From assembly GCA_026874595.1 (NCBI GenBank), contig CM049313.1:50455659-50519658 (forward strand): 64,000 bases of DNA. Reading direction: 5' to 3'. This document shows, in pieces, positions 1-64,000 of this stretch. The position numbers were made by a program, and so were the translations under genes. This DNA is from Sipunculus nudus. Its lineage: Eukaryota; Annelida; Sipuncula; Golfingiida; Sipunculidae. Each line of letters begins with the position of its first letter. Position 1 is the stretch's first letter. The notes under the pieces are model-generated. The model was given only the letters and a program-made list of their open reading frames with translations. It was not told where the DNA came from and searched no databases.

Positions 1-1660
1 CTTCTCTGTTCAGTTATAAGCACCGTTTTCGGTTCAGGTTCTTCCGTTACTTGTTTCAACCAAAGCAGTGGACAGGAAACGCTTTTGGTCGTAACTTCAT
101 GTGTGAGCAAAGTGGACAGAACGCAAAACCTCAACATAATCAAGCTTTTCAATGTCAGCTAAGAGTATAGCTTGAAATCGCATGGAGTGTTGTACACTCG
201 AGGTTGTTGTTATATACGCTTGCCTGAAACACCATTTTTACTGATTTGTTAGTTATTGAACATTGGTGATATTCTTTAATATCATTTAACATCTGAATAT
301 CCTGGGTTTCTTGTATTATGTACTTTTGATACCATGCAGAGACTGAAGGGGCATTTAATCATATGGTCCCATAATAAAAAGAAGAATACAATAACATATT
401 CTCGTTGAAACGACCTCCTCTAAGACTTGACTCTAAATATGGCCGTGTTTGACTTTTACGACAAGTCACAAACGGTCGGCAGGACAGAACGACAATGGTC
501 GTGATACCATGGCGGTCGTTTCTACCTGGCTGGTCTTAAGACGAGAATTTACTAGATGTCCAAAGAAAGACTGACAAGTATTTTAACCCTCCTGTATAGA
601 AATGTTGCCAAGAAAAGAGCAGCCATGAATGTGATGTGTGTGCTTTTTTTTACCTTTGAGGACGTTTGGCATTGAGGACTGTTGCTTGCAAACGTACCGA
701 AGAATTTTAAGTCTTGGTGTTGGGTCATGAGTTATGCGTTTACCAAATTAAAGTCTTTCAGGTTCAAGCATGAGTCTAGCACAGTTGATGTGTTGACACC
801 AAGAATTCAAAACGCCAGGTTTGGTAGGACTTGTTATGGTCAGGGTAGTTGAGCCACGCGGGCAGTTTGAGCATTGTCTCCGAGTCGAATTGGGACAAAT
901 TTAGTACACGTCTTGATTACCCAAAGCATCCTTGTCAGAAGTCTCATTACTCTTGGCACGTTTACTGGGACCTGAGTGGTTTCGTTTTACGTGACCCCGC
1001 ATGTATTGGGATGGATAGGAGTAAACTTTAATGACTGTCCCTTGTTTACTTAATTTTATTTTTTTTGCGTCCCCATGTTGTTTGTGTCGTTCGCTTCGGA
1101 TAAAATTCCCGACACCCTCGTAACGCAATACTTTTTTTCTCTAGAGAAGAATCCTGTCTGCCAATGGCGCCTTGAAAGTGAACAAGACCATCATTAGCTA
1201 TTCCCTACTATACTGGCGTATCAGGTTATAATATTAGAGTGATCATTTGAACCAAGACTGTTGTACCACTCTGAGGGAATGCGTTTTTTTGTGCTAAATT
1301 GAATCATTGAACGACGGGGTTTCCTGGCCATGAAAGCACATGCTGGGCGGTTCTCACAGAAACCACATGGACAAACCATACAGTTTTGAATAACGGAATA
1401 TTTGTACAATAAATAATTAAATAAGCGTGGATGACCACATTTTCAAAAATAATTAAAAAAAAACACGTCCTATAGCTGGTTCACATTTTAAACTGGTAAA
1501 AATGTCATACCAAAATTTTGTGTTTTTTCATTTCCGTTGTATTTCCGTTGTACGCAGGAGCGATAAGAAATTTTAATGAATCTTAAAACGAAGGTTTTAT
1601 GTGATTATAATAGACAGGACAATATATTTGTCAGACAAGTTTTAAGAGCAATTTACAATC

Positions 1661-1662
<2 letters not shown>
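1..1662. other. Unique AT-rich DNA, no gene seen
   Basis: No recognisable coding, RNA or repeat feature. Open frames here are 75 codons or shorter and match no family I know. Poly-T tracts occur near 645 and 1055. This looks like ordinary intergenic or intronic DNA. Confidence 0.5.

Positions 1663-1716
<54 letters not shown>
1663..1716. repeat. (TA)27 microsatellite
   Basis: An uninterrupted TA dinucleotide run of 54 bp. The tyrosine-isoleucine peptide read through it on the minus strand is an artefact of the repeat. Confidence 0.97.
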
Positions 1717-1717
<1 letters not shown>

Positions 1718-2781
1718 TCTAGACTGCTTGGAGTGCTGAATTAGTGTGACCATGTGGCATGAAACATAGTTTTTTTTATTAAAATTTGTTGATTTACCTC
1801 CAGTACACCAAACATACAATGGCGTTTGCAAAACATGATATGTTGAAAAACAAATTTTTGAGTCATTTCATAAAACTACGTTGTTTTCATCACCGTTTTA
1901 TACAAAAACAATATTTTGATAAATGAAGTTTTATCTTCCATAAACAGCTGTACCTGCACTGTTTAAATAACACCTGCTCTTTTAAATTATATATTTTCAT
2001 TTTTGTTTCATTTTATTTGGACTCTATTTTATATTAAATTTTAATTTTCCGTTAAAAAATCATCTTCATAACATCCAGCTGGGACATGATTTATATTGAT
2101 TAATTATGTCACGTGCTGAGATAAAAAATACAGACTTACAGACCAAACTAACTGCAAAACAACTGAAGCCCTGACCAAGCCAACACCTTGTGTACTTAGT
2201 AATTTAAACCAACAAGTCAATCCTTAAACAATTCTGAAAAAGTGCTGAAGTAATTTTAACTCGAGAACGCAAGCATGACCCGACTCGGACTCGAATACCC
2301 GTCACCATGGCAACGCTTAACCGATGTTAACTATGTAAGATTTTGACTTTGCGACGGCTTTTAAAATTTGTTTGCAACGTAGAAGCAGACGTTAATGGCG
2401 TGTAAATCCATTGCAAAACATAACTAATTAGTGCAAGTCCCTTCCAAATATAGGATAAATGTTATGAAAGAGTGCCTGTATATACACAAATACTCGAGTC
2501 CAAATTTTCGACACGAGTACTCGGTGAGTAGTACCCTGGCTTGTGTATCCCTCTTTATCCTACACATAGACTTGAGTTCATATCAAGTACAATGGCAACA
2601 GGCCAAGTACCTGATAGCCCTTTATTTATTATCATTCCAAACCAGCAAAGCGAGACCATGAGCAATTGTAATCACTTCACTCGTGGTGTGTACTTGAAGA
2701 GTGGGAGTAGCTCTAATACTGGTCTCACGAAACAGTACTGTCATACAGTAAACACCCGCACATGTGCACACATGTACACAT
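1717..2781. other. Unique AT-rich DNA containing an RFX site
   Basis: AT-rich DNA without a convincing ORF. A slightly GC-richer patch at 2255-2360 holds the RFX X-box described separately. A donor-like CG|GTGAGT lies at 2521-2527, but no matching exon is visible. Confidence 0.4.
2301..2314. promoter_or_regulatory. Candidate RFX X-box
   Basis: GTCACC-AT-GGCAAC fits the X-box consensus GTNRCC-N2-RGYAAC at every specified base. RFX factors bind such imperfect inverted repeats as dimers, classically in ciliary-gene promoters. The surrounding 100 bp is CpG-richer than its flanks. No adjacent coding exon is visible, so the target gene is unknown. The call rests on the motif alone. Confidence 0.4.
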
Positions 2782-2799
2782 ACACACACACACACACAC

Positions 2800-2851
<52 letters not shown>
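2782..2851. repeat. Compound (CA)n(TA)n microsatellite
   Basis: A CA run at 2782-2800 passes through one G into a TA run at 2802-2851. It accounts for the repetitive end of the 107-codon plus-strand frame starting at 2541. Confidence 0.95.
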
Positions 2852-2853
<2 letters not shown>

Positions 2854-4113
2854 TTTGTTTATAGAAGAGAAATCATAATGAGCTGGAAATATAAAATATC
2901 AACTTCTTAACATCTTTGAAATGAAGCTTATATATTTCCACTGTTGAATGAGGGCGTTTGTGTTTCCCATGAGCACCTTACTGCCAGTCTCTGTGTACCA
3001 GACAGCATGCGTACACTAACGGGAAGGCAACCAGCTGGCTCCGATGTCATGGAAACCTGTGATTTGGATAAAACGTTAATGAACCCCTCAACAGATGATC
3101 TTCCTTCAATTCCTCCGTCAGCCAGTAATCGTGGTACAAGCAGGTCAAGTTCAGTGTGATGAAATATGATTACTCAGTCAATATAATCTAGCCCTATTTA
3201 AAAATATTACTACTACCCGGCCCATATAGTTTAGCCATATTTGAAATAAGTCCGTTTTAGTCTGTGAATTTAACCTGCTGTAAATATGTGATATATAGGA
3301 GGGAATATAGAACCGTAGTTTGAGTGATCTGAATAAGCAGGTTCATTGTGTTAAAGGTGCCCTTTCCCCTACCTTTGTAGTAGTAAATTATGTTTTTTAT
3401 AATATTATTTTTATAAATATTATTTTTACATTAAATTCTTATCACGCTTTCGTGAAGGCGGTATTGAGTTGTTTATCAACAACATGTTTGTAAACACAGC
3501 AATGTTGACAAACGAGAAAATATGTAACTTAAGGTGGTAGGTTGCATATATGCGGAGGTAGAAAGGTCACTTGATTGCAAAACCCCATTTGCAAAGATCT
3601 TGCTTATCTGACTTGGTGCCAGATGCCTTGTTGAATTTGTTTTTATTATTGTCGCAGGCCCCCGCATATTATAAATATGTTGATATCAACAAAACAAACA
3701 GCCTGTGTGCGTTAATATCTACATGGCCTATTTGTATAAAAGCTGCAAGTGATTACCTTTAGTTCATAGAGGTCAGATCGGTGATTGGGCCCCTTAAATT
3801 CTAATGCTATGTGTCCGCTTACGTTTTGTGTGTGTCTGTCCATATACGTGTGTCCAATCGGTTTTCAGGTGTCCACATGCGTTTCTGTATCTTCCGTTCT
3901 ATGAACCGATTGACAAAATGTATCATAATCCTCGTGGCGCACCGCACAGTCTTACTTATTTCTGTGTGCAGCTGTTTTGTCAGAACCGCATCCTTTCTAC
4001 ACTCAATAATCAACTTTTCGCTCCGCTGTAACCGCTGCACGAAACCGTGGTAATCCGTCAGGTGTTCCCACCAGGCGGTGCTGTCTCTGTAAAAATCCCA
4101 TCTGCACCACATT
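2852..4113. other. Unique DNA, no gene seen
   Basis: Open frames are under 100 codons in the unique part and not recognisable. A TG-rich stretch with repeated GTGTCC words lies at 3808-3885. Confidence 0.4.
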
Positions 4114-4200
4114 CCCCCCCCCCCCCCCACCACCACCACAGACAACCTAACCGGCCCCACAAATCCCCCCACCCAAAAAAAAAAAGAAAAAAAAAAAAAA
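4114..4200. repeat. Poly-C, CAC and poly-A low-complexity tract
   Basis: A C15 run at 4114-4128 grades into CAC repeats, and an A-rich run follows at 4175-4200. The 154-codon minus-strand frame across this tract (3819-4283) translates it as phenylalanine and glycine/valine runs and is not credible as a gene. Confidence 0.9.
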
Positions 4201-4454
4201 CTGAAGAATCTTTCATTTGTCACAGCGTGTGAGTTGAAGTTCCCCGGGAGCTCACGCGCTATGTTCAGATGTGACATCCGCACCTGTGCAAATGGACATG
4301 TGGCTTTAATTGTTCAGTGACCAATAGTTCTGTAATTTAAGTCATTAGAATAACGATATGGGTCCACGCCCAGTTGCAACTGATTAAAAAAACATTTGTA
4401 AATAAAGGATCGTTCAACATACAGTAGTATATGAATGCTGAAAGAATTCAAGAG

Positions 4455-4570
4455 TGCTCTCCCTCTCCCCTCTCTCTCTTTATATATTCCTTATATATAT
4501 TATTATTATTATATATATTATATATATTATTAATATATCATATATATATATTATATATTTATTTATTTAG
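4455..4570. repeat. CT-rich then TAT-rich low-complexity tract
   Basis: CT repeats near 4458-4480 are followed by imperfect TAT/TATATT repeats to about 4570. Confidence 0.85.
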
Positions 4571-4904
4571 ACAAAAAAGGAAGATTTTCCAATTCACAAA
4601 TTCACGTATTTCCTCACATAGTAACCCAAGCCGGAAGCGTGTGTCCTTGCTCTTCTTCTTTTAGTGCCACATGTATATTATGCTAATTGAACAGATACGA
4701 TCGTCCACTGAATGACTTTTATGTTTTAAATTAACGTTGAGATTTAAAAAAAATTATGAAGTAATATAGATAAAAGATTTATACCAAAAGGTTAATGGAA
4801 GCGTATGCTGTCCAAAAGCCCTTCAATGGGTGATATTTTCTCCTAGCTTGTTTCAGATTTTATAAGTTGGCCGCCGCCTTGAGCTAATCACCCACTGAAT
4901 ACAT

Positions 4905-5190
4905 CATCATCTCCTCGTGAAATACGACCTGATTTTCCAATTTACACAAGACAAGCTCCTGAGTGGCCCCAGTGGCCTATTTCCTGGCCCCTTGAGCTGT
5001 ATGCAAGGACAGGTACGGTCTTTAGTAATGACCCCTGCCTGAGGCCTGTCGTGGCCCGATTTCTTCATAAGCAAAAAGCCCTGTGAGGTGGAAACGTGGA
5101 TAACGCCCAACGGCAGGTGCTGCTCCATCCCCCCTTCAGGTGTACAAGGCTCACCTCGGCCTCCGGAAGCCAATTATTACATCCTGCCAT
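4905..5190. other. GC-rich block, candidate conserved or regulatory element
   Basis: About 280 bp clearly richer in G+C than the flanks and free of simple repeats. It contains two CAGGTG E-boxes (near 5115 and 5138), an ETS-like CCGGAAG at 5161-5167 and homeodomain-like ATTA cores just downstream. A stop-free minus-strand frame of 88 codons crosses it (4907-5173), but its product is not recognisable. It may be an exon, an enhancer or an old transposon fragment. Confidence 0.25.
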
Positions 5191-5326
5191 TAATTATATT
5201 GTCTCCTCATGTAGGGATTATATATGTTTAAAAACCTCTTTTATGTAGGGTAGACTGTCGTCTTATGGCTTGTCTTACTGATAAACATGTTAATCGCCGA
5301 ATTTAAGATGAAGGCTGCAGTAATCT

Positions 5327-5440
5327 TTTTTTTTTTTCAACTCAGCTGATTTTCAGTCATGCTGAGCTATAGTGATTGTTTTTTGTCCGTCGGCCTTCCG
5401 TCCAACCATCCAAATTTTCGGTCGTCTGATCGTTACCGTT
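5327..5440 (-). repeat. R1 repeat terminus, antisense copy
   Basis: Read on the minus strand this ends with GGAC-type repeats, CTATAGCTCAGC, an imperfect hairpin and an A tract. That matches the terminus of the R1 copy at 20400-20470 in order and spacing. Only the terminal part is recognisable. The poly-T at 5327-5338 is the tail on this strand. Confidence 0.6.
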
Positions 5441-5831
5441 AGACAAAGAAAGGTTTGCTTAATATTCAGCCAGGTCATCCGTATTCTGATTGCTACGTGA
5501 CAAAGAATTTTCCGGTATTTTTGTTCTTGTTAATAAATGTAAAACAAAATATAAAAACACAGAGGGATAACAATAATGTTGTGTAGTTTATTGCTAAGAT
5601 GGAACACTGTGGATAGAGATAATTTATATTATTCGGTTAGAGGGCGTAGCCTAGTAATCATTGAACAACACAACATAAAACGCTATGTCATGAAAACCGA
5701 CTTTAGGATAAAAAATAAACGAAGTTGAACTATTTTGCATATCAGACATTTAGGACAGACTGCTTTACGGTTTACGAGGACCGAGATTGGAGTCGTTATT
5801 ATGGGATGGTCGTGTAACCGGAGCGACCATC

Positions 5832-5849
5832 GGGGGGGGGGGGGGGGGG
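5832..5849. repeat. G18 homopolymer
   Basis: An uninterrupted run of 18 G, a possible G-quadruplex former and a likely site of sequencing-length error. Confidence 0.95.
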
Positions 5850-6640
5850 AGATGATGGTTACTGTACCATTTTAAATAATGGTACCAAAATTGGTTGAAT
5901 CATTGATTATGATATACCTTTTCTATATGAACATTGGATGCAGTAGGTTAACTGGTACAGACACAGGTCAATAATAGAGGCATATATAATTTTCTCAACA
6001 AATTAATAAAATGTAATAAAATAGAATAGAGTTAAATCTATTAAGTTGTATTAAAACAAAACATGTGACACCTTATATCAGGTGCTGTCTGTTGTTATGG
6101 ATGGTGTCAGATCTGTTTGGTTCATCGGGTAGATTTGTCGATGTGAGTATACATCACGTAACATGGACAGTTTATGTAGGCTAACAGCCAGGTGTGCTGT
6201 CTAGAGTCTGAAAACAGATTATCAGCCCACTGAGCTGATTTTAACAGCCAATGATCACCAGCACCAGATTCCTGCCACGCAGGTTGTTTTCAGTGGCCAT
6301 GTGGGACGCTATGGTTTACTCTACAGAAGTTACATAGTACCGTGTGTCCATCTTTTGTCATTCCGTCAGTCTGTACACTTCTCTGCTTCTGATTTTAACT
6401 TCACTACTTATGAAGTAAACAGAATAAGCAGTCAGTTTATTTGGAGTTCATGCTGTACCTTGTAGAAAATAACAAAAAAAAAAATAAAGCCTTTTTTACT
6501 TTTATGTTGATTTTTTCACAAAATATGTTGAATGCAACATATATTTCCCGAAAGCCTTCGCTATAATGCTAATTAAATGGACAAGTGGCCCGTAACGCTA
6601 AGCTGAATTTGACATACAGTTAACGCATGTATTATTACTG
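5850..6640. other. Unique DNA, no gene seen
   Basis: AT-rich with no recognisable feature apart from an A-rich tract near 6474-6485. Confidence 0.4.
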
Positions 6641-8235
6641 ATGTTAGGATCTGGTGGAAAAATATTTGTGAAAGGACCGTTAACAATAGGTAGAATTTCA
6701 TCCAGAGTGCTCAAAATCATGTCTTTGCCCATAGTCCTTAGGAAATAGGTCATAGTGGCCTTATTTAGGTTTTCCAAGAAGATTTTACAAAAACCTGCCT
6801 GGATGCCAAGCTAGAAATGTGTACGTCCAACTGCTATGATTTGTGTCCATCTGACTTATAGTATAAATATATTCTTTCACACAGCTCTCAGAATATGTGT
6901 CACCGTGACATTATTTCAGGTTTCAAAGGAAATTTTACAGCAATCTTCCTGGATCTTAATCAAACTAAGAGTTTCTAGGTCAAACTGTAACAAGCAAATC
7001 TGTCTTATAGGGTGCTTAAATCATGTTCTTTCACATATCTTGCAGAATATAGGTCACAGTGACCTTATATCAGATGTCCAAGGAGACAATACAGACCTCC
7101 CTTTACGTGAAGTAAACTACGCAAGATCCAGCCGTTAGGATTGATTTATGCCCTCTCCGCCTATCCGGGTGCTCAAATTGAGGTTTTCTGCACGAAACTC
7201 ACAGAAAATGGGCCATCATGACCTAACCTTGCTTAGGACCTGCTTGAATTTTTAGTTAGAAGGTTCTTACCCCAACCGGATTGATTTGTGCCCATCTTAC
7301 TTACACAGAGCTAAAATCATGTTTTTTTTCCTATAGCTCACAGAATTCAGGGCAGTATGACCTAATTTTAGGTTTCCAGGTAGATTTGCCCATGAATTCC
7401 CTGAATGTTGCGTTTGGAGATTCTAGGGCTGAAGGATACAATCCGTACCCTTGTCTGGGTGCTCAAAATCATGTTTTAGGCCAGCAGCTCGCAGAATACA
7501 GATCACCATGACCTAATTTTAGGTGTCCAAGGAGACTTGTCCAAGACTTCCCTTGATGTTACGACAGAAGATTCTTGGTTTAACACTCCAGATAGTTGAA
7601 TTAAGCTGGATAAGTAGAATACCAGACAACACTTCTCAACTAACTTTTTGTGACAGTTAAGTTCTTTAACGTCGACGGACTTCATCCGACTGGAGACTCA
7701 ATATCGCTGGCGACTAGGTGGCGCTAATTGTGCGAGTAGCGAGTCGTAGAGAAGCGGCAGATCGTGCTGTTCCCCGTCGCAGTTGAGTGCTTGCGTGCCT
7801 CCTTCCTGAGTTAGAAGTTTCTAGGGCCAATGGTTACGGTTTGTGCCCTGTAAACGGCATGACTGCTTCATTTGAAGGTCTTATAATAGAGAAAACATCC
7901 GTAAGAAAAAGAAAAAATAAAAGTGACGCCACCAGTCTTCAGGAACTGTCAGTGATCAATATGCATTGGAAGGATCATGTCAATCAATGCGTTAGTTATT
8001 CAGATATTGGAGCTTTTGTATCAAATTATTTATTTATTCTCCGGTGCACAAACAGTCGTATAAATCAGCGACCTAATTCCAGGTGTCCAGGGAGATTTTC
8101 CAAGGTCTTCACCCGATATAAAGTGAGAAGAATCTAGGTCCGACGTTAAAGATTTGTGCCCTGTTAACGGACGGACAGACGGACGGACGACGGACAAATA
8201 GTGATCGGTATACCTCAGATCATTTTCATTCGGGT
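6640..8235 (+). mobile_element. R1 compound interspersed repeat, copy I
   Basis: The first 900 bp consists of about six diverged units of roughly 150-160 bp. Each carries the words GTGCTCAAAATCATG, CAGAATATAGGTCA, TGACCTAATTTNAGG and CCAAGGAGA. Anchor positions are near 6706, 7014, 7168, 7306 and 7459. A different segment at 7862-8060 (CTTCATTTGAAGG through a TTATTCT word) also recurs in the copy at 19.5-20.25 kb. The copy ends with GGAC/GACG repeats at 8163-8195 and a degenerate hairpin ending in GGTGAGCTTA. No transposase or reverse transcriptase frame is visible, so it is non-autonomous or an eroded fragment. The similarity to bivalve GGAC-ending repeats is from memory and not checked. Confidence 0.65.
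7708..7726 (+). promoter_or_regulatory. Candidate CTCF binding site
   Basis: TGGCGACTAGGTGGCGCTA aligns to the 19-base CTCF consensus (TGGCCASYAGRKGGCGCTA) with one mismatch, a G at the fifth base. CTCF is a zinc-finger chromatin-boundary protein present in molluscs. The site sits inside R1 copy I, in a stretch I do not find in copy II, so it may be unique sequence or carried by the repeat. Motif evidence only. Confidence 0.45.
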
Positions 8236-8620
8236 GAGCTTAATCTCGATCCAATAGCCGTTTCCTTATTGATCCCATGTTATCGGGGTTACGTAGTTCT
8301 AGTAAATTACGCCGATTTTGACGTACGGAAAGAAATGTTGAGTTTAACCGGTTGACATAGGATCTGTCGTTACAAATTCTGCCGACAGAAAAGGCGACGG
8401 CAGACTTTAAACAATGGAAAGAGATTTGTCGGAAATACCGGTCATTGTCATCAGTCATGAAAATGGTAGTTGCACAAAACACAATAAAACCGCGGGAAGA
8501 ATAAATAAAATCGGTAATTTCACGAAACATCGGGCCAGTTTGAGGTCCCCCTACTATTCGACGCCATTTCACGATTGATCCGATGCCGATGAATGTCGTA
8601 CGACATTGATCGACATGTTG
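8236..8620. other. CpG-dense block with unassigned 110-codon frame
   Basis: This stretch has far more CpG dinucleotides than its neighbours. On the minus strand a 110-codon frame runs 8572 to 8240 without a stop. Its product has no motif I recognise, no signal peptide and no clear membrane segment. It begins directly beyond the R1 end. Alternatives are an exon, an unmethylated control element or a young transposon fragment. A 26 bp near-perfect palindrome lies at 8587-8612 just upstream of the frame start. Confidence 0.2.
8587..8612. repeat. 26 bp near-perfect palindrome
   Basis: The central 16 bp (8592-8607, AATGTCGTACGACATT) is a perfect palindrome. After one mismatched pair, four further pairs (CGAT/ATCG) extend it. 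It is CpG-containing, unlike the TA-run palindromes elsewhere. Confidence 0.8.
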
Positions 8621-8988
8621 AGCCTTAACTATTTTATATATTATATTTATAGATTATATTGAACGGGTCTAATTTCAAATTCTAGCACAGACGCTCATAT
8701 CTGGATATTTTGTTTCTCTGTTCAGAGCGGTCTAGGGAATCAGTACACATACTTTCTCCTAACGCAAGGACCACTTACAAGCTCCTACATTAAAAAAAAG
8801 TTTCCCTAACAGCCTAACTTTAAAAAAAAATAATATATATATACACAAAGACAACATCTGTTATTCAGTCACAATGTAAACTCTGTTTAGATTTTTTTAT
8901 CATATGCTTCCTTTTAGTAGGTAATACCTGATACAAATAACGTAATATGAACTGTCTCCATATCAGAAAATTTGAAATATTTTTTTGA

Positions 8989-9285
8989 CTGACCTCGGTG
9001 GCCGAGTGCGTTACGGAGGCGGCGGATATAGCTTTAAGGCCATGTCTGACTCGAGGCATACAATGCTCATACAGAGAGGTTTTCCGTGGGCTGTACCTTT
9101 CTGGCACCGTACACAATAAACTGGATCCTTTGTTGTTCCCATAAATTACCAAGTGAAATACAGATGCTTTCAGATTTAAATGTGATCAGGCCCTGTATTT
9201 CAGTAACCCCGACTCGGTCATTTTCCTTTGTTCGATGTATAGGGATTGGAGTCCTTGGTCGTGTAAATAAAACTCAACAAAATGG
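8989..9285 (+). mobile_element. SINE-B, tRNA-derived retroposon (degenerate)
   Basis: The head GACCTCGGTGGCCGAGTG (8991-9008) matches the 5' end and box A of serine/leucine-type tRNAs, as used by tRNA-derived SINEs. The box B region near 9046-9056 is degenerate. The body ends around 9265-9285 in a short A-rich tail. An 81-codon frame inside is not a gene. SINEs are copied by LINE machinery and encode no protein. Confidence 0.5.
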
Positions 9286-9400
9286 ATATATTTGCCGCTT
9301 TTTACGTGAAACTTGTCTGATCGAATCATGAGCCATATAGCAGGGATATATGAGTAAACTTTCAGTTTTAAATCGGGTTTGAAATGCTGTCTAAATATAA

Positions 9401-9443
9401 ATATATATATATATATGTATACATAGATAACATTTCCATTCCG

Positions 9444-9472
<29 letters not shown>
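9401..9472. repeat. Two (TA)n microsatellites
   Basis: TA runs at 9401-9416 and 9446-9472 are separated by about 30 bp of ordinary sequence. Confidence 0.9.
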
Positions 9473-9474
<2 letters not shown>

Positions 9475-9489
9475 TTATATATTATATAT

Positions 9490-11372
9490 TCCGTTAATTT
9501 TTACACTAGGGAAAATCTTGAACACAATTTTTTAAGTATTTTCATTAAATTGAGGTGTTATCACCTGACCCTATGTATTGTAGTTTGAGAAGGCCAGTCT
9601 TAACAGGACCCCTCACTGATTCAAAACTGTTAATACACATACATCTAAGTACCTGAGATTTCAAAAACGGCTTGATGACAGTTTATAACTGATATAGGTT
9701 AGTCCTGGCCCCATGATGTATAAACATAACATACACATTCCTTCAATATCTTTATACAATGCCATATTTAAATGCAAGTAAATGTATTTTGATAACAATT
9801 GTGACTAAAGGCATTTTGAAAAAAAATAAAGTTTCGATTTGTTAAAAGAAGTTAGTATTTAAATACTCGGTCTGGTCGGGAATATGGGTCAGTCATGGGT
9901 TCACTAGCCGCAATGCAGGTGAATGAAGAAAATCGATTCTGAAAGCAAGTTTATAAATAAAAGATTTTGAAGCAGGTGGGTGTTTCATTCAGAGTCCAGG
10001 AGCCAATTTTAGCCAGTGCATCCTAAATCAACTGTTAACATATTCAAGAAGACATCTCTGAGTCAATTACAACCCTAGGATCAAAAGATTTTGGTTATAA
10101 ATGGTAAAATAAGGTATCGGATTGGGAGTTGAAACAGGATGCCGCCACAAATTGGTCACGTTTGCGAAATTACAACGTTACTTATAACAGTTCACTCAAT
10201 ATCTGTACCCGCTGAAAGGCATGCAGTTACTTATCGATGTGTTGCTCTCCCTCTCGATCAGCTGTCCAATTAAATCAAAATTAAGGACTCCCAATGCAGA
10301 GCTAGTCGAGGTTAATGGCACTATTATTCCCTGCTATTATGTTCTTTCCCTCAGATAGTACCAGCCACTTGATCGTTTCTGCACCAAGGTCTCCTTAATC
10401 GCAAGGCAATAAACGACAATAATGAAAATAGATTCCTGTGTCAGAACCAACCTGACAGGTTTAAGCTCTGATCTGCTACATTTGCTGATTTATATCAGTG
10501 TTGTTAATTTGAAAGTTCAATTGGAAAGAAGCCATGTTTTCATTTCTGAACAGGACAACGGGTGTGACGTTCTCTGATCTTTGGGTTAGCAAATCTTTAT
10601 GAGTACAACCATACTCGGTCTATTTATCCTAAGTATAACGTAATATCCTCCGAAATTGCTATGCAGGAATCAATAGTAATATGCATAGCACGGCCCGTTA
10701 AGGCCGTGTAAAATATTGTCATATTTACTTGAAACCCCCACAATCGTTAGATGTATCTGCCTGCAGTTGTATTCAATTTAAAGAGAAACAGCCACACATT
10801 TATGTCTTGATAATATTGATAATATGAATGTCTTTTTTATCATATGATCAAATTATACATAACTTCAAGTCGATATAATCGATAATTGCTATCACCTAGT
10901 GTTCACATGAAGTAATTGATCGTATCTTTCACAAGAGCATGAAACAAATATAGACATTAAAAAAATAAAAATTTATCAACATCTTTGAACCAACTTCACC
11001 ATATTTCATGTTTGTGATTATGTTTTCATTTTCTATACAGCACTGGTCTACACGGTAAGCTGCAGACGCCTTCAGTGAATCCAAGATTGTACATAAAAGA
11101 CTCAGTGTCCCCTCTGAGCAGAGGTACGAAAGATATAAGATATTTCTTCAGATACTTTCAAATCTTACTTGTGTATGATTCTAAAGAAACACAGAGTTCA
11201 ATTTGTATACCCTAAACAATAGTAAGAAATTGTAGTCAATCAAGCCGAACAATCAGGAAATCAATAGATATGCAAAACTAATATAAATATAATTATTGCA
11301 AGACGTACGTATATTGTTGGTGAGTAGTCTTATATTTTTTTATTTAGCATTGATTTTATGAGTTGAGGTTAT
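9490..11372. other. Unique DNA, no gene seen
   Basis: No ORF of note in nearly 1.9 kb. One short GC-rich inverted repeat lies at 10689-10708: a 7 bp stem CACGGCC/GGCCGTG around a 6-base loop. Otherwise ordinary AT-rich DNA. Confidence 0.45.
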
Positions 11373-11394
11373 TATATATATATATAAGTTCATT

Positions 11395-11476
<82 letters not shown>
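11373..11476. repeat. Long (TA)n microsatellite
   Basis: A short TA run at 11373-11386 is followed by a nearly pure run at 11395-11476 broken by one TG. Confidence 0.95.
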
Positions 11477-11477
<1 letters not shown>

Positions 11478-11689
11478 CTTAGCTCGTAAGAATTTCCTTT
11501 AAAATGGCCAATACGAGAAGGAATACATGTTAGACATTCAGACCTTGAACTGTTGAGCAAAAGGCGACGGGTTCAATATTGTCAAGCATGTTTACTGTCT
11601 GAAGAGCTTATATGAAATAATATTGACAAGCCCCAAACCTGCGGACAAGCGTTCAACCTATTACAGTAGTTCCACAGGTAGGGTAACTT

Positions 11690-11830
11690 TTTTTAAGCTC
11701 ACCTTGGAGCTATTCTAAGCGCGGCGGCCGTCCTTCGTGTTTCGTCTATCAATCATCCGTCGTCTGTTTGTTGGCAGCTCTCCTAACTCATCGCTCGGCA
11801 ATTGTTGAAGAAATATCATATGCTTGTATA
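11690..11830 (-). repeat. R1-type terminus, antisense, degenerate
   Basis: A T tract followed by AAGCTCACCTTGGAGCTAT and CGTCCTTCG/CCGTCGTC words is the reverse complement of the R1-type end: GGAC repeats, then a GAGCT hairpin, then an A tract. The internal R1 body is not recognisable here. Confidence 0.4.
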
Positions 11831-13819
11831 TGCTGGGCACCACCCAAAAAAAATATGTTAGCATCACCTAATTTTTTTAATATTTCATTTGCGCTTCTGC
11901 GTATCTTTCGCAGTTTGAAATGTGTACTTCAGACTCGCGGTTGTTTATGCGGTCATGGCCTAAAAAATAAAACATCATCACATATATATTATTCACACTA
12001 TGAACAATGTTAAGCAAATTTGTTGGTGAATAAAACAAACTGGTATGTATTTTTTGTAATATCAGACACAAGTTATAGCTTTTTTCTCTAAATGTCTTTA
12101 TGAATCATCATTCCGTGCTGCACATGTATTTATCTCGGTGGAAGTATGTTTCAAGATACATTTGGTAGCACAACTATTTTACGATGTTTTAGTAGTTTGT
12201 GTTTGTCATTAATTATGTTTCAGCAATAACAAGTCATTAAATTTCTTTTGAAATTTAAGTCTAAAACGCATTATCTTTAATTATAATATACAATTAATAT
12301 ATAATATACTTATGTTCCTGTCAACGCAAAAAAAAAATGGCCCAGCCAATTCTTTCGAGTGAAACAGACCAACCTGGAAACGGACTAGAAATAGGACTCA
12401 CCTGCATTTTCTACACTGTCATCCAGCAGTTGAAGGACTAGTTATTCAGTTCATTTCCCGAATTCTGTAGGTGTGAACACACATTTCGGTGAATCGGTTC
12501 CTATGAAATTCGAACCAATAAAAATCGAAAGAGTCTGACATTGTTAGACTTTAATCGAATTTCTGAAGGCCCGTTTTAACTTGTAAGTCGCCGGGAGCGT
12601 AAGCTGGTTATACAAATCATGCAGTGTGACAACCAAATCTGGACTGACGGTGTTTCAATCATGACCAGCCGAATTTTGAAAAATGCCGTCATTACTCACA
12701 GGAGCCAAGTATTAAACTTAAGTTATGCAACTAAACAGTATAATGAAGCAGTTGATTCATTTCATATAGACGATAATTATATGTGCACTCGACTTTTGAA
12801 ACCTTGGAGCCTGTTATAGCAGACGTTTTAAACTGCTTCTGTAAAGTTATTTCAGATTGTGATGACAAATTGGAGGAAACGGCTCATCCGATCGTAGGTT
12901 CTCACACTGGGCATACACGCAGAGTATTTATAGGCAAGGATTAACAATATCGTGTAATGTGTCGTTCCTTATAAACTGAAGGCTACACCACAGTAATGTC
13001 TGTTGGGCTGTAAGGTTGTACAAACTGTACATCACTGCTGGTTCAGCAACGTGCCTTTTGCGGTTCGATAACCCAATTTTACCTCACCGAAAGATGAACA
13101 TCTCATTTTAATTATCTTGTTTCTGTTATTGTTTATATTTTAGTTTTTTTTGTTATAATCATTTTATCTTATATTATATTATGTATTATTGTATGGACCT
13201 TTTTTGCGACTTTTGGAATATACAAATCCTTGAGAGAGTAATCAATGGACTGCATCTTGTATAGAGCAGATCATTACCATCATAAATAATTAAATATTTT
13301 ATTAGCAATCGCAATGTTGATTTTCGTGGATGTACTACCTTTATCCTCAATATACCTTAACCTCCTTACCTACATAGTTCGTGTGCAGGTACCCACGCTG
13401 CATGTGCCAGTCTGGCACCTTTCAACCTGCCGCTATAGAGGTCGTTTCTACTCAAATCAATCCTCTTCCATAAAGGGATTGTGAGACGGCTGAGAGTACT
13501 TCTCAGCTTTCAAACTTCAAAATTAAAATATGTTACAGTTCAAGAAAAGGAGTTTTGTTTACATTACAAGTAGGAATGCTTGTCAAATATGTCTTATTTC
13601 GTTAGGCCCTTACCTCAACATTTCATGTCCATGTAATTTGCCTTGAAATTTCTGATCTAATATATCTGAACGTGTTATATAATCCCCTTCACTACGTTTA
13701 CACCTACGCTGCTGTTGTATTGAAAAACCCAATCGCATTGTTGGTAAATGACTTCTTTTCCCACAAGCCCTCACTTGTGGAGTCGTACCCTTGAGAGTAT
13801 GATTTTGAGCAGTGTAGGC

Positions 13820-13827
<8 letters not shown>
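11830..13827. other. Unique DNA, no gene seen
   Basis: No frame longer than 81 codons and no recognisable motif. A very T-rich stretch covers 13100-13200. Confidence 0.45.

Positions 13828-13901
<74 letters not shown>
13828..13901. repeat. (TA)37 microsatellite
   Basis: A pure TA run of 74 bp, read as a YI-repeat peptide on the minus strand. Confidence 0.97.
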
Positions 13902-13902
<1 letters not shown>

Positions 13903-13991
13903 CCTGTTTAGAAGTTGAACATATGAAGAACTAGAATGAACATATAAAGAACTAGGAGTCTGCATTCTAAGGAATGAAATCCTCCTCCATC

Positions 13992-14005
13992 GGGGGGGGG
14001 GGGGG
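13992..14005. repeat. G14 homopolymer
   Basis: An uninterrupted run of 14 G. Confidence 0.95.
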
Positions 14006-14937
14006 TCCCAATTGTGCAATTGTGGAATGCTCCCAAAAACCGCATTTCTATATATTAACCTTTTCGGCCTATACTCGCATACATTTGTGAGTATTCCTTG
14101 GCGACGTTCCTAAATCCGGGTCATTTTTCGGATCTACACCAAAATATAATCTATTTGTTCATGGTCCATTCCATTAATACCCTTTCCCCAAAATGTCATA
14201 AGAGTATGTTTACGATTCCGTGACACGCATACTTGAGCAGGGATGAACACATACCCTTCTGGTGGAGACAATAAACCAAACATGACAAATCAAAATATTG
14301 TCAGCTTAGCTACAAGAGAAGACGTAATGGCAAAACACTTTCAAAATTGATCACCAGAGAGCAGCAGAGCGTTGCAAAAGAACATCACGAGATCGGGCGT
14401 ACGTTAAAACATCTAAGGATCTTTATGCCATTAAGAGAAACCGATTCAGAAATAATCTCGGTGAAAACGAAAAATGTGCATTTGTCACAATTTATATCGT
14501 TTCCTTGTTCTACCAACTGATGCACCCCCAGGAAGAATGAAGTATTTTTACTTTGTTCTATATCTACCGAGCGGCATTTCCCTTTTATTTTGGTTCACCT
14601 CAGCATGCCATCAAATTGATCTGATGTGTCCTTTCTCGCTCTTTATTTTTGTCGTCATAGATCTTGGCAGAGTGAACGATTTACAGCAAGTGACATTTAA
14701 AAGGTTTTCATCAGAATTGATTAATAACCCAGTCACGTGATCATAACAGGTATCTCTCACATCCTGAATTGCAAAATAGATACCCTGATAAAAAAACGGA
14801 TTAGAATTTATTTTTATGTATTCTAGGCATTGGCGTATCATCTTTCACATATACTATATTCAGTTATAGATTTCAGTATATATGGAACACCACTTAAACA
14901 ATGCTAGTTTGATTCTAACCATTTAAGTTTTCTTGAG
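14006..14937. other. Unique DNA, no gene seen
   Basis: Two overlapping short frames (88 codons plus, 76 codons minus) around 14474-14841 have no recognisable features. Sequence is otherwise AT-rich and unremarkable up to the minisatellite. Confidence 0.4.
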
Positions 14938-16534
14938 TCTGTACGAGGCGTAAGGCCTGTCTTCTCAGTTTTTTGTGTGGCTGATATACCCGCGCTGTAC
15001 GATGTGTAAGGCCTGTCTTCTCAGTGTGTTGTTTTGGCTGATTTACCCCCCGCTGTACGACGTTTAAGACCCATCTTCTCAGTGTGTTATGTGGCTTATA
15101 TACCCCCGCTGTAAGACGTGTAAAGCCCGTCTTCTCAGTGTGTTATGTGGCTTATATACCCCCCGCTGTACAACGTGTAAGGCCCGTCTTCTCAGTGTGT
15201 TATGTGGCTTATATACCCCCCCCCCCCCCCTGTACGACGTGTAAGGCCCGTCTTCTCGCTATGTTGGCTGATACATCCCACTGTACGACGTGTAAAGCCC
15301 GTCTTCTCAGTGTGTTGTGTGGCTGATATACCCCCGCTGTACGACGTGTAAGGCCCGTTTTCTCAGTTTGTTATGTGGCTTATAACCCCCCGCTATACGA
15401 CGTGTAAGGCCCGTCTTCTCAGTGTGTTATGTGGCTTATATACCCCCGTTGTACGACGTGTAAGGCCCGTCTTCTCAGTGTGTTATGTTGCTTATATACC
15501 CCCGCTGTACGACGTGTAAGGCCCGTCTCCTCAGTGTGTTATGTGGCTGACATACCACCGCTGTACGACGTAAAATGTCAGTCTTCTCGGTGTGTTGTTT
15601 GGCTGATAAACCCCCGCTGTACGACGTGTAAGGCCCGTCTTCTCAGTGTGTTGTGTGGCTTATATACCCGCCCCCCCCCCCCCCCCGCTGTACGACGTGT
15701 ACGGCCCGCCTTCTCAGTGTGTTATGTGGCTTATATACCCCCCGCTGTACGACGTGTAAAGCCCGTCTTCTCAGTGTGTTATGTGGCTTATATACCCCCA
15801 ACGGTACCACGTGTAAGGCCCATCTTCTCTGTGTTTTATGTGGCTGATATATCCCCGCTGTACAACGTGTAAGGCCCGTCTCCTCAGTGTGTTATGTGGC
15901 TTATATACCCCCCGCTGTAAGACGTGTAAGGCTCGTCTTCTCACTGTGTTATGTGGCTTATATACCCCCTGCTGCACGACGTGTTAGGCCCGTCTTCTCA
16001 GTGTGTTATGTGGCTTATATACCCCCCGCTGCACGACGTGCAAGGCCCGTCTTCTCAGTTTTTTATGTGGCATATAAACCCCTGCTGTACGACGTGTACG
16101 GCCCGTCTCCTCAATGTGTTATGTGGCTTATATACCCCCCGCTGTACGATGTGTAAGGCTCGTCTTCTCAGTGTGGTATGTGGCTTATATACCCCCCGCT
16201 GTACGACGTGTAAGGCTCGTCTTCTCAGTGTGTTATGTAGCCGATATACCCCCCCCCCCCCGCTGTACGACGTGTAAGGTCCGTCTTCTCAGTGTGTTAT
16301 GTGGCTGAGATAACACCGCTCTACGACTTGTAAGGCTTGTCTTCTCAGTGTGTTATGTGGCTTATATACCCCCCGCTGCACGACGTGTAAGGCCCGTATT
16401 CTCAGTGTTTTATGTGGCTTATATACCCCCGCTGTACGACGTGTAAGGCCCGTCTTCTCAGTGTGTTATGTGGCTTATATACCCCCCGCTATACGACATG
16501 TAAGGCACGTCTTCTCAGTGTGTTATGTGGCTTA
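14938..16534 (+). repeat. 56-57 bp minisatellite, left part (about 28 units)
   Basis: Each unit holds GCTGTACGACGTGTAAGGCC, then CGTCTTCTCAGTGTGTTATG, then TGGCTTATATA and a C run. The C run varies from about 4 to 18 bases between units (for example near 15218, 15669 and 16250). This shifts the frame and explains the many overlapping short ORFs with CGLYTP or CYVAYIPPAVRRVRP repeats. Units are more divergent at the left edge and homogeneous in the middle, as expected when an array turns over by unequal exchange or slippage. It continues at 18567 after a transposon insertion. Confidence 0.95.
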
Positions 16535-18568
16535 CCGTATTCGACGTAATAAGCGCCCCGGGCGCTCTCAAAATTAAATTTTTCTAAAATTTTTTATACC
16601 CTAATAAGCGCCCCCCCCCCCCCCCCCACATCTGCCAACTTCCAAAGTGCATTACGATCCTCCAATTTAACACTGCGGCTTGTGTACACGTGTTTGACTT
16701 CACAGCACATTCAGGACAATTCAGAAAAAAAACAATGATCATTTAACAATGGTTGTGTAATCCAAGTGATACCGATTTGCAGACGATTTTTTTTTGTGTT
16801 GCATGAGGGAATTGTCTAAATGACTACAGTTCGAGATTTCCTTAGCAGGTTAAGAGGAAAAATAAGGATGGTAATAAATGAACACTTTTATAAAAGTCAA
16901 AGTCTAATAAGGTAGCAGAATGTATAAAATGTTCATATAAAAATATATTAATCATTTATTTGAATGATGAAAAAAAAAATAATACGGGACATCGGTACCC
17001 CGATTATGTCAGTCACCTTGCGCAAATACCTTTGACAGCTGAGCCGATTAATGACATGGAATGGCATCGACAATAATTGTCTTTTTTGTCTTTCATTGTG
17101 CTTGATATTACATGCAAAAGTTTTTAAAAAAATGAAAACTGGCCCTCAGACTCTTGCGTATTATATTTACTTCAGTGCGTATACGAACCAAATCCGGGGT
17201 TTTGTTTTAAAATTGTTAGGAAATTTCTCATATTTATATCCCGCGGAAACACGGTCCCTTTCTTGAACTTTGTTGACCCGTTATAATACATTCATTTTCT
17301 CGACGTAGTCCAATAATACAAGCTTGACAAACATTGTCACCTGAGGAAAGGCCGCTTCATATTTATAATTATAATGCGTTACTGGTTGTCTTGTAATTGA
17401 AGTGCCATGAGCGAGTCTCCGTGTATGTCAGTGTGCAAGCAAGCTGACAGCGTCCGCATTCACTGGACTCGTGAACATTTTACGCAGTAAATACGGCACC
17501 ATATGAAAAAATCATCCTCGTTTTAACATGCATATTACGTGCTACTGGGTGGCACTTGGTTAGGCAAATTCCCAGCATCCCTTGCGCGAGAGCTGTATAC
17601 ACACAGATTAACCCAGGGCACTGGGATTTTGAGAACACGGGTAAGCCCTGCACGCTGTCAGCGGCATCGACAATTATATTACTGTGTACATGTTTCAAGT
17701 GAATTACCAAGATATTTTTTGGCAAAAAATACATTAAAACTTATATATTATCAGGATTGGGAATTCCGTTTTGGTCCGTCAATTCCGCAATTCCGTCCGC
17801 GGTTGCGTAAATTCACTGGCTCTACTGTCAGAAGGGCTTTCATATATTGATTCAGTTAAAATCCCTGTGTCAATGCGGCAAGGGCAAACCTTTTCTTACC
17901 AATTATTTAACTATGTGCACATGGAAATCTGATGTATAAACGATAAATTCAAATAAAAACAAAGCATTGTAATGCTCTTTATTGAGTGTATATTACCACC
18001 ATACGGACATGATCACTGATATTCACGGCATCAAGTTCGGCCGACGTAATAATTCACATTGCCGTAAATTATCCTTGGCGGCCCTGAGGACGCTGAGAAA
18101 CTTGTACCAGTGTATCAAATGGCCGCCCTTCTTTGCTTATAATTTAGGATAAAATTTATCGTCCATCACGAGCAAATACGGTAAGTAATATATATTTCAT
18201 TGCATAATACATCCACATACGTACCTGAATTCAGGTCACCCAATCAGCATGGCCACTTGCAGGGTCTGCCTTCACGGACACCGTCATCCAGTCTTATCTA
18301 TGATACACTTGACCACTGATTCTGTTATGGTTAACTAATATTATTATTATATTATATGATAAAGCTTAACGGAGATTGAATAAAAACTGGTGGTAACTTT
18401 TAAGCTTGGCGGGGAGAAATGAAAGCATTACGTTGTCCTGTGTTATATTGGCTAGGGAGAAAAGTGAGGTTAGGATGGCTCACCCTTTAGTTTCATAAAG
18501 TGATCTCCAAAATCCGGTGGGGGGGGGGCCTTATTACGGGAGGGGCGCTTATTACGTCGATTACGGTA
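16533..18568. mobile_element. 2,032 bp inverted-repeat element inserted in the minisatellite
   Basis: The element occupies 16535-18566, flanked by a TA on each side (16533-16534 and 18567-18568). Its ends are inverted repeats: CCGTATTCGACGTAATAAGC on the left and, reverse complemented, CCGTAATCGACGTAATAAGC on the right. Both continue with GCCCC, giving 24 of 25 matching bases. Removing it with one TA rejoins GTGGCTTA to TATACCCC exactly as in intact units. A second TAATAAG(C)GCC-plus-C-run motif lies just inside each end. A TA duplication is typical of Tc1/mariner-like and ISL2EU-type elements. No transposase is visible (longest frame 103 codons, 17539-17850, unrecognised), so it is probably non-autonomous. 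Confidence 0.88.
16611..16627. repeat. C17 homopolymer inside the inserted element
   Basis: Run of 17 C following the internal TAATAAGCG motif. A G run of about 10 near 18521-18530 mirrors it at the other end of the element. Confidence 0.9.
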
Positions 18569-19078
18569 TATATACCCCGCTGTACGACGTGTAAGGCCCG
18601 TCTTCTCAGTGTGTTATGTGGCTTATATACCCCCGCTGTACGACGTGTAAGGCCCGTCTCCTCAGTGTGTCATGTGGCAGAGATACCACCGCTGTACGAC
18701 TTGTAAGGCCGGTCTTCTCAGTGTGTTATGTGGCTGAGATACCACCGCTGTACGACGTGTAAGGCTCGTCTTCTCAGTGTGTTATGTGGCTTATATACCC
18801 CCGCTGTACGACGTGCAAGGCCCGTCTCCTCAGTGTGGTATGTGGCTTATATACCCCCCGCTGTACGACGTGTAAGGCCCGTCTCCTCAGTGTGTTATGT
18901 GGCTTATATACCCCCGCTGTACGACGTGTAAGGCCCGTCTTCTCAGTGTGTTGTGTGGTTTATATGGCCCCGGTGTACGACGTGTAGGCCCGTCTTCTCT
19001 GTGTGTTGTGTGGCTGATATACCCCCGCTCTATAAGCTCTAAATACATGTCTTATCAATGTATTCTTTGGCTGATATT
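18567..19078 (+). repeat. 56-57 bp minisatellite, right part (about 8 units plus decayed edge)
   Basis: Continuation of the array that begins at 14938, in phase with it once the inserted element is removed. Units are clear to about 19035. One strongly decayed unit follows to 19078 (CTCTATAAGCTC to TTTGGCTGATATTA), and the R1 repeat begins directly after it. Confidence 0.93.
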
Positions 19079-20470
19079 ATTTAGGGTTTCCAAGGAATTT
19101 TTTTTCCAAGGAGTTTTGGTCAAACTGTAACCAATCATACAAATCTGTCCTATTGGATGCTCAAATCATGTTCGTTCACATATCTTGCAGGATATAGGTC
19201 ACAGTGATCTTTTTTTCCAGATGTGCAAGGAGACTACAATGATATACCCAGAACCTCCCTGGATGTTGCGTTAAAACATCCTAGGCCTAACGGATACAAT
19301 TTGTAACCGTCTGAGTCACTGGATACTCAAAATCATGTTTTCGACCCATAGTTTGCAGAATATAGGTCATCATGGCGTAATTTTAGCTTACCTAGAAGAT
19401 TTGGCTAAGACCTCCCTGAATGTAAAGTTCGAAGTTTATAGATTTAACGGTTCCGAATTATGCTTTGTCAACACCGTACTGCTTCATTTGAAGGTCTCAA
19501 AATAGAGAAAACAAATGTGTCAACACCAGTCTTGAGAAACTGATGAAACACTCCATCAATATAAATGGATAGAATCATGACAATCAATGTATTAGGCATT
19601 CAGATACTGAAGCTTTTGCATTAAATATTGGATTATTCTGGGGTGCAAACACAGATCTTATTATCCACAGAATATAGGTCACAGTGACCTTAGTTCAGAT
19701 GTGCAAGGAGACTGTACAGTTATATGCCCAAAACCTCCCTGTATGTCAAACTAGAAGGATCTAGCTCCAACAGTCACGTTTTGTACCTGTGTATCTGTCT
19801 GGGTGCATAAAAGAATGCTTTTGGCAGTAGTTTACAGAATATAGGTCACCATGCCCTAATTTCAAGTTTCCATGGAGATTTTCCGAGACCTGGATTTTTA
19901 CCTCAGAAGATTATAGGGCTAGCGGATACAATTTGTGCCCTTTCTGACTCATTAGGTACTCAGAATCATGTTTTCAGTCCGCAGTTCCTGAAATACAATT
20001 CACCATGACCGAATTTCAGGTGATTTGCCAAGGACTACCTAAAATGTGCAGTTATGAGTTTCTAGTTCAAACGATTACGGTGTGTTCCCTGCAATGTTAA
20101 TGTCTCGGTGTCTGTTTACAGTCTGCACCACCAGCCTTCAGAAACTGATGCAACACTCCATGATCAATATGCATGGAAAGAATCATGGTATTCAATGCAT
20201 TAGTTATTCAGATACTGGAGGTTTTGTTTATATTTTCTTAATTATTCTGGGGAAGGGTGTGTACTAAATAGTCCAATAGCTCAGAGGATATAGGTCTTAG
20301 TGGTCTAATTTCAGGTTTCGAGGGATATTTAATATGAAACTCTACAATGGACCTCTATGGGTGTTCATTTAGAAGAATTAAGGTCCAGCGGTTACGATTT
20401 CAACACTGTAAACGGACGGACGAAGGAATGATCTCTATAGCTCAGCTGACTGAAAGTCAGCTGAGCTAAA
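19079..20470 (+). mobile_element. R1 compound interspersed repeat, copy II
   Basis: Same ordered segments as copy I: diverged units of roughly 150-160 bp with TGCTCAAATCATG, CAGAATATAGGTCA and CTCCCTGGATGT words (anchors near 19158, 19322 and 19954). The CTTCATTTGAAGG-to-TTATTCTGG segment occurs once completely (19485-19645) and once in part (20110-20250). It ends with GGACGGACGAAGG, CTATAG and a perfect hairpin at 20438-20466, followed by an A tract. No enzyme is encoded. Confidence 0.65.
20438..20466 (+). repeat. Perfect terminal hairpin of R1
   Basis: AGCTCAGCTGACT and AGTCAGCTGAGCT form a 13 bp perfect stem with a 3-base GAA loop, directly before an A tract. The same structure, less perfect, ends the other R1 copies. 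It may be the 3' terminal signal of the element. Confidence 0.85.
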
Positions 20471-20925
20471 AAATATACCTATTGTTTCATAAATAGAAAG
20501 AGTTCATATAATATAAAAATTATATCCATATTTAATTATATCAACATTGTAAACATCAAAACGTGTTTCATCGTATTTATAAATTTTTCCTGCCTCCGAC
20601 AGGCAAAAACTAAGAACCCGCCTTGTTTACACGGGAATTAGGTGGAGAGGTCTCGTGTGGTGTGTCTGTATGAGTTTAATTTCAGTTACACGAGGCGATG
20701 TGTCGACTATCGCATATTTCCAAAATAGTACGCATGTACTTGGCCATAAATCAATATTTCTTCTTTCTCCCGTTTTTTGAAATTCAAATGTACAGATATT
20801 CAATTAAATCTTGGTTGTTCACATTTTATATATACTTTATATGATTAATATTTATTTAAAGTAATAACTGCATACTGTCAAATGTAAAGTACACGAAAGA
20901 CACAATAACCATCTGTTGTAACCAA
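20471..20925. other. Unique AT-rich DNA
   Basis: Nothing recognisable between the R1 end and SINE-A copy 1. Confidence 0.4.
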
Positions 20926-20930
20926 ATATA

Positions 20931-21165
20931 TATCGAGTGGTAAAACGCTTGGATCCCTTCGCCGGCGACTAGGGTTCGATCCATGAGTGTGGCCATGAGA
21001 GTGGGTTGTTGTGGCTCGTCTAGTGTCGTTGGTTTTCTCCGGGTCCCCCGGTTTCCTTCACCTCTACAGACTATCGAACGTCATCATTCGAGCCATGGAG
21101 AGTGCCTCATACAAGTTATTATTTTTTTTGGTATAATCCATGGTTAATAAATAAAGTTCATAGTT
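20931..21165 (+). mobile_element. SINE-A copy 1
   Basis: A tRNA-like head has box A remnant TCGAGTGGTAAAACGC (20933-20948) and box B GGTTCGATCC (20973-20982). The body follows with GAGAGTGGGTTGT and CTATCGAACG. The tail GGTATAATCCATGGTTAATA ends in AATAAA. The same head, body and tail recur at 27204-27415, so the unit is about 210-235 bp. Internal boxes A and B would serve as an RNA polymerase III promoter. Confidence 0.75.
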
Positions 21166-21227
21166 TTATAATCAAATATATTCCTGTGCGATATTTAGGA
21201 CTTTAAAAACTACCAATACACACACAA

Positions 21228-21229
<2 letters not shown>

Positions 21230-21279
<50 letters not shown>
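21230..21279. repeat. (TA)25 microsatellite
   Basis: Pure TA run of about 50 bp, preceded by a short CA run. Confidence 0.95.
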
Positions 21280-21284
<5 letters not shown>

Positions 21285-23380
21285 ACATGCGATATTTCTG
21301 GATTATTCCGTGGTATGACCAAGCAATGGAAGTTATTGCACACGTAGGGCCGACAAGGGGCGTTAGTCACCGGGCTCGGTTAACACCAGGATAAAAAAAA
21401 TGGTAGGAAGCGTGTGCTGTAATACTGTCATACTGCCATACGGTCCGAAATGGAATATAATTATGCAGATGCACATACCGAGTTAAGCTAGTAACCTCCA
21501 CATGAAACAAATTCAAAAACATAAATATTTTCATTTATTCGATTTTCTACACAGCTGTGCAAATAGATATAAAATATCCTATAACGATGTTACGAACATG
21601 TTTACTGTAGACTCGCACAAATGTTCACATGGACAAGGATATGCAGCACTGTGATAACATGTCTGTAAAGGAAATTATATCGACAAGGTTCCATTGACAA
21701 CCCCCCCCCCCCCCCCGCGACATCCGGTAATTAAATTACGTCGTGGGATGCGTTATGAGAGTATCATAGCAACGTGAGAACAAAATTGCTACTAAAATCC
21801 TTTCCTAAACAGATAACCCCGCTTGTCAGGATATAACTTCATTTAATCGTAAAATAAATATTTACCATCCCTATTTATTAGTTGTTAACTATCCTTGATT
21901 ATCTGATAATTCATATATTTTTCCCATCTATAATTTGAGACTTACATGCATAAACGCACTGACCGTGATCCTACGAGTGTTAATTAGGAGCCTTAATTAA
22001 TGAACGCGGTGACATTCCAAGCTGTTATTGATGATTCATCAATGACAAGAACCCCGCTCCGGGGCGTATGTAGTGCCAGCAAATGAAACCAGTGGTCCTT
22101 GCAGGTCAATAAGTGCAAGTGTCCCTTCCTGTTTTCCAGATTTTTTCTCTGCCACTTAACTGATGTGATAATTGATTGTGAAAATGAAACAATACTCAAA
22201 GGACGCACAACTCCTTCAAAGCCATAGACAACAATTTATACATTTATACATGTATTATATAAGTAGTACATAAATGTACAAACACCAGCAGATGTCAGAA
22301 TATTCAGTTACATATAGACAGGTGAACAATTTATTTATTTATATAACACGCATTTTTCCATGGTAGCCGTTATCAGAATAAAATTCTGTTTACATATAGA
22401 ATCCGAGAAATTAAAATAAAAATACAATGTTCTATACCATCACCAAACTAAAATCACATCATACAGTCGGAAGATATTATGCGAAACTGCAGTAACGCAA
22501 GTATAGCTTACATCGATACACAAGAATATAGAAGAAAACAGAATGAAGCAGATTTGCTGAATATATGAACGATTACGTTTGATTAAAAACATAGATAATA
22601 TACCATAGCGTATAAAAAAAGATAAAACTGAAGTTTATAAAACTATGTAAAAGTCTAGGATAATGCGCACAAATACGGTAATGGAAAATAAGATAACCCT
22701 CAGTAATTATTATTGATTCATCAAACCAGTCAGTTTGACGCATGCGCAAAATTCACCACCATCGTGTGGTCATAATCAACTTAGCTTTCATATCAATTCT
22801 CCATTTTGTTAATTTCATTCATGATTGATTAAAAAAAATGTTTATTATGATAAATACAGACAGAAAAACAATAATCAGACAAGAAGGTTTCTGACAAACA
22901 ATCTCCTTCGAACTTGTGTTATTGTATAACTGTGGTACTGTATTCATATATAAACAATCATTGCCTGTTAGAACTCTGATGCACATTGACTGAAATGTTA
23001 ACAAAGGCAGGTACACCATGCAAATTAACTAAAGCTAAAGCGGGAAAAGAAATTGCTCGAGCCCCGTAGTTGAGGAAGTCGGTACCCTCGTCCTAGGCGC
23101 TCCGTCAGCAACGATAAACACGATATCCAAGTGAGTGTTTATGTAATTTATATATGTCACAACATGCATTTTGGGAAAGCACTGCTAGATAGCTTCAATC
23201 TTATAAAATGTAACTATAATGTTGTTCATTTAGTGCAATATCCGGTCGATATGATCTGTCATAATATAAATAGGGAGCCGTGCACAGAACTGAAACATAA
23301 GTCTCTGCTGCTAAACAGACAAGCTTGGCAAAATCAGGCCTAACATGAAACGGATGAATGGATCCATCCATTCTATGGCG
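21280..23380. other. Mostly unique AT-rich DNA
   Basis: Holds a C16 run at 21701-21716. A GACGCATGCGCA motif near 22738-22749 resembles NRF-1 half-sites. No frame over 71 codons before 23.1 kb is recognisable. Confidence 0.4.
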
Positions 23381-23386
23381 GTTGAC

Positions 23387-23398
23387 CACGTGACGTAA
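23387..23398. promoter_or_regulatory. Composite E-box/CRE-like site
   Basis: CACGTG (23387-23392) overlaps TGACGTAA (23391-23398). These are recognised by bHLH-ZIP and by ATF/CREB-type bZIP factors respectively. It lies about 370 bp upstream of the candidate TATA box at 23755. Motif evidence only. Confidence 0.3.
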
Positions 23399-23639
23399 GC
23401 ACAGGAAGCACTCTCCCGCCTCAGATGCATACAGCAAAAAATAAAGGTGCAAACACACTCGCAGAAAAAAAGCGCATCCGCAGTGACAATGCGAGGCAGC
23501 AAACACGCAGTAGTCGACATCTCAGTTCTAATGATTGTACAACCATAATATCCATGGTACAAGTGACAAGTCATCGATCCGACAGAATTCACATTTACCT
23601 ATTGCTTAAGTAAACTGCGCTCTCATAGGCTCGGAGCTT

Positions 23640-23834
23640 TAGCCACTGTCCGTCCAGCCACACGGAGCGAGCGCCCCGCGACTTGCGCGATGCGATAGTA
23701 ATCCAAGCAACTTGGTGGCTCGCAGAAGCTGGTCTCACTCATTCCTAGTTGAGATTATATAACTCGGCGCATACCTTATGACAAGGGAATCGAGCTTCAC
23801 TAAAGGTTCTGCATCCCTGTAAATTTTTTTTCAG
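23640..23834 (+). promoter_or_regulatory. Candidate promoter upstream of possible first exon
   Basis: A GC- and CpG-rich stretch at 23645-23700 is followed by TTATATAA at 23755-23762. This would predict a start site near 23785-23795. The sequence then runs, possibly without an intron, into the ATG at 23877. A competing reading takes the T tract and CAG at 23824-23834 as a splice acceptor. Which one applies cannot be decided from sequence. Confidence 0.3.
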
Positions 23835-23876
23835 ACAACACTATTTGTCGTCTAGTCCAGAACGGAGATTCCAGAG

Positions 23877-23888
23877 ATGTATGACAAG
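23877..23888 (+). CDS. Possible partial CDS: start codon and four codons before a splice donor
   Basis: ATG TAT GAC AAG (M-Y-D-K) is followed immediately by GTAGGTGAG, giving AAG|GTAGGT, a strong donor. The ATG has G at -3, an acceptable start context. The exon would begin at a start site near 23790 or at the acceptor ending at 23834. Without splicing the frame stops five codons later, so this is coding only if spliced. I cannot find the next exon, and four residues identify no family. This is the most gene-like signal in the window but remains weak. Confidence 0.25.
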
Positions 23889-24917
23889 GTAGGTGAGGTT
23901 TAAGCTGTACTTTTAACCGCCAGAAATTTACATATCGGTTTCCAAGGGATTAGACCCATGGAGACACCACAAGATTTATCTAGACTCACTTCTGCAATCA
24001 CACGGCAGTGCAACCGTATCTCGCATAGCAATTTCAGAAGCCTAGATTAATATGGCGTTATATTAGACAATTTACCTGAAAGTTTGACTTCATGATATTT
24101 GGATTTACGCTTAAACGTTTCTTATCATCCTTCGTATCGTCCCCACCGTAAGTGTGCATCAATAACACCCAGGCTGCCTATAATGTCCAGTGTCGGATGA
24201 GAAATTATTTATTGTAATAATATATTTACGGTTTAACTTATTATGGTACGACCTGATGAGGAATGGTAGTAATGCAACTTGCGGGTTTATATGTAGTTGC
24301 ACTGGTCAGTTACATTGTGACGTAGTCATACGTTTATGCCTTTTCATGTATCGGTCATGTTTGTTTCTGACATTGAGGAAGGTTTGTTAAAAGTACATTA
24401 GGTCTAGGCATTAAAATATAAACCTAAACATGACAGGTTAATACGTATGGACCTAATGTGAAAGTAATAATAAATAAAAATAAACGCATTAAAGCTATCG
24501 ATTTCACCTGTAATACATGGAAACAAGAGGGTGCCATAATAATCATTAGCTGTCAGCTCGTCCCCATTGGTTGAGCGGAACCACACACAGATCATAATTT
24601 AAACTTATATATACATAAATATATATGGTATGGTGTAATGTATTATTGGAAAAATATGCTAATCTGTATGGATACTCTTCCGGTACAAGTCCTGGGCAGT
24701 TACTCTTCTAGTGTACATACTCTACAATATGATATTTGTTCAACATAAAAATCCCCATGTTTATCTATGTTAAATGTTATATAAATGAAAAAAAAAACAA
24801 GAAACAAAACCGAAACTGACCACTAACAATAGACTTTAGAGAGTTAGATGGTTAGTTATGATAAAAGAAAAATAATTCTCTTCCCTATTTTGAATTCAAG
24901 AGCGAAGACATATACAA
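23889..24917. other. Unique AT-rich DNA, possible intron
   Basis: No recognisable ORF or repeat. If the exon at 23.88 kb is real, this is the start of its first intron. Confidence 0.3.
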
Positions 24918-24920
24918 CTG

Positions 24921-25210
24921 TCAAAGCTGGGCACTATAATGGAACCCGTGATACCTTAACTGGATTCACTACGAACAAAATTTCACTTTACCCCGCACTG
25001 TTTAGATTGCCCACTCCCTGATATTTACATGTGGTAAATTAAAATGCTTTTAACTCAAGATATATTTATATTAACATTAACTACGTGAGAGAAACGATAT
25101 TTAAAAGCTTGAATTAAATCATTAAAAATTAAGTTGACCTAAAAATGGTATTTATATTGGTAATTATTTTTATATTGACTTATACACGCCATACATAATC
25201 AGATAAAGAA
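24921..25210 (+). repeat. R2 interspersed repeat, copy 1
   Basis: Aligns with 26920-27140 over shared words CGCACTGTTYAGATT, TGCTTTTAACTC/TGCCTTTAACTC, ATTAACWACG and TATATTGACTYRTACACGCCAT. Its first 55 bp (GGCACTATAATGGAACCC to TTAACTGGATTCA) also recurs at 25654-25693. Role unknown. Confidence 0.6.
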
Positions 25211-25552
25211 TGAAATAATGAGCATTTTTAGTAAATTTAAAGAAAACTTTTGCCGGGGTAATCTGCCTGGGGCAAGGCGAAGCGGGGAATCATTTGAATT
25301 ATCTATTGAATCCGTATTCATAAAGATGCGTAACAGACGGCTGTGTTGAAAGGGAACATAAACTCTATATAAGAACTTAAATTAATGTTCGCGGGGATGG
25401 CTCGCTCTTATTTACAATTGTAATTAATGTATACCATGTTTATTATTTGATGAGCATGTTTTAACGACATTGAAGAAATTGTTTGACGCGTCCTTATGAT
25501 AAAACTGTATTTTATTTTATTTTTTTCTGCGAATGCATGTTGCTTTTAATCA
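25211..25552. other. AT-rich DNA between R2 and SINE-A
   Basis: Begins as a weak continuation of R2, then becomes unremarkable. Confidence 0.35.
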
Positions 25553-25645
25553 TCTGGACAGTCGAGGGATAAAACGCTCGGCTCCCTCCGATGGCGACCC
25601 GGGTTCGATCCCCGGAGTTGCATGAGAGTGGGTTTTATACACATT
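25551..25645 (+). mobile_element. SINE-A copy 2, 3'-truncated
   Basis: tRNA-like head with box A (ACAGTCGAGGG, 25558-25568) and box B (GGTTCGATCCC, 25602-25612). The T-arm is perfect: CCGGG, a 7-base loop TTCGATC, then CCCGG. After GAGAGTGGGTT the SINE body is lost and R2-related sequence takes over at about 25645. Best-preserved tRNA portion of the three copies, but with no credible acceptor stem, so not a functional tRNA. Confidence 0.72.
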
Positions 25646-25700
25646 TCGAAGCTTGGCACTATAATGGAACCCTTGATACCTTAACTGGATTCAGTAAGAG
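25645..25700 (+). repeat. R2 fragment
   Basis: CGAAGCTTGGCACTATAATG through CTTAACTGGATTCAGTA repeats the start of R2 copy 1 at 24921-24975 with only a few differences. Confidence 0.65.
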
Positions 25701-26905
25701 GCTAAAATTAAGCTTTTGTTAATGTGACAGCACGGTACCGTTACGATGTCTTTCGTAATGTATAAAATGCAATTAGTTGCAACAGTGGGTGTAATTACGT
25801 GGGTGGTCCACCAAGCAGTATGCGCATGCTTCACCTAATGAAGTAATGGTTCCTAGGCATGCAGATTGCCTAAAGGTACATTACCAAATATAAAGCAAAG
25901 CACTATGTATTATTAAATAACTGAAGGAAAATCTGGGGAAATGGTTTGAAATGTGTCATCCCCCGCCAGTGACAATATCTGACATGAATCTTTACAAAGT
26001 ACACTTCAGGAAAGTGAAATCTTGTAATTATTCCTGTTTTTCCTCAACCCTGGAACAGATAGATGAGCTCATAAAGAGGGATATGTTCATCTGCCATACA
26101 GATTTAAATGAACAATAAAACACTGTTTATAGGTTTCTTGTCCCAACGTGCACCTGTCTCAGCAGGAGATCAGTCTATTGTTCCGTAGAGCTCACAACGC
26201 TCCTCCTTACTGGTGGTCCTGGCAGAGCAGAGACTCCGTTCAACCACAATGAGTCGTCAGTGTAACGAATACGGTCATAAAACTTGGTAGGTTAGGAAAT
26301 GGTTATGTCTTTGACCAGCTTTATAATTATTGGATTCATGACCTTCACTTGTTATGACATAGTAAGTCAAGCGAGTTATCGCGCACAAGGAAAAGATTCA
26401 GATTTTATATTACTGTAACTAAAGAGTCATGACAGTGATACAAAGAGATGTTTGTGTTCCACGCTGGGTTATTGTGGCTGTTTCCGCAAAGGAGGAGGTC
26501 GGTCTTACTCTATTTGTCTTGTTTCCTTGGTTAAAGTGAGCTCATACGACATGTGAGATGGTAGCCTAACGATTGCTTTTCGCATTTTAGAAACGCCTTT
26601 CACGCTAGAAAACCGTATGGGCCCTTAGCTGATCGCATGATAGGAACACCAACAAATGAAGATAATGAACCGGATATAAATAATATAATAAACCGGAAAC
26701 GGCAGGTAGGGTTAAGATCGTATTTCAGAAGATTCCACTGTTGTGCCGTCATAACCATGGAAGAGCACGCATGTCGCGGGGATTGAAAACCCCTGTATAC
26801 CTAATGTCTGGCTATATATCGACCTAACATCGGAGCTCGATCCCGGTGTAAAGCCTACAGTTTATCCCCCATTTCAGGTTACCCCCGGTGATCTGAGTAC
26901 CCCCG
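25701..26905. other. Unique DNA, no gene seen
   Basis: No frame of note. Mixed AT-rich sequence with a slightly GC-richer part at 26150-26270. Confidence 0.4.
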
Positions 26906-26907
26906 AA

Positions 26908-27200
26908 ATAGACTGAACATAATTTCACATAACCACGCACTGTTCAGATTACTGACTCGCTGATTTTAACAGGTGTAAATTATTATGCCTTTAACTCGTG
27001 ATATATTATTTACATTAACAACGCGAAAGAAACCATATATAAAAGCTAGAACCAATCTATGAAAAATAAAATGGACGCAAAAATATGAACTATATTCTTA
27101 ATTATATTTATATTGACTCGTACACGCCATGCTAACATACGATAATCAAATATTAAACATAATTTGAGAAATCCAGAGGAAAAAATTATGAGAATTTGTC
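26908..27200 (+). repeat. R2 interspersed repeat, copy 2
   Basis: Diverged match to 24960-25210 (see copy 1), lying directly upstream of SINE-A copy 3. Both R2 copies have a SINE-A head downstream, at about 60 and 340 bp, which may mean the two travel or integrate together. Confidence 0.6.
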
Positions 27201-27203
27201 GGA

Positions 27204-27415
27204 CATCTGGATAGTCGAGGGGTAAAACGCTCGGCTCCCTCCGCTGCTGTCCCGGGTTCAATGCCCGGAGTTGCATGAGACTGGGTTGTAATGGCCTGTC
27301 CAGGGTTGGGTAGTTTTCTCGTGGTGGTTCGCTATCGAACGCCTTCGCCTTAGCCTTGAAGAGTCCCTAGATTACTTACAATACCTATGCGTATAATCCA
27401 TATCGAATAAATATT
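27204..27415 (+). mobile_element. SINE-A copy 3
   Basis: Box A TAGTCGAGGGG (27212-27222) and box B GGTTCAATGCC (27255-27265), with a perfect 5 bp T-arm CCGGG/CCCGG around TTCAATG. The body has CTATCGAACGCCTTCG and the tail CGTATAATCCAT...AATAAATA, matching copy 1. It appears near full length. Confidence 0.75.
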
Positions 27416-28999
27416 TATGATAATATCTTACTGAATTTGCTTGTGTCGCGGCTACAGGGCAACGACAGTTCAAGCGGGCACACAGGGCTAGGCGGGAAGG
27501 TGTATCACAGAATACTAACGTTTGCAAAGGACCTGTTACTTTATTAATATGTCCAAACTTAGATTTGATTGTATAATTTCCGTAACAGCAAAAGACGCCG
27601 CAGCAAATCAAATTAATTCTTAATTAAACTGAGAATATGTACTCAAATGATGAAAGGGTATAGTGGTTTGTTTAGCTGGAGCGTTTTGAACACAGATGGA
27701 CATTCCAAGTACGAAACGGTTACCAACCAATTACAGCTCAAATATGTTTTAAATTACAGTTGACTTTTCTCATCCCTACAATAATGGTACTGATACATAT
27801 GATATTAAACAATAAAAATTTTGGTAATAATAATAATACGGAATTGGCGATATATATTCCTATGTTCTTTTCCATGTGGTCATTGAATGAAGTGAAAATA
27901 ACAAAAGACTGACGACATTGGCCTGGTCGATAGCATGGTTGATATGGCCCTTTTTTCCTTAGTAAAATGATGAAATTTTCCTTATACATAAACCTGTCTT
28001 CATGTCTTCAGTGCTTTCGTATTTTATAACTCCGTATGTAGGAACCTGAAATCCGTAGTAAAATTACCAAGAAATCTTTAAAGTAATAATTTGCTTAAAG
28101 TTAAATTAAAGTCAAACTTTAATTAAAATCTAAAATATCGATTTAGGTATCGATGAGAAGGAACTAGTGTATTAACGTATAGATTTCTGAAGCTTGCCGA
28201 CTATTATCAGCTTGCCGCTCCCATTAACTGCACTATGAAGTTCATGAGATAATTGGCCTGTACCCACAAATCTCGTTCGGAGCAGGTGCATGGAGCCAGA
28301 TTACTTAATGTTGATGGATCCCATCAGTAAAGCACCATTAGTTGTTTCTTACTGCATATTCATAAACACTTATCGTGTTCCTTGTTCTATTACATTTCTC
28401 CTGATTCTAATTATTATGTTTTATCCCAGAATCTCTCATTTGTCAAATGAATGAATGGTATTCAAATTAAACTCCAAGGGAGATTATGTCTATGTGTTTA
28501 AAAACACGGTTATCGTTGATATAAAGACGCTTATTCTTTTTTAATGGCACATTTGGAATCCATCATGTAGCGAGTATTTACAAACATAATCAGGGCCCTT
28601 TTCCATCTAGTGAATATTTCTAGGCAGGAATAAAACTTAACAAGCAGTTTACTCTTATGAAATACATATTACAACCCTATCTTCAGCTGTAACTAATCTG
28701 GTAAATATTTGGCAATTTTCGGAAAAATTACGGTATTTTGTTTTATATAAGATGAAATCAAGCATGATAGGAGGGGTTTCATAAATTTCATGTTACACTA
28801 AAGAACATATGTAAAATATTACGAAATGCCTGTGTTTTCTAGATTAATTTCTTTATACATCCTTCAGTTTCATCTTCAAGGAGGAAAAACTGAACCACAA
28901 AATCAATCCGCCCCACCATGCACACTACCGGCTGGATAAATCGATCTCGACCTGATGGGTAAAGGATCCAGGGTCGTTAATATAGGAGGGAATGGGAAT

Positions 29000-29001
<2 letters not shown>
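27416..29001. other. Unique AT-rich DNA, no gene seen
   Basis: Minus-strand frames of 79-83 codons at 27372-27989 have no recognisable features and may be chance. No repeat seen until the TA run at 29002. Confidence 0.4.

Positions 29002-29035
<34 letters not shown>
29002..29035. repeat. (TA)n microsatellite
   Basis: Pure TA run of about 34 bp. Confidence 0.9.
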
Positions 29036-29037
<2 letters not shown>

Positions 29038-29264
29038 CAAGGAGGGGGGCATGTTGGTCAATGTAATCGCCTTAATTCAGAAAATTATATTTATATATTG
29101 CAAATGAAATATATTAAAAAATGGAACTATAGACTAAACTTTGTTTTAGAATTAACTTATACTTTAAACATAAAACCTTATTTTCTAAGACCATATGATA
29201 AATTGAATAAATTTGAAATGTGATTAAGAATATATATTTGAAACGTGTCTAATACATACGCTAT

Positions 29265-29270
<6 letters not shown>

Positions 29271-29301
<31 letters not shown>

Positions 29302-29352
29302 TGGTGCGTAATTATGTGCGCGCGCGCAAGAGACAATTCCCCCCCCCCCCCC
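29271..29352. repeat. (TA)n run, (CG)n tract and C14 run
   Basis: TA run at 29271-29298, a short CGCGCGCGC tract near 29318-29326 and a C14 run at 29339-29352. Confidence 0.85.
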
Positions 29353-29544
29353 GGGAAGTAAAATTGACGCCATTTAAAGAATTCGTTTCACAACAATGCA
29401 CTGCGGCTTTTAAATAAAAGAGTGGCCTTGGTATACTGTTACTGAAGAAGGTAGATGTAGCTTATTAAAACAGGATAGGTTGTTTATGAAAATGCCGAAA
29501 GCAGGGCCAGTTCTTTTATATTATGGTATTACACAACTGAAAGT

Positions 29545-29910
29545 GCAGGGGCGGATGCATTGGAGCTCGGCACCCTGACGTGGAGCGTGGTGTATTTGGC
29601 GCTGGACCTGTGACCGCAAGGTTGTGGGATCGCGTCCGGTTCTAACCGCCGTCTGCGCTAAGACTCCTTGGCAAAGTCTTCGCCAAAAGAGTGTGCTCTT
29701 TCAACCCAGAAGCGAATGGGTACTGGTCTAGCGCGGCAGGTAAATGTAGAACGAATAGCCTTCTGGTGCTTGATATGGCTGCTTAGGTTGTATGGTCCCC
29801 ATGGAGCCAATAAAGCTACAAGAAAAAACAGGACCGAAAACCAGGAAGGCAAAGTGTAAAGTTGGATGAGACTGACATCGTCGGTGATATCACACTATAT
29901 ACCCCCATCA
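29545..29910 (+). mobile_element. SINE-C, tRNA-related repeat
   Basis: The segment GCGTGGTGTATTTGGCGCTG (from 29585) continues with GACCTGTGACCGCAAGGTTG and a box B-like TGGGATCGCGTCC. This resembles a tRNA head with D-arm, anticodon arm and T-arm region in order. A roughly 250 bp body follows, with GCAGGTAAATGTAGAAC, CCATGGAGCCAATAAAGCTA and GCAAAGTGTAAAGTTGGATG. Part of that body recurs at 30095-30215. Two overlapping 63-64 codon frames here are artefacts. Confidence 0.55.
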
Positions 29911-30094
29911 TTACCTTTATACATGTACACAAGTGAACCAAGACTCCCTGTAGACTTAATGCATAACATTCGTGTGCAGAAGGATGAAAGAAACCGTCCG
30001 ATACGCAGATTACCCATAGTTCTTGTATCCAGTTCAGTAACCTGCCAGTATTTACTTTCCTGCAGACGTTATTTTTTTCCATATACCGTAAAGA

Positions 30095-30240
30095 GTCTGG
30101 TCATGGGTAGCAGGCAAATGTGGAACATCTAACCTTCTATTTATATACTCCCCAGTGAGCAGAGTAAATCTACAAGAATGAACAGTTAAGTAAAGTGTAA
30201 AGTCGGATCAGACCATAAGCCTCTTCCCATACCTTTATGC
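30095..30240 (+). repeat. Diverged second copy of the SINE-C 3' body
   Basis: TAGCAGGCAAATGTGGAAC, CCCCAGTGAGCAGAGTAAAT, CTACAAGAATGAACAG and AAAGTGTAAAGTCGGATCAG match 29730-29910 in the same order. The head is missing, so it is a 5'-truncated copy. Confidence 0.55.
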
Positions 30241-32618
30241 CTTTATTCTATATATGAATGTTTGCCACCGAAATAGCTAATTGAGATCGATTTTTCAGCA
30301 ATATCGGTTGAATTATATTAAATCATTGGTCAATAACATTTCAGCATTTTTTTTCATTGCCGAATGTATAAGTAGCAACAAAAGTCTGTTATTTCGATGG
30401 GCGTATTGTAATATTCCCTCTTGCGGTGCTTTTGTTTCATTCTGTTTGATACTTATACCGGGTTTATGTTTTTTTTTCTGGTTCCCGCACTGAGACAGAA
30501 GCTGTAAGATGTTGATGTATGCTGCTTCAATTACACTCTTAGGACTGTTACACTTATATCTGAGTGTGTTTGTTACAGCAGGTTGGTGAACTTCTTTGAA
30601 AGATGCGTGTGTTCTGTATATCCCTTCATGTACCGGACGTCGGGGGTTATATACAACAGACCTCCTGGTCAGCTCACAAACACCCTAAAGAGAGCACATC
30701 CCGCCGAAGTATAGATCTCCTGAAGTAGCCTTCTGCAACATCCAGAAGTAGGGTATATATACAAATTCTACACATGCAATTTCCAGAGCTGTCCCCTGGT
30801 AGTAGCATGTTAAAACCTGTTCAGTTGTGTGCAAAGAAGCGGGTTTCTGAGGTGGATATAAAATTTCACATGAAATTTACAGTGCATTTGTAATGGCTGA
30901 TCGTTTTTAGGACAAACGTTATATTAGGCAAAAAAAAAATAATCCACTCATCAAGTCTCGGCTGATGTGTTACGAATTCGAGGAATGATCTTGCAGCGTA
31001 TTCTTTCATTTCAACTGTCGTATCTATATGTAAAACTAAATGACCGAATTAACAATTTATTGTAAAATAAAAATTGTGCGCAACCAGATTTGAACCCATG
31101 GTTGTCCCTCCCATCGAAACTAAAGATAAACTTAAAGTTAGGAAAAGTTGACCCGCAAGATTTAAATTGTATATTGCGAGGTTATAAATTTAAATGCATC
31201 CCCGAAACAGACAAAATATCGATATTATGGTATACTGTGTCAAAATAACACTAAACATTCATTTCTTGCATTAGATTTTAAGGCAGAAATTCAAGCGACA
31301 ACCTTGATCGGCGTCACCCACTGGATTCATAACGACCGTCATCTGCCGTGTTTTCTGGTGACCGCCAAACACTCTATTTTTACTTTATTTGGTATTGTAA
31401 TAATACAACATTGTATAGATATATTCAAAGTAGGGACATATTCAAGGGGGGGGGGACGCTAAGGTGTGTCCTTCCAGTTTCTGAAGAAGGATCCCAACTC
31501 ATCTACAGCAATAGTCAGTCAAGGATAAGTTTTGTTATCGATTCGTACATTCAAATATTTGCTTTCCTTCTGTTTATTTCAAAATGGATAATTCTTCCAA
31601 TTGAATATTTTTTTTTTATTCTTCCATGTTGTTGAAAACAGAAGGAAAATTTTTCTTGAACTTATTTCCTGAATTAGCCCAACAGTCTGTTTGCCAAAGC
31701 CTCATTGCCTACTTGTCACTTTCACATTATGTTATTATCTTCCGAGACGATGACTAGATATTACTGACAGTCAGTTTCACGGGGAAAAAACGGCTTCCAC
31801 ATTCAATTTGTTACGTTCTAATCCGTTATTTAACATACGAGTCGACAGATGATAACTAATAATTTGAAATTAATTTTCATCAAAATTTCATCACCACTCA
31901 AGCTTAAAAGCTTGGAAATGGTATCTAAATATAACTTATATCACACATATTTCCTGAGGCAGGGTCCCATAGCCCCTACATTATATATATGTTTCGGTAC
32001 ACAGAACGTCGATTTTTCGTGAGTTTCGGGGGAGTCGGTACATACCCCAAAGTAGAACGCTAATGACACATCGTGCAAATTTATTATCACATAAGCTGTA
32101 ATTAAATAACATTTTTATTTAGTTAAAAAGTTCAAATCTGATCGATGCGACTTCGCTTCATTAGGGGTTGTTGGATTTATTGTATAACATTGTGAAAATG
32201 AAAATTTATTAACCTCCCGAACATTCTAATTGTTTCATTTGCAGGCGTAATTAAACATTATAAACATTCTATAAATTAAATAATTAATTCATGGGGCTGA
32301 GGATTAAGTAAGACTAAAACTTACAATACGTGTATTCCTTATATAATTTTTAGACAAGGAAATTTATTTATTTTCTCTAGAATGAAGACAAAGCCGTCTA
32401 AATCTGATAAAACAAAGTAGAGAAATTTGATGACCAAAACCCTTGATGACCAAAAACCACTTATTTTGTAAAATTAAGAAAAAGGTTAAATTTGTTAATG
32501 TCCTACAACCAAGGCGTGGCCATCGTTTTTTTGCAATAATTATATCTCGGTCAGGCGTCTGGTAATATGCTTTCCCTTGGTGTGTTGGTTTGCGTGTTAG
32601 CGATCTTACTCAACCCAT
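30241..32618. other. Unique DNA, no gene seen
   Basis: A 95-codon plus frame (31348-31635) crosses a G10 run at 31446-31455 and is not recognisable. At 31083-31105 the minus strand carries a box B-like GGGTTCAAATC, possibly an old SINE remnant. Otherwise AT-rich. Confidence 0.4.
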
Positions 32619-33195
32619 TGTTACAGGTGCTCTTTCTATTATGTGACACGGACGTAGCTCCTGTTGTGGCGCTCGTGTCTGGCCGCGTGTTACATTCTAT
32701 GTTTAATCCGTACTGGTTGAACTCTCGTTGTCATGTGAGCCTTGGGTTTTCACGCCTGGCCGGGGTCACGTGATGAGCCTAGTGTGGAGATACACAGCGC
32801 TGTTTTTCTAGAGAATTCCTGAAACGCGTGTTGTGCAAGGACCTTATCTGACGAATGCGGCAATTATAGATTTCAAAGACTTTTTCCTGGATTATATGCA
32901 TTTGGACTTCAGTTTACTTTCTGGGTTGTTGCAAGAACTTTCCACTGGACTGTCATTCTCCGAGAGTTTACATTTAAAGGACTTATCGTTGTGATGGTGT
33001 TGGTACCAGGTACTGTACTATTATCTGTCTGTGTGATTGTATTGACTTGTTGCTATAACGCTGTTTTACTGTATTGAATTGATTTAGTGTATTGTATTGT
33101 TAGGGTTGATTTAAGAATAAATTATAGTTATTTGTTAACAAAAAACCACTGACTTCTTTATTCATTCCCCTAAACTCACGCTGCCTAGTGTTACA
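32619..33195 (+). mobile_element. Possible solo LTR
   Basis: The block starts TGTTACAGG and ends CTAGTGTTACA, so it has the TG...CA outline of an LTR. It has an AATAAA at 33116-33121 and a GC-richer first half next to AT-rich flanks. GGACTT words occur in the second half (32903, 32978). No matching 4-6 bp target duplication is seen (CCCAT versus GAATC), and no internal retroelement sequence follows. The ends may be misplaced. A 68-codon frame at its start is not recognisable. Confidence 0.3.
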
Positions 33196-35130
33196 GAATC
33201 TGATTTTTTTTATCTCCGTTACAGAATTTGTGTTCATCACGCATACGTGATCTGTTTATATTAGGTTCCGTATCACCATTACGAATGGATTTTCATGAAA
33301 CATGCAGGGTGAAGGGTTAAAGTAAGACACAAGGAACGTTAAATTCTCAAGGTAATCTTTATCGCTATGTAATTTGAATGGTTCTTTACCATTTTTTAAA
33401 GCCATACCTTTGTTCCTACCGAAAGTTAGGACCATTTATTGGTATTTGGGACCTCTTGTGTTCCAGAGCTATAGTTTTGTGAACCATGACGATGAATTAG
33501 GCACTGTTTGATTTGGATCCTGGCGAGGGAATGTAGTCGGACGGACTACATTTATAGCAGTAAAATGTCTCTTTCAGGTATTCGACAATGACACGAGGTT
33601 GGGAACACATTGATCATATAGAAGGAAGCATTGAAATGAAAAAAAAATTATAACAGTTTTTTACTTAATGGGTGCATCTTTACGAAATCACGCCGCCATT
33701 ATTATTATTATTATTATTATTAATACTATTATTACTTTTACAGCACAGCTATATTTATTGCAACAATCAAGGCACCATTTTCTAATGAAGTTTGCTTTTT
33801 CATGTATCAAATCAACTTCAGGGTTACTGGATTCATTTACTTAAATTCTTTTGTTCAAAATTACAAGTATATATAACGATGGATGCACGCACGCGTGGAT
33901 CGGACTGTAGGATCTACTGATGTGTATTATAATGTTTCAGGATTTACTCTAAATGTATTAAGTTTAGAATTTTCAATATTGTGTCTTTAAATAAACCTTT
34001 ACTCAGTGTCATCGTTTTTTCAAAGTGCTATAACAAACACATGCCTCTACCATTTGTGAAATATTGTAATATTTATCATGATACCTCATATATTGACAAG
34101 GGCACAGCCTATTTCTATCATTTTATTCTAATGAATTCCCCTAATGAAGTGTCCTGTGTTATTTAATGATATAATGTGAGACAGAATTACAATTAATACA
34201 AATCAGTTTAGATCGCAGGTGCATTTACCCAGTTAATTAATTAAATAAACTCCCCCAATTTATAAAAAATGTGTGAAACTAAATCGTTAACATATACCAA
34301 AGAATGCAAAAAAAAACTGATAAAATCATTCGTTCTTGTGTTTTTAGTTGTATCCTGATATCAGAACCTTAAAACAAAACATGCAATCTTTACAAAAATC
34401 AAAGCATGTCATCCATTTAACTAATAGTGTAAGGTATCCAGTCCATAGGATGAGATACACGTTAGGTTCATTTGACTGATGTTCATTTCGAGAAATAGTT
34501 GATAAATCTCTAATATAGGACTTGTCTGTGTTATGTAATTATCATGCTCTTTTTACGAGTTTCACATCCTAAGAATTTGCCATTTAAACCAATTACATAC
34601 ATATTTCAGCTCTGACTCGAAAGAGAATATACCGGTAATATTTCATATAATTCTGAGTGACATATTCTTAATAATGTACATGGTTTTTGTTACAGTAAGC
34701 ATTGAATAAAACAAGCAGCAACAACAAAGACCTTGGCTTCCGCAGGTCGCAATGGAATCGTCTCAGACACAGGCTTTGCCATCTATACAAGTTAACTTAA
34801 TAATTAAAAATTGATGTATAGTCGTTGCCTATATTGATACCACGATAGGATCTCTAATTTAAGTGTTCTTGTGTTCACACAGCGTCACACTTCAGTAACA
34901 CGGATTCATCTGGTGAGCTCAAGGGCAAACTGTAACCCTAATACCAATGAATTGGCGGTCACTGGCCAGGACTAAAAAAATCGCCTTGTGTGATACAGGG
35001 GTACCAATTCCTGTAAACTAAAAACATATAATAGTGATCCAGAGAACTCCAAAATTATTCCTTGTAGGTTATCCTAACCCTCAACTAGATGCCCGTTAAA
35101 TTACGTGTAAAATTTGTAAATTTCAAATCA
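33196..35130. other. Unique AT-rich DNA
   Basis: Contains a 9 bp perfect hairpin (AATGTAGTC/GACTACATT, 33530-33552) and an (ATT)n run at 33698-33722. No frame beyond 61 codons is recognisable. Confidence 0.4.
33530..33552. repeat. Perfect hairpin, 9 bp stem and 5-base loop
   Basis: AATGTAGTC and GACTACATT are separated by GGACG. A T tract does not follow, so it does not resemble an RNA polymerase III terminator. Function unknown. Confidence 0.7.
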
Positions 35131-35136
35131 ACTGAC

Positions 35137-35210
35137 CACGTGGAAAATATGATCACGTGACGGAGGTGTATATAAAGTTAAAGTATCATATGCCTGAAAC
35201 ATTCACAGTT
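35137..35210 (+). promoter_or_regulatory. Candidate core promoter: two E-boxes and a TATA box
   Basis: CACGTG occurs at 35137-35142 and 35154-35159, the second within ATCACGTGAC, close to the TFEB/MITF-type GTCACGTGAC. TATATAAAG follows at 35169-35177. An initiator-like TTCACAGTT at 35202-35210 lies about 30-36 bp past the TATA box, a suitable distance. The order (activator sites, TATA, initiator) points to transcription on the plus strand. Downstream ATGs near 35255 and 35330 open only very short frames, so the transcript could be non-coding or have its coding exon farther away. Confidence 0.4.
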
Positions 35211-36012
35211 ACCCTGAGCCCAGATTGTCGGGTAGTAGCTTACTGTTGAAGTAGATGAATAACTAAAATACCTGACCACAGCACGGCTTAACAATATCCA
35301 GACCTGTCCGTGACAATCTCCGTGGAACAGATGTTCTAAATTTCAGTCCTGTCTATGTTCCGGACTGATTAATACGGTTAAAATCAAGACCGTGTGCTCG
35401 GCTCATTGAAGCTCGAACTGACATTGGTGAGGTCAGAGTGAATCAGGCAAACTTACGGCGCCATCCTATAGCTCAGCAAAACGATTCTGAAAAGCATAGA
35501 ATATATATAGTTTTCAGGTTAGCCTCGGAGATATGCAAGATACCACCATGACTTAAGAATAATACACTTCATTATACAAAATAATTTAGCTTGTAAAGAA
35601 ACATATAGATGTACAATTCAACGAAATAAGGAATTTCATAATTCTTTAATATAAACTTACAGGAATTCATCAAAATTTTTAAAAAAACTGGAATTGTGTA
35701 TCACGTTTGTACTATACCCTGATGTAGGAAATGTGAACCATTACTCTTACGTAGTTACATACCAGTCTTTAAAAAAAGTCCTATCTTTATCTTCATTTCT
35801 TAGAAAGGTCAAATATTTATTTCTGTTCAGCGCGGTGTTTTGAAAAATGGATCAACGTCATGTATATGTATAAGCTTTTTTTCTTTTTTTAAAGGAATAT
35901 GTTTTAAGTCCGTTGTTACAAAAAATTGTGGTGATCCCTGAAATGAAGCAAGGCTAGAGTAAAGCAGATGTGATACAAATACAGATATACAGTCTACTGG
36001 GCCACAAAAAAT
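35211..36012. other. Unique AT-rich DNA
   Basis: No recognisable exon although it lies downstream of the candidate promoter. Confidence 0.35.
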
Positions 36013-36340
36013 AAGGTCTAGTTCCCAGGCACTTTTTTAGAAATCAATGTGGGCGGGCTTTTTTTTTTTTTTTTTTTTTTATTTTGTATGGTTCGATAAA
36101 AATGTCAAATGATAATGGAAAAGCATGATAATTACAGATTTATTATGCTAAACAAGTAAAAGCACTGCATAACAAAGGAAATTTTATCAAAATAAATTGT
36201 TTAATTTTATCTTCTTGAAAGAAATGAAAATTTTGAGCAGCTGGAGCTAAACATTGGTAAGTTTCTCTTGACAATCAAAATAATTTTTTTTAATGCGGGG
36301 GATTAAAATTGACGCGGGCGGTGCCTGAGAGCCATACCTT
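36013..36340. mobile_element. MITE-like element with 20 bp inverted ends
   Basis: Left end AAGGTCTAGTTCCCAGGCAC and reverse-complemented right end AAGGTATGGCTCTCAGGCAC agree at 16 of 20 bases. GGGCGGGC (left) and GCGGGCGG (right) motifs lie just inside. The 328 bp interior is AT-rich with a T22 run at 36059-36080. The target duplication is obscured by flanking A and T tracts, so the superfamily is unassigned. Confidence 0.5.
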
Positions 36341-36355
36341 TTATTTTTTTTTTTT

Positions 36356-36406
36356 GGGGGGGGGGCTTATTTAAAGAACCTTCCTCTCTCTCTCTCTCTC
36401 TCTCTC
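36356..36406. repeat. G10 run and (TC)n microsatellite
   Basis: G10 at 36356-36365 and a TC run at 36384-36406. Confidence 0.9.
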
Positions 36407-36661
36407 ATATTAACAGTTAAATCCTCATTGATTATCAGCGGTACCCAGTGTCCATTTTATAAAGTATAAATAAAAACCTCGTACTCTCGTTTGGCCTGCT
36501 GACTTGGTAATCAAGATAGACATCTTGTATATACTTTTATAATTGTATTGCAGCATCCAGGCATTAATTGTCAGCATTTATAATTCAACAAAATCGGTAC
36601 CCTTGACCGGTACCCATGTTCATTTATTGCCAGTATTTCCTGTTATCCTAGTGTTTGCAAT

Positions 36662-36875
36662 ATATACTACACATATTGATATATAATAGACACACTGATA
36701 TATACTATACATATTGATATATACTAGACATATTGATATATACTAGAAATACTGATATATACTGGACGTATTAATATATACTAGACATTTATATGCTAGA
36801 CATATTGATATATACTAGAAATTGATATATACTAGACATATTGATATATACTAGACATATGTAATAGACATATCT
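36662..36875 (+). repeat. 19 bp minisatellite
   Basis: About 11 imperfect copies of ATTGATATATACTAGACAT, some shortened to 14-17 bp. No frame is preserved. Confidence 0.88.
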
Positions 36876-37554
36876 TAATTCAAACCGTATCATCTATATA
36901 AACAGTGTATTCAATTTTAATAGGTTATGTATCGAACGACATTCTAAACAACAATCTAAAACAAAAACATCAGCCATTCTCCGTTGAATTGGTGCCCTGT
37001 TTTTACATCGATTACATCATGATCTGTAAAAGTGAATGCAATAATAGATCGGTAAAAATATCCGTTATTATAAGACTCCGGATATCATTTTGCATCTTAA
37101 CATATCCGATAGCACTGAGATGCTAATAATTTGCAATAATTTGTGCCAGACTTCCCAGAGGACAAAACCAACCTTGGCAATAACGCTGTGTCTCCTACGT
37201 TTTTTACCAGTCACCTACATTAAGTCTTCCATAAACATCCAGATTTTGTTTGAAGAATTCATGGAAAGAAACTCAAATTGAGGCTATGTGTATGATGCTG
37301 TCTAAGAATGGGAACAGGGGTCCCTGGGAATGATGTAACTTTTCATAAACCTTAAAATATTAATTGCGCATGTTTAATATAAGGGTTTCATGCAAAATAT
37401 TAAAATATGATAAGTAAATATTTAATATCAATTAATAATTCACAATCTTTTTACCATTCACGGGTTTCTATTGTATGGAGCAGCTTTATTTGTACTTCAA
37501 AACGTGTACGTTTAATATCTAAGACATACCCCGACGAAATCCCTGGGGGATTAG
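36876..37554. other. Unique AT-rich DNA
   Basis: Frames of 63-73 codons are present but not recognisable. Confidence 0.4.
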
Positions 37555-38077
37555 CAGTGCTGTGGAACTGGAGTCCAGAATTTTACTTGAATCCGGACTC
37601 GAGTCGACTTTTCAGGGACTCGGACTTGGACTCGAGGGTCTTGGACACGGACTTTTACTCGTACTCGGAGGCAAGGACTCGGGGGGGGGGGGGGAATCAT
37701 ACAGAGTCCATTTCGAGCCCAACAGAAAAAAATGTCACATTATATAACGACTTACGTTTTATACATGTGAGAATTACTAACAGAATATTGCAAAATATTA
37801 ACACTATATACACCAGTCTCTGTATCGTGGGCTTCGTGTAATTTAACAATATAGTAGAAGCATGTTTGAACTAACTTAAAAATTTACATGATAATCTGAA
37901 ATTACCTTTTTAAATTTCTTTTTAATACAATTTGTATTGGATTCGCAAGCGGACTCGAATAAGGCGGATGTGGTCTCGAATCTCAAGGACTCGGACTTTG
38001 ATTTGGACTCGAGTAGCCTGGACTTGGACTTGGACTTGCACTCGGACTCGAATGGTGGGGACTCGACTACAACACTG
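37555..38077. mobile_element. hAT-like non-autonomous element (degenerate)
   Basis: Left end CAGTGCTGTGG and reverse-complemented right end CAGTGTTGTAG agree at 9 of 11 bases. The flanking 8-mers GGGATTAG and GGGGTTGG agree at 6 of 8. CAGTG-type ends with 8 bp duplications are characteristic of hAT elements. Both arms are rich in GGACTCG/GGACTTG words (37590-37680 and 37945-38060), with an AT-rich centre. A G14 run lies at 37681-37694. The 144-codon frame from 37407 runs into it by chance and encodes no transposase. Confidence 0.5.
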
Positions 38078-39960
38078 GGGGTTGGAACATATGAGAATGC
38101 CATGTGATGTAAATAAATGTTTTACTTGACATAAATGTGGTATGAGGAATGGTATGACGTCAGCTCATGAAGTCTGACACACAGCAATAGTTTTTAAGAA
38201 TACTTTGGATAAACAAGATTTATTGATAATCGGCGATAAGAGGTTGATTCAGAGATATCTCAACAAATATCTTTTATATGAAATACGGTAACACAATTTC
38301 TGCAGCTACCCGCCATTTTGTATGCAGTTAAACACATAAGGTGCGGATATAACACTAGATAATTATTCTGTATATCCAAATACCGGAAATAGATTGTTAA
38401 ACTCAATATGCAATATAACAAAATGTAAAATATGGTTTCAGCTACCGTTTAAATATCCAGTTTGTTGAAAGATTAACTGATAAATGATGTATCGATTTTA
38501 ATCGATACGATACGTTACATTGATGCAGTTCGCGCTTATATTTCACATTGAATCTTGATATCGAAATGACACAATAGATACAGAAATATAGGCTACTGGA
38601 GAGTGTCTTATCCAGCAGTTCTCGTAAAAACATTAAATATGTATCAAACGTTAAAGTGTTTATTAAATGGTTTCTTCAAGAAAGTCCTAAAAATATTTGG
38701 ATGTCGAAATAAGTTTTATATCATATATCTGAACAGCATTACAAACGTAGGTGAATATGTCCACTTTTTTCTAGGTCTAAAGGTTAACAAGTATTGTGTA
38801 TCCTTTTATTGGCATTGCAATATGTGTTAAACCTGAAGACGTGGAAATTTACCAAGGTCTAATGGTCAACATGTATCCTGTATCTGTTTAAGTGTGTTCC
38901 AACACTTATTGCACCCGAATGATATGTTGGGTATATTGTAAAACTTATCGATACCTAGTCTCCCTGGAAAAGAAATATATTCTTTCCTCGTATCTTTGTT
39001 GATCACTGGTTTCAGTTATATTCTCTCCTATGAGCGAACTGAAATGCATAGTTCAAAGTTCAAACGTTTAGAAAATACACTCCTGGGTAAACATATTATT
39101 GATATTTGCATGATAAACAATGTGATATGCTTTTCTTTCCAATCAGATAGCATTTTCTGGTATAATTTAAATATATCCCTGTTTTCACAGTTTACTAAAC
39201 AATCCTGCCTTTATTTGGAACTCTCCACATTCCTCCTCTGACGGATCATTCGCACTGAGTCATTAAATTTATTGACTGCAAAATGAAAGATACTGACACA
39301 GTGCGGGTGTTTGATACAATAATCTTTTCTTCGTAAATGACACATGTCTTGTTTCGAATTCCCAACGAGCATTTATCTGTCACATATCCTCTGCCTGTGG
39401 AAATTTTAAACAACATGAAAATGTTTACCGTGTGATTTTTACATAGCTTTTTCTGATTTCACTTTTTAAAATGTGATACAGAATAAAACTGAAAGTATAC
39501 AGCTCATCGAAAACCAAGTGCTTAAATGTGTCAGTAACAGTTTGTTTTGTTCAGTTTGTCAATGGAAGAAAAAATAAAGTTTCAACATTAGGGGAAGGCC
39601 GCTTAAATACTTGTAAATATTTAGCTTATTAGGATGACGGTTGTCAAGATGGATGGTAAAATAACAGCTTGTTAAATGTATCTGTTTTTGCACCATGACC
39701 ATATAGCTACGTCCTCTTCTTAATATCTTTATCATAACCATGAAAATCATTAGAAATATAGAAATATGTTTGGGTGAACGTTCGAAGTCCGATCTTTCTC
39801 TTCGTAAACACATGACCTTCAATTGTTAAGTGCTAGTCCGGTTCATCGTCCTTGGTGTTCAGTCATTGGCATGGCGTTGTGCCTATAAAAAATGTTGTTC
39901 TTAACATCACTGCGTGACAAATCTCATGATGAATGTGAATAAAACCTGTCTGTTGCGAGG
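38078..39960. other. Unique AT-rich DNA, no gene seen
   Basis: Several frames of 75-87 codons lack recognisable features. No repeat found. Confidence 0.4.
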
Positions 39961-39965
39961 TTTCT

Positions 39966-40047
39966 TCCTTTTTTGTTCGGGTGATATATTTTGCCTTCAT
40001 TTCACTTCCTTGTTTGTTCGGGTGATATATTTTGCCTTCTTTTGACT
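39966..40047 (+). repeat. 41 bp tandem duplication
   Basis: Two nearly identical copies, each with TTGTTCGGGTGATATATTTT and GCCTTC (anchors at 39975 and 40016). Confidence 0.88.
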
Positions 40048-41575
40048 TACTCTGCTGGACTGCTAATTGGGAGTTTGTTGAAAATGAAGCCTCAAGATAC
40101 TGAAGCAATGCCTGAGGAACTGAAAGGTTGGATATGATGTAATGTTTTTAGTTCTACAAATGCAGGAGCCAAAATCACTTTCAATTCACTACAACTGCAG
40201 ATGTTTTTTACTGTTTGGATCTTTTTATACGTAGAGAGATACGTGTGGCGAATAATGAATCGTGATATGCACCAGTAAATTTCTAATATCATGTCTTTAA
40301 TGATTTTATAAAGGCAAAACTTTATGAAACTAATAAATTTTCACGACATTCAATTTTCATGAATGAGTCAGGCCTGTTGTTTCATACGAAATCAGTGTTT
40401 GCTTATTCTTTATTTTTACCTGTTATGCTCAGGTTATTCTCTGAATCCTGGGCTCGAGTAGCCTCCATTATCTGGTCATATTACCGTTGCCTGAAGCTAC
40501 ATTTCAGTGAGACCTTATATATTTTTATGTTTCGTTCCACATGGAGTAGCCAGGTAAGATGTAAGCAGGTGTGCCTTCAAACATTGGTATTTTCTATCTT
40601 TTTATAATTAAAACCTATAAATGATTAGTTATGTTCAAATCATGACACGTTGCGGTGTCGTGGTAATTTTCGCTAAACCTTAACTAATGAAAGATGTTAG
40701 ATGCAGTGCTATCTATGTCAGTGCTGCATGGTCAGTACAATGGTATAGTATCTCATTCATCCGCATATCAATTATCGGAAATTTCATTGATCCAACATTA
40801 GAAATAGAAATGTTCATAGTTCAGTAATGAAGTGTTCAGTAATGTTCATATTACAGAAAGGACAATGATTCGAGTTTATTTGTTGTCTCCGTTACTGTTC
40901 GATTATACGGGGGTCTACGGTTTGTACGCGTTGGAAAAAAATACGAAAACCCAAAGTCATTTTTTTCCAAAATAACATTAAAGAACCCATTTGTTGGAAT
41001 GGTGTGTAAAAATAATGTTAATTTTATGAAAGTACAATTAAGGCCATACACACATGATATGTTTCGCGACCCTTTGTGCCAGATATTTCTTGTAATAAAA
41101 CCTCCTTCGGAGCTGACCAGTCCTACGTGTAAATTAGTTACCGATCAATTTTATTTGCGTTCATCTGTAGCACGATCCATTTTTATTAAGAAGGGGAAGC
41201 GTTTCCTGGAAAACTAAGCCAATTATGCATAGCCACTGTTCACTTAAAATTTCAATGTTCGCGACCACTTGCCCTTCCCAGTCCATCAAGGAAAAAGATT
41301 ACCTCACAGATAGACATTCAAACTCGATGCTATAAATCTACTTTACTTTTTAAAAGCCCCTCTATCTGTTCCGCACTCAATGTCCCATGAAAGGCTAGTT
41401 GAGAATTCCGCCAACAGATTTAAGTTTCTTCCTTTGCGAGTCTCTTCTATATTGATAAAACTCGCTTCTTGTTCAGATTGCTTAACTAAGTTTACTGGTT
41501 TATTTAGAAATCTCGTATTCCTTGACATTTTTGTTGGACTGTAGTAAATGTATTTACCGGAGAACATTCTGAACA
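40048..41575. other. Unique AT-rich DNA
   Basis: A good donor-like CCAG|GTAAGA at 40549-40556 lies in an 82-codon plus frame (40359-40607), but no homology is recognisable and no partner exon is evident. Confidence 0.35.
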
Positions 41576-41660
41576 TTAGGGCTATGCGATATTGTCGATA
41601 TATTGCGTATCTTGATACAGTTTTCAAATATCGATATTTTTCGATATACTGTTTAACTTG
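41576..41660 (-). repeat. CGATAT-rich inverted segment, probable transposon remnant
   Basis: GGGCTATGCGATATTGTCG followed by several ATCGATATT/TCGATATA words is typical of old hAT-related remnants seen in many animals (from memory). It lies inside a stop-free 133-codon minus frame (41343-41744) that I cannot assign to a family. Confidence 0.3.
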
Positions 41661-41935
41661 CTCAAACTGATTTTTTTCTAAAGGAAAATTATGCTTCTGT
41701 TGCAAATTTAGACATCTAATTCGATTGGGATTAATGACAGGCAAGACGTTAAAACCGTTATCGTGTTTTTAGACGTCACGTCTCATGATTACTAAATTAA
41801 GATTAAGTGTCAAGTTTAAAGTATTCTTGATTAAAAACGGCATCCTTGCCATGTGGAACACAGCTCTGTATAAAAAAACACCTATACCGCTCTGTCTTAA
41901 ACACAGTCCGGAATTCTGTAACTTAAAAGAAAGTT

Positions 41936-42010
41936 AAGCCTCGGTCACAACCCGCTGCGGTCACCGCACACCGTAGAGTACCGTACGGTTTTTGGGACCG
42001 CAGGAAAACT
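41936..42010. repeat. GC-rich fragment, possible MITE end
   Basis: CCTCGGTCACAACCCGCTGC and GGTCACCGCACACCGTAGAG form a GC- and CpG-rich patch in AT-rich DNA, in the style of a short inverted-repeat element end. No second end was found. Confidence 0.25.
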
Positions 42011-42085
42011 TACACATGTAAGGATTTCAGGAAGCTTTGATCATGAAGCTTTCTTTTAGTTATGTCATAACCAAGTATAAGTACA

Positions 42086-42693
42086 TAAAGGGGCCTTTAC
42101 ACAGAATGACGACTTTTGTGCCTCCTGTGTGCGACCACAAAATTTACCAGGTCGTCGTTGGAGGCTCAAAGAAGGCAGAATGTTCGCCTGGGTCGTTCAA
42201 AGGTGGTACACAGGAGGTTCAGACGTCGCCATGGACGCCATGTTCGCCGTGAATTTTTGAACATGCTCAAAACAGTCGCACAAAGGTGGTTGCTCAAAGG
42301 TGGCCCAAGGGAGGCAGAAGGGAGGCACAGGCATTGCCGTGGTTGTAGAATGAAGGCAGAGTGGTCGCGCTGGTGGCACAGGGGAAGCAGAGGGAAGGCA
42401 GAAGGGAGGCACAGGCATTGCCGTGGTTGTAGAATGAAGGCAGAGTGGTCGCGCTGGTGGCACAGGGGAAGCAGAGGGAAGGCAGGCATGAAAATGCCCT
42501 AATGCTGCATTTTGGGAGGTTCAAGGGAAGCACAAGTATCGCTGAAACATTTATGGAGCATTTACACAGAAACAGGATTTTCTGGGGTTAGGCGACCATT
42601 GAGCGTCCTGGTCATTTTTTGGTTGCTCCAAGGTGGCACAAAGGTGGCACAAAGGTGGCACAAAGGTGGCAGCCCTGTGTAAAGGGGCCTTAA
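42086..42693. mobile_element. PIF/Harbinger-like non-autonomous element
   Basis: The element spans 42089-42690 (602 bp). Left end AGGGGCCTTTACACAG and reverse-complemented right end AGGCCCCTTTACACAG agree at 14 of 16 bases. Both sides carry TAA (42086-42088 and 42691-42693). A 3 bp TWA duplication is the hallmark of PIF/Harbinger. The interior is strongly G-rich on the plus strand. It contains a near-perfect 84 bp tandem duplication (period start anchors 42331 and 42415) and about four copies of ACAAAGGTGGC (42630-42670). Frames of 79-128 codons inside are repeat-driven, not genes. Confidence 0.78.
42316..42485 (+). repeat. 84 bp tandem duplication inside the Harbinger-like element
   Basis: Two essentially identical 84 bp units beginning around GGGAGGCACAGGCATTGCCG. 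As 84 is a multiple of three, three overlapping minus frames and one plus frame stay open and show 28-residue repeats. This is a by-product. Confidence 0.9.
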
Positions 42694-42800
42694 GCAACTT
42701 AGATGGTTATATTTCGTGTTTGAAATAAACCGATTCGTATAAACTTTTATTGTCTCTTTCAATTTAATATGATAAAGAATGATAAAAATAAAATTAAGAG

Positions 42801-42802
<2 letters not shown>

Positions 42803-42850
<48 letters not shown>
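42803..42850. repeat. (TA)n microsatellite
   Basis: Pure TA run of about 47 bp. Confidence 0.95.
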
Positions 42851-42852
<2 letters not shown>

Positions 42853-44636
42853 CCCACCCGTGATGATCCGTGGTTAGATCCGTGACAGTGCGACCTAGGA
42901 TTTAATATCTGGTGGTCGACAAGAGGCATATGATATATTCTGATAGTAACTGGATTATATTGTATCAGTAATTATAGGAAGATATCATTTAACTCGTTAA
43001 AATGGTATGTTCTTTACTTGAGTCTGGAACCTTACGGTGGTCATGAAAATTTGAAGTGGGTATCACTTGAAATGCATCAATCAGTTGAAACGTGCGTCAC
43101 CTTGTCCATGGGAATACTTATAGCATAACCCAGCAGTGACCGGGAAAATGCCTGGGAAATATTTGTTACGTGTTTGAGAACAAGACAATGGTTCTTTGGG
43201 GGGCATCATAGAGAATGTTCTGAACTTAATGCTTTTCAACGAAATCTCTTAATAAATTAACCGTAACAATATTTTTTTTTATTTTATATACCAATATTAA
43301 CACAATTATAGCATTATTTACTTACAGTTAAAGAACACATTTGATGCAAAGATAAACGTTTAAAGCAAAGATTAGATAGAACACATTTTGCAAATGTCAG
43401 GTCGTAAGGCATTTTACCCAGTCACTGCATGTAACTGAATGTTTCTACGTAAATAATCATTATGGCGATAATAAGGAGCTGTGCGGTTCCTTAATTGTCA
43501 TTACCAGATTGGTCATAAAGTGATTAACATCCATCTAGCAAATGAAATGAGTAATTATGAATTTTTTACATATTCTGCATTATATCATTGCTCTGATCAG
43601 AGGTTCGATAGAAAAATAATATAATCAGAACTGTTGTATTAACATTGTGGAACAGTGTCGCAGCTAGACACCTAGTTCTGACTTAATTATTTGGATTAAT
43701 ATTTCGATATTTTTGGTCAAGGTATTTGTCTTCATTTTATCTTAGTGCATACATCTACAGAATTCCATTTCGGTTTCGTTCAACGTGGCGCTTTCTGGTT
43801 GTTTCTTATCGTGGATTTAGCCAGGACCGGTTACTACCGTACCTGCGGCCCCTAGGCATGATTTCATCTTCAATGATCGGTTGTCTTGCTTTGAAACCTG
43901 AGCCTGAACTATAATTTTCTTTTCATGAATAGGGACAAGAAATACAAAATAAAGGTCAAGCCATCTTATTTTATCCACATCATTATATAATACAGGCAGT
44001 GATCGTCTTTTGTTGAGAATTAATACAGAAACGCGTCCGTCGCTTTCATGTATATATCCTCACTAACACTGGTAATATGTATTACTTTGTCTGCAATATT
44101 TTATTAGTATAACACCAATTCATTGACATCAAGAATAAGTCATCTTACTTTAATGAATGAGTATAGGACCATATTGTTAATTTTTCTTCTTCTACATGAT
44201 AAACATGAATAGCATGGGCGCAACTGACCTAACCGTGAATTCTATGCGACTTTAATCGCATTTTTAACAATGAATAATCATGAGCAGGGAAGTTGTGAGC
44301 AAGAAATCGAGTTAGCGTTGAAAATGTAAAAAGTCAATCACCTCACAAGCGCAAAATTTGCATAATGTGGGCTACTCCCTCAAACAGAACACGTGAAGTC
44401 TGTACCAGTGCCCGTGTTCACATGTTTTTCCGGAATAGTTTTTTTTTTTTCATAAAAAGAAGACAGTATAAAAAGTTCTTGGCCAAAGATTGCAGGAGCT
44501 GTTCCGCCGACTGAATAATAATGTGTTACCTTGCACTGAATTCGAATAAGACAAATGATCGAGAATACGACAAACACTTCACAATGATTGCGATATATTC
44601 ATCACTTGAGAATAGCGATATAGCGATTCTAGCTGA
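42851..44636. other. Unique AT-rich DNA
   Basis: No recognisable ORF. A small inverted repeat ATGCGA/TCGCAT surrounds 44243-44260. A T-rich tract lies at 44440-44452. Confidence 0.4.
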
Positions 44637-44735
44637 TGACGTCATTCAATGCGACGTCATACGCGACCGCCTTTTGTGACGTCACTATTGTCTTATAATA
44701 TAAACAGCTCTCGCAACCATAGATATAGACAGACT
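44637..44735 (+). promoter_or_regulatory. Candidate CREB/ATF-type promoter with TATA-like box
   Basis: Two perfect TGACGTCA palindromes (44637-44644 and 44677-44684) flank a third site, CGACGTCA (44652-44659). The TATA-like TTATAATATAAA follows 8 bp after the last site (44693-44704), so initiation would fall near 44725-44735 on the plus strand. CRE sites bind CREB/ATF bZIP dimers, and clustered CREs next to a TATA box are typical of cAMP-responsive promoters. No convincing coding frame follows within several hundred bases. Motif evidence, but an unlikely chance arrangement in AT-rich DNA. Confidence 0.5.
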
Positions 44736-45208
44736 TCTTTGTGTTGCGTTTTGGGGCTTATTAGCAGGATTGGGTCAAAGGGTGGGAGCATATGGACTGT
44801 GGTGGTTACTTAGATAGGGGACAGGGAGGACATGCCCCCCCCCCCCCGCATGTTTCAACCTGCAAAATGACTGACAATATAATATGGTTCCCAAACTTCC
44901 ATAACACTAGTACTCAACCAATAATCGTGTTCAAATTTTCCAACACCCCACACATTTTTTTTCTAATTATATAAGTATAATTTTGTCATTAAAATAATGG
45001 CTCTTACGGCAATCAATAAACTACAAGCTGTGGACAAAAAAGCGTCACAATGTTGCAAATTTCCTCAGGTATCAATGCTATGCTTGGTTTCAAAAATGAA
45101 TAAAAAGCAAAATGACTTACAATATTATTATTATTAATATTATTTTTATAACATTATATTGAGAATACGGGGGTGTTAAATGAGGTGCATCCTTTAAAAA
45201 GGCGAAGC

Positions 45209-45239
<31 letters not shown>

Positions 45240-45275
45240 ATTCATGCGAATAGTAATTGCGCCCCTGAAAAAAAC
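44736..45275. other. Low-complexity and unique mix
   Basis: Contains C13 at 44835-44847, C18 followed by (CA)n at 45208-45240 and ATT-rich sequence near 45123-45150. The two C-run patches and the CGCCCCTG near 45258-45265 look like remnants of short GC-rich mobile elements. Confidence 0.4.
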
Positions 45276-45279
45276 GACT

Positions 45280-46850
45280 GAGTGTTCTTTCTTTCTACAA
45301 CGTGACCTAGTACAGGAACCAATATCTTTCCTCTTCTACGAGAATATCTTGAAGGGTACCCTGTTGCCTTAATTTTTGTGCATGATAAGCTTATACAAGA
45401 CAAAGCTGTCTTTTCTCGCTCTACCTGATTCACTAGAACAGTTGTGCCTTTCTCTCTTCAGCATGATAAGTTAGTACAGGACTCTTTCATCGTCTACATG
45501 TCCATCTTGAACAGAACCCAGTTGTCATTATTTCTTCTAACCAGTACAAGGTTTATCATTCTTCCATTTCTGAATAATTAGTGCAGCACCCAGCCATCTT
45601 ACTATATCTACATTATTATTCCCTCAACATAGCTAACTAGAACGGGCTCAGTTGTTTTGATCCGTCGAAATGGTTAAGTAGAACAGGGCTGGGTTTTCTT
45701 ATTCTGTTTATATGGTCAACTATAACAAGGCCCATTTGTATTATTTCGTCTACATCGTTAACCAGAACAGGGCCAAGCTGTTTTTCTCCGTCTACATGGT
45801 CAACTTACCATGGCCCAGTTGTCTTATTCGGGCTACATAGTTAACTAGAACAGGGCCGAGTTGCCTTATTCCGTCTTATTGATTTTCTAGAACAAGGTCC
45901 AGTTGCCTTATTCCATCTACATTGTTTACTAGAACAGGGCCGAGTTGCCATATTCCGTGTAATTTATTTTCAGAACACGGCTCAGTTGCCTTATTCTATC
46001 TACATGCTTTACTGTAACAGGGACCAGTTGATTTATTTCGTCTACATGGTTAATTAGAACAGGGCTCATTTGTATTATACCGTGTTTGTGGTTTACTTGA
46101 ACATGGCCAATTTGCTTATCCGTCTACATGGTTTACTAAAACAGGGCCCATTTGTCTTAATCCATCTACATGGTTTACTAGGACAGGGCCCAGTTGCCTT
46201 ATTCCGTCTAATGGAATTCCTAGAGCGGGGCTCAGTTGCCTTATTCCATTTACATGGTTTACAGGGCCAAGTTTTCTTATTTCGTCTGCATGGTTAACTA
46301 GAACAGGGCCTAATTTTCTAATTCCGTCTGCATGGATTACTAAAACAGGGCTCAATTGTCATAATCCATCAGGGCCCAGTTGCCTTATTCCGTCTAATTG
46401 ATTTTCTGGAACAGGGCCCAATTGTCATAATCCATCTACATGGTTTACAAGAACAAGGCCCAGTTGCCTTATTCCGTCTAATTGATTTCCTAGAACGGGG
46501 CTCAATTGCCTTATTCTGTCTAATTGATTTCCTAGAACAGGGCTCAGTTGCCTTATTCCATCTACTTGATTCAGTGGAACAGGGCCCAGGTGTCTTATTC
46601 CGTCTATATGGTTAACTAGAACAGGGCCCATTTGTCTTATACCATCTTCATGGTTTACTAGAGCATGGCCTATTTGCTTATCCGTCTTCATGGTTAAACA
46701 GATCAGTGTCCATGAGTCTTATTCCGTCTACATGGTTTACTAGAACAGAACCCATTTTTCTTATTCCATCTTCATGGTTTAATAGAACAGAGCCCATTCG
46801 TTTCATTTCATCTTCATGGCCAGTTAGTGCAGCACGTGGTCATGTTACAT
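45280..46850. repeat. 42 bp minisatellite (about 35 units, decayed at both edges)
   Basis: Each unit reads CGTCTACATGGTTTACTAGA followed by ACAGGGCCCAGTTGCCTTAT and TC. Units are recognisable but irregular from 45280 to about 45650, regular from about 45700 to 46800, then fade by 46850. Because 42 is a multiple of three, minus-strand frames of 79 and 88 codons (46116-46355 and 46425-46691) translate as a 14-residue repeat like LGPVLVNHVDGIRQ. Stops interrupt between them and no start context or signal is evident, so coding is unlikely. Confidence 0.93.
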
Positions 46851-47440
46851 CTTCTACAAGACCGGCTGAACAATTGGAGTGTTCATATGTGTTTAACAGG
46901 AACTTCTCTATAAAAACGTAGGAATATGCTAACAATTATTAATAAGAGAACAATATAATATTAAGTTATATACATTGTCTCATGATACAATTTTATATCA
47001 CCTATATGTGTATGTTAGACTTTTAACAACACGTGTCTCTCAACTAACCCTTACCCGTTAATAATCCGTGTGGTAACACCATAATATGTGATACCATAGA
47101 AAAAAGTGGTGGTACACACTGGTGCAAAGTATAGTACATGCATACCACAAGCATTTGTCATTCAAACACGTCATAAAACGGAACAGAAATGTATAATAGG
47201 TACTTCTCTGTCAACAGATGATATGGAGGGAACAATGGAGAACTGTAAGCAAGACAGATATCTGGATTATTCAAAGAACAGTGCACAAAACAGAGCGTGT
47301 CTTGATTGGTGGATAAATGTCCCATTGCCCGTGGATCTGGTACATTATTTCTTCTAAGAGCTAAGACAATAGCTGTTTCTCATTCATAAGCTCAGGGACC
47401 GCATGGTAAATATTTGTAAAGTATTATAATGAAGGAATGA
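46851..47440. other. Unique AT-rich DNA
   Basis: An 83-codon plus frame at 47106-47357 is unrecognised. Confidence 0.35.
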
Positions 47441-47463
47441 GGAGTCACTTTGAAGACGATCAG

Positions 47464-47475
47464 AGCGCATGCGCT
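47464..47475. promoter_or_regulatory. Candidate NRF-1 palindrome, possible promoter
   Basis: AGCGCATGCGCT is a 12 bp perfect palindrome whose core GCGCATGCGC matches the NRF-1 consensus, common in promoters of widely expressed genes. The next 110 bp is GC-richer than its flanks and ends in ACAG|GTAAAA at 47579-47588, a plausible splice donor. This would fit an untranslated first exon of about 80-100 bp on the plus strand, without direct support. Confidence 0.3.
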
Positions 47476-47589
47476 TAACCGCCGGGTCCATAGCGTACTG
47501 ACAGATTTAGTCCGGTGGCAGCTATTTGTCAATGTGTATAGCGGGCTGTTAGTGTCTACTTTGAGCAGCGAATGCTTTTACAGGTAAAA

Positions 47590-48574
47590 AACGAAGAAAC
47601 CAGCGTTAAGTCTATCTCTGTTAAGATTTATAAAACGTGAAGATTGCCTGTTGTTTTATAAAACGCATCCTTTTAACGTTTTTCCTCCCATGGAAAAAAG
47701 ACTTTCAAAGAATTCGGTCATTATCCGCACACCAGTGATTTAAGTGATTGGCACTCGGAGGTTGTAAGTGCAAATCTCCTGTTAACGGCTTTAGCTTTTA
47801 CATTTTCACCAAGACATCCTAAACATAACGAGTGTCCGTCAAGAATCTAGTCCCAGGCTTATTTTTAAAGACGCGAAGAAGATGAATAGATTGTAATAAG
47901 ACGATGTAAGGAAAAGAAACACATTTTTACAGTTTACCAGGGAGAAAGTCCTTATGATTTTTACCAATCTATACTTTATAATATTATTAAATCTTCTCTG
48001 TTTTGACAGTTAATACTGGAAGCGGACAGCATAACTGTTTCGAGAAACACCTGCGTTTACCTAATTTATATTGTAAACCTGAACTGCAAGGACGTTTTCT
48101 TTTATAGTCTGCTTAACAGCAGATGGCTCTCAAAGCGTGTTAGTCTTCAAAGTATGTTTATGTCTTGAAAGCATTTAGGCTATGAATGATAACTATAAGG
48201 AATATCAAAAGCCTTGGCGATTTTAAGAACCTGCTTTTTAAGAATTTATTTTTTTTCCTGTGACATGATTTCAGCTTAGTAAAACTTGACCCTGTTTTCT
48301 TATGCTTCTGTAAATTACGCAGAAACTACATATAATAAAGCTAATTAATTACGACATGGGCATAACCAGTTTCTGAACTGCATGTTAGTCAGAAGCTGCA
48401 AAGGTAAAAAGTTCCTTGCTATCTCACATAAATAAATGTGCTTTCTGATACGTATATTTTAGCTTTTATGTAAATCTGTTTCAAGTTCTTTTATCGATTA
48501 ACTGATTTGCATAAAAAAACATGTTTTGCTTTCCATACTGAACGTTAAAAATCTGATAAAATAATAAATTAATG
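47590..48574. other. Unique AT-rich DNA
   Basis: No frame or repeat of note. Confidence 0.4.
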
Positions 48575-48950
48575 ATCATATTAATTTGATTTGTATTTTA
48601 TTTTTCGATTATTCAGATTCGGTTTTTTTTCCAGTCTTCCTATCGATCAATATTTTAGTAAGAATATTTAAATATACGTGCCATCTGATGCTTCAGATTA
48701 TAGATATGACTGTCCTTACTGTATTAATAGGCAGACATTATTTAATTGTTTTCAACTTATAATTATCATATTAATAGAATTTGTATTTTATTTTAAGATT
48801 ATTCAGATTTGGTCCTTGTTTTCCAATCTTCCTATCGATCAATATTTTAGTAAGCAGATTTAAATATACGTGCTATCTGATGCTTCAGATCATAGATATG
48901 ATTATACTTACTGTATTAATAGACAGACATTATTTAATTGTTTTCAACTT
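48575..48950 (+). repeat. 190 bp tandem duplication
   Basis: Two copies (48575-48764 and 48765-48950) share ATCATATTAAT, TTCCTATCGATCAATATTTT, ATATACGTGCYATCTGATGC and TTTAATTGTTTTCAACTT with a limited number of substitutions. A local segmental duplication. Confidence 0.93.
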
Positions 48951-49690
48951 GCACACAAAAACTCGCCAGCATTTGATATTTCAATTTTATTTTGTTCACG
49001 TTAGAACATGAGACAGCTGGGCTTACTGCAGCAGCCACTTCTCCTCCTGATAAAACAGACAATCATTTTGGAAGGAGCGTATATACCGTAAAATGCATTT
49101 GTGACCTCACAGGTAGCTGTTAGGAGACAAATGTCTTCTACGTGTCGACATTTCTATGGCAACCTTTATATTTTACAGACAAATACGTTTTGACCACCCA
49201 TACAATTGCCATACACAAATATATCCCTTTACAAGACCATACGGACTTCAGTTAACATCACTACATGATGCTCTAAGGCTGGTTGCTGTTCGGTGAAAAT
49301 GGAGCGGCTAATGTCTAAGGCGCGATGGATTTCTTGATGTTGGCTCTCGCATACCGAGCGTGACTTTCTGCTGGTATCTGGTGTTTAAGTCGATATGCTC
49401 GCCTTAATAATCATTGATCTCACTAAATGCATGCGGAAAGTGTTCTCGTTAACCAATACATGTTACTATATAGCAAAATATCCGATAATCCCTTTTGGAT
49501 ACAATCCCATTTACACATTGCTTTTGGAAACAATCTCATTTTCAAATTGTCTATTATAGTGCTTCATCTACGGTTGGTGCCCCACAGAAAGAGCCTGCTT
49601 CGGATGAATCATTATGTATATTGTTTACACACACGCACATTAATGTGTCTTTTATGTCGAAACGATACGTACATATATATATATAAATAC
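48951..49690. other. Unique DNA, no gene seen
   Basis: No recognisable ORF or motif. A 154-codon plus frame (49427-49891) runs through the following microsatellite and is not credible. Confidence 0.4.
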
Positions 49691-49691
49691 A

Positions 49692-49712
49692 AACACACAC
49701 ACACACACACAC

Positions 49713-49784
<72 letters not shown>
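49692..49784. repeat. Compound (CA)n(TA)n microsatellite
   Basis: CA run at 49692-49742 broken by CCCT, then a TA run to 49784. Confidence 0.95.
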
Positions 49785-49788
<4 letters not shown>

Positions 49789-52629
49789 GCGAGGTTTTTG
49801 TTTGATTGACAGTCATAAGACAGCGCCTATACGTAAGTGTAAATCGGGTTTTTTAGCAATGGCTTTCTTTATAGTAGTCCATATACCTTAACAGTTCTAA
49901 TTCTGAATTTTCTTCTATGGGACAAGGAAGTCATGTGTGAATAGAAAACCATTAGAAGCGGAGAGTATTAAATAGCCTTCCCGATTTAACACTCTTTCCC
50001 AGTGTATGTATTTTTAAATGTTTTAACACGTTTTTTCGGAAGTGAAACATTTTCCGCCTCCTCTGTCCCTCCTGGTGAGGAATATGAATTTAGTCGATCT
50101 CCGAGGCCCTCCTGCCACACTAAAGATATTTACCTTTACTTCGATACGTCCAAAACTATTAGACACAATTAGGAACAAACTGGAAGCAGGACCATTAATT
50201 CTGATTACTACAGATATCAAAGAGGCTCCAGGATGCCTCTCTCGCGAACCCCTTTCAGATGTTCCGCACCCTGGTCGTTACGGGAAGACGTTCTGGCATT
50301 TACAACGTCACATAAAGACATGGCAACTGAGATTTAAAATACCAAAGAGAGATGCAGCACCTTAGTCCCGCCAAGAAGATGACACACCGTGTCTTGTTTC
50401 GGCGTGCTTCTGTAGATTTATGAGGATGGACTTGCGGTAGGTATTTTCGCGCGCCTTCTGGATGAAGAAATAGAACCTCTCGGTTTTAATTGGCGTCCGC
50501 TGCGCTCCTAGGGATCATGTTGCGCTGTTCCCGCTTGGGCGCCGGCTATCGGGCCCCGCTCCGGAATCTTGCGAGTGCTCCTAGAGTAGGCTGTCTGTTT
50601 GGTATTCACGCCCCTTGTACAGATATATTTCTGACCTGTCCCCTTTGTTTATGGACACCACATGGCCAATAGAAAGGGTTCCAGTATAAACATACTCTAA
50701 GTAGCTCACTCTGGCGGTAGGTCTGATAAATCTCTCTAATAACCTATGGATGTGTATTACTTCAGTATGTTGGGCCTGTCTTTTGAATTAATGCATCTGC
50801 TTTATGGATTCTTCATCGCTCTTCAAGGGATCAGGCATGATGGGCCATGAATCCATTTCTAAGTAAAATCTGGATACCAGGATCAGGTTAGTTCGCTTAA
50901 ATCTTCATTTACAGTCATCCCTATGTAAGGTAAATTTTGCCATTCTGATAAATCAAGGGTTTTCTTAGAAATAAACTAGGTTGTCCGACAGGGTTGGCTA
51001 AGATTAAGAGTAATTCTCTATTATGACAATTCCCAAAGGAATGGTGCGTAGTTTATAGTGATGATTATAGGCGTAGGATTTAATAGCTTTGGTTAAGTTG
51101 AAGGCGATTGAGCTGTATGTTCCTGGTCAAATGTCACTTGCGGTTAGCAATGAAAACTGTAAAATCTCGAAGGATCGAACCGCACAGACTGATGGGGCTG
51201 CGATAGACACTTCGCGAGGAAATATCAACTACGTCAGAATTTACTAGGAAATATGAAAAATGACCACCTCAGACATTGTTCCCGACCTTTCAGGATCAAA
51301 AATGTACATTAACATAGAATAGTTACGTGACAAAGGTTAAGTTCCACCACCGTCGATCATAATTTAGATGTTCATCTAGAAATAAGGTAAATCTGCCTTA
51401 TGTCTATGCTTGTTTCCCTGAAATAAGTCAAGTCTTATTTTCTAAATATAAGGTCCTTGTATAAATCATGACACATTTGATCATTATTGCTGATGGCCAG
51501 GAGCTCTAGTAAGTTAACTACTGAATCTGCAGGGCTCTCGCTGTTTGATCGTTAATGTATGACTCGTCAACTAGTCCGATCTCAAGCTGAATGTCTCATA
51601 GTATCATTAATCTTCTTCAGAACACAATGGCATCCTTCAGACTGAAAGGGCTTGCGGGCATTGGAATGAATAATAAAGTAAAGAATAAAATAAATATATA
51701 AAGAACATACCAATACCGGGGTACCGTGGATCGACTGAGTTAATAGCGTCATATAATTAACCGATCTCACAGAATCGATGAATTTGGAATTTAGGAATTT
51801 ATTTTATACCAGCAGACTGTGTACCCGCCCATGCTACACGCAGTAATCTAATTTCCCGCGTCAAGACGCAGCGAAATGAGATATCATTTTAATAACATCC
51901 GCGGGCCCCCTTCAACCATCAAATTAAACTTTATTTGGTCATAGCAGTCCCTCGACGATACTTCACAAACGCCAGCCCCTTACGCACCTAAAGACTGGTT
52001 CTAAGATAATAGGGTCTGTATTTTACTTAAACTCGCACCTGTCATAATGTTCCCCTTCCGTTCAACTACGTGCGTCACAGCCCTAAATTACCGGATTTCA
52101 ATTTCCAGTCATAATATATAGTCAGAATATATCCAACTGCTCTGGTTTAATTTCATTCTGATTCTCTTCTTATTGGCAGTCATTACATTTATTAATTTTG
52201 CATAACCAAATGAATGCTTGCACAAAGCCATTACAATTTTGTCGTCTCTGTTTTAGTTCTGGAGTATTGTACTAAAAATGTCTGGAACAAAATCATACAG
52301 TCCAGGTTTGGAGAATCAAATCCGTAATAAATAAAGCAGTGATGTAATAATTCGATCCATAATGAAGACTTTGGATTCAATCTATTCGGAAACATTTCCT
52401 ACAAGGAGTTCTACCTCTTTACTGGTACAATATCTTTGCAGTACAAGCCTGTAGCGGAGTTCAAATTCTTTCTACATGAGCTCTATGGAAGGAACATGGC
52501 ACATTCAAATTAATGTCACGGTATAAAAGAAATCAGCAACATCATTAACGTGAAGCAATGGAAAAATTCCTCCTCAGACTATATTGTACTCACGTAAGAA
52601 AGGTGAACCTGACTGTGCAGACAGGTTTC
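49785..52629. other. Mostly unique DNA with a GC-richer patch
   Basis: A 107-codon plus frame at 50042-50365 and a 60-codon plus frame at 50490-50672 lie in sequence with more balanced base content. Their products (for example ...HLQRHIKTWQLRFK...) match no family I know. 50695-52620 is AT-rich with no feature. These frames could be exons or decayed retroelement pieces. Confidence 0.3.
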
Positions 52630-52820
52630 AAGGGCGGATCCAGGATTTAGAAAAAGGAGGAGTCCAACCCAGGACGACTAATGATAAAACCTAAAAAAGG
52701 GCCAAGCTGTGGAAAAGAGAGGGGGGGGGGACACAGGCAGTAAAAATTGGCCTTAAACCCTTAAAAAAGGTTCCGGTGACGGAAAAAGGTGACGTAGGTT
52801 CCGGGCCCCCTGTGTGATGC
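52630..52820 (+). mobile_element. Possible short transposon remnant
   Basis: GGGCGGATCCAGGATTTAGA at the left and GTTCCGGGCCCCCTGTG at the right, with a G10 run at 52721-52730, resemble short elements with GCGGATCC-type ends in marine invertebrates (recalled, not checked). The right end does not mirror the left well, so the copy is truncated or misassigned. Confidence 0.3.
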
Positions 52821-54379
52821 TTTGGTCCAATCGCACTATAAAAGATTAATTCAAGATTGAAGAAAATAATGTTTCTCGAAGCAGTTATTCTAATGTAACC
52901 TTTTAAAGGTTATTATCACTTTATTTACTCGTCTTCGGTGAATTGAAACCTCCAACTTTAAACTTTTTTTTGTCTCTTGCGGTATTTCTTCCTGATTTGT
53001 CAGTGCTAGCAGGTTGTTTGTCCTCGTCGCCAGTTTTGAGGTAACAACCATGTCGGGAGGTGGTCCTACTTCAATCATTTAAACGAATCCACACCTCCCC
53101 GTTGGGCCGTTAAGGCCTGAGAGACCGCCACCGTTTACTCACTGTCATGTGCCGACTCTACGTGGCCGGATTAAAAATTGTCAGTGGAGACGGAGATTTA
53201 TAAGCCAGTGTGCTTGTGTGACAGTGGACGGTGACAAAATGTCCGCACAAGCACTAGATGATTAAGATCTACTCTGCATTACCAGAATGTCACTCTAGGG
53301 GGCGGGGGTGCGCTTGGGTACTGATGGAATGAATCCTAATCGCCAGGTGCGGGAATCGACAAAACTCGGCAATAAAATGATATGAACGTTATAAGAAGAC
53401 ATCATTTATGTTTATAAGCATAGGTTAATTTCACCCATCCGGCAATTAAAAGAGAACTGGTGGGGCGACAGGAAGGAACAATTATGCCTCCCTTTGTCGC
53501 GCCGCTTTTTTATAACCAGCGCTTGCTTCTTAAGATAAAATCCAACTCAGCAGTCAGTGATAGGTACCGGACTTTTTACGCGCTGATAGGCTACCCCGTT
53601 CACATCAGGACACCTGGCCCTGACAGATAAAAGGCCCAATTAGCCTCCCTGACACTTTTTGGAATGCCTTGCCGGTCCTTCTCTTGACAAGATGAGATGG
53701 ATTTGTAGAAGCCAATTTGTGCCTCAGGCGAAGAACATTGTTGTTTTACACGTGCGATCGATGAGCATAGCCCTGAAACCGTCAGTTCCACGTCTTGGAC
53801 ACAGTGTGAAGGTAAATACCCCGTCCGTAATGTGCCACAATGATTCTCAGCGTCGCATGGATGGAATTAATCTCACTCTAAAATGAATAGACAAAATACC
53901 TTAGGGGATCGCGCGCTAAAAAGTACGCACGTCCGGAGTAAACCAATGAAAAACAACACACACGAACAAAAACGGCTTAAAGAAACGGTCCCATTAGTAC
54001 AGCCCGACGGCTCAAACTGTGTTAAAGCCCTACCGTGGGAACTAAATGCCTACACCGAGAGGTTGGGCTGTATAAATTGGTTTGACCCTATTATCAGAAA
54101 GGGATTAAGCTCCCCAAGATACAGCAACAGGGACTAAAACATTAGACGAAATAAACATTCTTTTATTCCTTCCCCTAAAGGTTCATTGTGAACATGTGTC
54201 GATCCAGACCAGTTGTTATATCTGTAATGATCTTATTTTCTTACATTTAATCAACTTGAGAGTTCCGTAAAAAGGTATTTATTGAGAAATTTCTTTCTTT
54301 TAAAAAATATATATATATTTTCTGAAAAAAACGTTAAAGAATCTTCCCATGCTTTGTTTAAATAAGTCTTTACTTGACT
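52821..54379. other. Relatively GC-rich unique DNA
   Basis: From about 53080 to 54130 the base composition is less AT-rich and free of simple repeats. A CTCF-core-like CTAGGGGGCGGGG lies at 53295-53307. Frames of 63-84 codons (53659-54137) have no recognisable features. Possible regulatory DNA or undetected exons. Confidence 0.3.
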
Positions 54380-54680
54380 TAATTGTCACACGGCTGGATT
54401 GCTCTGACTGCTACTGGTGCCATTGAAATCCCTCCCAGGCAGAAACAGTGCTGATATGAGCATAATTTTCATCGTCCCCATGTGCAAGTGGGAAATGTTT
54501 CTCTCATCAAGGCATTGACACTGGACGGACATGACATAATCTTTGTGGATCCCGCAATTGAGAGTCCTCGTGTACTGTATCATTATGACAGCTTTATTTC
54601 TTGGGACAATGAGCACAAGTTTTTGTTCATCAGAAAAGACCTGTTCCTTGCAAAAATGATTGATTATTCTCATGTCATTT
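54380..54680. other. Candidate conserved element with overlapping frames
   Basis: Both strands stay open here: 66 codons plus at 54482-54682 and 95 codons minus at 54386-54673. A perfect PBX-HOX-type TGATTGATTA lies at 54657-54666 and a SOX-like GGACAATG at 54604-54611. Neither frame is recognisable. It could be an enhancer or an exon. Confidence 0.25.
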
Positions 54681-56345
54681 AATATTCAAAAGTTCCATCA
54701 GTATCACACATTTATTCTTAATTTAACAGCGAAATTACGCTTCTTTTGGTTTTGAATTTTTGCCAAATTGACTGCTGGTGATTAAATATGTCGAGCGTAA
54801 ACAAGATCCCGGTCGACTAAATAACTGTAAACATCTCCAGGTTGATGAGACGGTGTTCGTTATGTTCCCTCTTTTTCATCCGCCGGGGAACTTGCATATC
54901 TGATTCTGTCTGTTGGCTCTTTACAAAATGACGGGAATGTGTACCTATCGCTAGACAGTGTTCATTTGTTAAACTGGTAGCTGAAAGATTCAAAGTATTT
55001 AATTTTAAATTCTTAAGAATATAAACCGATTACAATACATCAGATCAAGGAATTACAATATCTTGAACGTGGCCATTGGTAAAGGTTGTAGTGACATGTC
55101 CAAGATCGATCATTTTTACTGGTTCTCCGGTTTTCTTCGTGTCTAGAGATTTCTGAAGTTTATGAGAACCAAAGTGTCTGGGAGTAGTTTTTAATAACTA
55201 TTTGTATGATTTATTTAAAATAAATACGATTTAAAAGTTAATATCTCCGACACTTTGCTTATAATCACTTTCAATTTATCCTTCTTGGCCGGCTTCCACT
55301 CCATTACAGTTGTCAACACGTGGTATGAAAATGAAAACCTTACAATTAGCAAAGAGGTTATGAAACTACAACTGGGGTTATCTTGATGAATAATCCAATA
55401 TATTGAGCAAGATCAATATTGATCCCAAATTTAGATACCCCACATTTTTATCATCGCAAATACTTGAATAATCACGTAAACGCAGGAGAACGGGGTGTGG
55501 TTATCGATCGATAGCTGTTAAAATATAAGAAACAAGAATTCATTTATAATGCGATTTGCTGGAAGAGTGTTTAGGGGTAGAGTCCATCTTGTGCTCCTAA
55601 TATCGCCCATCCGTTGAAACCATTGTGTCCAGTGGCTGGAGGGTATATCTAGGGTTACACAAGCCGTTGGCATATGAATGTTTGTATATCGAACACTGGG
55701 ACCACGCGTAAAACCATTTTGTTTCATTTGTGTGACCAATACTTTGTGGTCTACACAGCAAACCAATACTCTGATTTCCTTTAATCTACCAGCTTTTAGC
55801 AATCTTTGTGGCTGGTCCATCAGCAACGGAAACTACGTTCAGGAAAATCTATGCCACAAGCTATGATAGTACTGTTTCAGCTCGTTGCTACTGTCCCGTC
55901 CGTTCCACAAGTGGGGTTATGGTCCATTTTCATTTGATTTATTCCTTCCCGGACAATATCCTTGTCATACAGCCTACCGACCTTCCTAGACCGGTGTCTA
56001 CATTTGTACGTTGTTCCAAGTTGATTTGATACTCACATATATTAGCATATACCAGGTAAGCGCTATGCATATATGGATATGTTTTTTTTTAGATCATAAC
56101 TACATATAAAGTCATTGATATATCAGTGCAAATAAGTAAATAAATATTAAGAGTTAATATTTATATGTAATAATAGGGAAAAAACACGTTTCATTTTGTA
56201 TACAGACATATTTCAAGAGACAGAAGTATTTTAAATGTGTTCTGGGGGATAGGGCAAAAGTATGACCTATATAAGATGAAGATATATAAGATTGATCTAT
56301 TATTTATTTGTCCTCCTCCTGAATATCATTTAAATATTTAGAGTT
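54681..56345. other. Unique DNA, no gene seen
   Basis: Frames of 62-102 codons near 55518-56029 are unrecognised. A donor-like ACCAG|GTAAGC lies at 56050-56059 without an evident exon. Confidence 0.35.
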
Positions 56346-56350
56346 AGGCA

Positions 56351-56780
56351 CAGGCCAATGGCCTATACTTTCGATAAGATACTAGTCAGTAATGATAAGG
56401 TATTAGGTGCGCTGCTTATCAGAGGCTTCTACCAGCAGACACACGGGTCTGGTGTGGTCAGGAAGTGGAATAAGGGATTAAGTCTTCTGACGAGGTGATA
56501 AAAGTGAAAACTCCCGGCACTCAGCCCGAGGCTGGTGCATCTAACATCTAAAGCCCACAGGCGCATCATTGCAATATCACATTATCCTGGCTAAAATGAC
56601 CTGATTTATCTATGACTTAGGATATTGGATTAGGTTTGTAATTACACTTACGTCTCGGCTAACATTACGGCGCACGGGACCAGACGAGTCCTCGGGACCT
56701 GCCCGCTGGGGTGGCGTTAGTAACCGGGTCTGGACTTCCGGCGAGTGCGGAGAGTTAAGTATATTGGACAAGAGTCATTT
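56351..56780. promoter_or_regulatory. Candidate enhancer: GATA and K50-homeodomain site cluster
   Basis: GATAAG at 56373-56378 and 56394-56399, CTTATC at 56415-56420 and GATAAA near 56498, with further TTATC words to about 56620. GGATTA (OTX/bicoid-type) occurs near 56475 and 56627. A CCAAT lies inside AGGCCAATGGCCT near 56352-56363. The end of the block (56650-56760) is GC-rich with an ETS-like ACTTCCGG. No frame is recognisable. The density of sites suggests regulatory DNA, but short motifs recur by chance. Confidence 0.3.
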
Positions 56781-57560
56781 TAAGTTCATCCCTTGCTCGA
56801 TTGTAACTTCAGGCTGCCATATGAAACACCACTAAAGAGAGACGGACCCTCGAATCGCTCCTCATTACTTTATAAAAGACCATAAATTTGAATTTCGGAA
56901 TATCGAACCTTTCATGCATAACCGCAGCTCAAACCCCGAACAAACGTATTGAATATATACCGCACTGGTTGAATTTATATTTACCAAATATAAAATACTC
57001 TCAGAATTCGCTAATACCCTTGAAATGTGCCCATATTTTATACAGCGCCGACAAAAACATCCTGAAAAAATATGGAGCGAAATGAACAATTTTTTATAAA
57101 AAAAATTGTGATCGTATATGGTATCGATAATTTTTACTATTACTATAATTATTATTTTTTATTATTATATTCATTATTATTATTATTACAATAATGATAA
57201 AAATTGTCATCTTCATAATAATTGATTTTTCTGTTACTGACATAAGTTTCGTATTTATACATAGACAACAATCACATCATAAATATTTAAGCTTTGGCAT
57301 GAAGCCCACGTTCTTTGTTTATATTATGGACTGATACCGTCTCTGTTATAATCCCTCGTCATCGTTTTGAGGCCGGGGAGTAACATTATGCGCAAATGAT
57401 TCTATTATTTATGTCTGATTCTTTGGGATCGCTGTCCATTTTCATTCCCTTTGGGTTTAGGACTGCCTGGGTTTAGGACTGCCTGTAACTAAACACCGGC
57501 TTTGTCAATGGCTATGGCTATGGTCATGGATACAGTAAGCATATGTTAGGTATGATTTAA
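56781..57560. other. AT-rich unique DNA with (ATT)n tracts
   Basis: ATT-rich low complexity at about 57135-57200. A 16-19 bp direct repeat (GGGTTTAGGACTGCCT twice) lies at 57452-57485. No gene seen. Confidence 0.5.
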
Positions 57561-57584
57561 TGGTGGTAACAGCCGAGACAACAA

Positions 57585-58040
57585 TAACAATGTTCGCGAA
57601 CACCAAAGTCACGCTAAGTCAAAGTTAACCTGGTCGGTATGGTACGGTCGATAGCAGCCATTGTCTGTTCGGCGTGGTCAGTCAAACACCCGCAGCCCTC
57701 CCTAGGTACCTCTGACTGGCTGACAGCCATTCCCCGTGTTTGCCTTCAACGCCTTTCTCTAATTAAACTCTGGCGCGGCACGCAGTCCCGCGCTGTTACA
57801 TTCGTTGGCAACACTTCCGGTGCGGAACGTCAAACAGCCGACACTGCACATACCTCCCTTGTACATTTCATGCAGCAGACGGCGTTGTGTGGTCTGTCGC
57901 CCCGTCACGCCCAGTTCCCGCTTTGCGTTCCCGCGGCGGCCACATGCAGGTGTGACATGGGAAAACTAGGTACACGTGTTAAGATCATGTCCAAGCCGCC
58001 TGAAAGCATGTTTTTCTTGAACTTCCGCAATATTCCGTAA
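57585..58040 (+). other. GC-rich block with unassigned 133-codon frame
   Basis: The strongest unique GC- and CpG-rich block in the window. It starts with a 12 bp palindrome, TGTTCGCGAACA (57591-57602), and contains a consensus ETS site (CACTTCCGGT near 57810). A 133-codon frame from ATG at 57639 stays open to 58040. Its product is cysteine-, serine- and proline-rich (MVRSIAAIVC...FLNFRNIP) without a domain I recognise. A stop-free run of this length is less surprising in GC-rich DNA. Alternatives are a promoter/CpG region or a real lineage-specific exon. Confidence 0.25.
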
Positions 58041-58360
58041 TTGAGTGAAGAAATTCTAGGGCACCAACACATTTAAGGTCAGTCAAGTCAATATTGTCAA
58101 GTTAAGTTTTTGTACAATACACAAGGTTATATTCAGAATAAAAAATAGAAAACATAGAAAAAACATAAGTCGCCTAGGTTTACATTATGTTTCTTTAATG
58201 CACACCTTCTCCTGCAGAAAACATTTTATAGATCTATCTTGTTTTTCCCCCTCAAGAGTTCGATGATAACCAAGAAACTGAAGATAATGAATCAAATGTT
58301 TGAGGTGGGAACTTTATCATTACCGCCACCTAGTTCACAAAAAAGTTGGGATAATAAATC
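58041..58360. other. AT-rich unique DNA
   Basis: Nothing recognisable. Confidence 0.4.
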
Positions 58361-58362
58361 TT

Positions 58363-58460
58363 GTTCTGATAGCAGAAAGCTCTTAACAGGCGGCGTCTTA
58401 TACGGCTTGCATATATAAGGGGACCGAACTGTCTCGCAAGTGAAGCTTGCATTCTAGCAA
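58363..58460 (+). mobile_element. SINE-D copy 1 (degenerate)
   Basis: TCTGATAGCAGAAAGCTCTT, then GGGGACCGAACTGTCTCGC and AGTGAAGCTTG, align with 62882-62952. Box B has been lost. The TATATAAGG at 58413-58421 is probably a mutated repeat base rather than a promoter. Confidence 0.5.
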
Positions 58461-59129
58461 AGCGGTAGGGACGCGGGACATCTGCGCCAACACAGGCGTA
58501 CGAATTGCTATAAGTGTAGATTTCGGTTCAGTGTGTTTCTTTTCTTGGTATTTCCTTATAACTATTACTTATCTAACATCATCCTAGCGTTTCTCGCACT
58601 ATATGGTCCATCTCTTTGTTATTTACTTTATACTCTGGATAGGCAGGCACGATGACCCGTTGTTAAGTCCGACAGCCATGTGTTCAGGATCAGTAATCAC
58701 AGGATTCCCTCCGTATCAGCATTATGACAGGATTTTAATAATCTCTCTAGGTCTTTTTCTGTCTAATGACAACGATTCTTTGCACAAATAGCCAAAATAA
58801 CATGCCATCAGCAGGTGCTAAAGTTGAGCATGTCTGATTCTGTTACGAAAGGACGAAACCACCAAGGACTCGCTTTCGATTGGTTGATATATGATGGTGA
58901 CATCGCTGACTGTTCAGCCAATCGCTCGAGTATTTCGAATTTAGCCGGTAGTCGATGTGACATGACTGTCGGCCTTGACAACGGGCATCTTCCCTGCCTA
59001 TTCCAAATATTAGGTAACTAAAAAAAGAGATGGACCATATACTGTGAAAAACACAAGAAACGTGTCAGATGAGTAATAGTTATATGGAAATGAACATTGA
59101 AAAGTGACAAATTCAACTGAATTCTATAC
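58461..59129. other. Unique DNA, no gene seen
   Basis: Two frames of 62-68 codons at 58603-59021 are unrecognised. Confidence 0.4.
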
Positions 59130-59225
59130 TAATAGCGATTCAGGCGCCTGTGGCGCCATCCACATGAGTTCGAATCTGAGATCAACCAAATATTATTCCC
59201 TGAGCAAAATGTTTACGTAATTATA
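59130..59225 (+). mobile_element. SINE-D copy 3 (fragment)
   Basis: AGTTCGAATCTGAGATC followed by TATTATTCCCTGAGCAAAAT matches 62954-63008 of SINE-D copy 2 around and after box B. The upstream CAGGCGCCTGTGGCGCCA contains two small perfect palindromes. Confidence 0.42.
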
Positions 59226-62200
59226 TATAGTTGTCATGTACACTCATTAGGCAAGCTGCATGGTATAATGCAACAACACCCCACCCCCAGGAACCGCACC
59301 CCTTCTAAAAATCCTTGTTACGACCCTGCTAAAATTACATCCCCTGATGATCATAAATGCAGAGCCAACTCAACATGCAAAAATAAACCACCATTAGGTA
59401 CAATAAAGGGAAAAATTATCAAGTTCCTATTAAACTGAAGTCTAACTTGTCAGTCCTTGTTAGTACTTCGGTATGTCTATATGAGAGTTTACTAAGCATA
59501 AAATCCAATTACAGCTTACAATTAAACACGGTCCTTTCGTTTGTTGCGACATAATTAGAAAGCACAGGGGAAGCAATTCAAGAAACTGGCTTCCTGGTCA
59601 CGCAGCTTCAACTTAATTCAAGCGTCAGACGAAATGAAGATATCCATTTATAGTTTATCCTTTTGTTTGACTTGTGGTAAAGAAAGAAACGGCGGCGTGG
59701 CGCATACAAAGGAAACTAAAGAAGTAGTAGGATTATGGATAGCATAGCTCTGCGCTCGTAGTTTCTTTCTTAGGACAGTTTATTGTTACACAATTTTAAA
59801 TATTAGTTTCACTTTTATACAATAGCTCTCATGTAATTCAGAATCATATTTAAAAACTGATTAGATTCAGGTTACCGCTGTTCAAAATTGTCACGTTTCA
59901 TGGTATTAGATTGAAAATAAGTGAGATAGTGAGATACACAAGCTGTCTTTAATTGAAAAGGCTCAAGAATTGCCCGGGTAATTCTATTTGAGGAGGAGAC
60001 GCTCAGAGGACAGATGTAAAAAGGGAACTGACAATACATATTACCTGTTTTTTGTAGCATGTAAATGTAGCAGGCGTATAGTATTACTAGTGGAAGGCTT
60101 CGTAAACTGCGTAATTAGGGTATTCATTATGTGAACTTAAATTTATTTCAATGTGCAGTATTCATCCTTGATTGTTCCTTCAATTATGTTTTACGGACAA
60201 AGCAACGATACCAGTCATAATAAAACGGTTCAAGCAGAGCAGAAATCAAATTAGAATTGATGACACCTATACGTACACACATACAGACATACATAAACGC
60301 ATAAATACACACACGTTCACACAAACACATATATATACATATGTTTATACATGTATTTTTTTCTGTCATTTAAAAAAAATGAAATTTGAATTTGAAACAA
60401 AGAACATTAATTATATAAACGTAAGTAATAATTAACGATAAAATGAATGAATTTTCTGTGAAATAAATTAATACTTTTTATCATATTCATATTAATCATC
60501 AGCTAAGCAGAAACCCTGTTATAAAACCTCACCTTCCATCTGGTTACAATTCGTTCAATTCAAATTGTACAGGGAAGAAGCGTATCCATGGATACAAACC
60601 TTTCCCGAATAAATGAATATAAAACTAGACAGCCAGTGAAAAGAACGCATGAAAAGGCAAGGGTTTTATATGGGCAGACGAAATTTAAACCCTAGAACCA
60701 TATGGAAGGCTTGTAGAGGATCATTCCTTTATGACAATTGATTGAGCAGCGGCTGGAAGAGGCATTCAATCTACATAATCGAATATGTAATAACGTTCGC
60801 AATAATTAAGGAACAGGTGTGTGAAAATATAAAATACCTGCCTCCTTTTTCATGCCGCTTGCACCCTGATATATAACGCTTACTTCTAACAATAACAGAG
60901 CTTCTATGTATGAGCCTATATGCTGTATGAGTGTTCAGCTTCCGTCAGAGTAATCATGCACATGACTCAAAAGGCAGTCATATATTTCCAGATAAATAAG
61001 CCAAGCTGGTTCGGGCCGCGTTACTTATATCCTGCCAATCTTCATGGGATCTTGCGGCTTGGAAACCTAAATTTGATAATAATATATTATTTGCTCACTT
61101 GACATTTGTGTCCTGGTCTTCTTTTCTCTACTGTTTCTGTTGTAAATGAATCTGTGTAGGTTTTATAATTTAGTATTTATGACTGAGGTTTCTTTTTCTG
61201 CCTGGTTAACAAAACTACTATATATATATATACACACCTAACAAAGCTAGTTTTTGAAGTCCCACTCTGTTTTATTCCGTCAGCCTGTCTTCATTATTTC
61301 TATTTCTTTGGGTTGCAAAATCTGTTTAGAACCTCAAATTTAATTTTCCAGCGCATATATACTTGCCGTCCCACGTGACACCCATGCCACTCTGGTCCGG
61401 AGCCATTGTTTACCCTTCTGGTCTTTGCCCGCTTTTCTTTTGGACTTGTTTTCTTGACATGAAGTTTTCAAGTAGTGATTTTTCAAGAGCAAGATTTTCG
61501 TCATTGCCAAAATCGTTCATCCAAGTCTATTTTTGTTGCGTTTTTATTCTCCGAAAAAAATATTGGAAAATATCTAGTAGATCCATCAGATTTCGAATTT
61601 TATTTGGATGGTGGAACATTTTGTCTTGAGTACCGGCATTTTTATAATTTGATATACGATATATTTTTATCAGCAGTATACTGGTATTTTGCCAGATTTG
61701 TAAGGAAATTCCCATTTGTAAACTTTAATTGTCACCAGCTTGATGCAGACTTTTGCATATCTTGCTACGGTTGTTATGATGAATTTATTCAGTGGCTGAA
61801 TATTTAACGGGGAATCCGTAAAATTAAAAATCATCTTTGTTTTAGTGTCAACCTCCGCCTGCTTTCAAGCGTTAATGGGTTTGTTTTATCCTGGTGTTTT
61901 TTTTTAGCAAGAACGCCCTGTTAACAAGTATCCGTTTTTAAAACTGAGGTCGTCTTTTATCATAATATACATATACATTCACACTTATGCTGTGACGTTC
62001 ACCCTGTAACAAGTTTCACCGATTTTTTATGTTATAAGTAGCTGACGTCATTGGTATAAGTGAGGAACTATCTACTTAAGTGTTTACGTCTGGTTCACGC
62101 TGTTGTATAGTTTACCGTGAATTCTCTGATGTCCTGGACTCAGTTAAACTGCAGTTCATCTGCAGGCATGAGGTTCCGGACGACCGTTCAGAAGATACTT

Positions 62201-62879
62201 CAACCAGCCGTTTCTGGATTTTGCATAAAGGCCTTCAGCGAAATCTAGTTTCAATACCAAACATCTAAGCACTCCTTGAGATAAGCATTAAAAGCTTTCA
62301 ATACCAATCTTCCCTTTTCAGTGACTAGATCCCAAGGCCTCAGGACACCTGCTCTTATGATAGTTCAAATCACATAATTGTATCCACCAACTCCCCAGAG
62401 GAAAAGCAAACAAACGTATCGATCGCTCCGGCGGCCTGAATTACTGTCCTTTTGAGTGTGTTATACGAGGGTGCACTTAGAAATTTATTCTTTTTATTTC
62501 CTCAATATCCATAGTTAAATCTTGATAAATGTTTATGGATCTACAGTTACGGCATATTTATTATTTTTTATACAAAATGTGTAGGCACAGGGTTACCATT
62601 ATAAACGCAGTCAGTCGCCAATAGAATCTACGCCGTGACTCGGAGCCCAATTTGAATTTCAAACATTTAAATTAACTTCATATATGATTCTACAATAATC
62701 TTTTTTTTTCTTTATTATTTCTCTTCTGAAAATGGCAAAACATTGGTTAGAACCGAAGAGATTTTTTAAAGGATGCATCATAGGCGTCAATATAGGATAT
62801 ACACCCCCCCCCACCACATTACAGCAAGTACGAGTGTTGATCAAAAAATGTTATCACCACCCCACCCACCCCTAGTCTA
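59226..62879. other. Mostly unique DNA, no named gene
   Basis: A perfect 14 bp palindrome GTATCCATGGATAC lies at 60592-60605 and CA-rich low complexity at 60270-60330. 60500-61100 has a more balanced composition with TEAD-like CATTCC and homeodomain-like sites. A plus frame of 110 codons at 61475-61807 is AT-rich, phenylalanine- and tyrosine-rich and unrecognised. A C9 run lies at 62804-62812. Confidence 0.35.
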
Positions 62880-62880
62880 G

Positions 62881-63015
62881 TTCTAATAGCAGATCGCTCT
62901 TAAGAGGGGTTGTGTTACGGGGTGACATAAAAGCGCACCGAACTGCCTCGCCAGTGAAGCTTGGGTTCGAATCCTGGATTGGCCCAGTATTTTCGCCTGA
63001 GCAATTTGTCTTCGT

Positions 63016-63020
<5 letters not shown>
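62881..63020 (+). mobile_element. SINE-D copy 2
   Basis: Head TCTAATAGCAGATCGCTCTT, core CGCACCGAACTGCCTCGCC and box B GGGTTCGAATCCTGG (62953-62967), then TTTTCGCCTGAGCAATTTGT, running directly into a TA run. The box B fits the tRNA T-loop consensus. SINE tails often end in simple repeats, which fits. Confidence 0.6.
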
Positions 63021-63085
<65 letters not shown>

Positions 63086-63088
63086 TAT
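63021..63088. repeat. (TA)n microsatellite, SINE-D tail
   Basis: TA run with two TTT interruptions, starting where SINE-D copy 2 ends. Confidence 0.93.
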
Positions 63089-64000
63089 AACTCCGGGGAA
63101 ACGGTATTTCAATATTCATGGGTTTACCAAATAAGTGCCCTAACCTTCAACCCTGAATCATCCACCCACTCTTGAACATATTTCGACGCAACGGACACTT
63201 CTCCGCACATCGACGTATTGAGCCTAGCACTGGAGTAAGCATCACGTGATGGTTTTAAGTACTTCGTTAATAAATCCATGAACCAGATGACCTAGTCTCT
63301 CTTTGAACATTGACATGTTCCTGTGGCAGTCGTAATCAAGTAGCTGAATATTTTTAAAGGAGCCTCGATGCAGGTGCGCGCTTGTCGAGCAGGAAATTAT
63401 CAAATATTTAATATTAAAATTCCCGACCTGGCGGATGCGAATATTTGAAGTTAACTGTTGAATCCAAAACATTCAGAAAATATCTAACAGGAAATCCATA
63501 GCCGTGAATATGAAAGAGGGCAGGTACTTTAGCATTTACTCATTTAATCAGCTGTGCTAACTGACAAAGCCATTAGTGTTCGTAAGCTTTGTTTGAATTG
63601 ACCAATGAACAGTGACGGCAGCGCCTGCCGGGTCGTTGGGTTCCCCATTAAACGATTACTACAATGTCGGCCACGTTCTCTCCATTAAACTAATCCCCCA
63701 ATATGACAAAGAGCTGGCGACGAAAATGCCACCACCGAGCCTGTTTCCTGTTTACAGTTGGAGTTTCTGGGCGAGTAAATCTATTTAGAGATCATCATCT
63801 TTCGTTTTTGTTTCCCTGACGTTGACTAAGCTAGATTTTCCTTAATGATGGGAAAATCATGTCACAAGGGAAGGAAAGAGCAAGCGTCGTGTGGTTACCC
63901 GCTTTGTTCGTGTACAGTTTAATTTGTGGCAAGGGAAGGCAACAGTCCTAGAGATAGCCACAACTCGTATACTTCTCATTGCATTACTGGTAACATGAAT
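63089..64000. other. Unique DNA, no gene seen
   Basis: A 76-codon minus frame (63242-63472) is unrecognised. A TCACGTGA E-box lies at 63243-63250. Composition at 63590-63780 is more GC-rich. Confidence 0.35.

What the first reader, a model, noticed from the sequence alone, without database searches (positions are those of the whole stretch)
16533..18568. Transposon caught inside a minisatellite, with a base-exact empty site
A 2,032 bp element with 25 bp inverted ends (one mismatch) and TA duplications splits a 56-57 bp tandem array. Deleting it plus one TA regenerates a normal unit. The neighbouring units on each side serve as the pre-insertion control, so the insertion point and TSD are unusually certain. 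Both ends carry a second TAATAAG(C)GCC motif followed by a C run, an unusual double-terminus design. No transposase is visible.
Basis: seen in the sequence. Interest (0 to 1): 0.75.

Follow-up and report, generated by a model that had tools for sequence, protein, structure and literature searches.

The report
Hitchhiking DNA transposon inside a minisatellite
A 2-kb piece of mobile DNA that cannot move by itself has landed inside a short tandem repeat; it belongs to a family with hundreds of matching ends in the same animal-sized genome, so it is an ordinary, clearly bounded member of a known kind.

Summary
The insertion is real. Window 16535-18566 (2,032 bp), flanked by TA on both sides, has 25-bp inverted ends with one mismatch and splits a 56-57-bp tandem array. 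In the window's own 1.43-Gb genome 15 other places match it end to end at 93-96% (40 of 1563 candidates scored). TA plus 23 letters of its end occurs 684 times within 3 mismatches, reversed control 0. Homology stops at the proposed ends: identity falls from 96%/90% inside to 29%/34% outside, with TA on the left in 18 of 19 copies and on the right in 19 of 19.

Two corrections. The empty site is not base-exact: the join reads (TA)4, while the 19 other units of that form read (TA)3. The doubled end motif is not unusual: 16 of 19 ends from 10 pogo-type loci here carry a similar repeat.

It is a non-autonomous cut-and-paste transposon, probably moved in trans by an IS630-Tc1-mariner-group transposase; pogo/Tigger-like is my best guess. 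No transposase with these ends was found, so the superfamily is inferred.

The parts
14939..16532 (.). left part of the 56-57-bp minisatellite array (host site)
   Evidence: Tandem Repeats Finder, 27.8 copies of a 56-bp unit over 14939-16534
16533..16534 (.). left TA of the target site duplication
   Evidence: TA in 18 of 19 aligned copies on this side
16535..18566 (+). non-autonomous DNA transposon, 2,032 bp
   Evidence: 15 other end-to-end places at 93-96% in the same genome; homology ends here
16535..16559 (+). left terminal inverted repeat, 25 bp
   Evidence: exact 24-mer CCGTAWTCGACGTAATAAGCGCCC occurs 102 times in the genome, reversed control 0
16602..16612 (+). second, inner TAATAAGCGCC motif of the left end, 55 bp inside the first
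16611..16627 (+). run of 17 C at and behind the inner motif
   Evidence: read; length varies among copies
18519..18528 (-). run of 10 G (C on the minus strand) next to the inner right motif
   Evidence: read; length varies among copies
18527..18537 (-). inner right-end motif GTAATAAGGCC, 18 bp inside the outer one
   Evidence: D3, I7; right-end motif seen once in 5, twice in 13 and three times in 1 of 19 copies (counted by eye in the alignment)
18542..18566 (-). right terminal inverted repeat, 25 bp, one mismatch to the left one
18567..18568 (.). right TA of the target site duplication
   Evidence: TA in 19 of 19 aligned copies on this side
18569..19029 (.). right part of the minisatellite array
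   Evidence: Tandem Repeats Finder, 8.2 copies of 56 bp

Best explanation
The element is one copy of a family of non-autonomous cut-and-paste DNA transposons. A DDE transposase made elsewhere in the genome bound the motifs at its two ends, cut it out and inserted it at a TA inside one minisatellite unit; repair of the gaps duplicated the TA. SHOWN: family, exact ends, TA flanks, no coding capacity found, insertion inside a tandem array. INFERRED: cut-and-paste in trans; transposase of the IS630-Tc1-mariner group (about 0.75), most likely its pogo/Tigger branch (about 0.5), which is abundant here and has ends built in a similar way. The extra TA in the reconstructed site is best read as a one-unit slip in the (TA)n run, before or after insertion.
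For: 15 other end-to-end copies at 93-96% on nine contigs (40 of 1563 candidates scored). TA plus 23 letters of the end: 684 times at up to 3 mismatches, reversed control 0. The exact 24-mer end, searched without the TA, is preceded by TA in 29 of 30 fetched loci and 18 of 20 more; some of these are ends of the copies aligned. Identity collapses at both ends. Pfam DDE_1 (the pogo/Tigger-type domain; that label is mine): 150 places scored of 517 candidates. Tc1/mariner-type DDE_3: 22 places, all 88 candidates scored, six of them with one and the same score on small contigs. 16 of 19 ends from 10 pogo-type loci have a 12-bp motif repeated at 15-17 bp that at most 3 of 200 single-letter shuffles match; our right end has it at 18 bp (4 of 200). 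PMC7386202 (passages read) gives TA duplications for pogo families other than Fot/Fot-like and inverted repeats of 40 bp or less for most.
Against: No transposase gene with these ends was found. None of 20 fetched DDE_1 loci carries them within about 1.5 kb. None of 150 DDE_1 and 22 DDE_3 places lies within 20 kb of the first 114 listed ends (nearest 24.9 kb). Only about 178 distinct ends were listed, out of 684 or more. The ends begin CCGTA, whereas the pogo-type ends seen here begin CAG. Our left end fails the periodicity test (32 of 200 shuffles; its second motif lies 55 bp in), as do 3 of the 19 pogo-type ends. Seven of the 10 pogo-type loci share one kind of end, so the 19 ends are not independent. 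5 of 19 copies of our family have only one right-end motif (alignment).
Confidence: 0.8

Rival explanations
1. It is an internally deleted or filled copy of a still unseen autonomous element of some other superfamily that also makes 2-bp TA duplications, for example a Mirage-like CMC element (recalled, not tested), or a lineage of its own.
For: The ends start CCGTA, unlike the pogo-type ends seen here; no matching transposase was found among the DDE_1 and DDE_3 places examined.
Against: Nothing positive points to another superfamily; Pfam finds no transposase in six frames of the window copy or of the 4.5-kb copy L060. Other transposase families were not searched in the genome with an answer.
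Confidence: 0.2
2. It is an ISL2EU-type (PHIS) element: 2-bp duplication, short inverted repeats.
For: Two-base duplication in an AT-rich target.
Against: PMC4482050 (passages read) gives AT duplications with target A|AT|T and ends usually beginning GG; here the duplication is TA and the ends begin CCG.
Confidence: 0.03
3. The longer copies (L059, 8.7 kb; L060, 4.5 kb) are the autonomous parent and the 2-kb element is their deletion product.
For: Both carry these ends and an extra block at the same place, about position 195.
Against: The same block, with the same starting letters, also interrupts a copy at about position 598 (L096), so it is another repeat nested in the element. The longest stop-to-stop frames are 138 aa in L059 (beginning in the element itself) and 104 aa in L060. 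Pfam on L060 gives one match, STL11_N at E 0.01, below its cut-off and not a transposase; L059 was not scanned.
Confidence: 0.03
4. Assembly artefact: a high-copy repeat wrongly joined into a tandem array.
For: Both parts are repetitive; the joined site is off by one TA.
Against: The element has both complete ends with TA on each side, and array units abut it directly on both sides, as an insertion predicts and a misjoin would not.
Confidence: 0.03

Closest known systems
pogo/Tigger superfamily of IS630-Tc1-mariner DNA transposons and their non-autonomous derivatives
   Same: TA duplication, inverted repeats under 40 bp, size within the 1.2-5.2 kb stated for pogo, inner repeats of the end motif like pogo-type elements of the same genome
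   Different: no transposase found; ends start CCGTA instead of CAG
Tc1-type elements with two transposase sites per end (IR/DR design, as in Sleeping Beauty; recalled)
   Same: two copies of a motif at each end of the window copy, TA duplication
   Different: inverted repeats of 25 bp, not about 230 bp (recalled figure); Tc1/mariner-type DDE_3 places are few in this genome
ISL2EU (PHIS superfamily)
   Same: two-base duplication
   Different: AT instead of TA, ends usually GG instead of CCG (PMC4482050 passages)

Membership tests
non-autonomous TIR DNA transposon | terminal inverted repeats shared by dispersed copies | tested here: met
non-autonomous TIR DNA transposon | homology of copies ends at the inverted repeats | tested here: met
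   19 copies plus the window copy, (L058 left out because its left end is broken)
non-autonomous TIR DNA transposon | fixed-length target site duplication | tested here: met
   TA on the left in 18 of 19 and on the right in 19 of 19 copies; TA before 47 of 50 single ends. At the window's own site the reconstructed target has one TA more than the other 19 units of that form
non-autonomous TIR DNA transposon | no transposase gene | tested here: met
pogo superfamily (IS630-Tc1-mariner) | TA duplication | tested here: met
   definition from PMC7386202 passages
pogo superfamily (IS630-Tc1-mariner) | transposase with DDE_1 and CENP-B/Tc5-type DNA-binding domain in an element with these ends | tested here: inconclusive
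   no such element among 20 loci read; of 150 places none within 20 kb of 114 ends, two within 20 kb of 70 variant ends, unread; 367 of 517 candidates unscored; DNA-binding domain search did not complete
pogo superfamily (IS630-Tc1-mariner) | ends beginning CAG, as in the pogo-type loci of this genome | tested here: not met
   ours begin CCG; the PMC7386202 passages seen give no letter rule, so this is a local comparison, not a definition
Tc1/mariner | DDE_3 or Transposase_1 protein in an element with these ends | tested here: inconclusive
   22 DDE_3 places, nearest 422 kb from a listed end; Transposase_1 search did not complete
ISL2EU | AT duplication and ends beginning GG | tested here: not met
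   TA and CCG against PMC4482050 passages

The most novel reading that the evidence does not exclude
The CCGTA...TACGG elements (this family and a second one, 'B', that shares its ends) are moved by a TA-specific transposase lineage that is not pogo, Tc1 or mariner and reads an 18-bp-spaced motif whose number changes between copies. The extra TA at the site would then reflect a different repair or staggered-cut rule rather than slippage.
Probability: 0.07. Interest if true: 0.5.

Novelty: new member of a known kind. Interest (0 to 1): 0.2.

Why it matters
It supplies a well-bounded non-autonomous family in an unnamed 1.43-Gb genome, with a readable near-empty site. It also warns that a tandem array is a weak control: unit length looked normal (57 bp) although the join differs from the 19 units of the same form. 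Naming the partner transposase would show what mobilises hundreds of such ends.

Tried and rejected
Rejected: long copies L059/L060 as autonomous parents (nested repeat). The 5.4-kb pair of ends on C1 as a coding element: L012 plus L101 cover its first 3.1 kb, depart from the other B copies at L012 position 2724, and hold no frame over 108 aa inside; the remaining 2.3 kb were not read. A weak Pfam match to STL11_N (E 0.01 in L060, 0.19 in the window copy): the stretch holds stops and its only solved-structure match, also an SLT11 protein, has E 0.28; taken as chance. Matches to phage records: 26 records, the 20 listed at E 0.2-0.6, 2% of the query. The viral-contig scan for a 16-bp end found nothing. 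Rfam: nothing in the window. Pfam on 10 long frames of the window elsewhere: two matches below cut-off, eight frames none.

Paper searches, seen as listings: 'AATAAGCGCCC' in 0 papers; 'AAGCGCCC' in 265, 20 listed, no transposon title among them; recalled fish-repeat words in 28, 20 listed, two of them on maize Ac transposition, none opened; topic searches (531 papers, 20 listed; 50, 15 listed; 16, 15 listed). Three papers were opened, passages only. None of this shows that the family is unpublished; Repbase and Dfam were not available.

Not answered: the minisatellite elsewhere in the genome, Transposase_1, HTH_Tnp_Tc5.

Full report
What was checked. The window is G000:C8:50455659-50519658 of an unnamed 1,426,538,692-base genome in 153 contigs. 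At 16533-18568 the sequence reads TA, a 25-bp end, about 2 kb, the inverted end with one mismatch, TA. The element without the TA is 16535-18566, 2,032 bp. Such a pair of ends is not expected by chance (mean 0.00 in 100 shuffles). The element interrupts a 56-57-bp tandem array, 14939-16534 and 18569-19029; the array is 52-54% G+C, the element 39%.

Family. A search with the element found 1563 candidates, of which 40 were scored. Besides the window itself, 15 places match query letters 1-2036 at 93-96%, and five more lack up to 40 letters at one end. The exact 24-mer end occurs 102 times, with 0 for the pattern read backwards. TA plus 23 letters, at up to 3 mismatches, occurs 684 times (337 and 347), again with 0 in the control. 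Hundreds of elements or remnants therefore share these ends.

Boundaries and duplication. Nineteen copies (L039-L057; L058 left out because its left end is broken) were aligned with the window copy. Pairwise identity is 95.7% over the first 30 columns and 89.9% over the last 30 (window copy included), but 28.8% and 34.1% in the flanks (19 copies). The bases next to the ends are TA in 18 of 19 on the left and 19 of 19 on the right. The 24-mer search did not include TA, yet 29 of 30 loci and 18 of 20 more have it in front; several of these ends belong to the aligned copies. Single copies are 96.1-98.7% identical to the majority base (window copy 98.1%), so the family looks fairly young; no rate is available for a date.

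Empty site. Removing the element and one TA joins the flanks to GGCT(TA)4CCCC. The script found 29 spacers in the joined array; 20 have the form GGCT(TA)nC, of which 19 have n=3 and only the join has n=4. So the array shows an insertion inside a unit but not a base-exact empty site. The likeliest cause is a gain of one TA in the TA run, before or after insertion; this is inference.

The doubled ends. In the alignment the right-end motif appears once in 5, twice in 13 and three times in 1 of 19 copies (counted by eye), in an 18-bp register in the window, with C/G runs of varying length. In the window the left inner motif lies 55 bp inside. For comparison I took 10 of the 20 fetched DDE_1 loci, those with a clear inverted repeat beginning CAG (L072 had another kind and was not used, the rest had none clear). 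Of 19 ends, 16 repeat a 12-bp motif at 15-17 bp that at most 3 of 200 single-letter shuffles match; the other three do not (21, 99 and 112 of 200). Our right end does so at 18 bp (4 of 200), our left end does not (32 of 200). Seven of the 10 loci share one kind of end, so these are not independent cases. The design is thus shared with ordinary elements here and fits a transposase that binds more than one site per end; binding is inferred, and the copies with a single right motif show that the inner one is not always kept.

No autonomous partner. Six read-through frames of the window copy give one Pfam match at E 0.19, below cut-off. Two longer copies, L059 (8.7 kb) and L060 (4.5 kb), keep both ends but owe their length to another repeat nested at about position 195; that repeat also sits at about position 598 of L096, so it is not part of the element. 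A second family, B (L012, L024, L031, L036; L021 in part), has the same 25-bp ends; its copies agree at 93-96% over about 1.2 kb. Its right end matches ours at about 85-89% in L012 and L031 and at 64-70% in L036 and L024, and the first 224 bases of L021 match at 79%. No frame over 108 aa was seen in the part of B inside the ends that I read (L021, a mixed copy, has one of 109), but no B copy was read whole. DDE_1 places are abundant (150 scored of 517 candidates), DDE_3 few. None of the 20 DDE_1 loci read has our ends. Of the first 114 listed ends none is within 20 kb of any of the 172 transposase places. Among 70 ends of a variant form (six already listed), two have a DDE_1 place within 20 kb, at 6.5 kb (C14:33607643) and 18.2 kb (C2:10703822); about 0.4 within 10 kb are expected by chance. 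The nearer stretch could not be fetched. Together about 178 ends were compared, out of 684 or more.

Reading. This is a non-autonomous, TA-duplicating cut-and-paste transposon, most likely served by an IS630-Tc1-mariner-group transposase, with pogo/Tigger the best guess by abundance and end design. Papers: PMC7386202 (passages) for pogo features; PMC4482050 (passages) for ISL2EU, which does not fit; PMC10045372 (passages) for TA as the usual duplication of the group. Whether Repbase already holds this family could not be tested.

Noticed in passing
L059:694-7365, L060:693-3303, L096 from about 696: A repeat of about 2.6 kb starting ACAAGGGACCTATGGGTCAC and ending TTATAGTCAGCTGAGCT in L060, with diverged internal repeats of about 600 bp, is nested in copies of this transposon at two different positions; in L059 it is expanded.
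   Followed up: partly
G000 contigs C107, C110, C117, C120, C124, C131: Six small contigs carry DDE_3 matches with the same score (5.8e-29) and open frames of 202-207 aa, far better than any on the large contigs; possibly a contaminant or one repeated stretch.
   Followed up: no
L061, L063, L068, L074 and others: DDE_1 elements with TA-CAGTGGAGCGCCGTTCATCCGAACA ends; among the 150 listed DDE_1 places open frames reach 693 aa, so some may be intact.
   Followed up: partly
G000:C15:36450160-36452109 and C15:36631616-36633565: Two pairs of ends with the same orientation and identical spacing, 181 kb apart, suggest a segmental duplication.
   Followed up: no
45616-46819: A second minisatellite of 42-bp units, about 29 copies in two adjoining stretches.
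   Followed up: no
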